A DNA stretch of 64,000 nt from Orenia marismortui DSM 5156 (GTDB lineage Bacteria; Bacillota; Halanaerobiia; Halobacteroidales; Halobacteroidaceae): the NCBI RefSeq assembly GCF_000379025.1, contig NZ_KB900617.1, forward strand, positions 493,547 through 557,546. The letters are read 5' to 3'. Positions 1-64,000 of this stretch are shown here, in pieces. The notes below the pieces were generated by a model. That model was not told the DNA's origin and did no database searches. It saw nothing but the letters and a program-made list of their open reading frames with translations. How positions within the stretch are numbered: position 1 is the first letter of the stretch; each line of letters starts with the position of its first letter. The position numbers and the translations under genes are program-made.

Positions 1-1815
1 AGGAAGATATTCTCTATTAGCAATTAACTGCTCTTTTTCTTCATCTTCATGGACAGATTCATATTGTCTTGGACCATTATCAGTTAAAACATACTTTTTG
101 CTTCTTGGCAAGACCTTAGTAAAGTTATCATAGAAGGTATAACTTTCATCAAATAATAAATCTTTTAAATTTTCAGGATATACAGCTAGATAATTCTCTA
201 CTAAATCTAATGTATAAGTCCAGTGATCTATCCAATATCCTTCACCATGCTTAGCCACTGTCCAAGAATCAGCATTATCTATAACTAGATCAATAAAATC
301 TTTCATTTCCAAGTTGATATCTATATTAAAGTTATCAATAAACACAGCAATTTCACCTGGCGTAAAAGGTTTTTCCAACCTTTTTGCTAATTTTTCTTTA
401 GCTTCTTCAGAAACTTCATCTAATACAACATCTCTAGCTTCTGTTGTCGGAATATAGAATTTACTTCCCTCAATTACTAATGGATTATAGCCATCAGCTT
501 GGATTAAATTAGCAAACACTTTGATATTATCCTCTTTTACTTTAGGATTAAAGTAGTTATCACAACGACGGTTCTGATTTACATCTCTAAAGTTACCATT
601 ACCCTGTGAGTAATAAGTAGGTTCTAATAAGAATTCATTATAGTCACGTTCTAAGTCTCCATGCTTACGAGAAAAAATATGGTAAGTCTGTTCATTCCCC
701 TGGCTTCCTAGGCTAATAGGGAATCCGCCTCTAAGTAAGTTATCCATAAAGGTTTGACGACTATAAGCATCTAAAGTAGGCTCACCACTTACAGTGAAAA
801 TATAGTCAGCATAGTAGTTATGAACCTTTTTCGTTTCTTCTTCTTTATTATCCAAGAAACTAGCTGCTAAAACCTTCTCTGCTACTTCTGCAAGTCTATC
901 TTGATCAGCAAGGTTTCCATAAACTGAATCAATTTGAACCTCTTGACCTGCTTCTAGCATTTTTTTAGTTGCAGACATAGCTGTTGGGAATCTATTCTCT
1001 AAGATCTGTTCTCCCTTATAATCAGCTAATTCCTCTCTAATAAACCCAAGTGGTTCATCTAAGCTAGTCATTTCAGCAAAAACAACATCTGGGTCAACTA
1101 ATGGCATTAGTAGTTTATTATTTTCTCCTTCTTTTACAAAAGAAAGATAGAAATTACCTGCATCCATCTGTTTTACTTCTGCTTCATCCTCAGCTGAAGC
1201 TCTAAGCTTATAAAAAGGAGTCTTATTTTCAAAAGAATAAACCTTAGCCCATGCAGAAACAGTCTGACTAACTTCTTTTAAAGCCCCATTCTCCATACCA
1301 TAAGGTACTAATATAGGCATACCATCCAGAACTTCAACTTCTTGATCTTTATCAGAAATATTTTTTACTTTTACCCTGCGGACTAAAGCACCAAAATCTT
1401 CATTAGGTACGATGAAATAATTTACTTTAACCTTAAATCCTAATTTTAAATTTTCTTCTTCAATTGTTAAAGCATGAGGAGCAATTGTCATCTTGGTTGA
1501 AACTCCCTCACTCAACTTTCTAAAGGGTTCATAAACAATTTCTTCTAAATCTTTTTTTAGCTTAATAAAGGTTCTAAAACCTTTAGTTGGAACATTGCGA
1601 TAGGACTTATTAGCTGGGAAAAATTCCATAATCGGATTATCCTTATCCTTAGATCCAAAACTAGCAATTCCTTGACCCCGATTAACATAGAAAGCCCAGA
1701 TAGGAATTCCTAATTTACCAGCAATCCCAGGTAAGAAACTTGCAAAAGTACGTTTATTCTGATAATTTTCTATAATAAAATGTCCTTTTTCATTTAGTGA
1801 AAATTCTTTACTCAT
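1..1815 (-). CDS. Large carbohydrate phosphorylase-like protein, C-terminus outside window
   Basis: The open frame runs from an ATG at 1815 to the window edge, so 605 codons are visible and the C-terminal part is missing. A strong ribosome binding site (GGGAGGT) sits 6-7 bases before the ATG. The N-terminus carries FLPGIAGKLGIPIWAFYVNR and, further on, SRQTFMDNLLRGGFP. I associate this pattern with very large proteins annotated as cellobiose phosphorylase (COG3459) in anaerobic Firmicutes. A beta-1,3-glucan phosphorylase of the GH149 type is possible, because the next sugar enzyme at 5329 looks like a laminaribiose-type GH94 enzyme. The catalytic region is not visible, so the substrate is inference. 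No signal peptide, so it should act in the cytoplasm. Confidence 0.55.
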   Translation of the reverse strand, partial: MSKEFSLNEKGHFIIENYQNKRTFASFLPGIAGKLGIPIWAFYVNRGQGIASFGSKDKDNPIMEFFPANKSYRNVPTKGFRTFIKLKKDLEEIVYEPFRKLSEGVSTKMTIAPHALTIEEENLKLGFKVKVNYFIVPNEDFGALVRRVKVKNISDKDQEVEVLDGMPILVPYGMENGALKEVSQTVSAWAKVYSFENKTPFYKLRASAEDEAEVKQMDAGNFYLSFVKEGENNKLLMPLVDPDVVFAEMTSLDEPLGFIREELADYKGEQILENRFPTAMSATKKMLEAGQEVQIDSVYGNLADQDRLAEVAEKVLAASFLDNKEEETKKVHNYYADYIFTVSGEPTLDAYSRQTFMDNLLRGGFPISLGSQGNEQTYHIFSRKHGDLERDYNEFLLEPTYYSQGNGNFRDVNQNRRCDNYFNPKVKEDNIKVFANLIQADGYNPLVIEGSKFYIPTTEARDVVLDEVSEEAKEKLAKRLEKPFTPGEIAVFIDNFNIDINLEMKDFIDLVIDNADSWTVAKHGEGYWIDHWTYTLDLVENYLAVYPENLKDLLFDESYTFYDNFTKVLPRSKKYVLTDNGPRQYESVHEDEEKEQLIANREYLP

Positions 1816-2070
1816 TTATGTTACCTCCCTCTATTATTGTTCTAAATAAAGATAAACTTAATGATATTTTCAAATTTATTTGTTCATAACTATACAAGTT
1901 GAACTAATTATTTTCATAAAGGATATAAAGCAAAACTTTTTTGATGCAGACTAAAATCTGATTTAAAACTTTAATTCATTTAATTTTTCAATCTTTAATC
2001 TCTATTTATCTGTGTAAATCTTCATCCCAATCTTCTTATAGTGAGCTTAATATAAAGAACTTTAATACAG
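1816..2070. other. A+T-rich intergenic gap
   Basis: It holds the upstream region of the phosphorylase-like gene and a stretch near 1990-2030 resembling the degenerate 'tctgtgtaaatcttcatccc' text seen again near 4210-4250. No gene was found. Confidence 0.4.
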
Positions 2071-3051
2071 TTATATACACTTTATTTCAATTAGATCATT
2101 CAATGTATTATTAAGCTCTGATCTTGCCCAATTAGCTATACTTTTGTCCTTATATTGCCTATAAGTGGACTCAATTATCATGATAAGATATAAATATATT
2201 TTATACAACATACACCTTATTTCCTCATCTTTACTTAAACTATCTTTTCCCATATATGCATCCATGAAAATATTATTTCTCATAAGAAACCCACATACTG
2301 CTTCCAATAATGGATCTCCAAATAAAGCACGCTCACAATCTACAATTCCAGTAATTTGGGCTGATTTGGGATCTACAAAAATATTTCCTTCCCATAAATC
2401 CTTATGAACAAGTGATGGGGTTTTTACTTGATTTAATATATCTCTTTGTTCATTGAGAATATCATATAACTTATCATTTTTATATGAAAATGATATTCTA
2501 ACATCTTTAGCATCATCCAAAAGATCTTTTATCATATTTAAAAAAGCTTCTGCCCATGTACTAAACCTCTTATTTTCTTGAGAGATATGACCAAAATAAT
2601 CTCCTCTTATCATATTTATCTTCTTAACAATTTTACCTAGTTCTAAATAAATAGCATTATACTGTTGCTCTGTAAGTTGTTCACGTATCTTATCAAGAGA
2701 AGATCCAGATACAAATTCCATGAAAAAAAACTCACTATCAATAATCTCTCCACTACTATCATAATATAAAACCTTAGGAACAGGAATACCTTCGCTTTTA
2801 TACATCTCATTTAAAGCAAATACCTCTGTTTTCATAAGATTATTCTCATATCTCATAACTTGAACATCTTTCACAGGAGAAACCTTCAGTACAGTTTTTG
2901 GACCTTCACTAATATCTATCATATAAGCAGTATTAAAAAAACCATCGGTTAATTCTCTGATCTTTTCTAGCTTTACATCTCTTCCAAAAGCTTCTTGTGT
3001 AAGTCTTATAACTTCTTCTTTTCTAAGCTTTGTTTTGGTTATGCTCTGCAT
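2071..3051 (-). CDS. Aminoglycoside phosphotransferase (APH) family kinase
   Basis: This 326-residue protein has the APH/choline kinase-like fold signature. A nucleotide-binding lysine lies in VLKV near residue 56, and the catalytic loop LVHKDLWEGNIF contains H216, D218 and N223. The metal-binding aspartate is D238 in IVDCERALFGDP. The family phosphorylates small hydroxylated molecules (aminoglycosides, macrolides, homoserine, sugars, choline), so the substrate cannot be read from the sequence. It is a single-gene unit with gaps on both sides. Resistance is only one possibility, and an unassigned small-molecule kinase is the safer reading. Confidence 0.8.
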   Translation of the reverse strand: MQSITKTKLRKEEVIRLTQEAFGRDVKLEKIRELTDGFFNTAYMIDISEGPKTVLKVSPVKDVQVMRYENNLMKTEVFALNEMYKSEGIPVPKVLYYDSSGEIIDSEFFFMEFVSGSSLDKIREQLTEQQYNAIYLELGKIVKKINMIRGDYFGHISQENKRFSTWAEAFLNMIKDLLDDAKDVRISFSYKNDKLYDILNEQRDILNQVKTPSLVHKDLWEGNIFVDPKSAQITGIVDCERALFGDPLLEAVCGFLMRNNIFMDAYMGKDSLSKDEEIRCMLYKIYLYLIMIIESTYRQYKDKSIANWARSELNNTLNDLIEIKCI

Positions 3052-3178
3052 AATCTCTTAAGGCTCCTTATTTGAATTTAAAAATAACTTAGCAAAGGCT
3101 TATTAGTCAATTATACCAATTTCCTCTTTAGTTATTACTTGAATCTATCTCTAAAGACCTTAAAACTTATTAATTAAT

Positions 3179-3379
3179 TCACATCTTAATTGACTTATAA
3201 TACTCTAAAACTAATTCATTTAAACCTTCTCTAGAGTCAGTGATATCTGCAACTATAAATTCTGCTTCTTCTCCTATGATTATCGCCATCAATTTATTGA
3301 TTCTACTATTAACTTTTTTAAAAAATTGAGTATATATATCACTATAGAATTGATGGTATACTTGCTCATATGCTTCCAT
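3179..3379 (-). CDS. Small hypothetical protein (66 aa)
   Basis: The frame is short but has a good AAGGAG ribosome binding site 8 bases upstream of the ATG at 3379, which supports translation. The product is mixed alpha/beta with a hydrophobic core (LMAIIIGEEAEFIVADITDS) and no recognisable catalytic motif. It lies directly downstream of the cupin gene (gap about 30 bases), so the two are probably co-transcribed. It could be a complete small protein or the remnant of a longer one. I do not recognise the family. Confidence 0.5.
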   Translation of the reverse strand: MEAYEQVYHQFYSDIYTQFFKKVNSRINKLMAIIIGEEAEFIVADITDSREGLNELVLEYYKSIKM

Positions 3380-3409
3380 TATTAGTCTCCTTATAATTTC
3401 ATTAACTTA

Positions 3410-3838
3410 TTATTTCCAAAGAGATTCTGTTAACTCAACTAATTTACTCTGTTGCTTTTCATTTAACTCTATCTCTGGTGAGTTCTCTAAAGTGGTATCT
3501 CTATTCTCTACAATTAAAACCATAGCATCTTCACTTAAAGTATGGGTATGCCAAACTCCTTGCTTAATATTGTACATTTTACCTGGCTTCATATCTTGAC
3601 CATATATTTCTCTAACCTCTAATTCATCACCATCACCGATAAATAAGATACATTTACCTTTTAATAACACAAAAACCTCATCAGTCTGATCATGCTTTTG
3701 CATTTTAGTAATCTCCTGTGGAAGCAACTCATCACAATAATTTAAAATTGCTACTCTCCATTCACCATAATCAACTACAGGCTTATATCCTTCATCAATA
3801 TACTCTTTTACCTCTAATAAATCTTTGATAATCCCCAT
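3410..3838 (-). CDS. Cupin-domain protein
   Basis: A single conserved beta-barrel domain of 142 residues. The first cupin motif is visible as KHDQTDEVFVLLKG and the second as GVWHTHTLSEDA, supplying His and Glu residues that would bind a metal. The start is placed at the ATG at 3838, which follows GGGAAGTG at proper spacing; the in-frame ATG eight codons upstream has no such site. Family members include isomerases, dioxygenases and sugar-binding proteins, and the sequence does not decide between them. It is probably co-transcribed with the 66-aa gene downstream. Confidence 0.7.
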   Translation of the reverse strand: MGIIKDLLEVKEYIDEGYKPVVDYGEWRVAILNYCDELLPQEITKMQKHDQTDEVFVLLKGKCILFIGDGDELEVREIYGQDMKPGKMYNIKQGVWHTHTLSEDAMVLIVENRDTTLENSPEIELNEKQQSKLVELTESLWK

Positions 3839-3987
3839 AGTTTCACTTCCCTTTTCTATCATATTAAAATCTTAAACTTTCTAATGATATCTATAAGCTT
3901 CAAAACTTTACTATCTATATAGAAACCGATAAATATTTCATTATAAGTTGAAGTAATTACTTTAACAAAAGATATAAATAAAAATCT

Positions 3988-4192
3988 TCTTTTAGCACGA
4001 ATAAACACGCGCCCTGAGAGTGATTTTCTCGAAGAAGTACTCTTGGGGTGAATCTATACTAATAGTTCAAAAGAATTTTATTGATAAGTTAATTTTTTAG
4101 TCCTTTATTCGTGTTAATCACCCCAAGAGTACTTCCTCAATCGACAAAAGTCCTCTCTTTCAAGGCGCTGTGTTAATTCGTGGTTAAAAAAT
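3988..4192. repeat. Long imperfect inverted-repeat element
   Basis: The two arms (about 3988-4055 and 4113-4192) are imperfect reverse complements over about 65 bases. The best part is an 18-bp exact match: GAAGTACTCTTGGGGTGA at 4035-4052 and its complement at 4118-4135. Both outer ends carry 'cacgaat' text (ttagcacgaataaac on the left; ttaattcgtggttaa on the right) followed inward by gcgcc. The central loop is about 60 bp and A+T-rich. No frame inside encodes a transposase. It looks like a non-autonomous or decayed palindromic element filling the 3839-4261 gap. Confidence 0.7.
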
Positions 4193-4261
4193 CTTTAAAT
4201 TTTTTTGTGTTCTATATAGAATCTGTGCCATTCTGTGTCTAATTCTGCTTTTGCACAACAT

Positions 4262-5257
4262 TTAAGCTTTTAAAATTGCTTCTATCTTAGCTAACTCTTC
4301 ATCACTGAAATCTAAGTTTTCTACAATCTTTACATTCTCTTCAATCTGACTGGCCCTACTTGCCCCTACTAACACAGAAGTCACTCTTCCTCTTCTTAAT
4401 ACCCAAGCAAGTGCCATTTGAGCCAAAGTCTGATTCCTTGATGAAGCAATCTCATTTAAACTTCTAACCTTATTAAGTTTCTCTTCTGTAATATCTTTAT
4501 CATTTAGAAATTGACTTGAACCACCAGCTCTAGAATTAGAGGGAATCCCTTTTAAATACTTATCTGTCAATAACCCTTGAGATAAAGGAGAAAAGACTAT
4601 TGAACCAACACCTTCATCTTCTAATAGATCTAATAGTCCATCATCTTCAACCCAACGATTAAACATTGAATAAGAAGGTTGATGAATAAGGCAAGGAGTT
4701 CCTAAATCTTTTAATACAGCTAAAGCTTCTTTAGTCTGTTCAGAATTATAATTAGAAATACCAACATAAAGAGCCTTACCTTGGCGAACAATACTATCTA
4801 ATGCACCCATAGTCTCCTCAATTGGTGTATTAGGATCTGGACGATGATGATAAAAAATATCTACATAATCTACCCCTAACCTTTTAAGACTCTGATCTAA
4901 ACTAGATATGAGATACTTTCTTGAACCCCAATCACCATAAGGGCCTTCCCACATTCCATAACCTGCCTTAGTAGAGATAACTAATTCATCGCGATACCCT
5001 GCTAAGTCTGTTTTAAGTATTCTTCCAAAATTCTCTTCTGCTGAACCAGCAGGAGGACCATAATTATTAGCTAAATCAAAATGAGTTATACCTAAATCAA
5101 AAGCTTTACGAATCATAGTTCTACTATTTTCAAAATTATCATTATTACCAAAGTTATGCCACAAACCTAAGGAAACTGCAGGCAATTTCAAACCACTATT
5201 ACCACAACGATTATATTTCATATTCTTATATCTATCTTTGCTTGCTACATATTTCAT
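4262..5257 (-). CDS. gpr: Aldo-keto reductase, L-glyceraldehyde 3-phosphate reductase type
   Basis: A 331-residue (alpha/beta)8 NADPH-dependent reductase. The catalytic tetrad is D61, Y66, K97 and H138. The N-terminal stretch RCGNSGLKLPAVSLGLWHNF matches what I know of the YghZ/Gpr group, which reduces L-glyceraldehyde 3-phosphate and also methylglyoxal. This group is close to the Kv-beta-like AKR14 family. It lies just downstream of the GH94 gene (71-bp gap containing a small stem-loop at 5285-5311), so it may be read as the last gene of that unit. Subfamily assignment rests on the N-terminal signature; the true aldehyde substrate is unproven. Confidence 0.85.
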   Translation of the reverse strand: MKYVASKDRYKNMKYNRCGNSGLKLPAVSLGLWHNFGNNDNFENSRTMIRKAFDLGITHFDLANNYGPPAGSAEENFGRILKTDLAGYRDELVISTKAGYGMWEGPYGDWGSRKYLISSLDQSLKRLGVDYVDIFYHHRPDPNTPIEETMGALDSIVRQGKALYVGISNYNSEQTKEALAVLKDLGTPCLIHQPSYSMFNRWVEDDGLLDLLEDEGVGSIVFSPLSQGLLTDKYLKGIPSNSRAGGSSQFLNDKDITEEKLNKVRSLNEIASSRNQTLAQMALAWVLRRGRVTSVLVGASRASQIEENVKIVENLDFSDEELAKIEAILKA

Positions 5258-5328
5258 ATATTAGCCTCCTATAATAAGGCTATAAGTGTGACATTAATAA
5301 GCAATCACACTCAATACCTTTTTTATAA

Positions 5329-8064
5329 TTAACCTAATGTAATCTCTACTTGATGAGTATTATCTGCACTTAATTGATCTACTACATCTCTTTTAATTAC
5401 TGTATATCCATCTTTTACTTCAAAATCAACCTCTTTACCATTGATTATAACTTTTTTAATACTGTATTCTCCAAATTCAATACCATCTTTATTGTTATAA
5501 GTCACATTTAAAGGTCTATTAGCAAAAATAGTATAGATACTAGCATTCCCTTCATTATCAAACTGTTCTTTTAATAATTTAGGGTCTAATACTAAATTAC
5601 CTAACTCTCCTCTAACTCCATAAACTTGAGTTACTTCTGTTAATAACAACCAGCTAGCAGATCCAGTCAAGTAGTGGTATAGACCTCTTCCACGTTCATT
5701 GATATACTCTGGTATCCCTGGATAGATTCTGCTTCTTTCAAAGTCATTACAATGTTTATAAATAGAGTTAATAACCTCATATCCTTCCTTAGCAAAACCA
5801 CGTTGGTAAAGAGCATTACCATACATTACAGCCATATGGCTAAACATTGCTCCATTCTCTTTATGACCGAAAGCAAAACCAAATAATCTTCCTAAGTTGG
5901 TCTTCAGCTCTTTAAAGTTAGTATTTAAACGATATCCACCAACTCTATCATCTTTTAGATAATGGTCAGCTGCTTTGACTATCTTCTCTATCTGTTCATC
6001 AGTAGCTACTCCACCCATAATAGGAAATACCTGACCTGTTAGAGTCATTCTTGTACCTAATGGGTGATCACCTTCTAATCTCTCTCCATCATTATCATAA
6101 TAAGCATTGAACCATTCATAACCTTCACTATTTCTAATCAACTCATTCTTGCGTAGATGATCTACAATCCACTTACCTTTAGCTTCTAAATCATTTGCAA
6201 GTTCCTCAATGGAAATTTCAACCTTATCGCCAGAAAATTCACTCGCACAACTATCAAAATATTTATCTAACAATTTATGCTTAGCTTCTACTGAATCATA
6301 ATCTATCCTATCAGCTAATGTATCTAATAATAACTTCATCTCTTCAGCAATCTCTATTTTATCAATACCTTTGTTTTCTGATAGCTTGCGTAATAGCTTA
6401 GCCATCTCTAATAAATTACTAGAATATAAAGCTGTAAAGGCTACACTCTCCCCTCTTTCTTCAGCCATATCTAAACCATCATTCCAGTCAGCACCCTCTA
6501 GCTTGAAGTTATTATGCTCACCTACATTAAAGAATAAGGTCAAATGCTGAACTAACATATGCTCTAAAATACTTCCCTCATAAACATTACCTTCTCTATC
6601 TAATAATTTATTTCCATCTTCAGGCTTCCAATTTTCATCCTTCTTCTCTGAGCGATAAATTTGAGCATCTTTAAAATAAGTCTGACCTTCTAATAAGAAC
6701 TCTAAATCTCCACTCTGATCGATATATAGCTTAGTAGTTAGAAATGGCCAAGAACCATGATCCATCCATACCCTGCTGATATTATTTCTATCTGCTATAA
6801 ATTCTCCAGGCTTAGAACCAATAATAGTAGCGTTACTTCCATCAATTCTGACTCCAGCAAAGTTATTGAACAATAGATCCCTTACACCTTCAGGCTCCAT
6901 TAAAAGAAGTGCCAAACAATCTTGCCATAAATCTCTCCATCCTCTTCCTCCACGACCATAATCGTGATGTGGTAGGAAAGAACAACCATAAATTCTTCTT
7001 AAAATAGGTTGTAAAGTAACCCACTTCATCCATTGATCATAATCTTGATTGCCAGAATTGAATTGCACTGTATTAATCTTCTCTTCCCAGTAAGCTTTAT
7101 TCTGACTTATATACTTATCAAATAAATCTTTACTTAAATATTTTTCTGCTATTTTTTCTAAATTGGTAGCGTTTTCATTAATTACAATAGCCAGAATATA
7201 AGATTTCTCTTCCCCAACTTTTAATATCCTGTCTTTAAATCTCAATGCTCCAATTGCCTCAAAACCTTCTGTTTCTTCACCAGATTGACAATAAACATCT
7301 GTATCTTTAGCAATAGACTTAGGCCACTCTAAATTTCCACCTTCTCCAATGAAATCTTCTACAACTGGACAGAACTCTATAGGTTTCTTCCCATCCTGCT
7401 CTGCTCCTAAAACACCATAGCTAACATTATTAACCTTATGTCCCCGTTCATCAAAAGATAATGTAGGATTGACAACTATACCACTGTCTATAGTCTTAAT
7501 CTTATGTAGCAAAGAAGTTACATGCCGATGATCTCTTAAATTATCAGCAGAACGACCATATACAGGTATAGCAGCTGTAGGAGTTATCTTCTTATCTTCA
7601 TCTCCTGTATTAATAATCTTAACCTCCATCAATTCTACTGTATCATCATTAGCAGGAACAAAACTAGTTATCTCTGATTTAATTCCTAACTCACCATTTT
7701 CTCTAATTACCTTATGCCATAGTAGACCAGCTTCAACAGTAACGCTTTCACCATCTTGCTTAAATCGTGAAGCTATTTGTTGAGCTGAATTTCCTGTAGC
7801 AGACCAGATATCTCTTCCATCTATATTAATCCAAAAGTTTCTTGCTGATTTAGTATTATGCAAATCCTCAACTGAAACTGGCATCAAAGCAAAGGTATTC
7901 TGACCTGTCTTAATATCCCCATGCAAATTAGGAGTGATCGCAGACATCATTCCAGCTTCATTTGTCAATGGAAAATAAAGATAATTACTCTTATCTGCAT
8001 CTTCTAATCTAAACTCTCCATTCCCTCCAATAAATTCCCAAGTTTTATATGATTTTTCTGCCAT
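5329..8064 (-). CDS. GH94 disaccharide phosphorylase, probably laminaribiose-type
   Basis: This 911-residue cytoplasmic enzyme has the GH94 layout: N-terminal beta-sandwich, linker helices and an (alpha/alpha)6 barrel. The catalytic acid is D529 in GADWNDGLD, and HDYGRGGRGWRDLWQDC (367-383) lies in the barrel. GH94 enzymes split beta-glucosidic disaccharides with phosphate, giving alpha-glucose 1-phosphate and a sugar. Its length and the N-terminal FPLTNEAGMMSAITP segment recall laminaribiose phosphorylases rather than the shorter (about 800-residue) cellobiose phosphorylases, but that is from memory. It heads the unit that continues to the aldo-keto reductase and follows the GH4 gene by 55 bases. 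Confidence 0.8.
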   Translation of the reverse strand: MAEKSYKTWEFIGGNGEFRLEDADKSNYLYFPLTNEAGMMSAITPNLHGDIKTGQNTFALMPVSVEDLHNTKSARNFWINIDGRDIWSATGNSAQQIASRFKQDGESVTVEAGLLWHKVIRENGELGIKSEITSFVPANDDTVELMEVKIINTGDEDKKITPTAAIPVYGRSADNLRDHRHVTSLLHKIKTIDSGIVVNPTLSFDERGHKVNNVSYGVLGAEQDGKKPIEFCPVVEDFIGEGGNLEWPKSIAKDTDVYCQSGEETEGFEAIGALRFKDRILKVGEEKSYILAIVINENATNLEKIAEKYLSKDLFDKYISQNKAYWEEKINTVQFNSGNQDYDQWMKWVTLQPILRRIYGCSFLPHHDYGRGGRGWRDLWQDCLALLLMEPEGVRDLLFNNFAGVRIDGSNATIIGSKPGEFIADRNNISRVWMDHGSWPFLTTKLYIDQSGDLEFLLEGQTYFKDAQIYRSEKKDENWKPEDGNKLLDREGNVYEGSILEHMLVQHLTLFFNVGEHNNFKLEGADWNDGLDMAEERGESVAFTALYSSNLLEMAKLLRKLSENKGIDKIEIAEEMKLLLDTLADRIDYDSVEAKHKLLDKYFDSCASEFSGDKVEISIEELANDLEAKGKWIVDHLRKNELIRNSEGYEWFNAYYDNDGERLEGDHPLGTRMTLTGQVFPIMGGVATDEQIEKIVKAADHYLKDDRVGGYRLNTNFKELKTNLGRLFGFAFGHKENGAMFSHMAVMYGNALYQRGFAKEGYEVINSIYKHCNDFERSRIYPGIPEYINERGRGLYHYLTGSASWLLLTEVTQVYGVRGELGNLVLDPKLLKEQFDNEGNASIYTIFANRPLNVTYNNKDGIEFGEYSIKKVIINGKEVDFEVKDGYTVIKRDVVDQLSADNTHQVEITLG

Positions 8065-8119
8065 AAACTTATTCCCCTCTCTTTTTATTATAAGAGTCTT
8101 ATATTTAAACTCAGTCTTA

Positions 8120-9439
8120 CTAACTATTTAGACTAAACTGAGGTAAGTAATCTATATTCTCTCTAATAATATCATCTAATAAAGGCTTTACAACACTACT
8201 TTCAACTAAGGGATGCAAAAGTAAAGCTTGATAGGCAGCATCATAATCACCATGAACCCCTGCTTCAATAGCTAAGATTTCATAGTCATTAATCACCTGT
8301 ATCAAACCTCGAATTTTAGGAGATAATTCTTTACAATCCAGAGGATGAGCTCCTTTACTATCTACGTAACATGTTCTCTCAATAACTGAATCATTAGGTA
8401 AAGAAGCTATAGTTTCTTGATTTGGAACATTTAAATAATGAATATCACCTTTATCATTATAGATAGCACTCATAAGTTCACAAGCGGCATCAGAATAATA
8501 GTGCCCTCCTCTTTCATTTAATTCTTGAGGCTTCTCCCTTAAACTAGGATTCTGATATAATTCAAATAGAAAATCCTCTAGTTCTTTAACAACCTCTCCT
8601 CTAGTACCTTCATTTTTGGAAGCTATAAGCTCCGCTTCTAATATTTTCGCCGTATTATAATAATATTTATGATAAGGACAAGGCAACATCTTTAATGACT
8701 GAATTAAATCTTTCTCCCAAGGAAAATCTGATATATTCTTTACTGTAATCTTTCGTTCAGAAATTAAACCTTCTATAATATCATCTATTTTACTCTCACC
8801 TTGATAAATTACATCTCGACCCCAGACCAAATGATTTAAACCAACTATATCTAAATAGATATCATCTCTACTTAACCCTAAAATATCAGCTGAAACATTA
8901 TGCATTACTACTGGGACATTACACAAACCTATACATTTTATCTCAGTATACTTCTTAACTGTTTCTGTAATAATCCCACTTGGATTAGTAAAGTTAATTA
9001 GCCAGGCATTAGAGGCTAACTCCTCTATATCCTTACAGATATCTAATATAACTGGAATAGTTCTCAAAGCCTTTGCCATTCCTCCGGCTCCTGTAGTCTC
9101 CTGGCCTAGACAGTTATATTTCAAAGGAATCTTTTCATCTCTAATCCTAGCATCTAACTGACCAACTCTAAACTGAGTAATGATAAAATCAGCATCTTTG
9201 ATTGCTTCTTTTCTATTCAAAGTCAGATGAACTCTGATGTCAACTCCAGCTTCTTGCACAATTCTTTTAGCTAATCCACCAACAATCTCCAACTTCCACT
9301 GCCCTTGCTTAATATCTACTAAATATAAATCTTTGACCGGAAATTCATCATACCTTTTAATAAGACCTTCAATAATCTCAGGGGTATAACTGCTTCCTCC
9401 TCCAATAACAGTAAGCTTTAAACCATTCTTAGAGTTCAA
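8120..9439 (-). CDS. GH4 6-phospho-beta-glucosidase
   Basis: A 439-residue NAD- and Mn-dependent glycosidase of family 4. The Rossmann motif VIGGGSSYTP lies at residues 11-20, the metal-ligand Cys in CNVP is C173, and the metal-ligand His is H203 in GLNHL. The CNxP form is typical of members acting on 6-phospho-glucosides (LicH/CelF). It would cleave 6-phospho-cellobiose or similar sugars delivered by the PTS. Translation starts at a TTG (9439) preceded by GGGGGG at ideal spacing. The start overlaps the end of the PTS IIA gene by 11 bases, which indicates coupled translation. Confidence 0.88.
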   Translation of the reverse strand: MNSKNGLKLTVIGGGSSYTPEIIEGLIKRYDEFPVKDLYLVDIKQGQWKLEIVGGLAKRIVQEAGVDIRVHLTLNRKEAIKDADFIITQFRVGQLDARIRDEKIPLKYNCLGQETTGAGGMAKALRTIPVILDICKDIEELASNAWLINFTNPSGIITETVKKYTEIKCIGLCNVPVVMHNVSADILGLSRDDIYLDIVGLNHLVWGRDVIYQGESKIDDIIEGLISERKITVKNISDFPWEKDLIQSLKMLPCPYHKYYYNTAKILEAELIASKNEGTRGEVVKELEDFLFELYQNPSLREKPQELNERGGHYYSDAACELMSAIYNDKGDIHYLNVPNQETIASLPNDSVIERTCYVDSKGAHPLDCKELSPKIRGLIQVINDYEILAIEAGVHGDYDAAYQALLLHPLVESSVVKPLLDDIIRENIDYLPQFSLNS

Positions 9440-9779
9440 TATTATCCCCCCTTTTATTCAAACTCTTCTTCAAGCTATGGATCTCTTTTTCGGATTGAAT
9501 TAGCTCTTTGACTAAATCTCTACTTAACATAGCATTCATCAAATGATCTTGGGCATGTATCAATAATAAACTTATTTCAAAATCCTTTCCTTGGGCCTCT
9601 TTAGTCATCAAATCTGTCTGTTTCTTATGAATTCCCTGTAATACTTCAGTTGCTTCGTTTAATTTAACTTCTGAATCGTTAAACCTTCCTGCTCTAGCTA
9701 ATGACAAGGCTTCAAAAATAATGCTTTTAGCCTTACCTGCCTGAGCAATTATTGTGAATATAGTTTCTTTAGGGATCAT
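9429..9779 (-). CDS. PTS lactose/cellobiose-family IIA component
   Basis: A 116-residue, all-helical cytoplasmic phosphocarrier. The phosphorylated histidine is H75 in LLLIHAQDHLMNAM, the hallmark of the Lac/Chb IIA family, which works as a trimer. It accepts phosphate from HPr and passes it to a IIB protein, here most likely the one at 16569. It is encoded with the GH4 enzyme rather than with IIB and IIC, which are 6-7 kb away. That division places the last phosphorelay step and the hydrolase under one transcript. Confidence 0.9.
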   Translation of the reverse strand: MIPKETIFTIIAQAGKAKSIIFEALSLARAGRFNDSEVKLNEATEVLQGIHKKQTDLMTKEAQGKDFEISLLLIHAQDHLMNAMLSRDLVKELIQSEKEIHSLKKSLNKRGDNIEL

Positions 9780-9826
9780 AATAAACTCCTCCTAACACCT
9801 TATCTTGTAAAAATAATTATTAACAA

Positions 9827-11179
9827 TTAAATATCTAAAGTATTATTTGCTATTACATTTTGATACCAATAAGCACTATCTTTTAAAATCCTTTTTCTAT
9901 CTTTATTATAATCTATATATATAATTCCAAAACGTTTGTCATATCCATAAGCCCATTCAAAGTTATCCATTAATGACCATACATAATAACCTTTTAATGG
10001 AACCCCTTCTTTTATAGTTTTATAAGCCCTTTGAAAATGGCTTTTTAAGTAGTTAATTCTCTCTTGATCATGGACTCTACCATCTTCAGATATCTCATCA
10101 TCAAAAGCAGCACCATTTTCAGTTATATATAGAGGCTTTTGAGTATATTCTCTATTAACTTTAATTAATAAATCATAAAGCCCATCAGGATAGATCTCCC
10201 AATCCATAGCTGTATATTTACTATCTTCAGGTTTTACTCCTTCAATTTTGAAGAAATCAGAATCTTCATTATGTCTAACTAAAGAACGACTATAATAGTT
10301 AATACCTAAAAAATCTATCTCCTCTTTAATAATATCCATATCACCAGCTCTAATATCTAGTTGATTAAATTTTGCTCCATAAAGTTCAATCAACTTTTCT
10401 GGATATTTCCCCTTAAAAAGTGGTTCTAAGAACCAACCATTAATACAAGCTTCCATTCTTTTGGCTGCTTCATTATCTTCTTGACTATTAGAATTAGGAT
10501 AGGAAGAAGTTAGATTTAAGGTAATTCCTATCTCACCATCTAACTCCAATTCTCTATATTTCTTAACTGTTAAACCATGTGATAATAAGATATTGTGAGC
10601 AACCTGCATAGCAACTTTAGGATCTTTAATCCCTGGTGCATGTGATCCAGTAAGATGACCATGAACAGCTACTACATAAGGCTCATTATGAGTAATCCAT
10701 TGTGATACCACATCTCCAAATTCATTAAATAGAATCTCAGCATAATCTACAAAGTACTTTACAGTTTGACGATTAGCCCATCCACCTTCATCTTGTAAAG
10801 CCTGTGGCAAATCCCAATGATAAATAGTAATTGCAGGTTTAATTCCAGCTTTTAAAAGTTCATCAATTAGATTTCTATAAAAATCTAAGCCTTGTTGATT
10901 AATTTCTCCTTTACCTTCTGGTAATATCCGTGACCAGGATATAGATAAACGATAGCTATCAATGCCTATCTCCTTCATTAATGCTATATCCTCTTTATAT
11001 CTATGGTAATGATCACAAGCTACATCCCCTGTATCTCCATTCTCTACTTTACCTGGTGTATGACTAAATCTATCCCAGATAGATTCACCCTTAGCATCTT
11101 CATCAAAAGCACCTTCTACCTGATACGAAGCTGTAGCCGATCCCCAGATAAAATCTTTAGGAAAAATCAATTTATTCAT
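9827..11179 (-). CDS. bglA: GH1 beta-glucosidase
   Basis: A 450-residue family 1 TIM-barrel enzyme. The acid/base is E166 in THNEP and the nucleophile is E354 in YITENG. The C-terminal NFEWAYGYDKRFG has the glutamate/tryptophan pattern of enzymes acting on unphosphorylated glucosides, and lacks the Ser/Lys/Tyr phosphate-binding pattern of 6-phospho-beta-glucosidases. No signal peptide, so it hydrolyses beta-glucosides after import, probably by the ABC transporter next door. The gene lies between the ABC permeases and the IIA gene, in the same direction with gaps of 47 and 82 bases. Confidence 0.9.
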   Translation of the reverse strand: MNKLIFPKDFIWGSATASYQVEGAFDEDAKGESIWDRFSHTPGKVENGDTGDVACDHYHRYKEDIALMKEIGIDSYRLSISWSRILPEGKGEINQQGLDFYRNLIDELLKAGIKPAITIYHWDLPQALQDEGGWANRQTVKYFVDYAEILFNEFGDVVSQWITHNEPYVVAVHGHLTGSHAPGIKDPKVAMQVAHNILLSHGLTVKKYRELELDGEIGITLNLTSSYPNSNSQEDNEAAKRMEACINGWFLEPLFKGKYPEKLIELYGAKFNQLDIRAGDMDIIKEEIDFLGINYYSRSLVRHNEDSDFFKIEGVKPEDSKYTAMDWEIYPDGLYDLLIKVNREYTQKPLYITENGAAFDDEISEDGRVHDQERINYLKSHFQRAYKTIKEGVPLKGYYVWSLMDNFEWAYGYDKRFGIIYIDYNKDRKRILKDSAYWYQNVIANNTLDI

Positions 11180-11261
11180 ATCCTGCCTCCCATCAACTAA
11201 GTATTCTATTCAATAATCTATTTCAGATGTTTTTTCTTTAAATTTAACTGTAGATTAATCT

Positions 11262-12137
11262 TTAGCCTTTAGTTGCACCATCGGTTATACCAGCAATAAA
11301 CTGCTTAGAAGCAATAACAAATGCAATTACAATTGGAGCGATAGCTAAAGTAGCACCTACAGCTTGGCCACCCCAGTTTTGATCTATCTTTCCTCCTAAT
11401 TTAGAAAGAGCTACAGGAATAGTGTACATCTCTTTCTCCTGTAAGATTAAAAGTGCTTGCATATAATTGTTCCATGCTGCAAGGAAAGTTAATATTCCCA
11501 AAGTTCCTAACCCTGGCAAACTCATTGGAAGTATAATTCTAAAGAATATTTCAAGTTCTCCACACCCATCTATTCTAGCCGCCTCTATAATATCATCTGG
11601 AATATCCTCCATAAATTGTCTCATCAAGAAAATCCCAAAGGCATTAGCCATACCTGGTACAATTAAAGGCTTAAAACTATTAATCCAACCAAACTCCTTC
11701 ATCATAATAAACCATGGAATAACAGACAATAGACCTGGAATCATCATTGTACCTAACATAATCAAAAATAGTTTTTCTTTACCTTTAAATTCATACTTAG
11801 CAAAACCATAGCCTCCTAGAGAACAGAAAAGTAAAGTAGCTGCTGTAGCTAAGACTGAAACGATTATACTATTCAAGATATTCTTATAAAATGGCATAGC
11901 ATCTAGTAAAGTCTGTAAGTTATCCTTGAAAGAATCTCCAAACCAAATTGGTGGTGGGAAACTGAAGATTTCTACATTGGATTTTGTCGATAATACTAAC
12001 ATATAGTAAAAAGGAAATAATGTAACTATAACCCCTAAGAATAATAGAAAGTATATTAACCCCTTCTTTAATCCTCCTTTAAACTTTTTAGCATATCCCT
12101 GTGAGGCATCAATCTCTGTATTAACATTTGCCTTCAT
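11262..12137 (-). CDS. Sugar ABC transporter permease (MalG-type)
   Basis: A 291-residue inner-membrane protein with six predicted membrane segments. The cytoplasmic EAA loop is EAARIDGCGELEIFFRIILP, which contacts the ATPase. This is the second permease of a CUT1-class importer for oligosaccharides. It follows the MalF-type gene by 14 bases and starts at an ATG preceded by AGGAGGGG. No ATP-binding subunit gene is present in this cluster. In Firmicutes such systems often borrow a shared MsmX/MsmK-type ATPase, and that is the likely arrangement here. Confidence 0.92.
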   Translation of the reverse strand: MKANVNTEIDASQGYAKKFKGGLKKGLIYFLLFLGVIVTLFPFYYMLVLSTKSNVEIFSFPPPIWFGDSFKDNLQTLLDAMPFYKNILNSIIVSVLATAATLLFCSLGGYGFAKYEFKGKEKLFLIMLGTMMIPGLLSVIPWFIMMKEFGWINSFKPLIVPGMANAFGIFLMRQFMEDIPDDIIEAARIDGCGELEIFFRIILPMSLPGLGTLGILTFLAAWNNYMQALLILQEKEMYTIPVALSKLGGKIDQNWGGQAVGATLAIAPIVIAFVIASKQFIAGITDGATKG

Positions 12138-12151
12138 CTAATTCCCCTCCT

Positions 12152-13066
12152 TTATGAATCGTCTCTAAAGAATTTATTATTTAACAGTGATAAACCAACT
12201 ATTAGGAAACAAAGTATATAAGCCATAGCACTTCCAGCCCCAAAGTCTAGATACTCAAAACCAGTTTGATATAAATACACAGCTGTAGTTAGACCAGCCT
12301 GATTTGGACCTCCACTACCTCCAACTAATAGCATAGGTTCAGCAAATAACTGTAGATTTCCTATAATAGACATCGTTACACCAAAAAAGATAATTGGTTT
12401 TAATAGTGGCAAAGTAATATTAAAGAATTTCTGTCTAGTACTTGCCCCATCAACCTCTGCTGCTTCATATAAGCTATCAGGTATTTTTTGCAAACCAGCA
12501 TAATAAATAATCATATTCCAACCTGTAAACTTCCAAGTAACTAATAAAGCAATAGCCGGTTTTACCCACTTTGCTGACCCTAACCATCTTATAGGTAACT
12601 CCAAACCAATCAGATTAAACAACCAGTCTATTGGTCCAAAGGTCGCTAAACTCTTCAAAAAAGCATTTAAAATCCCAAAATGTTCTCCATATAAAAGTCC
12701 AAATACCATTGCTATTGCTACTGAAGAAGTTATATATGGAAGAAAATATGCAGATCTAAAAAACTCTTTGAACTTTACTGTTCCTTTGTGTAGCATAAAT
12801 GCTAAGAAAAGAGCTATTACATGTTGAGGAATAGTGGTTAACATAAATATTACTAATGTATTATAAATTGACTTCCAAAACCATGGATCTGTTAAAACAT
12901 ATTTATAATTACCTAATCCAACAAACTCCATTGCAGACATACCATCCCAGGTATGAAAACTTAAAAAGAACGAATATAAGATAGGGAATACTCCAAATAT
13001 GGCAAATAAAATAAAAAATGGAGAAACAAAAATATATGGTGCTACTTTTTTACTTAACCTCATCAT
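12152..13066 (-). CDS. Sugar ABC transporter permease (MalF-type)
   Basis: A 304-residue membrane protein with about six transmembrane segments beginning with VAPYIFVSPFFILFAIFGVF. The EAA motif is YEAAEVDGASTRQKFFNITL. It forms the channel with the MalG-type partner at 11262. AGGAGG lies just upstream of two adjacent ATG codons (13066 and 13063), and either may be used. The gene follows the solute-binding protein gene across a 48-bp spacer that contains a strong stem-loop. Confidence 0.92.
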   Translation of the reverse strand: MMRLSKKVAPYIFVSPFFILFAIFGVFPILYSFFLSFHTWDGMSAMEFVGLGNYKYVLTDPWFWKSIYNTLVIFMLTTIPQHVIALFLAFMLHKGTVKFKEFFRSAYFLPYITSSVAIAMVFGLLYGEHFGILNAFLKSLATFGPIDWLFNLIGLELPIRWLGSAKWVKPAIALLVTWKFTGWNMIIYYAGLQKIPDSLYEAAEVDGASTRQKFFNITLPLLKPIIFFGVTMSIIGNLQLFAEPMLLVGGSGGPNQAGLTTAVYLYQTGFEYLDFGAGSAMAYILCFLIVGLSLLNNKFFRDDS

Positions 13067-13080
13067 CAGACCTCCTTTTT

Positions 13081-13107
13081 AACCAAGGGGATGCCATCCC
13101 CTTGGTT
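13081..13107 (-). other. Intercistronic stem-loop between binding-protein and permease genes
   Basis: AACCAAGGGGAT (13081-13092) and ATCCCCTTGGTT (13096-13107) form a 12-bp stem with a 3-base loop. On the minus strand it is followed by A residues rather than a T-run, so it is not a classical terminator. It probably protects the 3' end of the binding-protein message and lowers permease expression, as in other binding-protein operons. Confidence 0.75.
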
Positions 13108-13114
13108 GTTATTC

Positions 13115-14449
13115 TTATCTTCTTTTAGTCTTTCTTTCAATTAATTGTTTAGCTTCTGTTAATGCTTTCTTAGGATCTTTATCATTTTCTAATACTTCAG
13201 TTAAAGCACTTCCTAGAATATCTCTAGCAATCGCATCATTTGTATTAGTAATAACATTAGGGATGTTTTGAGCTGTTTCAGCCCAAAGTTTTCTTACTTT
13301 CTGACCCCCATAAAACTCTACTTCTTCATCAAATATTGGAGCATCATATGTTTCTGTTAAAGATGGGAACATATCAGCTGACTCAAATGATTCTAATTGA
13401 ATATCTTGTCTTGTAGCTACAAATTTAATAAATTTCCAAGCAGCATCCTTATGATCTGCATCTTTAGGGATTCCAGCAAAAGATCCTCCCCAACTTACAT
13501 TCATACCATTTGGAAGTTCTGCAACTCTCCATTTTCCTGCTGTATCAGGAGCAATCCAATTTTTGATATGTCCACCTAACCAAGCACCTGAAGGAGCTAT
13601 CAAAGCTGTTCCTTGTTTAAAGGTTGCATACCATTCATTAGTCCACTCTCCAATTTTACCATCCAATCCTAAATCTCTAACTTTCTTAGCCATTGTAAAA
13701 GCCTTTACAAACCGTGGAGAATCAACTATACAATTTCCTTCTTCATCAAAGTATCTCTCTTCACCACTTTTAGCAATCATATTATAAACATTTGTTGCAT
13801 CTGCTATTAACCACTGATCATTAACACCATCACCATCTCTGTCTTTAGCAAATCTCTTTCCCACCTCAATCCAATCTTCCATAGTCTTAATGTCATCAAT
13901 GCTAACACCTAACTCATCAAGCTTATCTTTTCTATAGAAAATTGTACCAGGAGCAATATCAGTAGGCATTGCAACCATCTTACCATCTTGAGTTGTTGCT
14001 TGAGCCCATGCATAAGATACAACCCCATCTTTAAATTGTTGAGCGTTATAAGGTGCTTGATTTAAGTCTTCAAATCCACCTTTAGCTGCAAACTTTCCAA
14101 TGTGAGCAATTTCAACATAAGCCACATCTGGAACTTCTGCACCTGCTGCAATCTTAGTTAATAAAGTATTGTGATGATCAGCAATATCTGTTATCACTGG
14201 TTCAACCTTAATATTTGGATATTTCTTCTCAAAAGCAGGAATCACAACATCTACCATAGCCTCATCTGCCCAAGAAGATACCTTAAGTGTTATTTGTCCT
14301 GCCTCAGTATCTTTACTGGATTCTACCATCTTTTCACCATTAGATGAATCCTGAGAAGTCTCAGGTGCTTTTGATGAACAAGCTGATAATAATAAGACAA
14401 AAACTAACATACCCATAATAACTAGATTTTTCAAACCATCTTTTTTCAT
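13115..14449 (-). CDS. Extracellular sugar-binding lipoprotein (SBP family 1)
   Basis: A 444-residue solute-binding protein with a lipoprotein signal: charged start, hydrophobic stretch and lipobox LLSAC with the lipidated C24. The mature part has the MalE-like two-lobed pattern, including VKVSSWADEAMVDVVIPAFE-like N-terminal and KDAAWKFIKFVA-like hinge segments. It captures a sugar and hands it to the permeases at 12152 and 11262. It is the first gene of the ABC unit. The ligand is not evident, but the neighbouring beta-glucan enzymes suggest a beta-gluco-oligosaccharide. Confidence 0.92.
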   Translation of the reverse strand: MKKDGLKNLVIMGMLVFVLLLSACSSKAPETSQDSSNGEKMVESSKDTEAGQITLKVSSWADEAMVDVVIPAFEKKYPNIKVEPVITDIADHHNTLLTKIAAGAEVPDVAYVEIAHIGKFAAKGGFEDLNQAPYNAQQFKDGVVSYAWAQATTQDGKMVAMPTDIAPGTIFYRKDKLDELGVSIDDIKTMEDWIEVGKRFAKDRDGDGVNDQWLIADATNVYNMIAKSGEERYFDEEGNCIVDSPRFVKAFTMAKKVRDLGLDGKIGEWTNEWYATFKQGTALIAPSGAWLGGHIKNWIAPDTAGKWRVAELPNGMNVSWGGSFAGIPKDADHKDAAWKFIKFVATRQDIQLESFESADMFPSLTETYDAPIFDEEVEFYGGQKVRKLWAETAQNIPNVITNTNDAIARDILGSALTEVLENDKDPKKALTEAKQLIERKTKRR

Positions 14450-14853
14450 TATTATTTCCTCCTCTGAAATAAAAGTGATTTTTCAGTTAATTTTATAAAT
14501 TACTCAAGTTATATAAAAATCTTATAATATTAATCAATCACTTATATTGTATCCATAAACATTAGTATCATTTATAAAATTAACTATTGTGTAAATAGGA
14601 TGCTGTTAACTAAAAAACTCCTACCTTAACTATCCTTATAAAAATATCTAACTTATCTAAGTTATAGTAGGGAGATATAGTTTTTATCATATTATATCAC
14701 TATCAAATGAGTAGTGATTTCTTATGTTCTTATATAAATAAACTATAAAAATATACTAATTAGTACAAATATATGTTGCTAATTCTAATAAGCCTAAATC
14801 TTATAAAATTATAATCTTATCAAATTTAAGGCGACTATATATTGAGGAGTTTA

Positions 14854-14871
14854 GGTATTGCGGTCTATACC
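14854..14871. promoter_or_regulatory. Candidate GntR/HutC operator upstream of the ABC sugar genes
   Basis: GGTATTGCGGTCTATACC shares its right ten bases (GGTCTATACC) and its left GGT with the site at 17671-17688 in front of the GntR gene. HutC-family regulators of the NagR/DasR kind bind GGTCTA/TAGACC-like half-sites. Recurrence of the same motif upstream of the two divergently functioning parts of one sugar cluster supports the assignment. Confidence 0.6.
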
Positions 14872-14887
14872 ACCTTATTCTAAAAAT

Positions 14888-14914
14888 AAACAACTCCCCT
14901 AATAGTAGTTGTTT
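14888..14914 (-). terminator. Terminator-like hairpin between PTS and ABC units
   Basis: AAACAACT (14888-14895) and AGTTGTTT (14907-14914) form an 8-bp stem. Read on the minus strand it runs into ATTTTTAG. It would end transcription coming from the PTS IIC gene before the ABC unit begins. Confidence 0.5.
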
Positions 14915-15201
14915 AATTATAAACTTATTCACCTTAAATCTTATGAATAAAGAGATAATAGAATTAAACCTGAACGTTTATAAACTCTTTATTAATTATA
15001 GTATAACAAAAGTAAACTTCTATTTCAAGTTCTAATTTCAATTACTTTTAAAATAAATTTTTTATAATATAATTCCAAATATAAGTAGATTTTATTAAAT
15101 AATCATTTTTATCTTCATAATTTCATATAACAAAGAAACTTAATTTAAAAATCAACTATTAATGAAAAAATCACCGCCTTATCTTAGACATAATAATTCT
15201 T

Positions 15202-16494
15202 CTAATGAAGTTTCTTCTGTTTATTTATAAGATAATTTTCATACTTTTTGAAAAAAGGATAATAAAGTATTCCAGACAAAAATATCAAAAATATTACTAA
15301 TATAACTGATTTCCAATCCAAAGTAGATAAAAAAGCTCCTAAAGGTGCAGGCATTATCCACGGAACCCTAACAAAGTTCTTCTGTACAAAACCATGACTT
15401 ATAACAAAATATGCTACTACCCCAATAATAGGTTGTACAAAGACAAAAGGCAAAAACATAATCTTATTTAAAACTAATGGAGAAGCAAAGATAAGAGACT
15501 CATCAACATTAAATAAACTTTGAATCAAACTAATTTTCCCTATCTTTTTTAACTGTTTTGAAGAACTCCTCCAGCACAAAAAAGATAAGGCTAAAGTAGC
15601 ACCAGACCCACCAATTAGCATATAGAAATTTAAAAATTGAATTGTAAATATTCTGCTCATCTCTTGTCCTGATAGATACAAAGCAATGTTAACCATCCAA
15701 TTATACTCTAATATCGGCCTTAAAAAGGCACCAACTGTAATAACACCATGGATCCCAGTAAACCATAATAATTGTACTAACATCCCAAAAAAGAAAACAC
15801 CTATAGGAGTATCAACCATTTTAACTATAGGATTGAAAAATCCACTAATCACTTCAGGTATTGATATTCCTATCATACTATGAAATCCCAGATCTAAGAA
15901 ATAAAAAATCAAAACAGAAGATAAAAATGGAACTAAAGATGTAAAAATCTTTATAGTAGCTGGTGGTATATCAATGCTTGTACTTAATTCAACTTCAAAA
16001 CTCTCTACTTTCTTTATGATCTCTACTGTCAAAATAGCTATTATAATTGCTGTAAATAAACTTTCTCCATTTAAACTATCTATTCTCAATAAATTACCAT
16101 CAAAATTAACAGATACTAATAGAAAATTTATTATAGCAACTTTAGCAATAAATATTTCCTTTAATTTATACTCTTTTGCTAAATTATAGCTAACAGCTGA
16201 TACTAAGAAAACACCATAAAATCCTATACTAACCTTAAACAACTTCATAATAACTTCACTATTTGCATTTGACCACTTTTTCCACAATAATAAAAATTTA
16301 AAAAGAAAATCGTTATCTATATCAAGATTAAATGGAGGATATCTTAAAATTATTGCAATACTTCCTATAAAAGTGACAGGAATAGTACTTAAAAGTCCAT
16401 TCCTTACAGCTTTAATATGTCTTTGATTAGATAACTTAGCCATAAAAGGAACTAAAGAATTTTGTAGCCAATTAAATAATTTATCAAAATTCAT
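15202..16494 (-). CDS. PTS cellobiose-type IIC permease
   Basis: A 430-residue membrane protein with about ten hydrophobic segments, matching the Lac/Chb IIC family. The N-terminal amphipathic start LFNWLQNSLVPFMAKLSNQR and the GIHGVITVG and GGSGATLALS segments are family-typical. It translocates a beta-glucoside while IIB phosphorylates it. It follows the IIB gene by 74 bases. In family members a Glu and a His in the loop regions bind the sugar. The transported sugar is inferred (cellobiose, laminaribiose or similar) from the neighbouring GH4 enzyme. Confidence 0.9.
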   Translation of the reverse strand: MNFDKLFNWLQNSLVPFMAKLSNQRHIKAVRNGLLSTIPVTFIGSIAIILRYPPFNLDIDNDFLFKFLLLWKKWSNANSEVIMKLFKVSIGFYGVFLVSAVSYNLAKEYKLKEIFIAKVAIINFLLVSVNFDGNLLRIDSLNGESLFTAIIIAILTVEIIKKVESFEVELSTSIDIPPATIKIFTSLVPFLSSVLIFYFLDLGFHSMIGISIPEVISGFFNPIVKMVDTPIGVFFFGMLVQLLWFTGIHGVITVGAFLRPILEYNWMVNIALYLSGQEMSRIFTIQFLNFYMLIGGSGATLALSFLCWRSSSKQLKKIGKISLIQSLFNVDESLIFASPLVLNKIMFLPFVFVQPIIGVVAYFVISHGFVQKNFVRVPWIMPAPLGAFLSTLDWKSVILVIFLIFLSGILYYPFFKKYENYLINKQKKLH

Positions 16495-16568
16495 TATAAT
16501 GTTATTCCCCTTTTTAATTTAACTATTTATAAAACTTTTTAGCTTTATAGAGTAGCAACTATAAAAAA

Positions 16569-16868
16569 TTATAATAAACTTAAACCATAATCTAATATAC
16601 TACTTCCATTAAGCATACCATAATCTATAGCATCAATTATACCCAAAGAGATATTATTTTGGGCAGCTAATTTCTTACACCTTTCTTTCTGATATCCTAC
16701 TTGTGGCCCTAACAAAACTATATCGTATTTATGAACTATATCTTGAAATACATCAATAGCATTTGCATCTATGCTAATCTCTAAACCTCTTTTTCTAGCC
16801 GCTTTATTCATCTTTTCTACAATTAAACTACTACTCATTCCAGCAGCACATACTATTAAAATTTTCAT
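16569..16868 (-). CDS. PTS cellobiose-type IIB component
   Basis: A 99-residue cytoplasmic domain. The phosphorylated cysteine is C7 in MKILIVCAAGMSSSLIV. It takes phosphate from the histidine of IIA (gene at 9429) and gives it to the sugar bound by IIC (15202). It is separate from IIC rather than fused. The gene lies 14 bases after the GntR regulator's stop, so regulator, IIB and IIC form one unit. Confidence 0.92.
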   Translation of the reverse strand: MKILIVCAAGMSSSLIVEKMNKAARKRGLEISIDANAIDVFQDIVHKYDIVLLGPQVGYQKERCKKLAAQNNISLGIIDAIDYGMLNGSSILDYGLSLL

Positions 16869-16882
16869 TCTTAGCCCCCTTA

Positions 16883-17602
16883 CTAAATAGATAATGTAGT
16901 ATGAATACTATAGTTATCGCCTCGATAGAAGTTTAGACTAAATTCTACTGGAGTAGTACTCGAATAAGTAACTCTTGTATTACGCAGAATTGGTTGATCT
17001 ACACTCCCTCCTAAAAGTTCAGCCATCTCCTCATCTGACAATATAGCCTCAACCTCCTGATTCGCTATCGTTGGCTTATATCCTGCTTTACTTAAGGTTT
17101 TATAAATAGAGCCTTTAGAAAGATCAATATCTAATAACTCTGGACAGATATGATAAGGAACATAAGATTTTTCATATCCTATAGGTTCATTGTCAGCCAA
17201 GCGTAATCTAGCAGTTAAAATCACTCTATCTCCCTCTTCAATACCTAAACGTTTAGCTATCTCATAAGTAGCCAAAAATATCTTATGCTCTAAAACCTTG
17301 CTAGAAGGTTTCATTCCTTTCATTTCAATATGCTCATTAAACCCTATCAAACCAGGGAAAGTATCTAATTTTTTTTCAGAAACAAAAGTCCCTTGACCTC
17401 TCCTTCTCTCTAAGATACCTTCTTGTACTAAATTGCTAATAGCTTTTCTAATAGTCATTCTACTTAGATTAATCTCTTCACTAAACTGTCTTTCCGATGG
17501 AATCTTGTCACCAGATTTATATTCTCCTCTTTCTATCTTCTCCCTAATTATATTCTCTAATTGATAATATAAAGGAATTGGACTATTCTCATTTAATCTC
17601 AT
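16883..17602 (-). CDS. GntR/HutC-family transcriptional regulator
   Basis: A 239-residue repressor with an N-terminal winged helix-turn-helix (SGDKIPSERQFSEEINLSRM, then TIRKAISNLVQEGIL) and a C-terminal UbiC-like (UTRA) effector domain. The start is the ATG at 17602, six bases after AGGAGGG; the upstream in-frame ATG at 17635 has no such site. Members of this branch (TreR, NagR, BglR) sense phosphorylated sugars. It is first in a unit with IIB and IIC and has an operator-like site 69 bases upstream of its start, so it probably represses itself, the PTS and the ABC genes. Confidence 0.9.
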   Translation of the reverse strand: MRLNENSPIPLYYQLENIIREKIERGEYKSGDKIPSERQFSEEINLSRMTIRKAISNLVQEGILERRRGQGTFVSEKKLDTFPGLIGFNEHIEMKGMKPSSKVLEHKIFLATYEIAKRLGIEEGDRVILTARLRLADNEPIGYEKSYVPYHICPELLDIDLSKGSIYKTLSKAGYKPTIANQEVEAILSDEEMAELLGGSVDQPILRNTRVTYSSTTPVEFSLNFYRGDNYSIHTTLSI

Positions 17603-17670
17603 ATTATCCCTCCTAATTCTTTGACTATAATTCATTAATAAGCTAAAAATTTATAAAACAGTCGGTTTAA

Positions 17671-17688
17671 GGTGTATAGGTCTATACC
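17671..17688. promoter_or_regulatory. Candidate GntR/HutC operator upstream of gntR-IIB-IIC
   Basis: GGTGTATAGGTCTATACC contains the near-palindrome GTATAG-GT-CTATAC and shares GGTCTATACC with the site at 14862-14871. Its position just upstream of the regulator gene suggests autoregulation. The remaining part of the gap up to 17948 shows nothing else definite. Confidence 0.65.
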
Positions 17689-17948
17689 TGCCTTTGTAAA
17701 AAAATACACAATTTAATTATAACAAGTATAATATAAAATATCAATATACTCTAATATTTTATAATCATAATTTATTACTATAAATATAAAATTATTGATC
17801 TACTCAAGTAGATATATTAAAATATGTATTTAAAACTTTAATTAATTTAACTAATCCATTCTTTTCTCTTGATTAGAATAACAACTTTTATTTCAAATAA
17901 CTCTTTTCTCACTAAAATACTTTATTTAAGCCAAATTTCAAGTCTAGA

Positions 17949-19100
17949 TTAAGCTTTCTTGATGTAACTTTTAACCATTCCAAAGCTTAAGCCTCCTAAT
18001 AAAAAGAATCCAGCATATCCAACGGCAGGATAAAGAATACGTACCAAAGTAGTAAAACCAAATTGACTAGCTATTAAAGCGACTATACTAGTAATAATTA
18101 CATATACTTTATATTCAGAACCATCTGGATCAGTTAATCTAGCTACAAAACCATAAAGATTACCTACAGCCGTAGTATAAATTTCGGCTATTAAGATTGC
18201 ACTGTAGACAATCTGCACCCAAGGAGCAAAGCTTCCTGCAACATAAACCATAGGAACCTCAAATTTGGCTGCAGTAGGTAAATTCAAAACCAATGCAAAT
18301 AAGATTGACATAGCTCCAATCCCTAGAGCTACTCCTCCAAATATAGATCCCCATTTCAACCTAGACTTCTCTTTAACCTCTTTTCCTAAAGGGGCTAATA
18401 CAGCCACTGCTATAACCAGATTATATGAAGCATAATTAATAGCAGATAAAATCCAATTTGGAACTGGTGGCTTTCCAGCAACAACTTGCTCTAAAGCACT
18501 AAACTCAAAGGGAAGTTTTGAAAGAATGGTCATAATTGTTACCGCAAATACTCCCGTTAATAATAGTGGAACTACAAAGCTAATAGCAGAAATAACACCA
18601 CTAATCCCTAATAATGTTGTTAGCAGAGAAGTGACAGCCATAATTATATTTCCCCATAAAGCAGGAATAGCAAATTGTTCTTCAAATATTGCTCCTGAAC
18701 CTGCAATCATAGCAGTCAAAGCACCAAATAAAAAGAAGGTAATTACTATATCTATTAATGCACCTAGCCATTTTCCGGCTGCATATTTTATAACCTGCAA
18801 GTGAGATTTTGCTTGATATTCTAGTCCTAAGCTTAAAATTATGTAACCATATATCACAAATAATAAAGTGGCTAATAATAAACCTATAAAACCTCCAAAT
18901 CCATAGTAGCCAAAAAACTGTAACACTTCCTGCCCTGAGGCAAATCCAGCTCCGACCACTGTTCCAATGTATGTAGCTGCTATCCGAAAAGTAGATAAAG
19001 CAACTTTATTATCTCCTTTATTTCCACCCTGACCTATATTCTTAACCTCTTCTTTTCTTCCTAAAATATCTTTTAAATCAATTTTATTTTTTAGATTCAA
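17949..19100 (-). CDS. YkvI-family membrane transporter
   Basis: A 383-residue protein with about ten transmembrane segments. The first, FRIAATYIGTVVGAGFASGQ, with the following EVLQFFGYYGFGG, is the hallmark of the YkvI family, which belongs to the APC-type transporters. Substrates are not established; amino acids or related solutes are likely. I prefer the TTG at 19100 as start because GAGGTGG lies at correct distance, while the GTG at 19109 overlaps that ribosome binding site. It stands alone between the regulator and hsp20. Confidence 0.75.
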   Translation of the reverse strand: MNLKNKIDLKDILGRKEEVKNIGQGGNKGDNKVALSTFRIAATYIGTVVGAGFASGQEVLQFFGYYGFGGFIGLLLATLLFVIYGYIILSLGLEYQAKSHLQVIKYAAGKWLGALIDIVITFFLFGALTAMIAGSGAIFEEQFAIPALWGNIIMAVTSLLTTLLGISGVISAISFVVPLLLTGVFAVTIMTILSKLPFEFSALEQVVAGKPPVPNWILSAINYASYNLVIAVAVLAPLGKEVKEKSRLKWGSIFGGVALGIGAMSILFALVLNLPTAAKFEVPMVYVAGSFAPWVQIVYSAILIAEIYTTAVGNLYGFVARLTDPDGSEYKVYVIITSIVALIASQFGFTTLVRILYPAVGYAGFFLLGGLSFGMVKSYIKKA

Positions 19101-19109
19101 AAAAACCAC

Positions 19110-19491
19110 CTCTCTTAAACTAGTTTAATAAATTTAGAGGTGATTTATTCTTCAATAAATTAATTTTATATTTCTTTTATTATAATTCAAGCCATAGGTT
19201 TAAACCTGTGATTCATAGAAAATACTTTATTCTTTTATATTGTATATAGCCTATTATATCTAACTAAGATATACCTTCAAAAATGGTTTTAATTTTAAGT
19301 ATAGCATGGATTTCTTTAAATAACTCTATCCTTCAAATTCTTTAAACAACAGAGTTAATCGCTAATAATTACTATTAATGATAAGCAATGAAAGTATTTA
19401 AGCATATGGGTAGTTTGAAAAATTACTACTCTCCTCCTATAATTATAAACACAAGATAAAGATAAATATTCCATTTGGAGGTGGATAGTAT
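19110..19491. other. Divergent intergenic region between YkvI-type gene and hsp20
   Basis: It must hold promoters for both directions. No CIRCE element (TTAGCACTC with its inverted copy) is visible. I see no gene or clear palindrome in it. Confidence 0.4.
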
Positions 19492-19914
19492 ATGTTTGAA
19501 CCCTTAAGTACAAGAAAAAAAGAGTTAACTAGTAACTTAAAATCCTTTTGGAATGAAACAAGCTTCTTTAATAATTCTATGGACATGGCAAATATAGGTT
19601 TTGAAACTGATATTAAGGAAGATAATAAAAAATATATTATCACAGCAAACTTACCTGGTTTAAATAAAGAAGATATTTCAATAGAGGCAGATAAAAATTA
19701 CTTGACTATCTCCGCTAATAACGAAAGGTTAGTAAAAGAAGAAAGAAAACAAAATCATATCTACCGTGAAAGTCATATCAGTAATTATCAACGTAGCTTT
19801 TATATTAATAATACTATAACTAGTGAAATCACTGCAAAATTCGATAATGATATTTTAAAGATTAATATTCCAAAGAAAAACACTAGTACTAAATATAAAA
19901 TTGATATCAATTAA
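19492..19914 (+). CDS. Small heat shock protein, Hsp20 family
   Basis: A 140-residue ATP-independent chaperone. The alpha-crystallin domain runs from about residue 40 (ETDIKEDNKKYIITANLPG) to 130, with the usual LPGLNKEDISI and a C-terminal INIPKK in place of the I-x-I motif. It holds unfolding proteins during heat or salt stress. A clear GGAGGTG lies upstream of the ATG. It is one of only five plus-strand genes in the window and is convergent with the TPR gene. Confidence 0.92.
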   Translation: MFEPLSTRKKELTSNLKSFWNETSFFNNSMDMANIGFETDIKEDNKKYIITANLPGLNKEDISIEADKNYLTISANNERLVKEERKQNHIYRESHISNYQRSFYINNTITSEITAKFDNDILKINIPKKNTSTKYKIDIN

Positions 19915-19936
19915 AATTTAATATAACTCAAAAAAT

Positions 19937-19961
19937 AAGGATAGGAATTATGCCTATCCTT
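19937..19961. terminator. Hairpin downstream of hsp20
   Basis: AAGGATAGG (19937-19945) pairs with CCTATCCTT (19953-19961) around a 7-base loop. The T-run is better on the minus strand (TTATTTTTTG), so it may serve read-through in both directions. Confidence 0.55.
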
Positions 19962-20027
19962 AATACACAAACCTATAACATAAAGTGACTTCTTAGTTTC
20001 AAAGGAAGTCTTAGAGTCGCTTAGGTA

Positions 20028-20067
20028 TTAATAAAAGACACAGCATTTCTGCTGTGTCTTTTATTAA
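20028..20067. terminator. Bidirectional terminator between hsp20 and the TPR gene
   Basis: An 18-bp perfect stem: TTAATAAAAGACACAGCA at 20028-20045 and its complement at 20050-20067, with loop TTTC. A-rich and T-rich flanks give a U-tract on either strand. It sits three bases from the stop of the minus-strand TPR gene. Confidence 0.85.
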
Positions 20068-20069
20068 TT

Positions 20070-20825
20070 TTATTTTTTACTTTCAATCAATCTGCTAACA
20101 CGATTTAAGTTAACCTTAGCTTTACTATAATTTGGATTAACTGCTAAAGCTTTTTGATAAGCTGCTTTAGCATTATCTAATTGACCAATATTTTCATAAG
20201 AAATTCCTAGATTATTATATAAATATGGTAACGATGGTTTTAATTTAGTTGCTTGCTTTAAAACAGGAATAGCTTGACTATACTGTCCACTTTGAATATA
20301 AGCAAGACCCAAATTATTTAAAGCATAATAGTTATTTGGAGCAAACTCTACTGCTTTTTTATAGTTAATTATTGCTTCTGATAAATTTCCTTGATTCATA
20401 TATGCTCTACCTAATACATTGTAGGCATCATCTTGTCTACCATTAGCTACTATTGATTCTTTAAGAATATTTACCGCTTCATTCAACTTATCTTCTTTCA
20501 AATAGGTCCTAGCTAAATTAACCATAACCCGATAATGCTTAGGATTAATTTCATGAGCTTGTTTTAACTGAGTTTCGGCAAACTCCACTTTACCTAAACG
20601 ATAATAAGTTAATCCTAAAATATAATGTGGGTACATTAAATCAGGATTTTCTGCAACAGCTTCTACCAATTGACCAACAGCAGCTTCGTAATTACCAGCT
20701 CTAAAGTAATTTAAACCTTTCTGATAAGGGCTCAGATTAGCTTCAGAGGATGCAAAAACACTTCCTGTTAATAACATAATTAAAATTGAAACAATTACTA
20801 TTAAATTATAAGCTTTCTTCTTCAT
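20070..20825 (-). CDS. Exported tetratricopeptide-repeat protein
   Basis: A 251-residue protein with an N-terminal signal sequence (KKKAYNLIVIVSILIMLLTG, cleavage probably after SVFA) and about six TPR units from residue 30 to the end, for example AAVGQLVEAVAENPDLMYPH and ALNNLGLAYIQSGQ. TPR arrays bind partner proteins. With no lipobox it should be secreted to the periplasm. The start is the ATG at 20825; AGGTGAT is its ribosome binding site. Its partner and function are unknown; the upstream luxS gene is 35 bases away and may be co-transcribed. Confidence 0.8.
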   Translation of the reverse strand: MKKKAYNLIVIVSILIMLLTGSVFASSEANLSPYQKGLNYFRAGNYEAAVGQLVEAVAENPDLMYPHYILGLTYYRLGKVEFAETQLKQAHEINPKHYRVMVNLARTYLKEDKLNEAVNILKESIVANGRQDDAYNVLGRAYMNQGNLSEAIINYKKAVEFAPNNYYALNNLGLAYIQSGQYSQAIPVLKQATKLKPSLPYLYNNLGISYENIGQLDNAKAAYQKALAVNPNYSKAKVNLNRVSRLIESKK

Positions 20826-20860
20826 AAATATCACCTACTATTTCAATTTTTTATTCTTAT

Positions 20861-21301
20861 CTATTTCATTTTGCTAACGAATTCTTCTAATTTAGCTTTA
20901 GCTAATTTGGGTTGATGTAATCTATAGTTACCACATTGAATCTCATTCATAGCTGGAACTTCTTCAACCTCGCTTGCAGCTTTAAAACTTTCTACTATTT
21001 TGGCTTTAATTTCTTCTAAATCTCTCTTCCCAAAAACAGTCAAATAAAATCCTGTCAGACAGCCCATAGGTGATAAATCAATTACACCTTCAATAATATC
21101 TCTAATCTTATCTGCTAATAAGTGTTCCATAGAATGAATAATTCCCGGTTCTAAAAAATCTTCATTCGGCTGGCATACCCTAATGTCGTATTTGCTCACA
21201 ACACCATAATCTTCATTCTCATATACTACTACCTCTCTAATATATGGTGCTGTTACTTTTCTATGGTCAAATTCAAAGCTTTCTACATTAGTCTTTTTCA
21301 T
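20861..21301 (-). CDS. luxS: S-ribosylhomocysteine lyase LuxS
   Basis: A 146-residue Fe/Zn enzyme that splits S-ribosylhomocysteine into homocysteine and DPD, the precursor of autoinducer-2. The metal ligands H56, H60 (HSMEH) and C123 (IQCGNYRLH) are present, with catalytic E59 and C81 in MGCLTGFYL. The residue after C81 is Leu where Arg or Gln is usual, a minor variation. AGGAGG lies 8 bases before the ATG at 21301. No pfs (nucleosidase) gene is nearby. The role in methyl-cycle detoxification is secure; signalling is not implied. Confidence 0.95.
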   Translation of the reverse strand: MKKTNVESFEFDHRKVTAPYIREVVVYENEDYGVVSKYDIRVCQPNEDFLEPGIIHSMEHLLADKIRDIIEGVIDLSPMGCLTGFYLTVFGKRDLEEIKAKIVESFKAASEVEEVPAMNEIQCGNYRLHQPKLAKAKLEEFVSKMK

Positions 21302-21526
21302 AGTCAAATCCTCCTTTAAAGTATCTATAAAATATATTCAATTTAAAAATCAATTTCCCTGCAAATATACTAAAACTACTTTAGTTATTTTTAATTCTTT
21401 ATAATTTTATCTTATAAGCAATTATCAAATTATCAAAATCAATTAAGTTTAATTCTTATTTATTCACGAATTAACATCTAGAAATAGGAAAAGATAATTA
21501 AAAAAGGGGGGATTATTATTTCTTAC

Positions 21527-21817
21527 TTGGAAAAAATCAAAGAAAAAAATTCAGATGATTTCTGCTTTGAAGTCAGACATAAAGTTCTAGAAATACCACG
21601 CAACACATATATTAAGGCATTATCAAATTTTGAAAACCCATTTTCTGAAGAAGCAGCCCAACAACTAATCGAAGAATATCTAGACTGGAAAGATGATAAT
21701 GGTTTACTAGGAATGATTAGAATCAATGAGATTAAAAAAGATAATCTAGTAGAATTAGATGCAGCTGTTAGATATGTAGTAAATTGTGAACCAAGCACAT
21801 GCCAAGAATGCCAATAG
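21527..21817 (+). CDS. Small cysteine-tailed hypothetical protein
   Basis: About 96 residues, largely helical and acidic, ending in a CxxxxCxxC-like cluster (CEPSTCQECQ) that could bind a metal. No ATG is available. The TTG at 21527 is 15 bases after a GGGGGG ribosome-binding tract, which is too far. In-frame ATT codons at 21512-21520 lie closer, so an ATT start is possible. A strong terminator overlaps the stop codon, and the coding frame is clean, both supporting a real gene. I do not recognise the family. Confidence 0.6.
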   Translation: MEKIKEKNSDDFCFEVRHKVLEIPRNTYIKALSNFENPFSEEAAQQLIEEYLDWKDDNGLLGMIRINEIKKDNLVELDAAVRYVVNCEPSTCQECQ

Positions 21818-21849
21818 CCCTGTCACTTATTTGCAGGGCCTCTTTTTTT
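21817..21849 (+). terminator. Rho-independent terminator
   Basis: GCCCTG (21817-21822) pairs with CAGGGC (21834-21839), followed by CTCTTTTTTTA. It begins at the last base of the stop codon of the 96-codon gene. Confidence 0.85.
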
Positions 21850-22627
21850 ATAAACTTAATCTCCAAATCTCCTCTAAGGATTTTTGAAACAGCTTATCTA
21901 AACAATTATAGTCAATTGGATCTTTACCCTCCACCTTTAGTACATATTCCTGATAATAATTTATCTGTGTTTCTAAAAAGTCATCAATAATATCTAATCT
22001 TAATATCTCTTTATTATACTTATCAGACTTTTTTTGAATTAATAATGAACTTATTTCCTCTAATAATAGTGAATTATTTAATTCAGAATTCATTAAATTA
22101 TAAAAATTCATAACTGGGATCTTCTTCTTATTCTTTATATAACTGCAGGCTAAAAGAGGCATTATTATATAAAGATACTTTTTTAGATTAATTTTATTTT
22201 CTCCTAAATATTTTTTATAGTTTGCTTTAGCCATATTTAAATAATGATATAATAAAGCCTTAGGTGAAAAATAATCTCTACTTAACCTTCTTAGTCGATC
22301 TATTAAAGTTGAATTTTCTATATAAATACTTGATGAATGTAACCATTCTAAGATAGATGGATTAGATTTTCTAAATAATTTCAAAGTTTTCTGTAGATCC
22401 CAGCCATGTAAATCAATTGAATTATTTATTTGAAGATCTATATAATCTTCTTTCTCTTCTATACTTAAGTACCATTCTATAGGGTGAACATATATAAACC
22501 TAATATCATAATCACTAGTTTCAGATGAAAAACCCCAAGCTCTACTACCAGCTTCCACTGCATACAATATTCTAATATTATTCTCCTCTTCTATATCTCT
22601 TAATTTAGAAATAATTCGATTATACAT
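21848..22627 (-). CDS. Predicted nucleotidyltransferase (PF10127, Pol-beta superfamily)
   Basis: A 259-residue protein with the Pol-beta-type core at residues 25-50: AVEAGSRAWGFSSETSDYDI, where the GS and DxD (S-DYD) elements bind nucleotide and metal. The following RFIYVHPIEWYLSIEEKEDY and the HGWDLQKTLKLFRKSNPSILEWL segment are typical of the RlaP/YcgL-like family. Members are found in RNA-repair and phage contexts, and the substrate is not known. The start is the ATG at 22627 preceded by GGAG. The UDG-like gene is 33 bases upstream, so the two are probably one unit. Confidence 0.75.
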   Translation of the reverse strand: MYNRIISKLRDIEEENNIRILYAVEAGSRAWGFSSETSDYDIRFIYVHPIEWYLSIEEKEDYIDLQINNSIDLHGWDLQKTLKLFRKSNPSILEWLHSSSIYIENSTLIDRLRRLSRDYFSPKALLYHYLNMAKANYKKYLGENKINLKKYLYIIMPLLACSYIKNKKKIPVMNFYNLMNSELNNSLLLEEISSLLIQKKSDKYNKEILRLDIIDDFLETQINYYQEYVLKVEGKDPIDYNCLDKLFQKSLEEIWRLSL

Positions 22628-22660
22628 ATTAACTAACTCCAAACTATTACTGATTAGAAA

Positions 22661-23311
22661 TCAAATTCTTCTTAACAATGCTCTTAGTTTATCCATTGAA
22701 TCATAATGGCTCCACTGGTTAAAAGATGGATGAGGAATATCAGAAATAATCTCTTTTTCTTTAATAATGTCTTCTACTTCCTTAATTAAGTTTAAATAAG
22801 TTGAAGCAAATTTTCCACAAGGAACTAAGTATTCAATACTTGCTTCATTATTTAAAGTAATAGTTAACCTTTTCTTAAAGTTATCCAGCAAAATACTTTT
22901 AACACGATTCCAATCCTTATTCTTATGAAGCTTAGACTTATAATTCGTCCTCAACTTTTCTAAAATATTCACTACTCTCTCATCGCTATCACTTAAGTTA
23001 TATGCTTTCAAACCACCAGCTTGCATAGGAGCAGAGGTAACATTTAAAATACTAAATTCCTGAAGATCATTATACTTATCATTATATTTGTCTACTTGAC
23101 TGACAATCTTTCCGAAAGGATCTTTATACTCTTTTCCATAAATAAATTTGGTCATTTCAACACCTGAACTCCCAGCAACAGGATAACCATATTTCATTTC
23201 CTGAGTATGGGGTGATTCCAAGATAAATAAGACTTTGGAAGATGGGTTAATTACATCTTCAACTTTATATTCTTCTAAATATTGCTCTGTTATCTCTAAT
23301 AAATTCGACAT
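22661..23311 (-). CDS. Uracil-DNA-glycosylase-like protein
   Basis: A 216-residue protein with an alpha/beta core. VLFILESPHTQE (residues 28-39), LNVTSAPMQAGG (near 90) and DIPHPSFNQWSH (near 190) lie where UDG-superfamily proteins have their water-activating, uracil-binding and HPS-type loops. The PHPS element is the best evidence. Canonical catalytic residues of families 1-6 cannot be assigned with certainty, so base excision activity is a hypothesis. It is paired with the nucleotidyltransferase-like gene downstream. Confidence 0.55.
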   Translation of the reverse strand: MSNLLEITEQYLEEYKVEDVINPSSKVLFILESPHTQEMKYGYPVAGSSGVEMTKFIYGKEYKDPFGKIVSQVDKYNDKYNDLQEFSILNVTSAPMQAGGLKAYNLSDSDERVVNILEKLRTNYKSKLHKNKDWNRVKSILLDNFKKRLTITLNNEASIEYLVPCGKFASTYLNLIKEVEDIIKEKEIISDIPHPSFNQWSHYDSMDKLRALLRRI

Positions 23312-23439
23312 TATTATCCTCCAATTTCTTAGATCAATTCTTAATATCTAATAATATGCTTTTCTATATCTAAACTTTTTATCCTTCTTAACTTAAATTA
23401 TTAATTATCTCAATAAAAACAGATATAATTCATAATAAA

Positions 23440-23461
23440 AAACGAGGATAATTCCTCGTTT
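23440..23461 (-). terminator. Terminator downstream of nrdR
   Basis: AAACGAGGA (23440-23448) and TCCTCGTTT (23453-23461) form a 9-bp stem with loop TAAT. The minus-strand continuation is TTTTATTATG. Confidence 0.85.
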
Positions 23462-23480
23462 GTCTCTGATACTTCTAAAT

Positions 23481-23933
23481 TTAATTATCTAACAGCTTAT
23501 CTAATTCCATTCTAAAGGTCTCAATATCTTTAAACTGTCTATACACTGAAGCAAATCGAACATAAGCTATTTCATCCAATTTACTTAAATATTCCATAAC
23601 TATCTCTCCTATAACAGTGCTCTCTACTTCATCTTCCATCTGATTTCTAATCTTCTGCTCTACTGAATTAACTATTCCTTCTAGCTGATCTCGAGATATT
23701 GATCTTTTTTCACAAGACTTTAATAAACCATTTAAAATCTTATTACGATCAAATCTTTCTCGACTTCCATCACGCTTAATTATCATAATAGGTAACTCAT
23801 CTATTCGTTCATAAGTTGTAAACCTCTTAGCACACTCTAAACATTCTCTTCTACGTCTAATGGTTGTATTCTCTTCTGTTGCTCTAGAATCAACTACCTT
23901 ACTTTCAAGATATGTACAATATGGGCATCTCAT
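23481..23933 (-). CDS. nrdR: Transcriptional repressor NrdR
   Basis: A 150-residue repressor of ribonucleotide reductase genes. The zinc ribbon uses C3, C6 (RCPYC) and C31, C34 (CLEC), and the ATP-cone follows from about residue 48 ([20 protein letters not shown]). It senses ATP/dATP and binds NrdR boxes. I place the start at the ATG at 23933 (MRCPYC, the family's usual N-terminus); an ATG three codons upstream sits within the AAGGAAGG ribosome-binding tract. A near-consensus NrdR box lies about 40 bases upstream, suggesting autoregulation. In many Firmicutes nrdR neighbours sigG/ylmC, as it does here apart from the IS insertion. Confidence 0.95.
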
Positions 23934-23969
23934 AATCTTCATCCTTCCTTCTAAATTTCAAGAAAAACA

Positions 23970-23987
23970 TATACAATATATTGTATA
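23970..23987. promoter_or_regulatory. NrdR box upstream of nrdR
   Basis: TATACAATATATTGTATA is a perfect 18-bp palindrome, and its core CAATATATTG fits the published NrdR-box consensus CwATATwG-type core. A weaker, degenerate palindrome (CATACTGTATATG at 24002-24014) follows at about three helical turns, as expected for paired boxes. Confidence 0.7.
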
Positions 23988-24034
23988 CATTGACATAATA
24001 CCATACTGTATATGAGATGTCCAACTTTTTTAGG

Positions 24035-24053
24035 ATTATTTCTGAATATATAA
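24035..24053 (+). repeat. Left 19-bp direct repeat flanking IS30-family element
   Basis: ATTATTTCTGAATATATAA is repeated exactly at 25284-25302 on the other side of the element, as expected of a target-site duplication. Confidence 0.7.
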
Positions 24054-25283
24054 ATTGCAATATAAAATGCACGGTTTTTTATTACTCAATACCTCATAAA
24101 TTTTAAGCTGCCTTTAACTGTTCTTCAAATATATAATTTGCATTCTTAAACCCAAACATTTTTCGTGGATAATTATTTATCCATCGCTCAATTCTTTTAA
24201 CTTCATTTCTGCTAATATTCTTAAAGCTACTTCCTTTTGGTAAAAACCTTCTAATCATTTTATTTAAATTCTCATTACTACCTCTTTGCCAAGAACAATA
24301 AGCATCAGCATAATATTGACTAGTTCTTGAGATATCACTTCCTGTAAAGGAAGTTTCTATCCCTTCATAATCATAGAATTCTTTACCATTATCTGTAGTT
24401 ATAGTTTTAAATAAGTCTCTAAATTTTCTAACTCCTATTCTTCTTTCTACGCGATCTAATCCTTTTATTACAGATTCTTGAGTCTTATTAGGTATTAGTT
24501 CTATTATTTCTTTGCGACTATATCTCTCTGTTAAAACTAATAAAAAGGGCTCATCTTTACCTTTCCTACCCTCTACTAAGTCCATTTCCCAATGACCTAT
24601 TTCTGACCTTTTATCAGCTTCCTTAGGCCTATCTGATATCTTTCTTCCCTCTTTTCTCCTTTTTGTTGATTCTTTTTCTTTCTGTTTAGATTTATTAGTC
24701 TTTTTATATCTACCATAAACCAAATCTTCTCTATCTATAAACAGAATGCCTTTATCTATATAATTATATATCGTCTTCCAATGTATTTTAATTTCAAACC
24801 CATCATCCTCTTTAATCATCTCTGCAATTACCTCTGGAGAATAATTTCCTTTTATTTTTTCTTCTATGAATTCAGCTAATTGATGATCTTTTCCTATTTT
24901 AATCTTAGCTCCTTTAGCAGTCGCATTGTTATCATATAAGTTTTGAGCTATATCAGCATCGTATTCTATTCTTTTAGTGTAATCTGAATTTAATAATACA
25001 AGCTTTCCCCTTTCAATTTCTCGACTTATTGTCGTCCTATGCCTCCCTAACTCTCTTGCTATTGCTGTCTTCGATTTGTTTTGTATATTATATAAATGTT
25101 CTATTATCTTTCTCTCTTCCCACTTTAAATGTTTTCCTTTTCTACTTTTTGTGTTATAATTATTTTGGCACATATTTAATACCTCCAATGTTTGCTTTGG
25201 TCAGTTAACATTATATATGAGGTATTAATGTGTGTCATTTTTTATTTTTTGAACTATCCGTGCATTTAATTATACAATGCACC
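24054..25283 (-). mobile_element. IS30-family insertion sequence
   Basis: About 1,230 bp, the family's normal size, bounded by 19-bp direct repeats. The subterminal ends carry AAATGCACGG (24065-24074) and its complement CCGTGCATTT (25258-25267), inside a 17-of-21 inverted match, and a second shared block ATACCTCATA near both gene ends. One intact transposase gene fills it. It sits between nrdR and the ylmC-sigG group. Confidence 0.85.
24103..25173 (-). CDS. IS30-family transposase
   Basis: A 356-residue transposase, full length and without frameshift, so the element may be active. The N-terminal helix-turn-helix (KTAIARELGRHRTTISREIE) binds the ends. The DDE catalytic triad is visible in HWEMDLVEG, TTDNGKEF and SNENLNKMIRRFLP. 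It starts at the ATG at 25173, nine bases after GGAGG; a TTG five codons upstream lies within that site and is not the start. The protein recognises the inverted ends described for the element. Confidence 0.95.
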   Translation of the reverse strand: MCQNNYNTKSRKGKHLKWEERKIIEHLYNIQNKSKTAIARELGRHRTTISREIERGKLVLLNSDYTKRIEYDADIAQNLYDNNATAKGAKIKIGKDHQLAEFIEEKIKGNYSPEVIAEMIKEDDGFEIKIHWKTIYNYIDKGILFIDREDLVYGRYKKTNKSKQKEKESTKRRKEGRKISDRPKEADKRSEIGHWEMDLVEGRKGKDEPFLLVLTERYSRKEIIELIPNKTQESVIKGLDRVERRIGVRKFRDLFKTITTDNGKEFYDYEGIETSFTGSDISRTSQYYADAYCSWQRGSNENLNKMIRRFLPKGSSFKNISRNEVKRIERWINNYPRKMFGFKNANYIFEEQLKAA

Positions 25284-25302
25284 ATTATTTCTGAATATAT
25301 AA
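25284..25302 (+). repeat. Right 19-bp direct repeat flanking IS30-family element
   Basis: Exact copy of the left repeat at 24035-24053. The bases between the inverted end and this repeat (about 25268-25283) are not matched on the left, so the exact element end is uncertain by a few bases. Confidence 0.7.
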
Positions 25303-25313
25303 GTAATTTATTC

Positions 25314-25353
25314 CTTAATAAAAAGTATCTCTTAAGAGATACTTTTTATTAAG
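25314..25353. terminator. 40-bp perfect palindrome at the end of the 47-codon gene
   Basis: A loopless perfect palindrome centred on CTTAAG (25331-25336), with TTTTTATTAAG-type A/T-rich ends that give a U-tract on either strand. It overlaps the stop codon of the small gene at 25349. Confidence 0.75.
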
Positions 25354-25492
25354 CCTTATCTTTAACTACCATTAATTTTATATTCCGATTTTGCTCATCT
25401 TCATTAATAGCATTTTCCATATTTTCAAGTTTGTCCAACTCATCAGTACTTAATTTAGCTAACCTATTACTAAACTTTTCTTTTAAAGACAT
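25349..25492 (-). CDS. Small 47-residue hypothetical protein
   Basis: A short frame with an excellent ribosome binding site (AAAGGAGGTAATT directly before ATG at 25492) and a terminator over its stop codon, so it is very likely translated. The product is charged and helical (MSLKEKFSNRLAKLSTDELD, then an acidic stretch) with no membrane segment and no cysteine. It lies between the IS element and ylmC in a sporulation neighbourhood. It does not match Spo0E-type or Sda-type motifs. Function unknown. Confidence 0.65.
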   Translation of the reverse strand: MSLKEKFSNRLAKLSTDELDKLENMENAINEDEQNRNIKLMVVKDKA

Positions 25493-26103
25493 AATTACCT
25501 CCTTTATTAAATACCAAAAATAAATCTAATTCTTTTTATATTATTTATGGTTTAATTAAAATGATATTTGCTTTTATTTTATCTAATTAATAAATCAATT
25601 ATTCGCAGCTAAATAAAAAATATTGGATCTTTAACGATTTTTGTGAAAATACTATATCTAAATTATTTTAAAGATTATTTTTTACCACGAAGGCATACAG
25701 ATATCCAGAAATTAATTCAAGAACATTTTAAAGAATAAATTCAATCTCTTGTTCTTTATTAGTGTCAATTAGCATTTGATTCATTGCTAAACTAATCTTT
25801 TTATCTTTTAACCTTTAGCCCCATTTCATCAGCCCAAGGCTACTTAATCAAGAAGTAAAATACCACTTCTTTCACAGCGCTGTGTTATCAGTGGCTAATT
25901 CTCTAGGTCTTTAAAAAAAACTTTCGCAATAAATTTGCTACTAGCCACTAGCTAATTACTATTTATGATAATTCCTGGTTTCAAAGTATTTTTTATATGA
26001 TTTAATATTTGCTTTTTATGTTTTAATCAAGATCTTAAATTATTGTTAATCACAAAGTTCATTGTTGAAATAAAATCCCTTTTAAAAGGGATTTAACTAA
26101 TAA
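25493..26103. other. 611-bp gap with decayed repeat text
   Basis: It contains ACCACGAA (25684-25691), a segment 'cacagcgctgtgtta' near 25876 that resembles the arm of the element at 3988-4192, and 'gctactagccactagcta' near 25940 that resembles the word repeats at 37600-37690. No gene is seen. It looks like a graveyard of short interspersed repeats. Confidence 0.6.
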
Positions 26104-26379
26104 TTAAATTTCATTGTTTGTATTACTAATATTATTCACTCTATTTACATTAACTAATATTACATCTTCACCTATTCTACTTATTTCTTCCCAAGGTATG
26201 TATACATCATCACCTTTTAGAAAAAATTTGAATCCCTTATCTTCTTTTGGAACTGATATACCTTTGATTTTACCTTCTACTAAATCAATATCAATATCTG
26301 TTATAAGACCTAACCTTTGACCAGTATTAACATCAATAACTTCTTTAGCCCTTAAATCTGAAGTTTTAATAATAATCAT
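26104..26379 (-). CDS. ylmC: PRC-barrel sporulation protein, YlmC/YmxH family
   Basis: A 91-residue single PRC-barrel domain: KTSDLRAKEVIDVNTGQRLG (residues 5-24) and DVYIPWEEISRIGEDVILV (53-71) are family hallmarks. YlmC/YmxH proteins are conserved in spore formers next to sigG, as here; their molecular role is unclear. AGGAGGGG lies only two bases before the ATG at 26379, which is tight. The following ATT codons would have better spacing, so a non-ATG start is conceivable. Confidence 0.88.
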   Translation of the reverse strand: MIIIKTSDLRAKEVIDVNTGQRLGLITDIDIDLVEGKIKGISVPKEDKGFKFFLKGDDVYIPWEEISRIGEDVILVNVNRVNNISNTNNEI

Positions 26380-26506
26380 CCCCTCCTAATCAATAATTCA
26401 CAATTTAATTAATTGAACAAAATTTATAAATATAATATCTACTAAGAGTTAAGTTTTTAATATGATAGATTAGTTTATAAATATTATATGTATTAAAGAT
26501 CAGTAT

Positions 26507-26544
26507 GTTACTTATTTAAATAAAATTTTATTTAAATAAGTAAC
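26507..26544. repeat. 38-bp perfect palindrome
   Basis: A loopless palindrome centred on AAAATTTT (26522-26529), ending GTTAC/GTAAC. It lies in the 237-bp gap between spoIIR and ylmC, followed by a second palindrome at 26576. It may act as a terminator or processing site. Confidence 0.6.
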
Positions 26545-26575
26545 TATAACTTTATTAAGTTACAAGCAAATTCAA

Positions 26576-26613
26576 ATTTTAATAGATAGTATTTAAATAC
26601 TATCTATTAAAAT
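26576..26613 (-). terminator. 38-bp perfect palindrome downstream of spoIIR
   Basis: Centred on TTTAAA (26592-26597), arms beginning ATTTTAATAGATAGTA. It ends four bases before the stop of the spoIIR gene, and its T-rich edge on the minus strand makes it a likely terminator of the sigG-spoIIR transcript. Confidence 0.7.
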
Positions 26614-26616
26614 ATA

Positions 26617-27336
26617 TTAATTAGATCCTGATTTATTATTTTCTTCAGCAGGAAATAACAACTTATTTAAATTTGGAAAAGAAGTCTCTAAAATATGAAC
26701 TAATTTTAATTTGGACTTAACAAACTTAGGATTTTCTCTTATAAATTCTACGAACTTAAATTTAAATTCTATATCCATCTCTTTACTTACCAATTGTTTA
26801 TTTTCAGCAGCTAATTCTTCTAATTCTTTTTTTGATGATTCATCCATAGAATCAACAAAACATAGTGGAGGAAATAATACACACCACCAATTTTCTCCAT
26901 TACCTTCCCCTAATATTACTTTTAAAGCTTTATATTTACCAGACTCTAATGTTTCATTACCATAACTTCGCGTAGGAAAGTAGAAATTATTAAGCTTTAA
27001 ATTAACATCATAGTCTTTATTATGTTCTAGTAATTTTTGGGTGATTATTTCTTTTATGTCTGGTAAGTGTTTTTTTACAATAGCTTCAGCTTGAAAAGGA
27101 TTATCTAATGAAACAAAAAATTTAGATGAGTTTTTAATAATCACATCTCTAACTTCTCTTTTTATTTTTTGATCTTCTAATGAATTACTATTAGCAACAA
27201 CATGTAATCTTAATAGTTGATCTTTAGTATAATTATTAAGACTTGTACTATCTAAAACAATAGTATGTTTCATTCCTACTATAAAGAACGTACTTATTAT
27301 TATAACTACTAAGATTACAAATCTAACGCGTCTCAT
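26617..27336 (-). CDS. spoIIR: Stage II sporulation protein R
   Basis: A 239-residue exported signalling protein with one N-terminal hydrophobic segment (FVILVVIIISTFFIVGM) and the family core LRLHVVANSNSLEDQKIKRE. Made in the forespore, it is secreted across the septum to activate the SpoIIGA protease, which matures pro-sigma-E in the mother cell. The substrate-side genes, spoIIGA and sigE, are at 53443 and 52682. Start: ATG at 27336, six bases after GAGGAGG; the upstream TTG lies inside that site. It follows sigG by 11 bases. Confidence 0.92.
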   Translation of the reverse strand: MRRVRFVILVVIIISTFFIVGMKHTIVLDSTSLNNYTKDQLLRLHVVANSNSLEDQKIKREVRDVIIKNSSKFFVSLDNPFQAEAIVKKHLPDIKEIITQKLLEHNKDYDVNLKLNNFYFPTRSYGNETLESGKYKALKVILGEGNGENWWCVLFPPLCFVDSMDESSKKELEELAAENKQLVSKEMDIEFKFKFVEFIRENPKFVKSKLKLVHILETSFPNLNKLLFPAEENNKSGSN

Positions 27337-27347
27337 ACTAATCCTCC

Positions 27348-28127
27348 TCAATCTTCCTTAACATACTTCTTTAAATTATCTAAAGCTGCTTTTTCTAATC
27401 TTGAGACCTGTGCTTGTGAGATACCTATATTCCCAGCTACCTCCATCTGAGTTTTGCCTTCATAAAATCTCAATACTAAAATCAATTTCTCTCTATTTTC
27501 TAACTTTCTTAATGCTTCTCTAACAGCAATGGCTTCAAGCCAGTTTTCATCTTCTTTCTTACTATCACTAATCTGGTCCATCACATATATTGGATCACCA
27601 CCATCATGATAAATTGGCTCAAATAATGAAATGGGATCTTGAATAGCATCTAATGCATAAACTATATCTTCTCTAGATATACCCAATTCTTCAGCTATCT
27701 CATTTAAATTAGGTTCTTTAGACTTTTTATTCTCTAAACTTTCTTTCATTTGTAGAGCTTTATAAGCAGTATCGCGTAAAGAACGACTAACTCTAATTGG
27801 ATTATTATCACGAAGATGACGTTTAATCTCTCCTATAATCATTGGAACAGCATAGGTAGAAAATTTAACATTTTTGCTTAAATCAAAATTATCAATAGCT
27901 TTCATTAAGCCGATACATCCTACCTGGAATAAATCATCAATTGGCTCACCTCGATTGTTAAAGCGTTGTAATACACTTAAAACTAATCTTAGATTACCTC
28001 CTACTATTGTATTTCTAGAACTATCATCTCCATTTTGCATTCTTTTAAATAACTTTCTCATCTCTTTATTAGATAAAACTGGCAGTTCTGAGGTGTTGAC
28101 ACCACAAATTTCTACTTTTTTTCCCAT
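27348..28127 (-). CDS. sigG: RNA polymerase sporulation sigma factor sigma-G
   Basis: A 259-residue sigma-70-family factor. The N-terminus KVEICGVNTSELPVLSNKEM is the sigma-G hallmark that distinguishes it from sigma-F. Region 2 (DDLFQVGCIGLMKAIDNFD), region 3 and the region 4 helix-turn-helix (MEVAGNIGISQAQVSRLEK) are complete. It directs late forespore genes after engulfment. In Bacillus sigG follows sigE directly; here it is 24.5 kb away, with the cobalamin island between them. It is co-directional with spoIIR and ylmC. Confidence 0.97.
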   Translation of the reverse strand: MGKKVEICGVNTSELPVLSNKEMRKLFKRMQNGDDSSRNTIVGGNLRLVLSVLQRFNNRGEPIDDLFQVGCIGLMKAIDNFDLSKNVKFSTYAVPMIIGEIKRHLRDNNPIRVSRSLRDTAYKALQMKESLENKKSKEPNLNEIAEELGISREDIVYALDAIQDPISLFEPIYHDGGDPIYVMDQISDSKKEDENWLEAIAVREALRKLENREKLILVLRFYEGKTQMEVAGNIGISQAQVSRLEKAALDNLKKYVKED

Positions 28128-28308
28128 CTACTACCCTCCCACTTATTGCCAAGTTGAAGTTTTCATTAACAGTATTCTCACTAATAAAAAAATATATACA
28201 TTTATTTATCTATCTTATTTTAATTTAAAAATTAATTAAGTATGTAACACCTTTATTCTAAACCGCATACTGTATATTAAAAATAATTGTATAGAAAGGA
28301 GGAATCTA

Positions 28309-28845
28309 ATGCCTACTTCACTTGAAATTGCTGAAAAATTATTAAAAAATGAAAAAGCTAATCGAGCACTATACGGCCAGTTAATAGATTCTTTAGATGA
28401 TCCAAGATATATTAGGCTAGCAGAAAATCTAGAGCTATTACAAAATAGGCAACTGAATATACTTAATAGATTAATTGCTGAATTAGAAGAAGATGTTCCA
28501 CCACCACCACAAGATCGTTACTATGCCCAACATGTTTTACAACCTGGTGAAACACTTAATGTATTAGCTATTAAATACAATACAACTGTATCTAAAATAA
28601 GACAACTCAATCCAAATTTAGGGCCAAATCCTCAAGCTGGTCAGGTCATCACTTTACCAATTGAAATTCCAAAACCACCACCTGGACATATTAAATATTA
28701 TGTACAACGTGGTGATAGCTTATACCTAATTGCTGATAGATATAATACAGATGTAGATACTTTAGTTAGGTTGAATAATATCGCTGACCCTGATGTAATA
28801 TACCCTGGTAGAATTTTAATTATTCCTAGAACTTCAAGAGGATAA
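28309..28845 (+). CDS. Tandem LysM-domain protein
   Basis: A 178-residue protein with an N-terminal helical domain (residues 1-62), a proline spacer (DVPPPPQ) and two LysM domains at about 74-117 (VLQPGETLNVLAIKYNTTVS) and 129-174 (YVQRGDSLYLIADRYNTDVD). LysM binds peptidoglycan or chitin-like glycans. There is no signal peptide, so it could be a spore coat or cortex-associated protein made in the mother cell, like SafA; location beside sigG fits but does not prove this. It is divergent from sigG, with a GGAGG site before ATG 28309. Confidence 0.85.
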   Translation: MPTSLEIAEKLLKNEKANRALYGQLIDSLDDPRYIRLAENLELLQNRQLNILNRLIAELEEDVPPPPQDRYYAQHVLQPGETLNVLAIKYNTTVSKIRQLNPNLGPNPQAGQVITLPIEIPKPPPGHIKYYVQRGDSLYLIADRYNTDVDTLVRLNNIADPDVIYPGRILIIPRTSRG

Positions 28846-29150
28846 TAGTTATCAATTACAAACTCAATTAGAATTAAAATTTAGACCATTTATAATCACA
28901 AACATTATAAAAAAATTTATGAAGCCCCACATTAACCTAATATAAAAAATTCATAAAATAAAATTAGTCTTATTTAATTTTATACTTAATAAAAGATGTC
29001 AATTTATGTAGAAAAAAATTATTATATCTATTAATAAGAACTTATTAGAAGGATTTTGTATAACTATAGGAGAATACAATAATTAAATCAAAAGACATAT
29101 CTACTACTAAAAATATTATTACTTAATGGATTAATAGAGGTGGTGTTAAT
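28846..29150. other. 305-bp intergenic stretch
   Basis: A+T-rich; no gene, no strong hairpin. It must hold the promoter of the XRE/ImmA pair. Confidence 0.35.
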
Positions 29151-29555
29151 ATGAATACTTTTAGAAACAGACTTGAAGAAGAAAGAAAGAAAAAAGGATT
29201 AACTCAAAGAGGTTTAGCGGTAGAATTAAATATTCCAGTTTCAGAAATTGCTTTTTATGAGTTAGGGGATAAAAAACCAAATTTAGATACATTAAATAAA
29301 CTAGCTGACCTATTTGGGGTCTCAACAGACTATCTACTTGGTAGAAGTGACCAGCGTCAAAATATAAATCAACAAATTAAAGATGTACTCTCAAAAGACC
29401 CAGTTTTACATGAATTTTGGGAAGAAATATCAAGGCGGGAAGATTTACAACTTTTATTTAAGCAGACTCGTGATCTTGAACCAGATTCAATCTATAGGGT
29501 TATTGAAATAATAAAGACTATAGAAGATGAGGAGAGAATGAAGTATGGAGGTTAA
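29151..29555 (+). CDS. XRE-family HTH regulator
   Basis: A 134-residue protein with an N-terminal Cro/CI helix-turn-helix (RLEEERKKKGLTQRGLAVEL to LADLFGVSTDYLLGRSD, residues 6-62) and an acidic C-terminal half. It overlaps the next gene by 11 bases, so the two are translationally coupled. In ICEBs1 and phages the same pair (ImmR and ImmA) forms a repressor and the protease that destroys it. No integrase or excisionase is nearby, so it may be a chromosomal stress switch or a remnant. Target genes are unknown. Confidence 0.88.
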   Translation: MNTFRNRLEEERKKKGLTQRGLAVELNIPVSEIAFYELGDKKPNLDTLNKLADLFGVSTDYLLGRSDQRQNINQQIKDVLSKDPVLHEFWEEISRREDLQLLFKQTRDLEPDSIYRVIEIIKTIEDEERMKYGG

Positions 29556-29892
29556 GAATGACATCGATTCTTTTCTTGAGAATATTCAAGATACCTCCCA
29601 TAAATTCTATGAATTAGCCAAAGCATATGATATTTATCCCAAGATAACTAAACTGAGTTCACAATTATGGGGCTTTGTCTATAAGTCTAGTTATGGAAAT
29701 TACTATATTATTATCAATAAAAATCTTAGCTGTGAATTGCAAAAGAAAGTATTTATCCACGAAGTTAAACATATCCGTGATGATATGCCCAGCAAACCAT
29801 ATTTTATAGGTTTAAATATGCAATATTCATCCTTTGAAAAAAAAGCTGATCTATTTGCTTTAGATAAAATAAATTTACATCAAAAAAGATAG
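29545..29892 (+). CDS. ImmA/IrrE-type metallopeptidase
   Basis: A 115-residue small zinc protease-like protein. The metal motif HExxH is seen as HEVKH in VFIHEVKHIRDDM (near residue 72), with a later acidic region (KADLFALDKI) that could supply the third ligand. ImmA-type proteins cleave XRE repressors, and the overlapping upstream gene encodes such a repressor. The stop lies inside a 54-bp perfect palindrome that serves as terminator, so the coding sequence and terminator share bases. Confidence 0.82.
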   Translation: MEVKNDIDSFLENIQDTSHKFYELAKAYDIYPKITKLSSQLWGFVYKSSYGNYYIIINKNLSCELQKKVFIHEVKHIRDDMPSKPYFIGLNMQYSSFEKKADLFALDKINLHQKR

Positions 29893-29929
29893 GAAGGAGT
29901 TTAAACTCCTTCCTATCTTTTTTGATGTA
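29876..29929. terminator. 54-bp perfect palindromic terminator
   Basis: A loopless perfect palindrome centred on GTTTAAAC (29899-29906), arms of 27 bases containing GATAGGAAGGAG and ending in six A/T pairs. CTTTTTTG gives the U-tract on the plus strand. It also faces the convergent cobC gene and can serve both strands. Confidence 0.85.
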
Positions 29930-29984
29930 CTTGGCAAATTTTAAATACTTTACAAAAAAATGCATCCTAAAAGATGAATAATAA

Positions 29985-30593
29985 TTAGTCATGCAAATGG
30001 GCAGTAGAATTTAATAACTCCAAAATAATATCATCCTCATAAAAAGATAAAATATTAACTGCTGTATTAGATTGCATCAAACGCCATGATTTATCAAGGG
30101 GTAGTTCCAAAAAAGTACTTAATAGTATTTTATTGACCCCACCATGAGCAACTATTGCTATAGTCTCTTCTCTATGATTAGAAATAATCTCCTTTATCTT
30201 TTTAACTACTCTCTCTCTAACATCTTCTAAACTCTCTCCCTGAGGAGGTCTATTACTTGAACTTGATTGCCAATTTCTAAACTCATCTTCATATTCACTC
30301 ATAATCTCATCAAAAGTAAGACCTTCCCAAACTCCAAAATTAATCTCCTGTAAGCTTGAATATGATTTAACTTCTAATCCATGCTCTTGACTTAATATCT
30401 GAGCTGTCTCATAGGCTCTACTTAAATTACTTGAATAAATTGCATCTATCTTCTCATCTGCTAATCCTTTGGCCAATTTTTCAGCCTGCTTACGACCTGC
30501 AGGATTTAATTCTATATCCTTATTTCCTTGAAAACGACCTGCTTTATTCCACTTTGTCTCTCCATGTCTAATCAAAATTAATTTTGTTCCCAT
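29985..30593 (-). CDS. cobC: Alpha-ribazole phosphatase (histidine phosphatase family)
   Basis: A 202-residue phosphatase with the catalytic RHG motif at R9-H10 (LILIRHGETKWNKAGRFQG) and the second histidine in IAIVAHGGVNK. In cobalamin biosynthesis CobC removes the 5'-phosphate of alpha-ribazole phosphate or adenosylcobalamin phosphate. The assignment rests on location at the end of the cobalamin unit; phosphoglycerate mutase-like proteins share the fold. It follows cobD by 133 bases. Confidence 0.85.
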   Translation of the reverse strand: MGTKLILIRHGETKWNKAGRFQGNKDIELNPAGRKQAEKLAKGLADEKIDAIYSSNLSRAYETAQILSQEHGLEVKSYSSLQEINFGVWEGLTFDEIMSEYEDEFRNWQSSSSNRPPQGESLEDVRERVVKKIKEIISNHREETIAIVAHGGVNKILLSTFLELPLDKSWRLMQSNTAVNILSFYEDDIILELLNSTAHLHD

Positions 30594-30726
30594 TAGCTTT
30601 CCTCCTAAGTAATTTCAGATTATAGAATACAAAGCTCAAAATTCCTTTGAAGTAATGAATATATACTAATTAAAGTAACTAAAATTTAAAATATATTTAA
30701 TAGAATTTATCAACATTTCTTAATTG

Positions 30727-31788
30727 TTATAGTATATCAAATAGCTTTGCTACAAGCTTAATATTATCTTCTCTACTCTTAACTGCTACCCTAATAAAAT
30801 CTTCACCTAAATTACTATAATTATTACAATTTCGAATTAAGATTCCTTCCTTAGCTAATTTATCTTCTATTTCACTAGCCGAGTACTTAGCAGAACTAAG
30901 ATCAATCAAAATATAATTAGCACTAGGATAATAAGCTTTGAGATCAGCCATTTCACTTAATTTATGATATAAAAAATCCTTTTCCTCTTTTATCATCTTT
31001 TTAGTTTCTAAAATATATTTTGTATCATTAATCACAGTTCTTCCTACTTTTTGTGCCAACGAATTAACATTCCAAGGATCTTTACTCTGCTCTAATTTAC
31101 TAATCAATTTAGAGTTTGCTGCTCCATAACCCAAACGTAAACCAGGAATAGCAAAAAACTTAGTTAGAGAACGCAAAACTAATAAATTATTATACTCCTC
31201 AACTAAATCAATTACTGTAAGATCTTCTTCCAAAAAATCAATAAAAGCTTCATCAATAACTATAAAGCTATTATTCTTAATCCCATAATCTAAAATTTTA
31301 ATTATCTCAGATCTAGTGATGAATTTAGCAGTGGGATTATTAGGATTACATAAAAAAAAGAGATCAACTTCAGCAATTTTCGGTAATAATTCAACTATAT
31401 TTAATTCAAAATCTTCCTCTCTACGTAATTGGAACTCTTCCACCCTTCCACCTATACTTTCTACCGACAACCTATACTCTGAAAATGTAGGCGCTAATAC
31501 CAGAGCATTTTTAGCTTTTAATACCTTGGCAATTAAATAAATTAACTCTACTGCCCCATTAGAAATTATTAAATTTCTCTCTTTTAAATTTAATTTATCA
31601 GCTAAAGCATACTTTAGTTCTAAAGAATTAGGCTCAGGGTAATTTTCAATTCCTGCTAAATTATCTTGAATTACTTTCTTAGCTGAAGATGGTAATCCAA
31701 GAAAGTTAATATTTGCACTAAAATCTATAATCTCTTCCTGCTTTAGTCCATATTCTTTAGCCGCTTTTATAATATTACCACCATGCAT
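30727..31788 (-). CDS. cobD: Threonine-phosphate decarboxylase
   Basis: A 353-residue PLP enzyme of the histidinol-phosphate aminotransferase fold. The PLP lysine is K210 in LRSLTKFFAIPGLRLGYG, and the N-terminal HGGN with DFSANINFLG is a CobD signature. It decarboxylates L-threonine O-3-phosphate to (R)-1-amino-2-propanol phosphate, the arm of the nucleotide loop. The preceding pduX gene, four bases away, supplies its substrate, and cbiB at 36569 uses its product. Confidence 0.93.
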   Translation of the reverse strand: MHGGNIIKAAKEYGLKQEEIIDFSANINFLGLPSSAKKVIQDNLAGIENYPEPNSLELKYALADKLNLKERNLIISNGAVELIYLIAKVLKAKNALVLAPTFSEYRLSVESIGGRVEEFQLRREEDFELNIVELLPKIAEVDLFFLCNPNNPTAKFITRSEIIKILDYGIKNNSFIVIDEAFIDFLEEDLTVIDLVEEYNNLLVLRSLTKFFAIPGLRLGYGAANSKLISKLEQSKDPWNVNSLAQKVGRTVINDTKYILETKKMIKEEKDFLYHKLSEMADLKAYYPSANYILIDLSSAKYSASEIEDKLAKEGILIRNCNNYSNLGEDFIRVAVKSREDNIKLVAKLFDIL

Positions 31789-31792
31789 AATC

Positions 31793-32671
31793 TCATCCCT
31801 CTCTAACTACCTTATATCCCCCATTTATTATCTTCGTCTCCATTAAATAATTTAATCTTGGAAATTTATCTTTTATTTTAGCTAATACTCTTTTTTTACC
31901 AAAATCAGATCTTAATAATACTCCAATCAAGGTTCCACTATGGGCAATATTAACTCCTAAAATACCCCTATCTTGATTGCATAGCTTAATTAATTGATTT
32001 AAATAGGGCTTAGTTAAAATTTTCTGATTTGCTAAACTACTTATAATTGCTCCTCTAGCTAATAAATCTAAATTATTCTTTCTAATTCCTTCTTTAATCA
32101 ACTCATAGGCTCTTTTCACATCTTCTTGCTTAGCTAATTTTAATTCAGATAAATCATGTCTAGAATTAAAATCTATAGTATTCACCTTGCCTCCAACATC
32201 AAAAATTAATAATGGTATAGCTTTAATAGCACCTAGATAAACTAGCTTTTTACCCTGCAAATGATCAAAAGCTACTATTCCCTTTAAAAAAGATGCATCT
32301 GTCGGTTCAATTCCTAAAGCTATTCTTCTTACTAATTCTAGATCAACCCTATTATCTGTAATAATTATTGTAGCTATAATTCCAGCAACAATATCAGCTG
32401 TGCTACTAGCCATTCCCTTAGCAGAGATTAATTTAGAATCTATACTGACATTCAAACCTAGATTCGCATTAAAATGCTCTAAAGTTTTCTCAATAGCTAA
32501 TCTTGTCTTGACAAATTTTGGATCTATTCTTATTTCTGATAAACTCCTATTTAATCTAATCTTTACTGAACTATAAACATCTATTGGACAGCTGATATGA
32601 AAATTAACTCCATCTATTACCCCCTGTACTAACTCTCCACAAGTTCCTGGAACTTTAACTGTTACTTCCAT
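31793..32671 (-). CDS. pduX: L-threonine kinase PduX (GHMP family)
   Basis: A 292-residue GHMP kinase. The N-terminal PGTCGELVQGV and the ATP loop KGMASSTADIVAGI (near residue 90) are the PduX pattern. It makes L-threonine O-3-phosphate for CobD, which is the next gene downstream. Start: ATG at 32671, seven bases after AAGGAG; the longer frame from a TTG at 32698 includes the ribosome binding site and is not used. Confidence 0.92.
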   Translation of the reverse strand: MEVTVKVPGTCGELVQGVIDGVNFHISCPIDVYSSVKIRLNRSLSEIRIDPKFVKTRLAIEKTLEHFNANLGLNVSIDSKLISAKGMASSTADIVAGIIATIIITDNRVDLELVRRIALGIEPTDASFLKGIVAFDHLQGKKLVYLGAIKAIPLLIFDVGGKVNTIDFNSRHDLSELKLAKQEDVKRAYELIKEGIRKNNLDLLARGAIISSLANQKILTKPYLNQLIKLCNQDRGILGVNIAHSGTLIGVLLRSDFGKKRVLAKIKDKFPRLNYLMETKIINGGYKVVREG

Positions 32672-32849
32672 AAGTTTACTCCTTACTGATATAAACAAAC
32701 AGTGATGAATAACAAGTAACAGGTTACAAATTGAATTCTTTCTGCAATTTCCTAAAGCGACTCTTTATGATAAGCTTCATTAAAAAATTTGATGTTAATC
32801 CCTCTATTACTTACCGATCACTTGTTACTAAACTGTCACAATATATCTA
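32672..32849. repeat. Word-repeat spacer between pduX and cobS
   Basis: The spacer contains 'gtgatgaataacaagtaacagg' type text near 32702-32722 and an inverted counterpart 'gatcacttgttacta' near 32816-32830. It resembles the spacer at 48180-48260. A non-coding hairpin is likely. Confidence 0.5.
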
Positions 32850-33584
32850 TTATAAAACAACCATCATGGTCAATATGGAAAAAACCTCAATCAATTCGTT
32901 AATCGCCCCATAATTATCACCGGTTAAACCATCTATTTTAACTATAATCATCTTAATAATTAAAATAGTTAATAACCAAGAAAACAAAAATATTATTAGC
33001 CCCTGTAAATCAAAAAGAAATATTCCTACTGCTAAAGTCCAGATTGTAGCTAATAAGAAATGTTTTAATTTTAGATATTGAGCATAAGTCTTACCCAATC
33101 CCCCTTTACGAGCAGAAGGGTAATACAAAGCAGCATAAACTATCGCCCAACGACTAATAGTTGGGAAATAGATCAAAACAGAATTTTTATAACTATTAGA
33201 AATCTCTACTAATAAACTAAACTTTAATAAAAATACAGAAATAAGTGCAATAACCCCAAAAGCCCCTACTCTACTATCACGCATAATCTCCAAGATTCTA
33301 TCTTTGTTTTGCCCACTAAAAATACCATCACAAGTATCCATTAACCCGTCAAGATGAATTCCTCCTGTTAATAATATCATTCCTATAATCAATAAGCTAT
33401 TTGTTATTAACGGGGCTAAATATAATTCTCCTAAATAATTAATTAAAACTAAACTCCCCCCTAATAAACTCCCAATTAGCGGGAAATAAAGCATACAACT
33501 CCCTAAATCTTTATTGTTATAATCTAATTCTTTCTTAATAGGAATCCTAGTAATAAATTGCAAGGCAATTAAAAAGCGATTCAT
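32850..33584 (-). CDS. cobS: Adenosylcobinamide-GDP ribazoletransferase (cobalamin synthase)
   Basis: A 244-residue polytopic membrane enzyme (six to seven hydrophobic segments). It joins alpha-ribazole or its phosphate to adenosylcobinamide-GDP, the last assembly step. FITRIP near the N-terminus and GGIHLDGLMDTCDGIFSG (residues 76-93) are the family motif with catalytic metal-binding aspartates. The start overlaps the cobO stop by one base, so the two are coupled. Confidence 0.95.
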   Translation of the reverse strand: MNRFLIALQFITRIPIKKELDYNNKDLGSCMLYFPLIGSLLGGSLVLINYLGELYLAPLITNSLLIIGMILLTGGIHLDGLMDTCDGIFSGQNKDRILEIMRDSRVGAFGVIALISVFLLKFSLLVEISNSYKNSVLIYFPTISRWAIVYAALYYPSARKGGLGKTYAQYLKLKHFLLATIWTLAVGIFLFDLQGLIIFLFSWLLTILIIKMIIVKIDGLTGDNYGAINELIEVFSILTMMVVL

Positions 33585-34186
33585 TAATATTCAATCCCCC
33601 ATCTACTCTTAATACCTTGCTCATAAGGATGCTTAATAGCCTTCATCTCTGTTACTAAATCAGCTCTTTCTAGAATTTCTTCTGGCATTCCTCTTCCAGT
33701 CAATATCAATTCAGTCTTATCACTTTTTAGCTTAATTAAATCTAAAATTTCTTCTACCTTTAATAAATCATAGCGCAATGCATTATTTATCTCATCTAAA
33801 ATAACTAAATCTTTCTTACCTGCTCCTAAAACTTGTTTAGTATATTGATAAGCCCATTCTACAAACTTTAAATGAATCTTTTTATCCTTATCTTCTTCAC
33901 CTTTAAAAAAACAATCGCCACAAGCAGTACACTTCATTAAACCTTGACGAATTCCAGCAGCATAAGGACACCCTTTTCCAAATTGTCTAATATTAAAATT
34001 AGATAATTGCTCAGTAGAAAATAATTCTCCACTATAAGTACTTCCCTTCATATATTGAATCATTTCTACCTCTAATCCATGACCAGCAGCCCTCAATCCA
34101 AGCCCCAAAGCAGCAGTAGTCTTTCCTTTACCAGTCCCAGTATAAACTTGTACCAACCCTTGAGTTAGCCTATCTTTTAGCTCCAT
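33584..34186 (-). CDS. cobO: Cob(I)yrinic acid a,c-diamide adenosyltransferase
   Basis: A 200-residue corrinoid adenosyltransferase of the CobA/CobO type. The P-loop is YTGTGKGKTTAALGLGLRAA (residues 15-34), and LVILDEINNALRYDLL is a Walker B-like segment. A CTACGDC cluster near residue 85 is an insert not present in the enteric enzymes and could bind iron or zinc. It attaches the 5'-deoxyadenosyl ligand. Start: ATG at 34186 after GGAGGAG. Confidence 0.93.
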   Translation of the reverse strand: MELKDRLTQGLVQVYTGTGKGKTTAALGLGLRAAGHGLEVEMIQYMKGSTYSGELFSTEQLSNFNIRQFGKGCPYAAGIRQGLMKCTACGDCFFKGEEDKDKKIHLKFVEWAYQYTKQVLGAGKKDLVILDEINNALRYDLLKVEEILDLIKLKSDKTELILTGRGMPEEILERADLVTEMKAIKHPYEQGIKSRWGIEY

Positions 34187-34282
34187 CTTATCACTCCTCC
34201 AAATCACCTATTAATCTCTAAAATCAAATAGATACCACACTTCAATATGTACTTCTTTAAAATAACTTCTTCTCAGCCGATA

Positions 34283-34783
34283 TCAAAACTTCATTCCAAG
34301 ATTTGCTATATAGCCTGAAACTCCAAAAAGTGATACCTCCAATGAAAACTTTTCATATCCTATACCTATGCTTGGTATAACCGCTGGAAATGTTCCTAAA
34401 TCATTCATATAAGAAGAGTACTTACCGTTTTCATCATCATAACCACTAATAATCCCATAGGTTAATTTACCATATAAGTTGAAATCTGATATTTCCTTAT
34501 ACTGATAAACTTTACCAGCATATATATACCATGTAGGTTGGAAATATGAATTCTGAAAATATGCTATACCATAAAGCTTAGAATTAGACTTATGGTATTC
34601 CAAACCTATCAAATCCTGTTTATTATTACGATCAGGATTTTGATTCCAATGATAGGTTGTCAGACTGGTCTGTAAAAAGAAATAACTTTCATTTTCAACC
34701 TCTTGAGCAGTTATAGGCGTGGAGTGAAATAAAAACATTACTAAAAATAGAATAAATAAAATCTTAATATTGCCTCTTATCAT
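34283..34783 (-). CDS. Candidate outer-membrane beta-barrel protein, PagP-like
   Basis: A 166-residue exported protein: signal sequence ILFILFLVMFLFHSTPITAQ, then alternating polar/hydrophobic strands and a C-terminal phenylalanine (NLGMKF), as in outer-membrane barrels. The spacing of AYFQNSYFQPTWYIYAGK and GTFPAVIPSIGIGYEKFSLE is reminiscent of PagP (lipid A palmitoyltransferase), but the catalytic Asp-Ser of PagP reads Asn-Ser here. It sits inside the cobalamin locus between cbiA and cobO. Function is unknown: lipid enzyme, small pore or corrinoid-related barrel. The start is the ATG at 34783. Confidence 0.55.
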   Translation of the reverse strand: MIRGNIKILFILFLVMFLFHSTPITAQEVENESYFFLQTSLTTYHWNQNPDRNNKQDLIGLEYHKSNSKLYGIAYFQNSYFQPTWYIYAGKVYQYKEISDFNLYGKLTYGIISGYDDENGKYSSYMNDLGTFPAVIPSIGIGYEKFSLEVSLFGVSGYIANLGMKF

Positions 34784-34953
34784 CTTATACACCATCCTTA
34801 AGCAATCAGATAAAATTAAATTTTCTCCGATTTATATTATTTTCCACGCCATATTATAACATATATCATCTCATTTTTGTAATTTTTAGAATAATTACAT
34901 ATAATTTAGTGGGCTTTAATAAATCATGGTATACTATTAATTTTAAATAAACA

Positions 34954-36336
34954 CTAAATTATTATCTCTTTACTAATCGTCTTTATAATTTCCAAAAATC
35001 TTTTCACTATCTCTAAATTGCTTCCAAAATGTAAATGAACATAGCTAGCCAATAAATTCTGCTTAGCAAAGCCTTCATATCTCCCTTTCTTTCCTTTACC
35101 TCCATATAATTGATAAGCACTATTAACTTCTTTTAAAGCAATTAGTTTTGAATAATGAAATTCATGGCCTTTAACTGTTTCAGCTTCTTTTAATAATAAA
35201 TTATCATTAACAGCTTTAGCCCTTACATAACCCATAGCCTGCAAACTATCCATCATTTCTATCTTTGCTGGTACTACCCCTACCATTGAATAACGATTAG
35301 CATTAAAACCTCTAATCTCTTCTGCTAAATACATCAGTCCTCCGCACTCAGCATATGTAGGTAATCCAGCTTTAACTTTTCGATAAATATCTTCTTTTAT
35401 TCTATTATTCTCTGCTAACTGCTCCAAAAAACTCTCTGGAAATCCTCCTCCAATGTAAAGCCCATCAACTTCTGGTAATTTGTGATCTTTAAGTGGGCTA
35501 AAATATTTTAACTTAACTCCCAAATTCTCTAAAATATCTAGATTATCCTGATAATAAAAATTAAAAGCTTCATCATAAGCTACCCCTAAAGTTAAATTAT
35601 ACTCCTGACTTTGAATAAAAATCCTCTCTTCTTTAAACTCTAATTTTGGAGTACCCTCAGCTAAAGCTACTAAAGAATCTAAATCAATATAGCCTTCTAT
35701 TAAGTCAGTTAGTCGGTTTACAAAAGCAACTAACTCTTTACTTTCAGTAATTGGTACTAAACCTAAATGCCTCTCTGTTAATTCTAAATTCTTTTGATAA
35801 GGTAAATAACCTAATACCTTCAAACCTAATTCCTCTTCAATTCTTTCTTGAATCATCTGATAGTGACCTTTACTACCTACATTATTTAAGATTACTCCAG
35901 CTACATGCAATTTAGGATCAAAGTTCATATAACCATAAGCCATCGCTACAGCACTTCTAGCCATCTTTCCAACATCCATTATTAAAATCACCGGTGCTTT
36001 TAAAATTTTAGCTATATGAGCCGTACTTCCATAATCATCTCTCCCCTTCTTTCCATCAAAAAGACCCATTACACCTTCGATCAAAGATATATCTGCACCT
36101 TTAGCAGCGTGAAGAAAGCATTCTTGTACTCCTGCTTCTCCTAAGAGATAACTATCTAAATTTCGTGAGGAGTTGCCTGTAACTAATTTATGAAAACCAG
36201 GATCAATATAATCAGGACCAACTTTATAAGGTTGTACATTATAACCTCTTTTCTTTAAAGCTCCCATCAATCCCATAGTCAAGGTTGTCTTTCCAACTCC
36301 ACTTGCCGTTCCTGCTATTAATAATCTAGGATACAT
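34954..36336 (-). CDS. cbiA: Cobyrinic acid a,c-diamide synthase
   Basis: A 460-residue glutamine- and ATP-dependent amidase. An N-terminal dethiobiotin-synthetase-like domain carries LLIAGTASGVGKTTLTMGLM (residues 5-24), and the C-terminal GATase1 domain has its catalytic cysteine in YAECGGLMYLAEEI. It amidates the a and c acetate side chains of (hydrogeno)cobyrinate or cobyrinate, a step used in ring synthesis. Corrin-ring genes are not in the window, so they should lie elsewhere. Start: ATG at 36336 after GGGAGGG. Confidence 0.94.
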   Translation of the reverse strand: MYPRLLIAGTASGVGKTTLTMGLMGALKKRGYNVQPYKVGPDYIDPGFHKLVTGNSSRNLDSYLLGEAGVQECFLHAAKGADISLIEGVMGLFDGKKGRDDYGSTAHIAKILKAPVILIMDVGKMARSAVAMAYGYMNFDPKLHVAGVILNNVGSKGHYQMIQERIEEELGLKVLGYLPYQKNLELTERHLGLVPITESKELVAFVNRLTDLIEGYIDLDSLVALAEGTPKLEFKEERIFIQSQEYNLTLGVAYDEAFNFYYQDNLDILENLGVKLKYFSPLKDHKLPEVDGLYIGGGFPESFLEQLAENNRIKEDIYRKVKAGLPTYAECGGLMYLAEEIRGFNANRYSMVGVVPAKIEMMDSLQAMGYVRAKAVNDNLLLKEAETVKGHEFHYSKLIALKEVNSAYQLYGGKGKKGRYEGFAKQNLLASYVHLHFGSNLEIVKRFLEIIKTISKEIII

Positions 36337-36540
36337 TCTTGACCCTCCCACTATTTTCTAATTTATAATGTATAATTAAGATCAAATTCAAAACCTTAAC
36401 CTCTACTACAGACCTTTTATCTCATCTAAAAAAGAGGCTATATAAAAATTAGTCTTTTTATTAGAAGTGAGAGCATTCATAAGTATGAGCAATATTTTTC
36501 CTTACTCCTTAGTTAAAAGCAAGAAGCAAAAAATGGCACC

Positions 36541-36589
36541 TCAATTATCAATTATCAATTATCAATTATCAATTATCAATTATCAATTT
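36541..36589. repeat. 7-bp tandem repeat TCAATTA overlapping the cbiB 3' end
   Basis: Six perfect TCAATTA units from 36541 to 36582 plus a seventh degenerate one to 36589. The stop codon of cbiB (36569-36571) and its last codons lie inside the array, so the reading frame ends in repeat sequence. Confidence 0.9.
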
Positions 36590-37522
36590 AAATAGATAAT
36601 AAACAATCAAAAATAACCCCACATTCCAATACATCAAACTAATTGTCTCTTTAATCTGTTCCTTATCAAATTCAACTTTAGATTCTCCTAAATAGGCTCG
36701 AAAACTTTCTCGACCATGATAATAATTTCTCCCACCCAAACGAATACCTAAAGCCCCAGCTACCGCTCCTTCTGGAAATCCAGCATTAGGGCTAGGATGT
36801 TTTTTAGCATCTCTAGCAATTATTCTTATAGCTCCTGTCCAATCAGATCTATTAATTAAGGCTGCTATTACAAATAAAAAAGCCGTAATCCTAGCTGGAA
36901 TAAAATTAGCTATATCATCTATCCTTGCTGCTGCCCAACCAAAATAACGATACTTCTCATTCTTATATCCTAGCATAGAGTCTAAGGTATTAACGGCCTT
37001 ATAAGCCATAACTAAAGGAGCTGCTCCAATGATAATATAAAAAAGAGGAGCAATTATTCCATCGCTAGTATTTTCTGCAATAGTTTCTATTGTAGCTCTA
37101 ATAATCTCACCTTCATCTAAATTATCAGTATCACGACCTACAATCCAATCTAATCTGCTTCGAGCCAAATTTAAATTATCTGCTACAAGAAGATGATAAA
37201 TATTCTTTCCTGCTTGACCCAATCCCTTGATAGCAATTGTAGTTGATAATAAAAATAGATTAACTATTAACCCTAAATGATAATTAATCTGATAAGCATA
37301 ATCTATTATCCACTTAGTTACTAAATAGCTTCCTACTATTATAAATAGCACCAAAATTATACCTGATATTCTTTCGCTTAATTTATCTCTACAAAATCTA
37401 CGTAAAATTCTTTCGAAAATAGATATTCCTCTTCCAATAATAATTACAGGATGGGGATAACAATTAGGATCTCCGATAACTATATCGATCAATACTGCCA
37501 TAAGTAATAAGTAAAGATTCAT
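36569..37522 (-). CDS. cbiB: Adenosylcobinamide-phosphate synthase
   Basis: A 317-residue membrane enzyme that links cobyric acid to aminopropanol (phosphate). IGDPNCYPHPVIIIGRGI (residues 16-33), VDRDT-type VGRDTDNLDEGEIIRATIET and SPNAGFPEGAVAGALGIRLG are family motifs. The C-terminus LIIDN and stop are encoded by the TCAATTA tandem repeat, indicating that repeat insertion trimmed or remodelled the natural end. It acts with CobD (30727). Confidence 0.93.
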   Translation of the reverse strand: MNLYLLLMAVLIDIVIGDPNCYPHPVIIIGRGISIFERILRRFCRDKLSERISGIILVLFIIVGSYLVTKWIIDYAYQINYHLGLIVNLFLLSTTIAIKGLGQAGKNIYHLLVADNLNLARSRLDWIVGRDTDNLDEGEIIRATIETIAENTSDGIIAPLFYIIIGAAPLVMAYKAVNTLDSMLGYKNEKYRYFGWAAARIDDIANFIPARITAFLFVIAALINRSDWTGAIRIIARDAKKHPSPNAGFPEGAVAGALGIRLGGRNYYHGRESFRAYLGESKVEFDKEQIKETISLMYWNVGLFLIVYYLFKLIIDN

Positions 37523-37597
37523 TCTTTCACCTCAATCTCCAATTCTCTACTAATAAAAAATAAAGTTTAATTATAAGATAAGTATTACGACAGTTTT

Positions 37598-37686
37598 AGC
37601 TGCTAGCTATTGGCTACTAGCCATTGGCTTAGAGCTTATAAAAATAATAATAATAGCCAGAGGCTAGTAGCTAGTGGCTGATCGCA
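37598..37686. repeat. Inverted word repeat in the cbiP-cbiB gap
   Basis: Two near-inverted arms of 'gctagc/ggctac' words: agctgctagctattggctac (37600-37619) and ctagtagctagtggctgatc (37663-37682), around an A+T-rich core. CGACAGTTTT precedes it, as a similar CGACAGTTT precedes the repeat at 52123-52205. A kindred fragment is at 25937-25965. Confidence 0.65.
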
Positions 37687-37696
37687 AAATATCCAT

Positions 37697-39217
37697 TTAG
37701 CGATGTTTCATAGCAATAATTTCATATAATAATTCCATATTTAAATTATCTCGCACCAAATCAGCTAAATTATTATAAGCTTCTTCTCTTTCCTTTTCAG
37801 TTGAAATTTTTCCCTCTCTTAAAGGAGCTAATCCCTTCTCTCCCCTTAACTTATTAATAAAACTTCTTCTAAATTGCTGATTATCAAAGATACCATGCAA
37901 GTAAGTTCCCCAAACTCGTCCCTCTTCACTACAAGCTCCATCACTAACATTAACCTCTTGCTGAGATCGCTTAGTTATTCTAAAAAGTGGCTTAACCTTC
38001 TCCCCCAACTCTGTCCTTCCCATATGTATTTCATAAGCTTTTACAGAACTATCAGCAATCTCTAATAATTGCTTATTAATTAATTTGGCTTCTACTTGAC
38101 TAGTTATCTTCTCCTCTTCTATAGTAGTCTCAATATCCAATAGTCCCAGAGCTTTAATCTCCTGCTTCTTACTTTCAATTCCATCTGGATCCTTAATTAT
38201 ACTTCCTAAGATCTGATAGCCACCACAGATACCAACAATAGTAGTTCCTGATTCAAAGCTTTTAATAATCTCTTTATCAAAATCAATCTGATACAAATAA
38301 TCGAGATCATCAATCGTATTCTTAGTTCCAGGTATGATAATTACATCTGGATTTCCTAATTCAAACTTATCCTTCACATAACGAAGTCTAACTCCTGGCT
38401 CCTCTGCCAAAAGATCAAAATCGGTAAAATTGGAGATATGGGGTAAAGTAATCACTGCAATATCAACTTCATAATCTTTAGCACCTTGCACATACTCAGC
38501 AATTACATCCTCTTCTGGAATTTTGAACTCATTGAAATAAGGTATTACTCCTAAAACAGGCACTCCTGTCTCCTGCTCAATATATTCTATACCCGATTTT
38601 AATCGGCTAACTTCTCCTCGGAATTTATTGATAATAATAGCTTTGATTCTATTCTTCTCTTCTTCATTTAGTAACTCAAAAGTTCCAATAATATCAGCAA
38701 AAACACCACCTCGATCAATATCAGCTACTAATATTACAGGAGCAGCTGCCAATTTTGCTACCTTCATATTTACTAAATCAAAATCTCGTAAGTTTACCTC
38801 AGCAGGGCTTCCAGCTCCTTCAATAACCAAAACTTCATACTCTTCTTTCAATCTCTTTAAAGAATCTTTAATTGCTTTTAATCCTATTTCTTGCTCACTA
38901 AAATAATCTTTAGCCTTAATCTGAGTAGTTACTTTACCATGAATAATCAATTGAGCAATTGTATCCTCTTGTGGTTTTAAAAGAATTGGATTCATATCCA
39001 CTGTTGCCTCTATCTTTGCAGCTTCAGCCTGCACAGCTTGAGCCCGACCAATCTCTCCTCCTTCTCTAGTCACATAAGAATTAAGAGCCATATTCTGTGA
39101 TTTAAAAGGAGCTACCTTATATCCATCTTGATAAAAAATTCTACAAAATGCAGAGCTTAAAACACTCTTTCCTACATGGGAAGCTGTTCCTTGGATCATA
39201 ATTGTTTTAGTCTCCAT
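37697..39217 (-). CDS. cbiP: Cobyric acid synthase, copy 1
   Basis: A 506-residue amidase for the b, d, e and g side chains. The P-loop segment is MIQGTASHVGKSVLSSAFCR (residues 7-26), followed by the canonical APFKSQNMALNSYVTREGG and MNPILLKPQEDT. The GATase1 cysteine is in IVGICGGYQILG (near residue 330) and the histidine in WGTYLHGIFDN. Of the two tandem copies this one has the more canonical substrate-binding motifs. It begins two bases after the stop of copy 2. Confidence 0.94.
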   Translation of the reverse strand: METKTIMIQGTASHVGKSVLSSAFCRIFYQDGYKVAPFKSQNMALNSYVTREGGEIGRAQAVQAEAAKIEATVDMNPILLKPQEDTIAQLIIHGKVTTQIKAKDYFSEQEIGLKAIKDSLKRLKEEYEVLVIEGAGSPAEVNLRDFDLVNMKVAKLAAAPVILVADIDRGGVFADIIGTFELLNEEEKNRIKAIIINKFRGEVSRLKSGIEYIEQETGVPVLGVIPYFNEFKIPEEDVIAEYVQGAKDYEVDIAVITLPHISNFTDFDLLAEEPGVRLRYVKDKFELGNPDVIIIPGTKNTIDDLDYLYQIDFDKEIIKSFESGTTIVGICGGYQILGSIIKDPDGIESKKQEIKALGLLDIETTIEEEKITSQVEAKLINKQLLEIADSSVKAYEIHMGRTELGEKVKPLFRITKRSQQEVNVSDGACSEEGRVWGTYLHGIFDNQQFRRSFINKLRGEKGLAPLREGKISTEKEREEAYNNLADLVRDNLNMELLYEIIAMKHR

Positions 39218-39219
39218 AA

Positions 39220-40746
39220 CTAAAACTCACCCTCTTCTAAAATGTCATAGATTAATTTCAGATCTATATTCTCTCTAACAATTTGAGCTAATTGATCATA
39301 GCTTTCCTCTAATCTTTCCTTGCTCACAGTAGATTCTTTCTTTAATTCATCCAAACCCTTCTTTCTTCTTAACTGATTAATAAAAGCTCTTCGAAAGCTA
39401 TCATTATCAAAAATACCATGTAAATAGGTACCCCACACTAAGCCATCCTGACTACAAGCCCCCTCCATAATGTCTATTTCTTCTTCTGAACGAGAAGTTA
39501 TCTTAAACATAGGATTGGCTTCTGATCCTAATCTGCTATCTCCAGCATGAATTTCATAAGCTTCAAGTTCTTTTTCAGTTAAAGATTTTAAAAAGCCTTC
39601 TTTTCCTTCAACTATAGCTTCAGTCTGATGGGTCAACTTATTTTGGCTAAATGTTGTCTCTACATCTAATAAAGCTAAACCTTTAATCTCTCTGATATTA
39701 CCCTCAGTCAAATTAGGATCTAATAATCTCTTTCCTAAGATCTGGTATCCACCACAAATACCTACTATAGCTTTACCTTGTTTAGCATAATTAATTATCA
39801 TTTCAGCTAATCCTGTCTCTTCTAAGTAATTTAAATCAGCAGTAGTATTCTTAGTTCCTGGAATAATAATTAAATCATAATTCTCTAGAGAATCATTAGC
39901 GCTTAGATATTCAACTTCCACTTCAGGTTCATAAGCTAATACATCAAAATCACTAAAATTAGAGATATGAGGAAGATTAATTATTCCAATCTTAATCTCT
40001 CTTTCTTGCTTACACAAGTTATCTAAAGAGAGTGAATCTTCATCAGGAATTTTAAAATCTTTACAACAAGGAATAACTCCTACTACCTTTTTTCCTGTTT
40101 TCTCCTCTAAAATATCAATCCCTGGCTTTAATAAATCATAATCACCCCGGAACTTATTTAAAATAATCCCTCTAACCAATCTTCGTTCTTTGGGCTCTAA
40201 TAACTTCAATGTACCTACTACTGAAGCTAAAGCTCCACCTCGATCAATATCTGCCACTAACAAGACAGGAGTCTGATTTAATTTAGCCACCTTCATATTA
40301 GCAATATCCTGATCTTTAATATTTATCTCTGCTGGACTTCCTGCCCCTTCTAAGACTAGAATTTCAAATTCATTGCTCAGCTCTGCTAAAGAATCCTTAA
40401 TAATCTCTAAAGCCCATTCAATATATTCTCTACTCTTTCTATCAGCTCTAAAATCTCCTATAGCCTTCCCCTTAACTATTATCTGAGCTATTCCTTCTCC
40501 CTTAGGCTTAACTAAGATAGGTTGCATCTTCTCTTTAATCTCAATCCCTGCTGCATCAGCTTGAACTGCTTGTGCTCGACCTATCTCACCACCTGCTTTA
40601 GTAACATAAGAATTTAAAGCCATATTCCAAGACTTGAAAGGCGCTACCTGATATCCATCTTGAGCAAATATCCGACAAAAGGCAGTGGCTAATATACTTT
40701 TACCAACATTAGAGGCTGTCCCTTGTAACATAATTCCTTTACTCAT
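39220..40746 (-). CDS. Cobyric acid synthase paralogue, copy 2
   Basis: A 508-residue full-length paralogue of the downstream cbiP. The P-loop (MLQGTASNVGKSILATAFCR), GATase cysteine (IVGICGGYQILG) and WGTYLHGIFDN are intact. Two normally conserved places differ: KSWNMALNS instead of KSQNMALNS, and MQPILVKPKGEG where copy 1 has MNPILLKPQEDT. Both lie in the synthetase domain near the ATP and corrinoid. It may amidate a different side chain or corrinoid, or form a mixed complex. Divergence suggests an old duplication. Which copy is the true CbiP is not provable from sequence alone. Confidence 0.85.
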   Translation of the reverse strand: MSKGIMLQGTASNVGKSILATAFCRIFAQDGYQVAPFKSWNMALNSYVTKAGGEIGRAQAVQADAAGIEIKEKMQPILVKPKGEGIAQIIVKGKAIGDFRADRKSREYIEWALEIIKDSLAELSNEFEILVLEGAGSPAEINIKDQDIANMKVAKLNQTPVLLVADIDRGGALASVVGTLKLLEPKERRLVRGIILNKFRGDYDLLKPGIDILEEKTGKKVVGVIPCCKDFKIPDEDSLSLDNLCKQEREIKIGIINLPHISNFSDFDVLAYEPEVEVEYLSANDSLENYDLIIIPGTKNTTADLNYLEETGLAEMIINYAKQGKAIVGICGGYQILGKRLLDPNLTEGNIREIKGLALLDVETTFSQNKLTHQTEAIVEGKEGFLKSLTEKELEAYEIHAGDSRLGSEANPMFKITSRSEEEIDIMEGACSQDGLVWGTYLHGIFDNDSFRRAFINQLRRKKGLDELKKESTVSKERLEESYDQLAQIVRENIDLKLIYDILEEGEF

Positions 40747-41059
40747 TTCTTTTCCTCCAGAAGATCAATTTAGAATTTATAGTTGATAATTGATAGTTAA
40801 AATAATAGTAAATAATGACTATTTATTAGTAAAAACACAGTTAAGATTAAGTGAAAATATAAATCCGAATAGCTATTGCTTATCAAATCTTCAACTATAT
40901 CATCCATAGCAATACAAAGTAGCTATGAAAATTATAAAAATACTAGCTATCTATTATTTGCTCTTCACACCTCATTACTTATCACTCGCACCTTATTATT
41001 TATGATGCTTTTCCCTTGATTTTTTCTTTAATTATCAATTCTCAATTTTCCATTAACAA
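40747..41059. other. 313-bp gap between cobU and cbiP copy 2
   Basis: It contains scattered word-repeat text of three kinds: 'agttgataattgatagtta' near 40790, 'cattacttatcactcgcacc' near 40973-40992, and 'aattatcaattctcaatt' near 41032. No gene is present. Confidence 0.5.
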
Positions 41060-41653
41060 TTATTCTTTAAACTCTTTTCTAACTTTTTCCCCTAGTTCTT
41101 TGATCTCAATCGGTAAACTAGCATAGGTTATATAAACCTCATCTGCACTATTAGCTAGCAACTGATTAGCTCTGCCAACAATATCACGATAAACTCTACC
41201 TAATTTATAATTTGGAACTAAACCTTGACCAAGCTCATTAGAAACTATCACCAAGATTAAATCTTTCTCTTCTACTTTAGCTATAATCTCTTCTATCTCT
41301 TGGATAATCCTTTCTTCTCTACCTTGAACATTGAAGTCATATTCATCTTCTGCCAAGTCTTCACCTTGCAATAATAAATTTGAAATTAAAAGAGTTAAAC
41401 AATCTAATAATACAACCGACCCTTTATTCATTCGATCTAATACTTGAGCAATACTCTTAACTTCTTCTATAGTTGTCCATTCTTGGGGACGAGATTTACG
41501 ATGCTTCTCTATTCGATCTACCATCTCCTGATCCCTACTTTCAGAAGTAGCAATATAAGTTACATCTTTTCCACCAAGCTTAGTAACTATCTCTTCTGCA
41601 AAACTACTCTTACCACTTCTAGCTCCTCCTAAAACTAGAATCAACTGGCTCAT
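41060..41653 (-). CDS. cobU: Adenosylcobinamide kinase / guanylyltransferase
   Basis: A 197-residue bifunctional enzyme. The P-loop is VLGGARSGKSSFAEEIV (residues 7-23). The guanylylated histidine lies in HRKSRPQEW (H51), and LLDCLTLLISNLLL and GRVYRDIVGRANQLLA complete the family pattern. It activates adenosylcobinamide to the GDP derivative used by CobS. Start ATG after AGGAGGGG. Confidence 0.95.
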   Translation of the reverse strand: MSQLILVLGGARSGKSSFAEEIVTKLGGKDVTYIATSESRDQEMVDRIEKHRKSRPQEWTTIEEVKSIAQVLDRMNKGSVVLLDCLTLLISNLLLQGEDLAEDEYDFNVQGREERIIQEIEEIIAKVEEKDLILVIVSNELGQGLVPNYKLGRVYRDIVGRANQLLANSADEVYITYASLPIEIKELGEKVRKEFKE

Positions 41654-41740
41654 TATACCCCTCCTTTATCTACTAATGATCTAAAATCTTCATAAATTCC
41701 CATCATAGTAATAATTTTTCTACATAGCTGATTATCAAAG

Positions 41741-42145
41741 CTACTCATTATGCTCTTCCAAAGCAAAACTCAAGTTATCAACATCAGCTTTTTTAGCAGC
41801 ATCCATCACCCCTATAACCTCTTGAAAAGCAACTTGCTGATCAGCAAAAATACTAATATTTTTTTGAGAATTATCCTTTAATTTTTCCTCTAACTTCAAA
41901 GCTAAATCCTCTAATTCTACTTTATCTTTACCTAGATAGATATTAGCCTCTTTAGTAATATAGATTTTCACCTCATTACTATTCTTTTCTTCTCTAGCTT
42001 GAGTTTTAGGTAATTGAATATTCTCCTTTACCTCTCTAATATTCAAGGTAGATGCTACTATAAAGAAGATTAATAATAAAAATACTACATCTATCATTGG
42101 CGCCAAATTCAACTCTAGATCATCTTTTTTTACTTTATATTTCAT
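41741..42145 (-). CDS. exbD: Biopolymer transport protein ExbD
   Basis: A 134-residue inner-membrane protein with one transmembrane helix whose start carries the proton-conducting aspartate (LNLAPMIDVVFLLLIFFIVA; the Asp is in MIDVV). The periplasmic domain follows. With ExbB it uses the proton motive force to drive TonB. ATG at 42145 is preferred over the GTG at 42154, which sits in the GGTGGAG ribosome binding site. The gene overlaps the end of exbB by 11 bases. Confidence 0.93.
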   Translation of the reverse strand: MKYKVKKDDLELNLAPMIDVVFLLLIFFIVASTLNIREVKENIQLPKTQAREEKNSNEVKIYITKEANIYLGKDKVELEDLALKLEEKLKDNSQKNISIFADQQVAFQEVIGVMDAAKKADVDNLSFALEEHNE

Positions 42146-42752
42146 CATCTCCACCTATCTCTTTAATATAATTAATCAACTCTATTTCTCTTCTTTCACT
42201 ATGATTAACTATCCCTTCTAACTTAGTAATAAAGAAATAATAGGCTGCTAGAGTCGGAAGAGAAATTATTAAACCTGTAGCTGTTGTAAATAAAGCTTCT
42301 GAAATCCCCCCTGCTAATTGCTGGGCTTCTCCATTCATAGATAAGATTTGAAAGGTTTTGATCATTCCTGTTACCGTTCCTAACAACCCCAAAGAAGGAG
42401 TTATCTTTCCTATAAAATTCAACACACCTAAATATCTTTCTAACTTAGGAAACTCCATTAATTTAACCTCTTCCATCTGGTTTTCTATCTCTTCAGCCCT
42501 TTTATTCCAATGTAGAATTCCTCGCTTTAAAACTTTAGTAATTGGTCCTTTGCTCTCTTCAGCTACTTTAATTGCTGCTTCAATCTTTCCCTCTTTAATA
42601 TTAGCTTTAATTCTTTTGATCAACTCATCAGAAATTTGCTTATCAACCTTAGAAAATTGATATAACCGCTCAATTATGATCGCCATTGCAATTACTGAAC
42701 AGATTAATAAAGGATAAATTACTATCCCACCTTTAGCTAACAAACCTTGCAT
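42135..42752 (-). CDS. exbB: Biopolymer transport protein ExbB
   Basis: A 205-residue inner-membrane protein of the MotA/TolQ/ExbB family with three transmembrane segments, the first at residues 10-28 (VIYPLLICSVIAMAIIIERL) and the others in the C-terminal half (ITPSLGLLGTVTGMIKTF and ALFTTATGLIISLPTLAAYY). It forms the proton channel with ExbD. It is encoded between tonB and exbD, next to btuB. A dedicated energising complex for outer-membrane uptake is the natural reading. Confidence 0.94.
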   Translation of the reverse strand: MQGLLAKGGIVIYPLLICSVIAMAIIIERLYQFSKVDKQISDELIKRIKANIKEGKIEAAIKVAEESKGPITKVLKRGILHWNKRAEEIENQMEEVKLMEFPKLERYLGVLNFIGKITPSLGLLGTVTGMIKTFQILSMNGEAQQLAGGISEALFTTATGLIISLPTLAAYYFFITKLEGIVNHSERREIELINYIKEIGGDDEI

Positions 42753-42763
42753 CCCTTAACCTC

Positions 42764-43744
42764 CTAATTCAATCTAAAATTAACTGGTATTAAGACTAAT
42801 GCTTCAACCTCTTTATCTTCTTTTTTAGTTGGACTAAATTGCCACTTCCTAACTGCTTCTACTGCAGCTTGGTCTAGCTTCTGATATCCTGATGATCTTT
42901 CAACCTTAATCCTCTTTACACTTCCTTGTTGATCTAAGAGTACTTTTAAAATCACTTTACCTTCAATCTCTCTTCGTCGCATACTTGCTGGATAGATAGG
43001 TTGTTGGTAATTAGTTAACTTCGGTAATACAACCCCTTTAGTCACTTTAGCTTGAGTTAAATCAACAGGATTCTTGCTTTTTTTTGTCTTCATATTTTTT
43101 TCAGCATTTATCTTATTCTTAGTCGCTTTCTTCTCTTTAGTTTTAACTTCTTCTGCTACAGCTTTGATCTCTTCTTCTTTACTTACTTGCTCTTTTTCTA
43201 CCTTTTTCTTTTTTGGAAATTCTTTCACAACTCTTTTTTTCTTCTTTATTTCTTTATTTCTATCTTGTTTTACTTTTGCTTTGCCTTCACTTTTTTCTTT
43301 TACTTTACTTACTTCTTTAAGTTCTTCTTTCTTCTCCACTTCTAAGCGACTTTTCTTTATTTTCTTACCTTCAATCTTCTCTTTCTTTACTTCTTGAACT
43401 TCATCTTCTGCCAGATCATTCTTTTCTTCTATCTTTTCTTTTGGAGATATTCTCTCTTTTTCTTCCACTACCTTTTGGGCTATCTTCTCTTGCTTCTTAT
43501 TGTCTGCCACCTCTTTTACTTCTTTAACTTCACTCTCCTTTTTGATATCTTTAGATTTAGTAATATCCAAGGTAGTAGCTTTAAAACTAACTTTTGGACT
43601 AGCTTTCTTTCTGCCTGTTGCTAAATCTTTTCCTAAACTAAGTTCAGGTATTAAATTAAATAAAGCTAGATGAATTCCTAAAGCTATAATAAGGGAAAGC
43701 TTTAATGGAGTGATCTTGCCCTTGATTTTTTCTATTAACTTCAT
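42764..43744 (-). CDS. tonB: TonB energy transducer with long charged linker
   Basis: A 326-residue protein: an N-terminal membrane anchor (PLKLSLIIALGIHLALFNLI, residues 12-31), a linker from about 50 to 235 made almost only of Lys and Glu, and a C-terminal TonB domain with PIYPASMRRREIEGKVILKV. The H in the anchor (GIHLALF) matches the conserved anchor histidine. The linker has few prolines, unlike proteobacterial TonB, and probably forms a long charged helix crossing the periplasm. ATG at 43744 follows AAGGAGGG. Confidence 0.93.
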   Translation of the reverse strand: MKLIEKIKGKITPLKLSLIIALGIHLALFNLIPELSLGKDLATGRKKASPKVSFKATTLDITKSKDIKKESEVKEVKEVADNKKQEKIAQKVVEEKERISPKEKIEEKNDLAEDEVQEVKKEKIEGKKIKKSRLEVEKKEELKEVSKVKEKSEGKAKVKQDRNKEIKKKKRVVKEFPKKKKVEKEQVSKEEEIKAVAEEVKTKEKKATKNKINAEKNMKTKKSKNPVDLTQAKVTKGVVLPKLTNYQQPIYPASMRRREIEGKVILKVLLDQQGSVKRIKVERSSGYQKLDQAAVEAVRKWQFSPTKKEDKEVEALVLIPVNFRLN

Positions 43745-43821
43745 TCTAATTTCCCTCCTTATCAACAAATAAGGAAAGGACAGAAATCTAGATATCTGCC
43801 CTTATAAAGTGACTAGTATAA

Positions 43822-45636
43822 TTAAAACTTCTTACCTACTGTTAACATATAATTACGTTCTAACATTGGATAACCTTTATTAACCTGATATTTTCTATCA
43901 AACAAATTATTAATTCCTAAGGATAATTCTAAATTCTCTTTAATTTTCTTATTCAACTTTGCATCTACTACAAAATAACTAGGCAATTCCTCAGTTCGAC
44001 CTGCCACTAACTGACCATTTAAAGATCCACTAATCTTTTTACCACTATAATTTAATCCTAAATTCAAGCTATGATAATTCCTGTAATCTAATCTTTGATC
44101 TGTTTTCTTATCCCTAGCATCTAAATAGGTATAATTAAAGTCAGCAGCTAGATTATCAGTTAAATATTTAGTTAAGATTAATTCTAGTCCCGATACCTTA
44201 GCTGTATTAATGTTTGAAGGTCTATATATACCGTCATTACCTGGAGCCCAATTTATTAAATCATTCACATCTCTCGTAAATAAATTTACTTCTCCTTTGA
44301 AGTTATTATCTAAATATCTTAGTCCAGTCTCATAAGCAAGAGCAGTTTCTGGCTCTAAATCAGGATTGCCTTCTGTATAATCATCTGCTGGCCAGTACAA
44401 ATCATTATAAGTTGGAGTTCTATAGGCCTCTCCTACAGATACATGTAAATTCAACTTTGAATTAATAGTATATACTGCTCCTATTCTAGAACTAGTTTCA
44501 CCCCCAAAGCTTTCATGGTTATCATAGCGACTTCCTAAAGTAAGCTTTAAATCATCAATTAACCTCCACTCATCTTGAATGAATATAGCTTTACTTAAAT
44601 CATTATGTTCTCCATTCTCCGTACTATCAATTCTATTCTCTACTACTTCTCCACCATAACTTAAAGTGTGTGCATCATAGTATTTAATTTGATTAAAATC
44701 TAAAGTTAACCTTTCAGTATTATGTTCACTTGGACCATCATATCCCCACTTATCAGGATTATCATAAATATTTTGATGATCATTATAATAAAGAGCTATT
44801 TTACTATCACTATTTTCTGTCTGCTGATTCCATTGTAAATTAATATTCATATCTTCATCATCCTGCTGAGCATTAGGAGTTGTAGAACTTATTGGCCCTG
44901 GTGATCCCTTAGCTGAATCAGTATATTGTAGTGAAAATAATAAATCGGAATACTTATTTAACTCATAATTAAATTTAGCAAAAATATTCTCTTGATCTAA
45001 TTCACTATTTTCACGATGACCATCTGATTTTTTCTTAGCTATAGATATATTATAACCCAATTTATCAGACTCACCTTGATGAATTAATTTATAATCTTGA
45101 GTATTAAATGATCCATAGCCTACTTTCATACTTGTTTCAGCGGTTTGGCTACCACTTTTAGTTATAATATTGATTACCCCTCCTAAAGCATTCGCGCCAT
45201 ACAATGCTGAGGCTGGACCTCTTAAAACTTCTATTCTCTCTATCTGTTCAATAGAGAATTGACTCAAATCAACACTTCCATTTTGACTACTATTCATTGG
45301 CTGACCATCGATTAAAATTAATACCTGCTCAGTGTCTGCACCACGAACTCTAATTGTCTTTTGACCTGCAGGACCACCATAGTCAGTAAAATTTATTCCT
45401 GCCATATTTCTTAATAAATCAGCCACATTATGAGCATTTTTCTGCTTAATCTCCTCTTCATCAATTACTTCCACACTTACTGCTGCTTCTGATAATTTCT
45501 CTTCATATTTAGAAGCAGTTACCACAATTTCATCTAAAGTTAAAATTTCTCCTTCCTTATCTTTAGCAAAAGCATTTCCTCCTACTAATAAATTTAATAC
45601 TACTAGACTAAATAAAATAAAATTAAACCTTTTCAT
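43822..45636 (-). CDS. btuB: TonB-dependent outer-membrane receptor, BtuB-like
   Basis: A 604-residue outer-membrane receptor. It has a signal sequence (FILFSLVVLNLLVGGNAFA), a TonB box (LDEIVVTASK), a plug domain (VADLLRNMAGINF to ALYGANALGGVINIIT) and a 22-strand barrel ending in NYMLTVGKKF with the terminal Phe of barrel proteins. The setting (cobalamin genes on both sides, tonB-exbB-exbD downstream) makes cobalamin or other corrinoids the likely ligand. A siderophore ligand is the alternative. Start ATG 45636 after GTGGAGG. Confidence 0.92.
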   Translation of the reverse strand: MKRFNFILFSLVVLNLLVGGNAFAKDKEGEILTLDEIVVTASKYEEKLSEAAVSVEVIDEEEIKQKNAHNVADLLRNMAGINFTDYGGPAGQKTIRVRGADTEQVLILIDGQPMNSSQNGSVDLSQFSIEQIERIEVLRGPASALYGANALGGVINIITKSGSQTAETSMKVGYGSFNTQDYKLIHQGESDKLGYNISIAKKKSDGHRENSELDQENIFAKFNYELNKYSDLLFSLQYTDSAKGSPGPISSTTPNAQQDDEDMNINLQWNQQTENSDSKIALYYNDHQNIYDNPDKWGYDGPSEHNTERLTLDFNQIKYYDAHTLSYGGEVVENRIDSTENGEHNDLSKAIFIQDEWRLIDDLKLTLGSRYDNHESFGGETSSRIGAVYTINSKLNLHVSVGEAYRTPTYNDLYWPADDYTEGNPDLEPETALAYETGLRYLDNNFKGEVNLFTRDVNDLINWAPGNDGIYRPSNINTAKVSGLELILTKYLTDNLAADFNYTYLDARDKKTDQRLDYRNYHSLNLGLNYSGKKISGSLNGQLVAGRTEELPSYFVVDAKLNKKIKENLELSLGINNLFDRKYQVNKGYPMLERNYMLTVGKKF

Positions 45637-45676
45637 TTTTTCTTCCTCCACTTTTATCAATAAGTTTTTATTTCAA

Positions 45677-46405
45677 TTATCCTAACCTTCCAATTACATT
45701 AATAGCTTTCTGAATATCTTCTTTTAATTTAAACAAATCGCCTTCAGCTATGCTTACTAATACAACTGTAGCAGGACCAGCTGATTTATCTAAATCTAAT
45801 TTAGAGTTTAACAATTCTAAACTCAATTGATTGGATTTTGCTAATACATTGGCTTCATATAAAATTCCTTTAGATCCTACTGGCAATATTTCATGAATAT
45901 AATCTAATTCTAAGATTTTCAAAACTAATTCCAAATCTGCAATCTGATCTCTATCCTCTACAACCTGATATCCTACCTTAGGCAATCCTAAAGCAATTAT
46001 AAGATCACCTTTTTGAGAGATAGCCAACCTTAATTGATTTAAGGTAACAATCCCAATTGTAGTTACTCCTATTCCTGTTTGGACAGTAGTTATATTCTCT
46101 TCTGTACTTCCAGTTAATAAATTTTCAATTCCTACTATAGATAGTTCATCTTTAATACCTGCAATAATCTCCTTACCTGTAGGTTCTAACTCTACACTTA
46201 AGGTATCAATAATAGATATAGGCTTAGCTCCACTAGCTAGCAACTCCATTAAAGCCACTCTAGCTGTAAATTTACCTACTATATGGTTAGAAAGCTTTAT
46301 CTTATCCTCTATTTTGCTACCTATTCCACCTGCAGAATCACAAGCAATCACCAAAAATTTCTCATCATCTAACTTTAAAATAGATATATCTCTAAAGTTA
46401 TTCAC
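45677..46405 (-). CDS. cblS: Alpha-ribazole kinase-like protein CblS (AIR-synthase fold)
   Basis: A 242-residue protein with the PurM/ThiL-type fold: VIACDSAGGIGSK (residues 19-31) is the metal/ATP loop, and the later ASGAKPISIIDTL and GSTEENITTVQTG segments fit AIR-synthase-related proteins. In Listeria and Geobacillus an AIR-synthase-like CblS phosphorylates alpha-ribazole imported by CblT. The neighbouring gene is a CblT-like protein five bases upstream, so I assign that role. It starts with GTG after AAGGAG. The kinase activity is inferred from context. Confidence 0.82.
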   Translation of the reverse strand: MNNFRDISILKLDDEKFLVIACDSAGGIGSKIEDKIKLSNHIVGKFTARVALMELLASGAKPISIIDTLSVELEPTGKEIIAGIKDELSIVGIENLLTGSTEENITTVQTGIGVTTIGIVTLNQLRLAISQKGDLIIALGLPKVGYQVVEDRDQIADLELVLKILELDYIHEILPVGSKGILYEANVLAKSNQLSLELLNSKLDLDKSAGPATVVLVSIAEGDLFKLKEDIQKAINVIGRLG

Positions 46406-46410
46406 TAAAT

Positions 46411-46887
46411 TTACTCCTTACTAAAGAATTTGTTTAATATAACTGCTAAGAATATATTAGCTGCTGATGCTAATGTTAACATCGTAACTATTCCTATAAA
46501 AAGCCCTTGCCCTAAGAATGGAATTAAAAGAGCAGGTAAAATAATACCATTACAAACAATAGCTATGATTGCTGCTAATATAATATTTGTCTTGGCCAAA
46601 TATCCAAATATAAGACCACACACCCCCATTAACAGAGCAATGATGATATGGAAAGGACCTAATACAAAACCAGCTATTAAAGCAGAAATCAAATGGCCAA
46701 ATATCAAAATAACACTCCCAAATTTACCGCCTAAGAGTAATACTCCTAAATAACCAGGGAGAGAATCAAAAGCAATACTTCCAACAGGACTAGGAAATTT
46801 CAAATAAGCACCTACCCCTGATAAGGCAATTAATAAAGCACTTTTAACTAAACTTGCTATCTTTTTATCATCTACTTTCCCCTTCAT
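46411..46887 (-). CDS. cblT: Alpha-ribazole transporter CblT (ECF-type S component)
   Basis: A 158-residue membrane protein with five to six hydrophobic segments. KSALLIALSGVGAYLKFP near the N-terminus and GVLLLGGKFGSVILIFGHLI are in line with small ECF S-component folds. CblT brings alpha-ribazole or its precursor into the cell for CblS. An ECF energising module is not present here. Start ATG at 46887, GGAGGT upstream. Confidence 0.8.
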   Translation of the reverse strand: MKGKVDDKKIASLVKSALLIALSGVGAYLKFPSPVGSIAFDSLPGYLGVLLLGGKFGSVILIFGHLISALIAGFVLGPFHIIIALLMGVCGLIFGYLAKTNIILAAIIAIVCNGIILPALLIPFLGQGLFIGIVTMLTLASAANIFLAVILNKFFSKE

Positions 46888-46914
46888 CTATACACCTCCA
46901 ATATAAGCTTTACA

Positions 46915-48171
46915 TCAAAGCATCTTTATTTCTTCTAAAGCTTCAAATTCTTCTTTAACCACAACTACTTTTTCCCTTAATAATCTTTCAAATATCTCTC
47001 TTCCTTCTCCGCCAGTATAATCTTTATTCTTTAATTTACAACTGTTTACTACTATAACTCTTTTACTATTTCTTGCTGCCCACAAAACCGCTTTCAGATT
47101 AGCTAAGTTTCCTGCACCGATAGGTATATCAGTCAAAACTATCGTATCCACCTCTTTTATTTGGGTTAAATTCTTATTATGCTTCTCATCACTAATAGGA
47201 GTAAATGGATCTTCACTAATAGTTTCAATTTCTAAAGACTTCGCCAGCTCCCAATCAGAATCAGACCGATTTAAAACCCCACAGCTTAGTTGGTAGCCTG
47301 ATTCAACTAAAGCCTGCATTAAATCTCTAGCACTCCCTCCACCACAAACTAAATGTATCTTATGATCTAATCTATCTTTAGTATGGATATTTTTATTATT
47401 TAAAGTAAGGTAGGGTCTTTTACTCAAATAATCTTGCTTAATCAGCAGTTTTAAACCATACACCTCTTCTATTTTTTTAGTGGTAACTACTTCCCGCGGA
47501 GTACCAAAGCTATGAATTTGCCCATCTTTAAGTAATAGCAATTTATCACAAAACTTAGCAGCTAAATTTAGGTCATGTAGAATAACTAAAATTGTTAAAC
47601 TCTCTTTTTGATTTAGTCTTCTTAATAATTCCATTATCTCTATTTGATAGTTAATATCTAGATTAGAGGTGGGCTCATCTAATAATAAAAGCTCTGGTTC
47701 CTGGGCTAAACTTCTAGCCAAAACTACCCGCTGCCTTTCACCACCACTAAGCTGATTAATATATCTATCTGACAATTTTATAATATCTGTTAACTCCATA
47801 GCCTTTCTAGCTATCTTAATATCTTTAGAACTTTCTCCTTTCCATCGACTAACATAAGGAGCTCTACCCATTAAGACTATATCTTCTACTCTAAAATCAA
47901 AGTTTATATTAGTCTCTTGCGATACTATAGCTACTTGCCGTGCTAAATCTTTATTCTTAATCTTCTTTAAATCAAAATCATCTAAATAAACTATTCCCTT
48001 ATTTGGCTTTAAAATATTACTGATATTCTTTAATAAAGTAGATTTACCAGAACCATTAGGCCCTATCAAACCAATAAATTCACCTTCTTTAATAGCAAAA
48101 TTAATCTTAGTTAAAATATCTATTTGATCATATTGATAACTTAAGCTATCAACCTCTAATTTTATTGTCAT
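46915..48171 (-). CDS. btuD: Corrinoid ABC transporter ATPase BtuD with C-terminal extension
   Basis: A 418-residue protein. Residues 1-250 are a FecE/BtuD-type ATPase: Walker A GPNGSGKST (near 37), signature LSGGERQR, Walker B LLLLDEPTSNLD and an H-loop in VILHDL. Residues 270-418 form an added alpha/beta domain (HLVCGGGSARDLMQALVESG; DTIVLTDIPIGAGNLANLKA). Its GGGSA glycine loop suggests nucleotide or phosphate binding, but I cannot name its function. The same extension occurs in other anaerobes' corrinoid ATPases, from memory. It works with BtuC and BtuF. Confidence 0.88.
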   Translation of the reverse strand: MTIKLEVDSLSYQYDQIDILTKINFAIKEGEFIGLIGPNGSGKSTLLKNISNILKPNKGIVYLDDFDLKKIKNKDLARQVAIVSQETNINFDFRVEDIVLMGRAPYVSRWKGESSKDIKIARKAMELTDIIKLSDRYINQLSGGERQRVVLARSLAQEPELLLLDEPTSNLDINYQIEIMELLRRLNQKESLTILVILHDLNLAAKFCDKLLLLKDGQIHSFGTPREVVTTKKIEEVYGLKLLIKQDYLSKRPYLTLNNKNIHTKDRLDHKIHLVCGGGSARDLMQALVESGYQLSCGVLNRSDSDWELAKSLEIETISEDPFTPISDEKHNKNLTQIKEVDTIVLTDIPIGAGNLANLKAVLWAARNSKRVIVVNSCKLKNKDYTGGEGREIFERLLREKVVVVKEEFEALEEIKML

Positions 48172-48188
48172 TTATATCACTCCATCAA

Positions 48189-48258
48189 TTACAGCAACTT
48201 GTTACTTATTACTAGTTACTAGTTACTTGTCACTTATCACTTATCACTTGTCACTGAT
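48189..48258. repeat. Word-repeat array in btuD-btuC spacer
   Basis: Roughly 7-9-base units such as 'ttactagttactagttact' and 'cacttatcacttatcactt' fill most of the 97-bp spacer. The array has no coding frame. Confidence 0.75.
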
Positions 48259-48268
48259 ATATTTAAAG

Positions 48269-49312
48269 TCAGATAGTCTTCTTAGTCTTTAATAAATAAA
48301 GAAAGAAGGGAGCCCCAAATAAAGCAGTAATAATTCCTACTGGAATCTCTGTTGGAGCAATTACTGTTCTAGCCAAGGTATCTGTTAAAATCAAAAATAT
48401 TGCTCCTACTAAAGCTGAACTAGGAATTAAGATTCTATGATCTGATCCTACTAATAATCTAACAATATGTGGAACAATCAATCCAATAAAACCAATCAAA
48501 CCTCCCACAGCTACCGCTGATCCAGTTAATAAGGATCCTACTACCAATAATATTTTTTTTAATTTCTCTACTTCAACTCCTAAGCTCTGAGCTGACTCCT
48601 CACCTAATAAAATCAAATTTAAATCCTTAGCTAAGAAATAAATTATAATATAAGCAATTATAATATAAAGCCAAACCATCTGCACTTCCTTCCAACCACT
48701 TGTAGCCAAACTACCCATAGTCCAAAATACAATTTGGTGCATACTATCATCATTAAAGACCATTAATAAAGATACAATTGCTGATAAAAAAGAACCTACT
48801 GCCACACCTGCTAATAATAGTGTTGCTATAGAAATTTTATGATTATATTTAGCTAAGTTATAAACAATAAAGACAGTTAACAAAGCACCTATAAAAGCTA
48901 ATAAAGGAATAGTATTTAAATAATAAAGATCAAAATTTAATTTTAATATAAATCCTAGACTAGCTCCCAAAGAAGCTCCAGAAGAGATACCTATTATATA
49001 AGGATCAGCCATAGGGTTTTTTAATAAGGATTGAAACAAAGTACCTGCTGTTGCTAAAGCAACTCCTACTAAGGCAGCTAATAACACTCGTGGCAATCTA
49101 ACCTTAAAGATAATGGTCTCCATAATTTCAAAATCATTCTGATTATTAATAAGCCCTTTCACTAGTGGGATTTTACTTGCTATTAGCTTAGCTAACTTAA
49201 AAAAAGGTAACTTTACTGCACCTAAGCTCACTGCCAGCATTAATGTTAATATTAAAAAAATAACTAGTCCAACTATAATTAATCTCCATTTTATCTTCTT
49301 ATCATTTATCAT
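48269..49312 (-). CDS. btuC: Corrinoid/iron-type ABC permease BtuC
   Basis: A 347-residue FecCD-family permease with about ten membrane segments. LVGVALATAGTLFQSLLKNP (residues 83-102) and LIGFIGLIVPHIVRLLVGSD are family signatures. It forms the pore for BtuF-delivered corrinoid. I place the start at the ATG at 49312; a TTG at 49336 would overlap the stop of btuF. Confidence 0.9.
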   Translation of the reverse strand: MINDKKIKWRLIIVGLVIFLILTLMLAVSLGAVKLPFFKLAKLIASKIPLVKGLINNQNDFEIMETIIFKVRLPRVLLAALVGVALATAGTLFQSLLKNPMADPYIIGISSGASLGASLGFILKLNFDLYYLNTIPLLAFIGALLTVFIVYNLAKYNHKISIATLLLAGVAVGSFLSAIVSLLMVFNDDSMHQIVFWTMGSLATSGWKEVQMVWLYIIIAYIIIYFLAKDLNLILLGEESAQSLGVEVEKLKKILLVVGSLLTGSAVAVGGLIGFIGLIVPHIVRLLVGSDHRILIPSSALVGAIFLILTDTLARTVIAPTEIPVGIITALFGAPFFLYLLKTKKTI

Positions 49313-49328
49313 CTTTTCAACTCTTTTC

Positions 49329-50234
49329 TTAATCAAATAATTCTGGGTGAATTGCTTTAGCTATCTTTTCTAAAGCAATAATAATCCGCGGTCCAGCTCT
49401 ATTAACAATATCAGGATTCAAAATATAAATTCTCCCTTGCTTAATTGCTTTGATCTTCCCGAAATTTTCTCGCTCTTTAACTGCTTCTTTGCTAAATTTA
49501 CCTTCTACACCATGATTAGAAAGCAGATAAATATCAGGGTTCTTAGCCAATAATACCTCAAAATTATACTGAGGCCATACTCCCTTAGCATCATGAGCAA
49601 TATTAATGCCACCGGCTAAATAAATTAAGTCATCAACATAAGTACCAGGACCTGCAGTATATAAAGGTTCTTGCCAAACTTCATAAAAAACTTTCAACCT
49701 TGGTTCATCTGCTACAATTTGGCTTATCTTTTCTATCTTATCTCTCATCTTAGTAGTTAATCTACTAGCTTCTTCAACTTGTCCAGTGGCTTTTCCAATT
49801 AAAGAGATAGAGTCAATAATCTCATCTATACTTTTAGGATTAAATCCAATAACTTTAATTCCAAATTGTTCTAATTTAAATACCAAATCTTTAGGTGTAA
49901 TCCCACTTGCCAAAACTAAATCTGGTCTTAATTGTAATATCCTCTCTAAATTTATTCCCTTAATTGTACCAACTTTAGTTATTTTAGTAGCAGCTTCTGG
50001 ATAATCAGCATATTGACTTACCCCAACTACCTCTTCTCCTAAACCAAGTTCAAATAAAATTTCGGTATTACTAGGTGCTAAAGAAATGATTCTAGTTGGT
50101 CTTTCTTCAATAATAACTTCACGACCTAAATCATCAATAACCCTTATAGGAAAATTAGCTGCTCTTACAAGATTGCTTCCAATCAATAAAAGAAATAAAC
50201 TTATTAACACAATCACTTTAGACTTTAACTTCAC
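49329..50234 (-). CDS. btuF: Periplasmic corrinoid-binding protein BtuF
   Basis: A 301-residue class III binding protein with a cleavable signal (VIVLISLFLLLIGSNLVRA, cleavage after ARA-type site) and no lipobox, so it should be a free periplasmic protein, which suits a diderm cell. RIISLAPSNTEILFELGLGE and VVGVSQYADYPEAATKI are BtuF hallmarks. Start is a GTG after GGAGGAG. A cobalamin riboswitch lies upstream. The 3' end overlaps the longest possible btuC frame. Confidence 0.92.
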   Translation of the reverse strand: MKLKSKVIVLISLFLLLIGSNLVRAANFPIRVIDDLGREVIIEERPTRIISLAPSNTEILFELGLGEEVVGVSQYADYPEAATKITKVGTIKGINLERILQLRPDLVLASGITPKDLVFKLEQFGIKVIGFNPKSIDEIIDSISLIGKATGQVEEASRLTTKMRDKIEKISQIVADEPRLKVFYEVWQEPLYTAGPGTYVDDLIYLAGGINIAHDAKGVWPQYNFEVLLAKNPDIYLLSNHGVEGKFSKEAVKERENFGKIKAIKQGRIYILNPDIVNRAGPRIIIALEKIAKAIHPELFD

Positions 50235-50252
50235 TACCTTATCTCCTCCTAA

Positions 50253-50289
50253 AAATAAAATTCCCCAATCTTCATAAATAAGATTGGGG
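50253..50289 (-). terminator. Expression-platform terminator upstream of btuF
   Basis: CCCCAATCTT (50263-50272) and AAGATTGGGG (50280-50289) form a 10-bp stem. The minus-strand continuation AATTTTATTTTT is a U-tract. It lies between the riboswitch and the btuF ribosome binding site, so the switch should work by transcription termination. A competing pair, GATAATTTAG-type arms at 50288-50302 and 50313-50328, lies just upstream of it. Confidence 0.85.
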
Positions 50290-50365
50290 ATAATTTAGGC
50301 ATAACCTACCCTATGCACTAAATTATCTACTTATCTTGCTACCGAAGATCTAATAGATTAATTGA

Positions 50366-50504
50366 CTAGGCAGGTCTCCTGGCTTCCAGCTTAACTATAA
50401 TTAATAATCTTTAACTATATAATCTAATTGCTGGTCACAGTGGCGGGCCCGCTCAGGATTCTCCCTGATTCCCTATTCTCCCTAAGCCATAGCTAAGGGC
50501 ACCT
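50366..50504 (-). promoter_or_regulatory. Cobalamin riboswitch 1, upstream of btuF
   Basis: Read on the minus strand it has GGTGCCC at the start (50497-50503), GGGAATCAGG in the middle, CCGCCACTGTGACC and then GCCAGGAGACCTGCC, the B12-box elements. Binding of adenosylcobalamin should favour the terminator at 50253-50289 and shut off btuFCD. Confidence 0.93.
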
Positions 50505-50539
50505 AGTAACTCTATTTCTATTTTAAATTGTCTTAATAA

Positions 50540-51436
50540 TTATTCGTTGCTTCCTAAAAATTTACCCTCTTCAGTCCTACGATAAAGGCGACTGGTTGGA
50601 TAAGCAAATTCAATATTATCTTCATCCTTGAATTTTTTTAAAATACTTTCATTAATTTGATTCTCTGAAATCCTCCTTTTGCGTACACTGGTTAAATACC
50701 TTAAAGTTACCTGTACACCACTTGACTTGATCTCTACATAAGCAATTGGTGTAAATTTACCATACTTAATCATATAATTCTTACTCATCTTAATTATTCT
50801 TCTTCTTGCCCTTTCTTCTATCTCTTCTTCACTATGTTCATAGCCTGTTTCTAATACTATTTTTTTTGCCCTTTCCCAGTCACTTTCAAAGGTAACTAAG
50901 AACTTAATCTCATTCCAAATACAACCAAAACCACGAGTATAATTAAACAATGCTGCTTTAAAGATAGTACTATTAGGTATATTCACTAAGCGTCCTGTAC
51001 TTTGGTCTGCTTCCACCCAATTTCCTACTTCTAATAAAGTAGTATAAAAAACCCTGATATCAATTACATCTCCCTGAACCTGATCCCACTCAATTCTATC
51101 TCCTAACCCAAAGGGTCTACGCAAAATTATTAATAACCAACCTGCAATATTAAGTAAGACCTGGTGTAAAGCTAAAGCCAAACCAGCTGATAAAAAACCT
51201 AAATAGGTTGTTAAACTTGATGGATCCTCTAACCAAATAAATGTAATTATAATTGAATCTATAAAAAATATAATATAATAAGTAAAACGTCTTGATTGAT
51301 GGCGCCTTTTAAAATCTTCTACTTTATTATTAATAAATCTAACTACCCAAAATCCTATCAGATATGTGATAACTACTATTCCAGTTGATAATATCAACTT
51401 TCTTATTAAAGGATCATCAAAGTTAAGAGCATCCAT
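50540..51436 (-). CDS. Small-conductance mechanosensitive channel, MscS family
   Basis: A 298-residue channel with three transmembrane segments and a soluble C-terminal vestibule. The pore helix region is GFLSAGLALALHQVLLNIAG and the beta-domain motif is RRPFGLGDRIEWDQVQGDVI. MscS channels open under membrane tension to release solutes, useful for a halophile. It is flanked by two cobalamin riboswitches, so B12 may influence it, which would be unusual. The start is uncertain: ATG 51436 is used here, while TTG 51442 has better spacing to GGGAG. Confidence 0.88.
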   Translation of the reverse strand: MDALNFDDPLIRKLILSTGIVVITYLIGFWVVRFINNKVEDFKRRHQSRRFTYYIIFFIDSIIITFIWLEDPSSLTTYLGFLSAGLALALHQVLLNIAGWLLIILRRPFGLGDRIEWDQVQGDVIDIRVFYTTLLEVGNWVEADQSTGRLVNIPNSTIFKAALFNYTRGFGCIWNEIKFLVTFESDWERAKKIVLETGYEHSEEEIEERARRRIIKMSKNYMIKYGKFTPIAYVEIKSSGVQVTLRYLTSVRKRRISENQINESILKKFKDEDNIEFAYPTSRLYRRTEEGKFLGSNE

Positions 51437-51451
51437 TATCAAAACTAACAC

Positions 51452-51732
51452 TCCCTATTAATTAAATTTAAAGATAATTTTTTATTCTAATCTATATCTA
51501 TGAACAATTATAAATCTCTATTGTTACTCCATATAATCTTACTCAATAGAGTTTATACTATTCCAAACTAAAAAATAATTCCACTAACTAATTAGTTATT
51601 AATAATTATTTATCTTGATTAATATCTAATTCATCTTAGCTTTTAAGACTAAGCAGCAATTACTAACCTCTCAAGCTGACTATAAAAGAAATATTCTTAT
51701 TTTTCTCTTATCTCTAACTTTAATTCTTTCAT
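51452..51732. other. Gene-free stretch between riboswitch 2 and the MscS gene
   Basis: About 280 bp of A+T-rich sequence with no open frame and no hairpin of note. A separate MscS promoter, or a decayed former target of riboswitch 2, could lie here. Confidence 0.35.
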
Positions 51733-51783
51733 AAATATAAAAACCCTTAACCATAGGCATAGTAAGGGTGTAATTATGCCTAT
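51733..51783 (-). terminator. Terminator/antiterminator pair of riboswitch 2
   Basis: The terminator stem is ACCCTTA (51743-51749) with TAAGGGT (51763-51769), followed on the minus strand by TTTTATATT. The antiterminator stem ATAGGCATA (51753-51761) with TATGCCTAT (51775-51783) interleaves with it, so only one can form. This is a standard transcription-attenuation platform. Confidence 0.8.
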
Positions 51784-51818
51784 CTTAGTACCCGAAGATA
51801 GTTAGTTATCTAATTTAT

Positions 51819-51981
51819 TAGGCAGGTCTCCTGACTTCTAGCCTAGAATTAGACTTTCCTTCCCTAGAATATAATTTCTAAGTGGATAAAAAAATCTAAT
51901 AAACTAGTTACAGTGGCGGGTCCGCTCAGGATTTTCACCTGATTCCCTATTCTCTTTTAGTCCTTACTAAAAGCACCTAAT
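51819..51981 (-). promoter_or_regulatory. Cobalamin riboswitch 2
   Basis: On the minus strand the order is GGTGCTTTTAG (near 51978), GGGAATCAGGTGAAAATCC, CCGCCACTGTAACT and GTCAGGAGACCTGCC. All B12-box elements are intact. It has its own terminator platform. The next gene downstream is the MscS channel, 280 bp beyond the platform. Confidence 0.92.
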
Positions 51982-52122
51982 AAAGATATTTTATTGTACT
52001 TAATCATAGGGATTCTATAAAACTAATACTTTTCCTGCTTTAAAGTATAATTTTTTTAGCAGCTAAGCTTATATAACTTTAGAATCAAATTTAAATATGT
52101 CGTTATAGATAGATAAAGCGAC

Positions 52123-52205
52123 AGTTTCGGCGATAGGAGATAGGTGATAGGTATTAGGAAAAACTAACTCCCAACTCCTAGCACCTATCACCTAAAAGTG
52201 TCGCT
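52123..52205. repeat. Palindromic word-repeat element flanked by GCGACA/TGTCGC
   Basis: Outer inverted ends GCGACA (52128-52133) and TGTCGC (52199-52204) enclose 'gataggagataggtgatagg' and its inverted text 'ctcctagcacctatcaccta'. It is a hairpin of about 75 bp and is not coding. Confidence 0.7.
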
Positions 52206-52298
52206 ATATAACCATTAAATTTTATGCTTGGAGATCTATATTTTTTATAATTAATATAAAATTTTCAGGAGACCTTATCATCTTTATAAAATAGAAAA

Positions 52299-52323
52299 AA
52301 CAACCACCTAATAGATGGTTGTT
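52299..52323 (-). terminator. Terminator at the end of the 108-codon gene
   Basis: AACAACCACC (52299-52308) pairs with GATGGTTGTT (52314-52323), one mismatch. The minus-strand continuation is TTTTCTATTTTAT. It overlaps the stop codon. Confidence 0.8.
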
Positions 52324-52648
52324 AATAGACCAAACTTAATCTACAATTAGAAATACAATGCTTCTCTGCTTTTGCTTCTTCTTGCTTTTTAATCCCTTCT
52401 ATCCATTTTAGATCATTCTCACTAAAGATATTATTTGGAATTAAGTATCTTTCTCCTTTTAAATTTAATATAGTATACTTATTATCCTTCACTTCACTTA
52501 ATACCTGTGCCCCATTATCCATCAAATATTTATAGATCTTTTGATATCTCATTTTTTCAGGTACATTATAAATTAATCTATCTGACATTCCAAAAAACTC
52601 TTTCATTAACTCTGTGCTAGTAAATACTTCTCCTTTAGAAACTCTCAT
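52322..52648 (-). CDS. Hypothetical protein downstream of sigE
   Basis: A 108-residue protein with mixed secondary structure, containing GERYLIPNNIFSENDLKWIE and a final CISNCRLSLVY with two cysteines. It has no membrane segment. A good ribosome binding site (GGGGGAAG) precedes the ATG at 52648. It lies 33 bases after sigE and shares its direction, so it may be under sigE-operon control. I do not recognise the family. Confidence 0.65.
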   Translation of the reverse strand: MRVSKGEVFTSTELMKEFFGMSDRLIYNVPEKMRYQKIYKYLMDNGAQVLSEVKDNKYTILNLKGERYLIPNNIFSENDLKWIEGIKKQEEAKAEKHCISNCRLSLVY

Positions 52649-52681
52649 TCATCTTCCCCCTGTTTATATGATAAAGTATGT

Positions 52682-53419
52682 TTATTTCATCTTATCAATT
52701 TCAATTTGAAGTTTCTCTATAATCCTCTTTTCCAACCTAGAGATATAAGATTGAGAAATACCTAATATATCTGCTACTTCTTTTTGAGTTAATTCTTGTT
52801 TGTTCTTTTGTAGACCAAAACGTAAGATCATAATCTTTTTTTCACGAGTTGTTAGATTTTCCATTGCCTCTATTAATAATTCTTTGTCTACTTCCTCTTC
52901 AATATACTTATAAATCAAATCAATTTCTGTACCTAATACATCTGACAATTTCAGCTCATTGCCATCCCAATCAACATTTAAGGGCTCATCAAAAGAAATT
53001 TCACTTCTTTTTTTATTATTCTTTCTTAAATACATTAAAATTTCATTTTCAATACAACGTGAAGCATAAGTTGCCAACTTAATATTTTTACTAACATCAA
53101 AAGTATTAACAGCTTTGATTAGCCCTATGGTTCCAATTGATACTAAATCTTCAATATCAATGCCAGTATTATCAAATTTTCTAGCAATATACACTACTAA
53201 ACGAAGATTCCTTTCAATTAAAACACTTCTAACAGCTTGATCTCCCTTCTCTAATTTAGCTAATAAATACTCCTCTTCTTTATTAGATAATGGTGGTGGC
53301 AAGGCCTCACTATTTCCTACATAAAAAACACTTTTAGCATTATAAAGACCTAATATCTGTAAAATTTTAATAATATAAAGACGAATTCTTAACTTAGTTT
53401 TTATAAGTAAAGAATACAT
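52682..53419 (-). CDS. sigE: RNA polymerase sporulation sigma factor sigma-E (pro-sigma-E)
   Basis: A 245-residue mother-cell sigma factor made as an inactive precursor. The hydrophobic N-terminal pro-sequence precedes [17 protein letters not shown], where SpoIIGA cleaves in the family. Region 2 ([20 protein letters not shown]) and region 4 ([20 protein letters not shown]) are complete. spoIIGA is immediately upstream (23-bp gap). In Bacillus sigG follows directly; here it does not. Confidence 0.97.
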
Positions 53420-53442
53420 AAAAACCCCTCCTTAATTTATTA

Positions 53443-54342
53443 TCAACGAAGAACTTCTGGATTTAACAAAGCCTGATAGTTATTCTCTTGATCTAGAATT
53501 CTATCTTGTAAAGCTATAATTACACGTTCAGTTACAAAGATTTCATCCTTAGTTACAACTGTTATCTTATCTGGTCTGAATCCAATTAACATTCCATTAT
53601 GTTTTCCAATAGATGAAAAAGGAATTAATCTAAACCTACTAGACCAAGGTGTATCAGTCATTTCATTTAATAACTTACTACTGTCATCTTTGTATAAATA
53701 AAAAGCATCTTTTACTTGATCTGGAATAACATCTAACATAGCTTCAATTTCAACAACTACAACAGGTACTCTAGTTAATGGATCTTGTAACTGGTTACCT
53801 GTATCAACTAATGCTTTAACTTTTAGTAGCCTCTCATCAAATTTAATAATAATTGGTATACAAAATATATCAGGTAGTAATTTGTACTGAATAAACATCC
53901 AACCAAATTTACCTATAATGATTATTAATAAAAATCCTAAAATAATAATCCATAAATTATCTGGTGAAATATTTAATACCTGAGCCAAATTATCTAAAGG
54001 ACTTCCTCCAGTCAAATTATATAGAGCAAAGATAGCACCAGCTGTAACAAAAGTTATTAAATAAAAATATCCAATAGTTTTCACAAGCTGCTTACGGGAT
54101 AATGGAGCAAAAGCAATTAAGATCATAATTATTGAAATTAAAAAATGAATATAAATTCTATTTAAAAACCTGAATTGAGGTAAAATAATTATAATTGTAT
54201 AAACTGTAGCCAACACAGAGGTTATTAATAATCTCCAAATACTATACTCTAAATCAGATAATTTAGCTGAAGCCCATAAAATCAAATAATTCATTATTAA
54301 GTTAATAAAAGATAAAAGATCTAAATACACAACTAGCTTCAT
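53443..54342 (-). CDS. spoIIGA: Sporulation sigma-E processing peptidase
   Basis: A 299-residue membrane-bound aspartic protease. Five N-terminal membrane segments (residues 1-150) are followed by a soluble domain with the catalytic Asp in VKALVDTGNQLQDP. SpoIIR triggers it to mature sigma-E. It is co-directional with sigE and starts 147 bases after the terminator that follows ftsZ's stop. Confidence 0.95.
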   Translation of the reverse strand: MKLVVYLDLLSFINLIMNYLILWASAKLSDLEYSIWRLLITSVLATVYTIIIILPQFRFLNRIYIHFLISIIMILIAFAPLSRKQLVKTIGYFYLITFVTAGAIFALYNLTGGSPLDNLAQVLNISPDNLWIIILGFLLIIIIGKFGWMFIQYKLLPDIFCIPIIIKFDERLLKVKALVDTGNQLQDPLTRVPVVVVEIEAMLDVIPDQVKDAFYLYKDDSSKLLNEMTDTPWSSRFRLIPFSSIGKHNGMLIGFRPDKITVVTKDEIFVTERVIIALQDRILDQENNYQALLNPEVLR

Positions 54343-54468
54343 TTAATATAATCACCTGCTTCACTCCCTTATTAACAAGTATATTATTATAATTTTAAAA
54401 TATAACTAAAATTTTTAGATAAAAATACAAAATAAAATCTATTTTAGTTTTTTTATGTCGAAATAAAA

Positions 54469-54498
54469 AAATCTCGATACCCCTTGGTATCGAGATTT
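54469..54498 (-). terminator. Terminator downstream of ftsZ
   Basis: AAATCTCGATACC (54469-54481) and GGTATCGAGATTT (54486-54498), a 13-bp perfect stem with a CCTT loop. The minus-strand tail is TTTTTATTTCG. It separates ftsZ from the spoIIGA-sigE unit. Confidence 0.92.
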
Positions 54499-54501
54499 AA
54501 A

Positions 54502-55617
54502 CTAAATTTTTCTATTTCTTCTTAAAAAAGCAGGAATATCCAAGTCATCATTGGAAAAAGGCTTTATATTCAAATCATTATTACTCACAACTTCTTGCTC
54601 TTCTTCCTCTTCTTTTTTAGCAACTGTGTTATTTGGTTGAGCCTCTTTATTATTAGTCTTATCTTCTTGATCAAATCCAGTAGCAATAACTGTTACTTTT
54701 ATTTCATTTTCTAGACTTTCATCTACAACTGTACCTAAGATTATATTTGCTTCAGGGTCAGCTACTTCAGAAATTACTTTAGCTGCTTCATTAGTTTCAT
54801 GTAAGCCTAAATCTTTGCCACCAGTAATATTAAGTAATACTCCTTTAGCTCCCTCAATAGAAGCTTCTAATAAAGGAGAAGCTATTGCAGCCTTAGCAGC
54901 ATCTGCAGCTCTATTATCTCCTGTAGCCCTTCCTATTCCCATTAAAGCAGAGCCCGCATCAGTCATAATAGTCTTTACATCTGCAAAGTCTAAGTTAATT
55001 AAACCAGTAATAGTAATTAAATCAGAAATACCCTGTACACCTTGTCTTAGTACATCATCTGAAGTTTTAAATGCATCTATCAAAGTTGTTTGTTTCTCCA
55101 CAACTTCTAATAACCTATCATTAGGAATTATAATCAAAGTATCTACTTTATCTTTTAAATTTTTAATACCTAATTGAGCCTTTTGCATTCTTTGTCGTCC
55201 TTCAACTGTAAAAGGCTTTGTAACTACTCCAACTGTTAGAGCGCCAGATTCTTTAGCAACCTCAGCAACCACTGGAGCTGCACCAGTACCAGTTCCACCA
55301 CCCATACCAGCTGTAATAAATACCATATCTGATCCACTTAAAGCCTCTGCAATCATTTCACGACTCTCTTCGGCAGCTTCTTGCCCTATTTCAGGATTAG
55401 CTCCTGCTCCTAAACCATTAGTTAACTTCTCTCCTATCTTAAGTGTTACTTCTGCCCTTGAGGCAACTAAAGCCTGACCATCAGTATTTACTGCAATAAA
55501 TTCAACACCTTTTAAACCAGATTCTATCATTCTATTGACAGCATTATTACCACCGCCACCAACTCCAACTACTTTTATATTGGCAAATTGCCCCATTTCA
55601 GAACCAAATTCAAACAT
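54502..55617 (-). CDS. ftsZ: Cell division protein FtsZ
   Basis: A 371-residue tubulin-like GTPase that forms the Z ring. The GTP-binding signature [10 protein letters not shown] lies near residue 105, and the N-terminal [18 protein letters not shown] is intact. The C-terminal tail, after an acidic linker, is [11 protein letters not shown], which binds FtsA. Start ATG at 55617 (a TTG one codon earlier is ignored) after GGGAGGAG. It follows ftsA by 25 bases. Confidence 0.98.
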
Positions 55618-55642
55618 CAATACTCCTCCCTTGCTCAGATAA

Positions 55643-56932
55643 TTAGAATATATTTCTAAACCATTTACCTACTTTGTCAAATAGCTCTTTAATTACTTGG
55701 TCTTCCTCTATATCTCCTAGAGAACTATTTTCTTCAAAAGTTTCTGCTCCATAGTGGACTAAACCAACACCAGTAGAAAAGATAGCTCCATTATCTTCGG
55801 AAAATTGGGTATAACCTTCACCAATATCATAAATAGAACCATCTAAATATTCAAGTATACTATCTATATTAGCAGGTACACCAATTCTAACTGGTAAACC
55901 TAATTTCTTAGATGCCAACTCAGGAATTCCATTCAATAAAGATCCACCACCAGTTACAACTACTCCAGCAGGAATTAATCCTTCATACCCCGCTTTATAT
56001 ATCTCTTGTTTTACTAGAGTAAATATCTCATCTACTCTAGGTTCAATAATATCACACAACAGTTTACGAGAAATAGTTCTTGATTTTTTTCCACAAGTAT
56101 CTAATACTTCAATCTTTTCGTTTTCATCAATCAGACTAGCACTAGCACATCCATATTGAATTTTTAACCGTTCAGCATTATGCATTGGAGTTCTCATCCC
56201 TACAGCTATATCACTAGTAACATGGTCACCACCAACAGGTAAAATAGACGTATACCAAATACTGCCTTCTTTAAAGATTGCAATATCTGTAGTCCCTCCA
56301 CCCATATCTACTAATACTACACCTAAATCTTTTTCGCTAGATGACAATATGGCTTTGCTTGCAGCTAATGGTTGTAATACAATTCCTTCTACACCCAAAT
56401 TAGCCTGATTAACACTTTTTACTAAATTTTGAATAGATGTTACAGAGCCAGTAACAATATGAGTTTCTGCCTCTAACCTAACCCCAGACATTCCTAACGG
56501 ATACTTAATATCTTTACAGCCATCCACAATAAACTCACGAGGTAAAACATGAATTATTTCACGTTCTGGGGGAATAGAAATAATTTTAGTAGCCTCAATA
56601 ACACGTTCAATATCATTTCTAGTGATCTCTTTATTTTCACCTGTTACTGCTACTACACCATGACTATTATTAGATGAGATATGTGAGCCAGCAATTCCAA
56701 CAAAGACTGCTTCTAACTCTACACCAGCCATTCTCTCCGCTTTAACTACTGCTTTCTCAATAGAAGATACAGTATCATCTATATCAACAACCATACCTTT
56801 TTTTAATCCAGTAGAAGGGCTGGTACCAATACCAATTATCTCTGGATCTTTATTTTCATTAATTTCAGCAATAATTGTACAAACTTTGGTAGTTCCTACA
56901 TCAATACCAGCAATTATATTTCTACGTGCCAC
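55643..56932 (-). CDS. ftsA: Cell division protein FtsA
   Basis: A 429-residue actin-like ATPase that tethers FtsZ to the membrane. [17 protein letters not shown] (residues 7-23) is the phosphate-1 motif, and [16 protein letters not shown] is phosphate 2. The C-terminal amphipathic helix is [10 protein letters not shown]. It starts with GTG after GGGGGG. It is a normal dcw-cluster neighbour of ftsQ and ftsZ. Confidence 0.97.
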
Positions 56933-57061
56933 TAAAAGCCCCCCTTTCTATAAAAATTAATATTTTTATTTGAAATCGAAATCTATATATAGTTCTTTTT
57001 AATGTTAATTTCAACAAATATATTTAATTTCCTCTTTTCAGAACTATATTTTCTTGAAAAA

Positions 57062-57769
57062 CTATTTTTCTAATTTAACAACAGTATTATTTTTATACCT
57101 CAAATCTATATATTTTACTTTCTTTGCTTGAGATTTGAGGTCATTATAAACAGAAATAAATATCTGAGCTTTAGTTTTAGTATCAAATTTTTTCCCTAAC
57201 TTTACAACTCCACCACCCAGTAAATATAGCTCAATACCCTTATCCTTAGAAATATTAAGTTCAGATACTTCTTTTAATATCTGATCTGATAACAAATCTA
57301 AGTAATCTATGGCTAATTTAAGTTCAGTAGTAAATTTAACCTTATCATCATGATTAGCAATCTTCACTCCAGTAATAAGAGGTAAATCCCATTCAGCTAA
57401 ATTTTTGCTTGTAGCTATAACCCATCCTTGATTATCAATTATTTGATAAGATGACTTAAGACCTACTATAGCCACAGGACGTCTTTCATTGATTTCTAGG
57501 ATTAATTTGTTAGGCAAATCCCTTTTGACAGCAACACCTTTGACCTGTTGTAAACCCAGTAATCTTTTAGCTATTTCTTGTCTATCTATCTTAAATATAT
57601 TAATATCCTTCACTTTAGAAAAATTAACTATATATTCATCAGACAATAATTTGTTACCAACTATTTCTATTTCTGTCACTAGAAAATAATTAGAATTAAT
57701 TAGACTCAATATAGCAATAACTGATAATACACCAATAGATATCAAATAAATAGTACGATGCTTGTCCAT
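57062..57769 (-). CDS. ftsQ: Cell division protein FtsQ/DivIB
   Basis: A 235-residue bitopic membrane protein. One transmembrane helix (YLISIGVLSVIAILSLI, residues 8-24) is followed by the POTRA domain beginning at VTEIEIVGNKLLSDEYIV, then the FtsQ beta-domain. It belongs to the divisome core. Start ATG 57769 after GAGGTGG. A terminator upstream, after ddl, suggests that ftsQ-ftsA-ftsZ has its own promoter. Confidence 0.93.
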   Translation of the reverse strand: MDKHRTIYLISIGVLSVIAILSLINSNYFLVTEIEIVGNKLLSDEYIVNFSKVKDINIFKIDRQEIAKRLLGLQQVKGVAVKRDLPNKLILEINERRPVAIVGLKSSYQIIDNQGWVIATSKNLAEWDLPLITGVKIANHDDKVKFTTELKLAIDYLDLLSDQILKEVSELNISKDKGIELYLLGGGVVKLGKKFDTKTKAQIFISVYNDLKSQAKKVKYIDLRYKNNTVVKLEK

Positions 57770-57863
57770 ACTGCCACCTCATCTAAAAATATAATGGACT
57801 CTTCAACTACATTGTAACAGAAAACCCAAAAAAAGTTAAATGTTTTTTATATAAATTAAATAA

Positions 57864-57897
57864 AAATTAAGAGTTAGTTAATACTAACTCTTAATTT
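57864..57897 (-). terminator. Terminator between ddl and ftsQ
   Basis: AAATTAAGAGTTAGT (57864-57878) and ACTAACTCTTAATTT (57883-57897) form a 15-bp perfect stem with a TAAT loop, starting four bases after the ddl stop. T-rich sequence follows on the minus strand. Confidence 0.88.
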
Positions 57898-57900
57898 AAA

Positions 57901-58836
57901 CTAATTTAAAGCATATTCTAATATCATAACTACTAATTTATCAAAATCAATTCCTATGGCTTCGGCTGCCTGGGGAAGAAGACTTGTTTCAGTCATTCCA
58001 GGAATAGTATTTACTTCTAATACATATGCCTCACCTTCAGAATTAACTCTTAAATCAACTCTTGCCATTCCTTTACACTTAAGAGCTTTATAAGCCTTTA
58101 GAGCCAATTCCTCTGATTGCCTATATACAGCTTCATCCAATTTAGCTGGTATAATAAACTCTGTCATACCTTTAGTATATTTAGCCTGAAAATCATAGAT
58201 TCCTTCTTTTGGCTTAATTTCGATAATAGGTAAAACTTGAGGTTCTTCATTTCCTAATAGAGCAATAGTTATTTCCCTACCTGCTATATATTCTTCCACT
58301 AAAACTTCTTTATCATACTTTAAAGCCTCTTGAAAAGCATCTATTAATCTATCTTTCTGATCGACTATTGATAAACCAATACTTGACCCTTCCAAAGAAG
58401 GCTTTATAACTACAGGTAAGCCTAAATCTGATATTAATTTATCTTTGCTTTCTTCTAAATCATCCATACTATCAGAATTTAAAATTAAAAATTTGGGAGT
58501 ACTGATATTTAAATGTTCAAAGATTCTTTTGGACATAATCTTATCCATAGCTAGAGCACTTGATAACACTCCAGATCCAGTATAATCAATTTCTTCCAAT
58601 TCGAGTAATCCTTGAATAGTACCATCCTCACCATAACGACCATGTAAAGCAATAAACGCTATATCTATATCATTTTCTATTAGTGTGTTATGAAAATTAT
58701 TCTTTGGATCAATATCAATTGTGTTATATCCTTGTCGATTCAGTGAATCTAATATAGCTTTACCGGTTTTTAAAGAAATTTCTCTTTCAGCAGATTTTCC
58801 ACCTCTAATAACAGCAATTTTTTTATCCTTCAACAT
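57901..58836 (-). CDS. ddl: D-alanine--D-alanine ligase
   Basis: A 311-residue ATP-grasp ligase that makes D-Ala-D-Ala for peptidoglycan. The N-terminal VIRGGKSAEREISLKTGKA (residues 9-27), the ATP-grasp GRYGEDGTIQGLLE and the C-terminal VLEVNTIPGMTETSLLPQAA are family motifs. Start ATG after AGAGGTG. It lies 17 bases from murA. Confidence 0.96.
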   Translation of the reverse strand: MLKDKKIAVIRGGKSAEREISLKTGKAILDSLNRQGYNTIDIDPKNNFHNTLIENDIDIAFIALHGRYGEDGTIQGLLELEEIDYTGSGVLSSALAMDKIMSKRIFEHLNISTPKFLILNSDSMDDLEESKDKLISDLGLPVVIKPSLEGSSIGLSIVDQKDRLIDAFQEALKYDKEVLVEEYIAGREITIALLGNEEPQVLPIIEIKPKEGIYDFQAKYTKGMTEFIIPAKLDEAVYRQSEELALKAYKALKCKGMARVDLRVNSEGEAYVLEVNTIPGMTETSLLPQAAEAIGIDFDKLVVMILEYALN

Positions 58837-58853
58837 TTATGTATCACCTCTCA

Positions 58854-60104
58854 TCACTCTTTTCGAGATATATTAGCACCTAAATCACTTAACTTCTCAG
58901 TCAAAAACTCATAACCTCGATCAATATGATAAATATTTTCAACCTGTGTCTTACCTTCTGAAGCTAATCCTGCTAAAACCAAAGCAGCTCCAGCTCTTAA
59001 ATCAGTTGCTTCTACGGTGGTTCCGGATAACTTTTCTACACCTGTAATAATTGCTGAGTTACCTTCAATCTTAACTTCAGCTCCCATTCTACGCAATTCA
59101 TCAGCATGTTTTAATCTATTTTCAAAAATAGTTTCAGTAATTACACTAGTTCCTTTAGCTATTGATAAAAAAGTCATAAACTGAGCTTGCATATCAGTAG
59201 CAAATCCAGGGTAAGGTAAAGTTTTTACATTTACCCCCTTCCAATTATCTTGGCCAATTACTCTAATTTGGTCTCCATCTACTTTAAGATTTATTCCCGC
59301 TTCAGTTAATTTAGCTATAACTGCCTCTATATGTTCAGGAATAACATCCTTAACTAAAACATCCCCTCTAGTAATAGCCGCAGCTACTAAGAAAGTTCCT
59401 GCTTCAATTCTATCAGGAATAACTTGATACTCTACAGGATGTAACTTCTTAACTCCTTTTATTTTAATAACATCTGTTCCAGCACCTCGAACGTTAGCTC
59501 CTAACTGATTTAAGAAGTTTTGCAAATCTACAATTTCCGGTTCTCTTGCTGCATTATAAATTAAGGTCTTCCCTTCGGCTCTAGTTGCAGCCATCATAAT
59601 ATTTTCTGTAGCACCTACGCTAGGAAAATCCAAGTGTATCTCTGCTCCTGTTAATTTTTTAGCTTTTCCTTCTAAAAAACCATGTCCTTGTTTAAATTCC
59701 ACACCTAACGCTTTTAGTCCTTTTAAATGTAGATCAATCGGTCTTGTTCCAATACTACACCCGCCTGGTTGTGAAATCTTAAACTGACCAAAGCGAGCTA
59801 CAAGTGGACCCATTAAAAAAACTGTAGCTCTCATTTTTCTCATTAGAGATTCAGGTATCTCATAAGAACTCAGTCCTTTATTATCAATAATTAATTTATC
59901 TTCTTCTTCCTTTACTTTAGCACCCAAAGTGGTTAAAACTTCTTGCATTACTTTAACATCACGTAAATGCGGTACTCTTCCTATAGTACATTCTCCTTCA
60001 GCCAACACAGTCCCAGCTAAAATTGGTAAAACTGCATTCTTAGCTCCACTGATTTGGACTTCACCTTGAAGATGTTGCCCTCCATTAATTATAAATTTCC
60101 CCAA
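58854..60104 (-). CDS. murA: UDP-N-acetylglucosamine 1-carboxyvinyltransferase MurA
   Basis: A 416-residue EPSP-synthase-fold enzyme for the first committed step of peptidoglycan synthesis. The catalytic Cys lies in ISQPGGCSIGTRPIDLHLKG, and the N-terminal IINGGQHLQGEVQISGAKNA is intact. I take the TTG at 60104 as start because GGGGAGG lies 8 bases before it; a GTG at 60113 overlaps that site. The fosfomycin-target Cys is present. Confidence 0.96.
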   Translation of the reverse strand: MGKFIINGGQHLQGEVQISGAKNAVLPILAGTVLAEGECTIGRVPHLRDVKVMQEVLTTLGAKVKEEEDKLIIDNKGLSSYEIPESLMRKMRATVFLMGPLVARFGQFKISQPGGCSIGTRPIDLHLKGLKALGVEFKQGHGFLEGKAKKLTGAEIHLDFPSVGATENIMMAATRAEGKTLIYNAAREPEIVDLQNFLNQLGANVRGAGTDVIKIKGVKKLHPVEYQVIPDRIEAGTFLVAAAITRGDVLVKDVIPEHIEAVIAKLTEAGINLKVDGDQIRVIGQDNWKGVNVKTLPYPGFATDMQAQFMTFLSIAKGTSVITETIFENRLKHADELRRMGAEVKIEGNSAIITGVEKLSGTTVEATDLRAGAALVLAGLASEGKTQVENIYHIDRGYEFLTEKLSDLGANISRKE

Positions 60105-60122
60105 TTTTTTCACCTCCCCTTT

Positions 60123-61028
60123 CTAACCTAAATAAATAATTTCTGGTATCAAATTAACACCAAATTTATCAAAAACTATTTTTTTAACTTGTTCAATTAA
60201 CTCTAAAACATTTCTTGCAGTAGCATTTCCTAAATTTATAATAAAGTTAGCATGTTTAGTAGAGACTTGGGCATCGCCAACTCTTAAACCTTTACAACCA
60301 GCTTTATCAATCAGTCTTCCTGCTGAATCATTGACAGGATTTTTAAAGATACAACCTGCATTAGGATGTGACAGAGGTTGTGTAGTCTTTCGCTTTTTTA
60401 AAAGCTTTAATGTTTCTGCTTTTATATCTTCAGCATCTCTGGGAATTAAATCTAATTCTGCTTGAATTATAATCTCTTTACTATCTTGAAATCTGCTTTT
60501 TCTATAAGCAAATAATAGTTCATCTCTATTATAATCTTTTATTTCTCCAGTTGGAAGTAATGATTTTAGATTGACAATTAAATCACCTATTGACCTTAAA
60601 TCACCTATACCTGCATTCATAACAATTGCCCCACCCAAAGTAGCTGGTAATCCAGCTGCAAACTCTAAACCACTCAAACCCATCTTAGATGCTTTATTAG
60701 CTAACAACGGGAGACTAACACTGGCATCAGATATTAGTCTATTACCAACAAAATCTATCCTAGAATCTTTTTTGGGTAATCTAATAACAATATTTGAAAT
60801 ACCTTTATCACTAATTAACAGATTACTTCCATTTCCAATACAGTAGTACGAAAGTTTATTTTTATAAAGATATGTAAGTAATTTTTGTAATTCTTTATAA
60901 TTCTCAGGAATAACCAATATTTCAGCAGGGCCGCCAATTTTAAATGAAGTATATTTCTTTAATGGTTCATTAAATAATACCTGTCCTTTTATGAATTCTG
61001 ATATCTCTTCTTTATATTCTATTCTCAT
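60123..61028 (-). CDS. murB: UDP-N-acetylenolpyruvoylglucosamine reductase MurB
   Basis: A 301-residue FAD-dependent reductase that completes UDP-MurNAc. TSFKIGGPAEILVIPENYKE is the FAD-binding start, and the later SHPNAGCIFKNP with its flanking loop is family-typical of type II MurB. Start ATG 61028 after GGGGTGG; the longer frame from 61055 includes the ribosome binding site. It lies 18 bases upstream of murA. Confidence 0.95.
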   Translation of the reverse strand: MRIEYKEEISEFIKGQVLFNEPLKKYTSFKIGGPAEILVIPENYKELQKLLTYLYKNKLSYYCIGNGSNLLISDKGISNIVIRLPKKDSRIDFVGNRLISDASVSLPLLANKASKMGLSGLEFAAGLPATLGGAIVMNAGIGDLRSIGDLIVNLKSLLPTGEIKDYNRDELLFAYRKSRFQDSKEIIIQAELDLIPRDAEDIKAETLKLLKKRKTTQPLSHPNAGCIFKNPVNDSAGRLIDKAGCKGLRVGDAQVSTKHANFIINLGNATARNVLELIEQVKKIVFDKFGVNLIPEIIYLG

Positions 61029-61277
61029 ATATAACCACCCCAATTTCACTAACACATCTATCTGCTTTGCTAAAACTACTTCTCTAAATCGATACTAAAT
61101 AAGATTCTCTGATCTAATTATTATGAATACACCTTATAATATGCAATTAAAAATAAATCTGTTAATAATAAAAATAGAAGTCTAATAATTAAATTATTGG
61201 ACAAATAAGCACAAAAAAGAACTTGTCCTATTTAAAAATAAATTTATATACTTAATATTAATAAGCAAAATTATTAT
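61029..61277. other. Gap between murB and murG where murC is often found
   Basis: 249 bases, A+T-rich, with a possible weak hairpin GGACAA (61199-61204) / TTGTCC (61223-61228). No trace of a murC coding frame. Confidence 0.6.
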
Positions 61278-62384
61278 TTACATTGTCAAATTTCTAATAA
61301 TCTTAACTAAATTATCAAGAGCTTCTGGCTTCCCTAGATTTTTACTAGCCCTAGACATAATTAATAACTTATTTTCATCTTGGAATAAAGTACTCACTAG
61401 ATCATATAACTTCTTTCCTGTTAATTCATTATCTAAAATAACTTTGGCAGCACCGTTATTTTCTAAAGAACGCGCATTATACTCTTGATGATTCTCAGAT
61501 GCATAAGGATAAGGAATTAAAATTGCCGGAATACCACAAGCCGTTATTTCAGCTAACCCTGTTGCTCCAGCGCGTGATATAACAAGATCAGCAACAGCCA
61601 AAGCAGCAGACATGTTGTATAAATAGGGTTTAATTATAATATCCCCAACTTCCACACCCTTTATTCCCATACTTTCTGCTTTTTGTATAACACTTTCATA
61701 GCCTTTTTTGCCTGTAATATGCAATAATTGCAAGTCTAGATCCTTAATTTTATCATACAATTCTATAACAGATCGATTAATACTTTCAGCACCTCTACTA
61801 CCCCCAAAAACTAAAATTAATTTCTTATCTCCGTTAATTCCCAATTCCTTAAGAGCTTCTTTTTTAGTTTTTTTCAAAATCTCTAATCTAACTGGATTAC
61901 CAGTTAAAATAGTCTTTTCCTCACTATGAAAATACTTTTTAGCATCACCATTACTCAAAGCAACCTTATCTACAAATCTTGCCAATAATCTATTAGTTAT
62001 ACCAGGGTAAGCATTCTGTTCATGAATCAAAGTAGGAATTTTTCTAAGAGAAGCTGTTAAAACAACAGGTCCACAAACATATCCACCAGTACCAATTACA
62101 ATATCAGGTTTAAAACTCTTAATTATACTTCTAGATTCTAATATTCCTAATCCAGTCTTTAAAAATGATTTGAATAATTTTAAAGATATTTTTCTAGGAA
62201 GACCTTCTACAGTTATAGTCTTTAAATCATAACCCTCTTTAGGAATAATATCAGACTCTAATCCTTTCTCTGTTCCTACAAATAAAATATCAGTATTATC
62301 AAACTTATCTTCCAGTCCTTTAGCTATCGCTAATCCAGGATATATATGTCCTCCTGTTCCCCCACCAGAAATTAATACTTTCAT
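61278..62384 (-). CDS. murG: UDP-GlcNAc:lipid I transferase MurG
   Basis: A 368-residue GT28 glycosyltransferase that makes lipid II at the inner face of the membrane. ISGGGTGGHIYPGLAIAKGL (residues 5-24) is the glycine-rich N-terminal motif, and ISRAGATGLAEITACGIPAI and PYPYASENHQEYNA lie in the UDP-GlcNAc site. Directly downstream of ftsW (13 bases apart). Confidence 0.97.
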   Translation of the reverse strand: MKVLISGGGTGGHIYPGLAIAKGLEDKFDNTDILFVGTEKGLESDIIPKEGYDLKTITVEGLPRKISLKLFKSFLKTGLGILESRSIIKSFKPDIVIGTGGYVCGPVVLTASLRKIPTLIHEQNAYPGITNRLLARFVDKVALSNGDAKKYFHSEEKTILTGNPVRLEILKKTKKEALKELGINGDKKLILVFGGSRGAESINRSVIELYDKIKDLDLQLLHITGKKGYESVIQKAESMGIKGVEVGDIIIKPYLYNMSAALAVADLVISRAGATGLAEITACGIPAILIPYPYASENHQEYNARSLENNGAAKVILDNELTGKKLYDLVSTLFQDENKLLIMSRASKNLGKPEALDNLVKIIRNLTM

Positions 62385-62397
62385 ATATTAGTCACTC

Positions 62398-63495
62398 CTA
62401 ATCTGTAGTAAATCTAGATACATTCAATAAGATACCTACACCAGCTAACATAAATACTAAGGAAGAACCACCATAACTAATAAAAGGTAAGGTTATTCCT
62501 GTAACAGGCATTGATCCACTCACTACAGCCATATTAATAATAGCCTGTAAGGTAATCATAGTTGTAATACCTATCGCTAACATGCACCCAAATAAATCTT
62601 CTGATTTTAAAGCAATCTGTAATCCTCTCCATGCAAATAAAAAGTAAAGAGCTATAACAGTAAATGTACCTACAAAACCAAGTTCCTCACCTAAAACTGA
62701 AAAGATAAAATCTGTTCCTGGTTCAGGAAGGTAAAAGAATTTCTGTCTACTTCTTCCTAAGCCTGCTCCAAATAATCCCCCTGACCCTAATGCATATAAA
62801 GATTGTATAATATGAAAACCAGAACCTAAAGGGTCTTTCCAAGGATCTAAAAATGATAATAATCTTTTTAAACGATAAGGTTCAGTAATAATCATAAAAA
62901 ATATCCCAGGAATACTCAATGAACCCAAACCTATTAAATGTCTCCATTTCGCTCCAGCAGCAACAAACATTACCATAACCGTTGCACCTATAGTTACTGC
63001 TGTTCCCAAATCAGGCTCAGCTAAAATCAAAGCAAACACAACTCCCAATATAAGTAAAGGAGGAAATAATCCCTTCCAAAAACTTTTAATCCGTTTATTC
63101 TTTAAAGACAAATACCGAGACATATAAATAACCATTGATACTTTAGCTATCTCAGATACTTGTAATGGAGGTAAAGGCCCTAAATCAATCCATCTAGTAG
63201 ATCCTTTTACATTTTTCCCTACTCCGGGAACTAAAACCAAAATCAATAATAACATACTCCCCATTAAAATTTTAGGAGACCATTTGATATATCTATGATA
63301 ATCAAACTTCATAAAAAATATCATTACACCTATCCCAATAATTGACCAAAGCAACTGCCGCTTTAAGAAATAAAAACTATCATCATACCTTTGATAAGCT
63401 GAAATTGAAGTAGAACTAAAGACCATTACTACTCCAATACCTAATAAAGTTACTATTACAAAAAAAATTATAAAATCAGGAGCTTTACGATACAT
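62398..63495 (-). CDS. ftsW: Peptidoglycan polymerase FtsW/SpoVE
   Basis: A 365-residue SEDS-family membrane protein with ten segments. KRQLLWSIIGIGVMIFFM, EPDLGTAVTIGATVMVMF and the C-terminal GITLPFISYGGSSLVFMLAG are SEDS hallmarks; the EPDLG aspartate is catalytic. It polymerises glycan strands with a class B PBP at the septum. In spore formers the gene here may serve as SpoVE for cortex synthesis; sequence cannot separate the two roles. Confidence 0.95.
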   Translation of the reverse strand: MYRKAPDFIIFFVIVTLLGIGVVMVFSSTSISAYQRYDDSFYFLKRQLLWSIIGIGVMIFFMKFDYHRYIKWSPKILMGSMLLLILVLVPGVGKNVKGSTRWIDLGPLPPLQVSEIAKVSMVIYMSRYLSLKNKRIKSFWKGLFPPLLILGVVFALILAEPDLGTAVTIGATVMVMFVAAGAKWRHLIGLGSLSIPGIFFMIITEPYRLKRLLSFLDPWKDPLGSGFHIIQSLYALGSGGLFGAGLGRSRQKFFYLPEPGTDFIFSVLGEELGFVGTFTVIALYFLFAWRGLQIALKSEDLFGCMLAIGITTMITLQAIINMAVVSGSMPVTGITLPFISYGGSSLVFMLAGVGILLNVSRFTTD

Positions 63496-63539
63496 AGTAT
63501 TTCCTCCTTATAAAATAGAACCTTAAACCAAGCCATTAA

Positions 63540-64000
63540 TTATAAACTATGAATTTCTCTTACTGCTTCTTTAAATTTCTCTCCTCTTTCTTCATAATTA
63601 TTAAACATATCCCAGCTTGCACAAGCAGGTGATAATAATACAATTCCTTCTCCAGCTGCTAAATCAGAGGATACTTTAACTGCTTCTTGAATAGTTTCTA
63701 CAGGATATATATTATTATAAGCTAATTTAGTAAGACTATTTTTTATACTTTCCGCAGTTTCTCCCAGTAGTACTACCGCTTCAACCTTGTCAACTATAAC
63801 CTCAGCCAAATCAGAAAAATCAGATCCTTTATCTTTCCCACCTGCTATTAAAGTTATAGGCGGTTCAAAAGTCTCTATTGCTTTAATTGCAGCTATAGGA
63901 TTTGTTCCTTTAGAGTCATTAATATATTTTACTCCTTCAATAACAGCAACCTCTTCAATCCTATGCTCTACTCCAGTAAACTCTTTTAATATCTTTATTA
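63540..64000 (-). CDS. murD: UDP-N-acetylmuramoylalanine--D-glutamate ligase MurD, N-terminus outside window
   Basis: Only the C-terminal 153 codons are in the window; the gene continues past position 64000. The visible part contains FTGVEHRIEEVAVIEGVKYI, then NDSKGTNPIAAIKA, and LIAGGKDKGSDFSDL, which are MurD motifs of the ATP and UMAG-binding C-terminal domain. It adds D-glutamate to UDP-MurNAc-L-Ala. It is 44 bases upstream of ftsW in the dcw order. Confidence 0.92.
   Translation of the reverse strand, partial: IKILKEFTGVEHRIEEVAVIEGVKYINDSKGTNPIAAIKAIETFEPPITLIAGGKDKGSDFSDLAEVIVDKVEAVVLLGETAESIKNSLTKLAYNNIYPVETIQEAVKVSSDLAAGEGIVLLSPACASWDMFNNYEERGEKFKEAVREIHSL

Follow-up and report, generated by a model that had tools for sequence, protein, structure and literature searches.

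A double-membrane corrinoid salvage operon predicted in Orenia marismortui, a sporulating diderm member of the Halanaerobiia

The corrinoid uptake system of E. coli, in which BtuB, TonB, ExbBD and BtuFCD act, has the same parts as the locus described here, the same receptor fold (Z 45.6), a TonB box and a riboswitch before the receptor gene, although sequence identity between the two systems is only about 22%. The E. coli btuB gene has trmA and murI as its neighbours and none of the other parts beside it, whereas in the 64,000-nucleotide stretch of Orenia marismortui DSM 5156 DNA analysed in this study (the window, to which all positions refer unless stated otherwise) the parts form one riboswitch-led block that, unlike the E. 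coli btuB locus, also holds cblT, cblS and lower-pathway genes. Acetohalobium arabaticum, of the same class, shares with the window the gene order btuFCD-btuB-tonB-exbB-exbD, the long BtuD and the upstream cobalamin riboswitch, but has both CobT and CbiC, a lipobox in BtuF, and cblS outside the block. Two congeners (genomes G440 and G441) share the site after sigE, the MscS gene, the riboswitch and an orthologous BtuB; they differ in that another btuFCD, whose BtuD is short, lies upstream of MscS, that exbBD are missing, and that the cob genes stand together with cblTS at another site. In the Negativicutes, Veillonella parvula likewise shows TonB transport in a diderm Firmicute, but it belongs to another lineage and has nine systems, to which B12 specificity was not assigned (PMC5491611).

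A 2025 survey detected Ton systems among diderm Firmicutes in Negativicutes only, reported complete, presumably non-functional Ton systems in Clostridia, and argued Ton ancestry from such distributions (PMC12204202). Because the NCBI taxonomy files Halanaerobiales within Clostridia, the Clostridia genomes with Ton genes in that survey may be the same genomes as some considered here. Already in 2019, a proteomic study of Halanaerobium congolense had reported transporters of the TonB-dependent kind for B12 and iron (PMC6544827), so that their existence is not new in this order. In view of these earlier reports, our result extends and organises known facts. The parts of the locus are well supported, and together they make up no new kind of system: corrinoid uptake is canonical here and conserved within the lineage, with alpha-ribazole salvage added to it in this locus. 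The kind of system is ordinary and the lineage is under-reported.

Layout of the uptake block and its riboswitches

A preliminary description of this DNA had placed btuB, tonB, exbB, exbD and btuFCD in 41741-50234, and all seven were found as intact minus-strand open reading frames with Pfam scores far over cut-off. It had passed over cblT, cblS, two cobalamin riboswitches, an MscS gene and the downstream cob cluster. The features are listed below in minus-strand order.

51804-51995, minus strand: cobalamin riboswitch 1, probably orphaned; RF00174 117.7 bits
50540-51451, minus strand: MscS-type mechanosensitive channel; Pfam MS_channel_2nd 49 bits
50352-50521, minus strand: cobalamin riboswitch 2, predicted to control the uptake operon; RF00174 80.9 bits
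50262-50290, minus strand: intrinsic terminator of riboswitch 2; 11-pair stem and U-run, fold z -4.45
49329-50234, minus strand: btuF, soluble periplasmic corrinoid-binding protein; Peripla_BP_2 138 bits, with vitamin B12-binding proteins among the top solved-structure matches (5ysc E 1e-38)
48269-49336, minus strand: btuC, permease; FecCD 336 bits
46915-48171, minus strand: btuD, ATPase; NF007082 (corrinoid ABC ATPase) 323 bits over residues 4-355, ABC_tran 119 bits
46411-46887, minus strand: cblT, ECF substrate component for alpha-ribazole; ECF_trnsprt 42 bits, 37% identity to the pMF1298-5 CblT candidate
45677-46405, minus strand: cblS, alpha-ribazole kinase (AIRS fold); 38% identity to pMF1298-5 CblS, Listeria context
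43822-45636, minus strand: btuB, predicted TonB-dependent corrinoid receptor; TonB_dep_Rec 174 bits, Plug 116 bits, structure model
42764-43768, minus strand (ATG at 43744): tonB, with a charged Lys/Glu spacer; TonB_C 80 bits
42135-42752, minus strand: exbB; MotA_ExbB 99 bits
41741-42154, minus strand: exbD; ExbD/TolR 106 bits
29985-41653, minus strand: lower cobamide pathway; profile matches, gene order kept by the congeners at a separate site

All genes of the block lie on the minus strand, separated by short gaps or overlapping, in the order btuF-btuC-btuD-cblT-cblS-btuB-tonB-exbB-exbD. The binding protein, FecCD permease and ATPase of the BtuFCD importer are all in this one block, and the Pfam domains TonB_C, ExbB and ExbD occur in it together. 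The lower cobamide-assembly genes follow as cobU, two tandem cobQ, cbiB, cobB, an outer-membrane barrel gene, cobA, cobS, pduX, an aminotransferase and a phosphatase. The linkage of receptor, energiser, importer and assembly genes claimed earlier was present, but the assembly genes comprise the lower pathway only, CbiC being missing from the genome.

The signal peptide of BtuF and its lack of a lipobox, both noted previously, were read from the sequence; the missing lipobox was rejected as a mark of diderm cells, since BtuF of A. arabaticum carries one. The C-terminal extension of BtuD, about 160 residues long (46915-47400, minus strand), had no Pfam match and is covered in part by NF007082; this long form was found again in relatives. 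Both cobQ copies (37697-40746, minus strand) scored far over the cobyric acid synthase cut-off, and because G440, G441 and G436 also have the tandem pair, the pair is old. A transposase-like reading frame at 24103-25188 (minus strand) resembles the IS30 family as judged by eye.

Cobalamin riboswitches were identified with the RF00174 model (gathering score 31.5). The genome has two, both in the window, whereas each congener has three, the third preceding the cbi region. The terminator of riboswitch 2 sits just upstream of the btuF ribosome-binding site; no terminator-like sites were found when they were sought on the minus strand from btuF to cobU, and the genes over this distance may be co-transcribed. 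Riboswitch 1 matched the congener's btuF riboswitch in 77% of nucleotides, and the orthologous element in the congeners precedes a btuFCD that is missing in the window. This nucleotide similarity and the congeners' gene order suggested that riboswitch 1 once belonged to the lost btuFCD, of which it is apparently a leftover. A protein remnant was sought in the 350-nt gap after riboswitch 1, ahead of MscS, and none was found. With riboswitch 1 assigned to the lost btuFCD, the idea of MscS as a B12-regulated channel was dropped; MscS adjoins the B12 locus only in the genus and in G437.

Distribution and mosaic history of the operon

BtuB was found in 24 of the 59 genomes of the class, including those of A. 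arabaticum (G321; chromosome of 2,469,596 bp, PMC3035264) and Halanaerobium praevalens (G227; 2,309,262 bp, PMC3156398). In every one of the 24, a cobalamin riboswitch precedes the operon and shares its strand, with two open reading frames between riboswitch and operon in A. arabaticum, and every one has tonB adjacent to btuB. Adjacent exbB-exbD were present in 21, the exceptions being G440, G441 and G437. Nearly all genomes of the class, whether BtuB is present or not, encode a second, different TonB.

Such patchy spread would be expected if the Ton and BtuB genes had recently been acquired from Proteobacteria or Negativicutes. In the BtuB tree, however, the Halanaerobiia sequences were monophyletic (100/100), separate from E. 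coli and from those of other members of the phylum, and the window joined its congeners (100/97). The ExbB proteins of the class also grouped together (97/99). These groupings make a recent acquisition unlikely. The phylogeny of the Ton proteins proposed in the preliminary description, run here with phylum members and E. coli, did not show their source, and neither the ExbB tree nor the outgroups of the BtuB tree resolved deep origin; the TonB C-terminal alignment was too short to place the TonB of the window (AU p 0.11).

The history of btuFCD differed from that of btuB. After sigE, G440 and G441 have the order riboswitch-btuF-btuC-short btuD-MscS-riboswitch-btuB-tonB. At the same site the window is without this btuFCD but has kept its riboswitch and MscS, and the btuFCD that it does have, placed before btuB and with a long BtuD, is of a type shared with Acetohalobium, G436 and G438. 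Grouping of the window with its congeners was rejected for BtuF (AU p 8e-10), BtuC (7e-5) and BtuD (5e-7). Because BtuB follows the congeners and btuFCD does not, the operon is a mosaic, which could have come about by reciprocal loss of two ancestral copies or by replacement through transfer, both of which are possible. The congeners have their cob cluster elsewhere, with cblT-cblS between cobS and pduX. In the window the cluster is next to the uptake genes, and the cblT-cblS pair is placed between btuD and btuB. CblT and CblS of the window scored closest to those of the congeners, suggesting a native move rather than an import.

Receptor, energiser and outer membrane

The TonB box and C-terminal Phe described previously for the btuB product were both present, the box reading LDEIVVTA; a signal peptide was also read from the sequence. 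An AlphaFold model, based on an alignment of 20 sequences from the class, yielded the expected barrel, with a plug and 22 strands (pLDDT 86.1, pTM 0.86). The top Foldseek match to this model was E. coli BtuB (E 6e-41), and VIA-align superposed the two over 532 residues with an rmsd of 1.9 Å. E. coli BtuB entries occupied ranks 1-11 by Z, followed by FecA (40.5) and Cir (40.0). In the PDB sequence search, the colicin I receptor Cir was marginally nearer to the receptor than E. coli BtuB, and the score against TIGR01779 (283 bits), although the best of all NCBIfam models, did not reach the cut-off of 599.7. The fold alone is therefore no proof of the ligand, and we claim for the receptor a putative BtuB-like function, but no membership of the proteobacterial BtuB equivalog.

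The argument for a probable corrinoid ligand is drawn instead from the riboswitch and the neighbouring genes. One fold is common to TonB-dependent transporters and Cir was the best PDB sequence match, as would also be the case if the receptor had a different ligand, a siderophore or heme for instance, and stood among B12 genes incidentally. This reading is decidedly unlikely given that BtuB was the best structural match, that a cobalamin riboswitch lies upstream in all 24 genomes, and that the same genome has a separate receptor-ABC-Ton locus without such a riboswitch. The separate locus (L049; G000:C1:857500-876500) contains a second receptor gene and exbB-exbD-tonB, along with genes for an ATPase, two permeases of the FecCD family and a binding protein that is a lipoprotein. 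It has no cobalamin riboswitch and probably serves siderophore or heme uptake.

The energiser genes were weighed between Ton and Tol. TolQ and TolR models of NCBIfam outscored the Exb models for ExbB and ExbD, all under cut-off, and the spacer of TonB (42764-43768, minus strand), with Lys and Glu making up 119 of 327 residues and Pro 11, is nearer to the charged TolA type than to the proline-rich type. These features would suit a Tol-like system for outer-membrane stability that merely happens to neighbour btuB, a possibility that we regard as very improbable, because the C-terminus matches TonB_C, this strong match recurs beside btuB in 24 of 24 BtuB genomes, the second TonB occurs nearly throughout the class with or without BtuB, and tolB and pal are absent from the block. 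The context favours Ton for ExbB and ExbD.

The earlier suggestion of an outer membrane in a spore former was followed up in the whole genome, which encodes four Omp85 proteins, BamA included. OmpH-like and TamB genes are next to the BamA gene. Genes were found for LPS synthesis (LpxA, LpxC, LpxD, LpxI, LpxK), LPS export (LptF/G and an LptC-like protein), KdsA-like and KdsD-like proteins, and the L and P rings of the flagellum (FlgH and FlgI). Neither of the two outcomes that the preliminary description had named as counting against its reading, a genome without BamA or other outer-membrane genes and a failed barrel prediction for the receptor, was obtained. The products of sigE, sigG, spoIIGA and spoIIR, listed in the preliminary description, all scored over NCBIfam equivalog cut-offs. 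These envelope and sporulation genes give good support to the prediction that O. marismortui forms spores and is diderm. The envelope gene set agrees with published work on Halanaerobiales, in which the outer membrane of Halanaerobium saccharolyticum was seen by microscopy (PMC5007114); that of the present strain is predicted from its genes. Outer membranes are already on record for the endospore formers Acetonema longum (reviewed in PMC5007114) and Sporomusa ovata (PMC3772150), so that an outer-membrane system in a spore former is unsurprising in itself.

These results also bear on the suggestion made for the Clostridia Ton genes (PMC12204202), by which the present system would be a vestige in a bacterium with one membrane. 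The taxonomic placement of Halanaerobiales speaks for it. It is made scarcely credible by the same genome's genes for BamA, for making and exporting LPS and for the L and P rings of the flagellum, and by intact Ton genes with a riboswitch ahead of them.

A secreted protein of 170 residues encoded between cobB and cobA (34283-34795, minus strand) was predicted to form an 8-strand outer-membrane barrel. Its family occurs in 15 of the 59 class genomes, and both congeners have it at the same position. The top Foldseek match was the lipid A enzyme PagP, with OmpA and PagL tied on VIA-align. Homology to PagP was not adopted, the structure being suggestive and the profile match not significant; an invariant His of the barrel aligns with the active-site His of PagP.

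Alpha-ribazole salvage and the proposed uptake route

CblS and CblT are related to proteins of the Lactiplantibacillus plasmid pMF1298-5, which correspond to the operon named CblT, CblS, CobS, CobC in PMC6722938. CblS relatives in Listeria adjoin cobU-cobS-cobC. The CblT and CblS of Listeria and Lactobacillus share with those of the window 37-38% identity and the cobS/cobC context, but they occur in monoderms, whereas those of the window lie inside an outer-membrane uptake operon. A PDB sequence search with CblS and CblT found no relatives.

CobT (PF02277) was not found in the O. marismortui genome (99.95% complete), nor was CbiC, which is present in both congeners. The absence of these two genes indicates that O. 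marismortui is probably a corrinoid salvager. Judged from CbiC alone for the upper pathway, corrin-ring synthesis has likely been lost and imported corrinoid would be relied on. Some relatives carry both CobT and CblT/CblS, and across the class the presence of BtuB does not track the absence of CbiC.

Taken together, the evidence makes it very probable that the locus is a complete corrinoid salvage operon serving both membranes of a diderm, spore-forming species of the Halanaerobiia. Under cobalamin shortage, the riboswitch would allow transcription to run past its terminator. BtuB would capture corrinoids at the cell surface, and ExbB-ExbD with TonB would use the proton motive force to open the BtuB plug. 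BtuF would then gather the corrinoid in the periplasm for BtuCD to pump into the cytoplasm. Alpha-ribazole may be imported by CblT together with an ECF module whose genes lie elsewhere, and CblS would phosphorylate it, standing in for the missing CobT, before CobU, CobS and the other lower-pathway enzymes complete the finished cobamide.

We also propose, tentatively and with some doubt, that the Halanaerobiia have kept their Ton system for B12 by vertical descent as an old component of the outer membrane, not gained it as a stray import, that the Negativicutes-only record would be an artefact of sampling or of a taxonomy that places Halanaerobiales in Clostridia, and that in this species the system was merged into a single salvage block with alpha-ribazole salvage and lower-pathway genes after the loss of corrin-ring synthesis. 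Complete Ton systems are common in the Halanaerobiia, with BtuB and an adjacent TonB in 24 of 59 genomes, which corrects the record of PMC12204202. Being compact and preceded by a riboswitch, the locus offers a reporter of how the outer membrane works in a diderm Firmicute that forms spores. Because B12 uptake is measurable, outer-membrane transport could be traced through sporulation and germination, making the operon useful as a model for outer-membrane function in a spore former.
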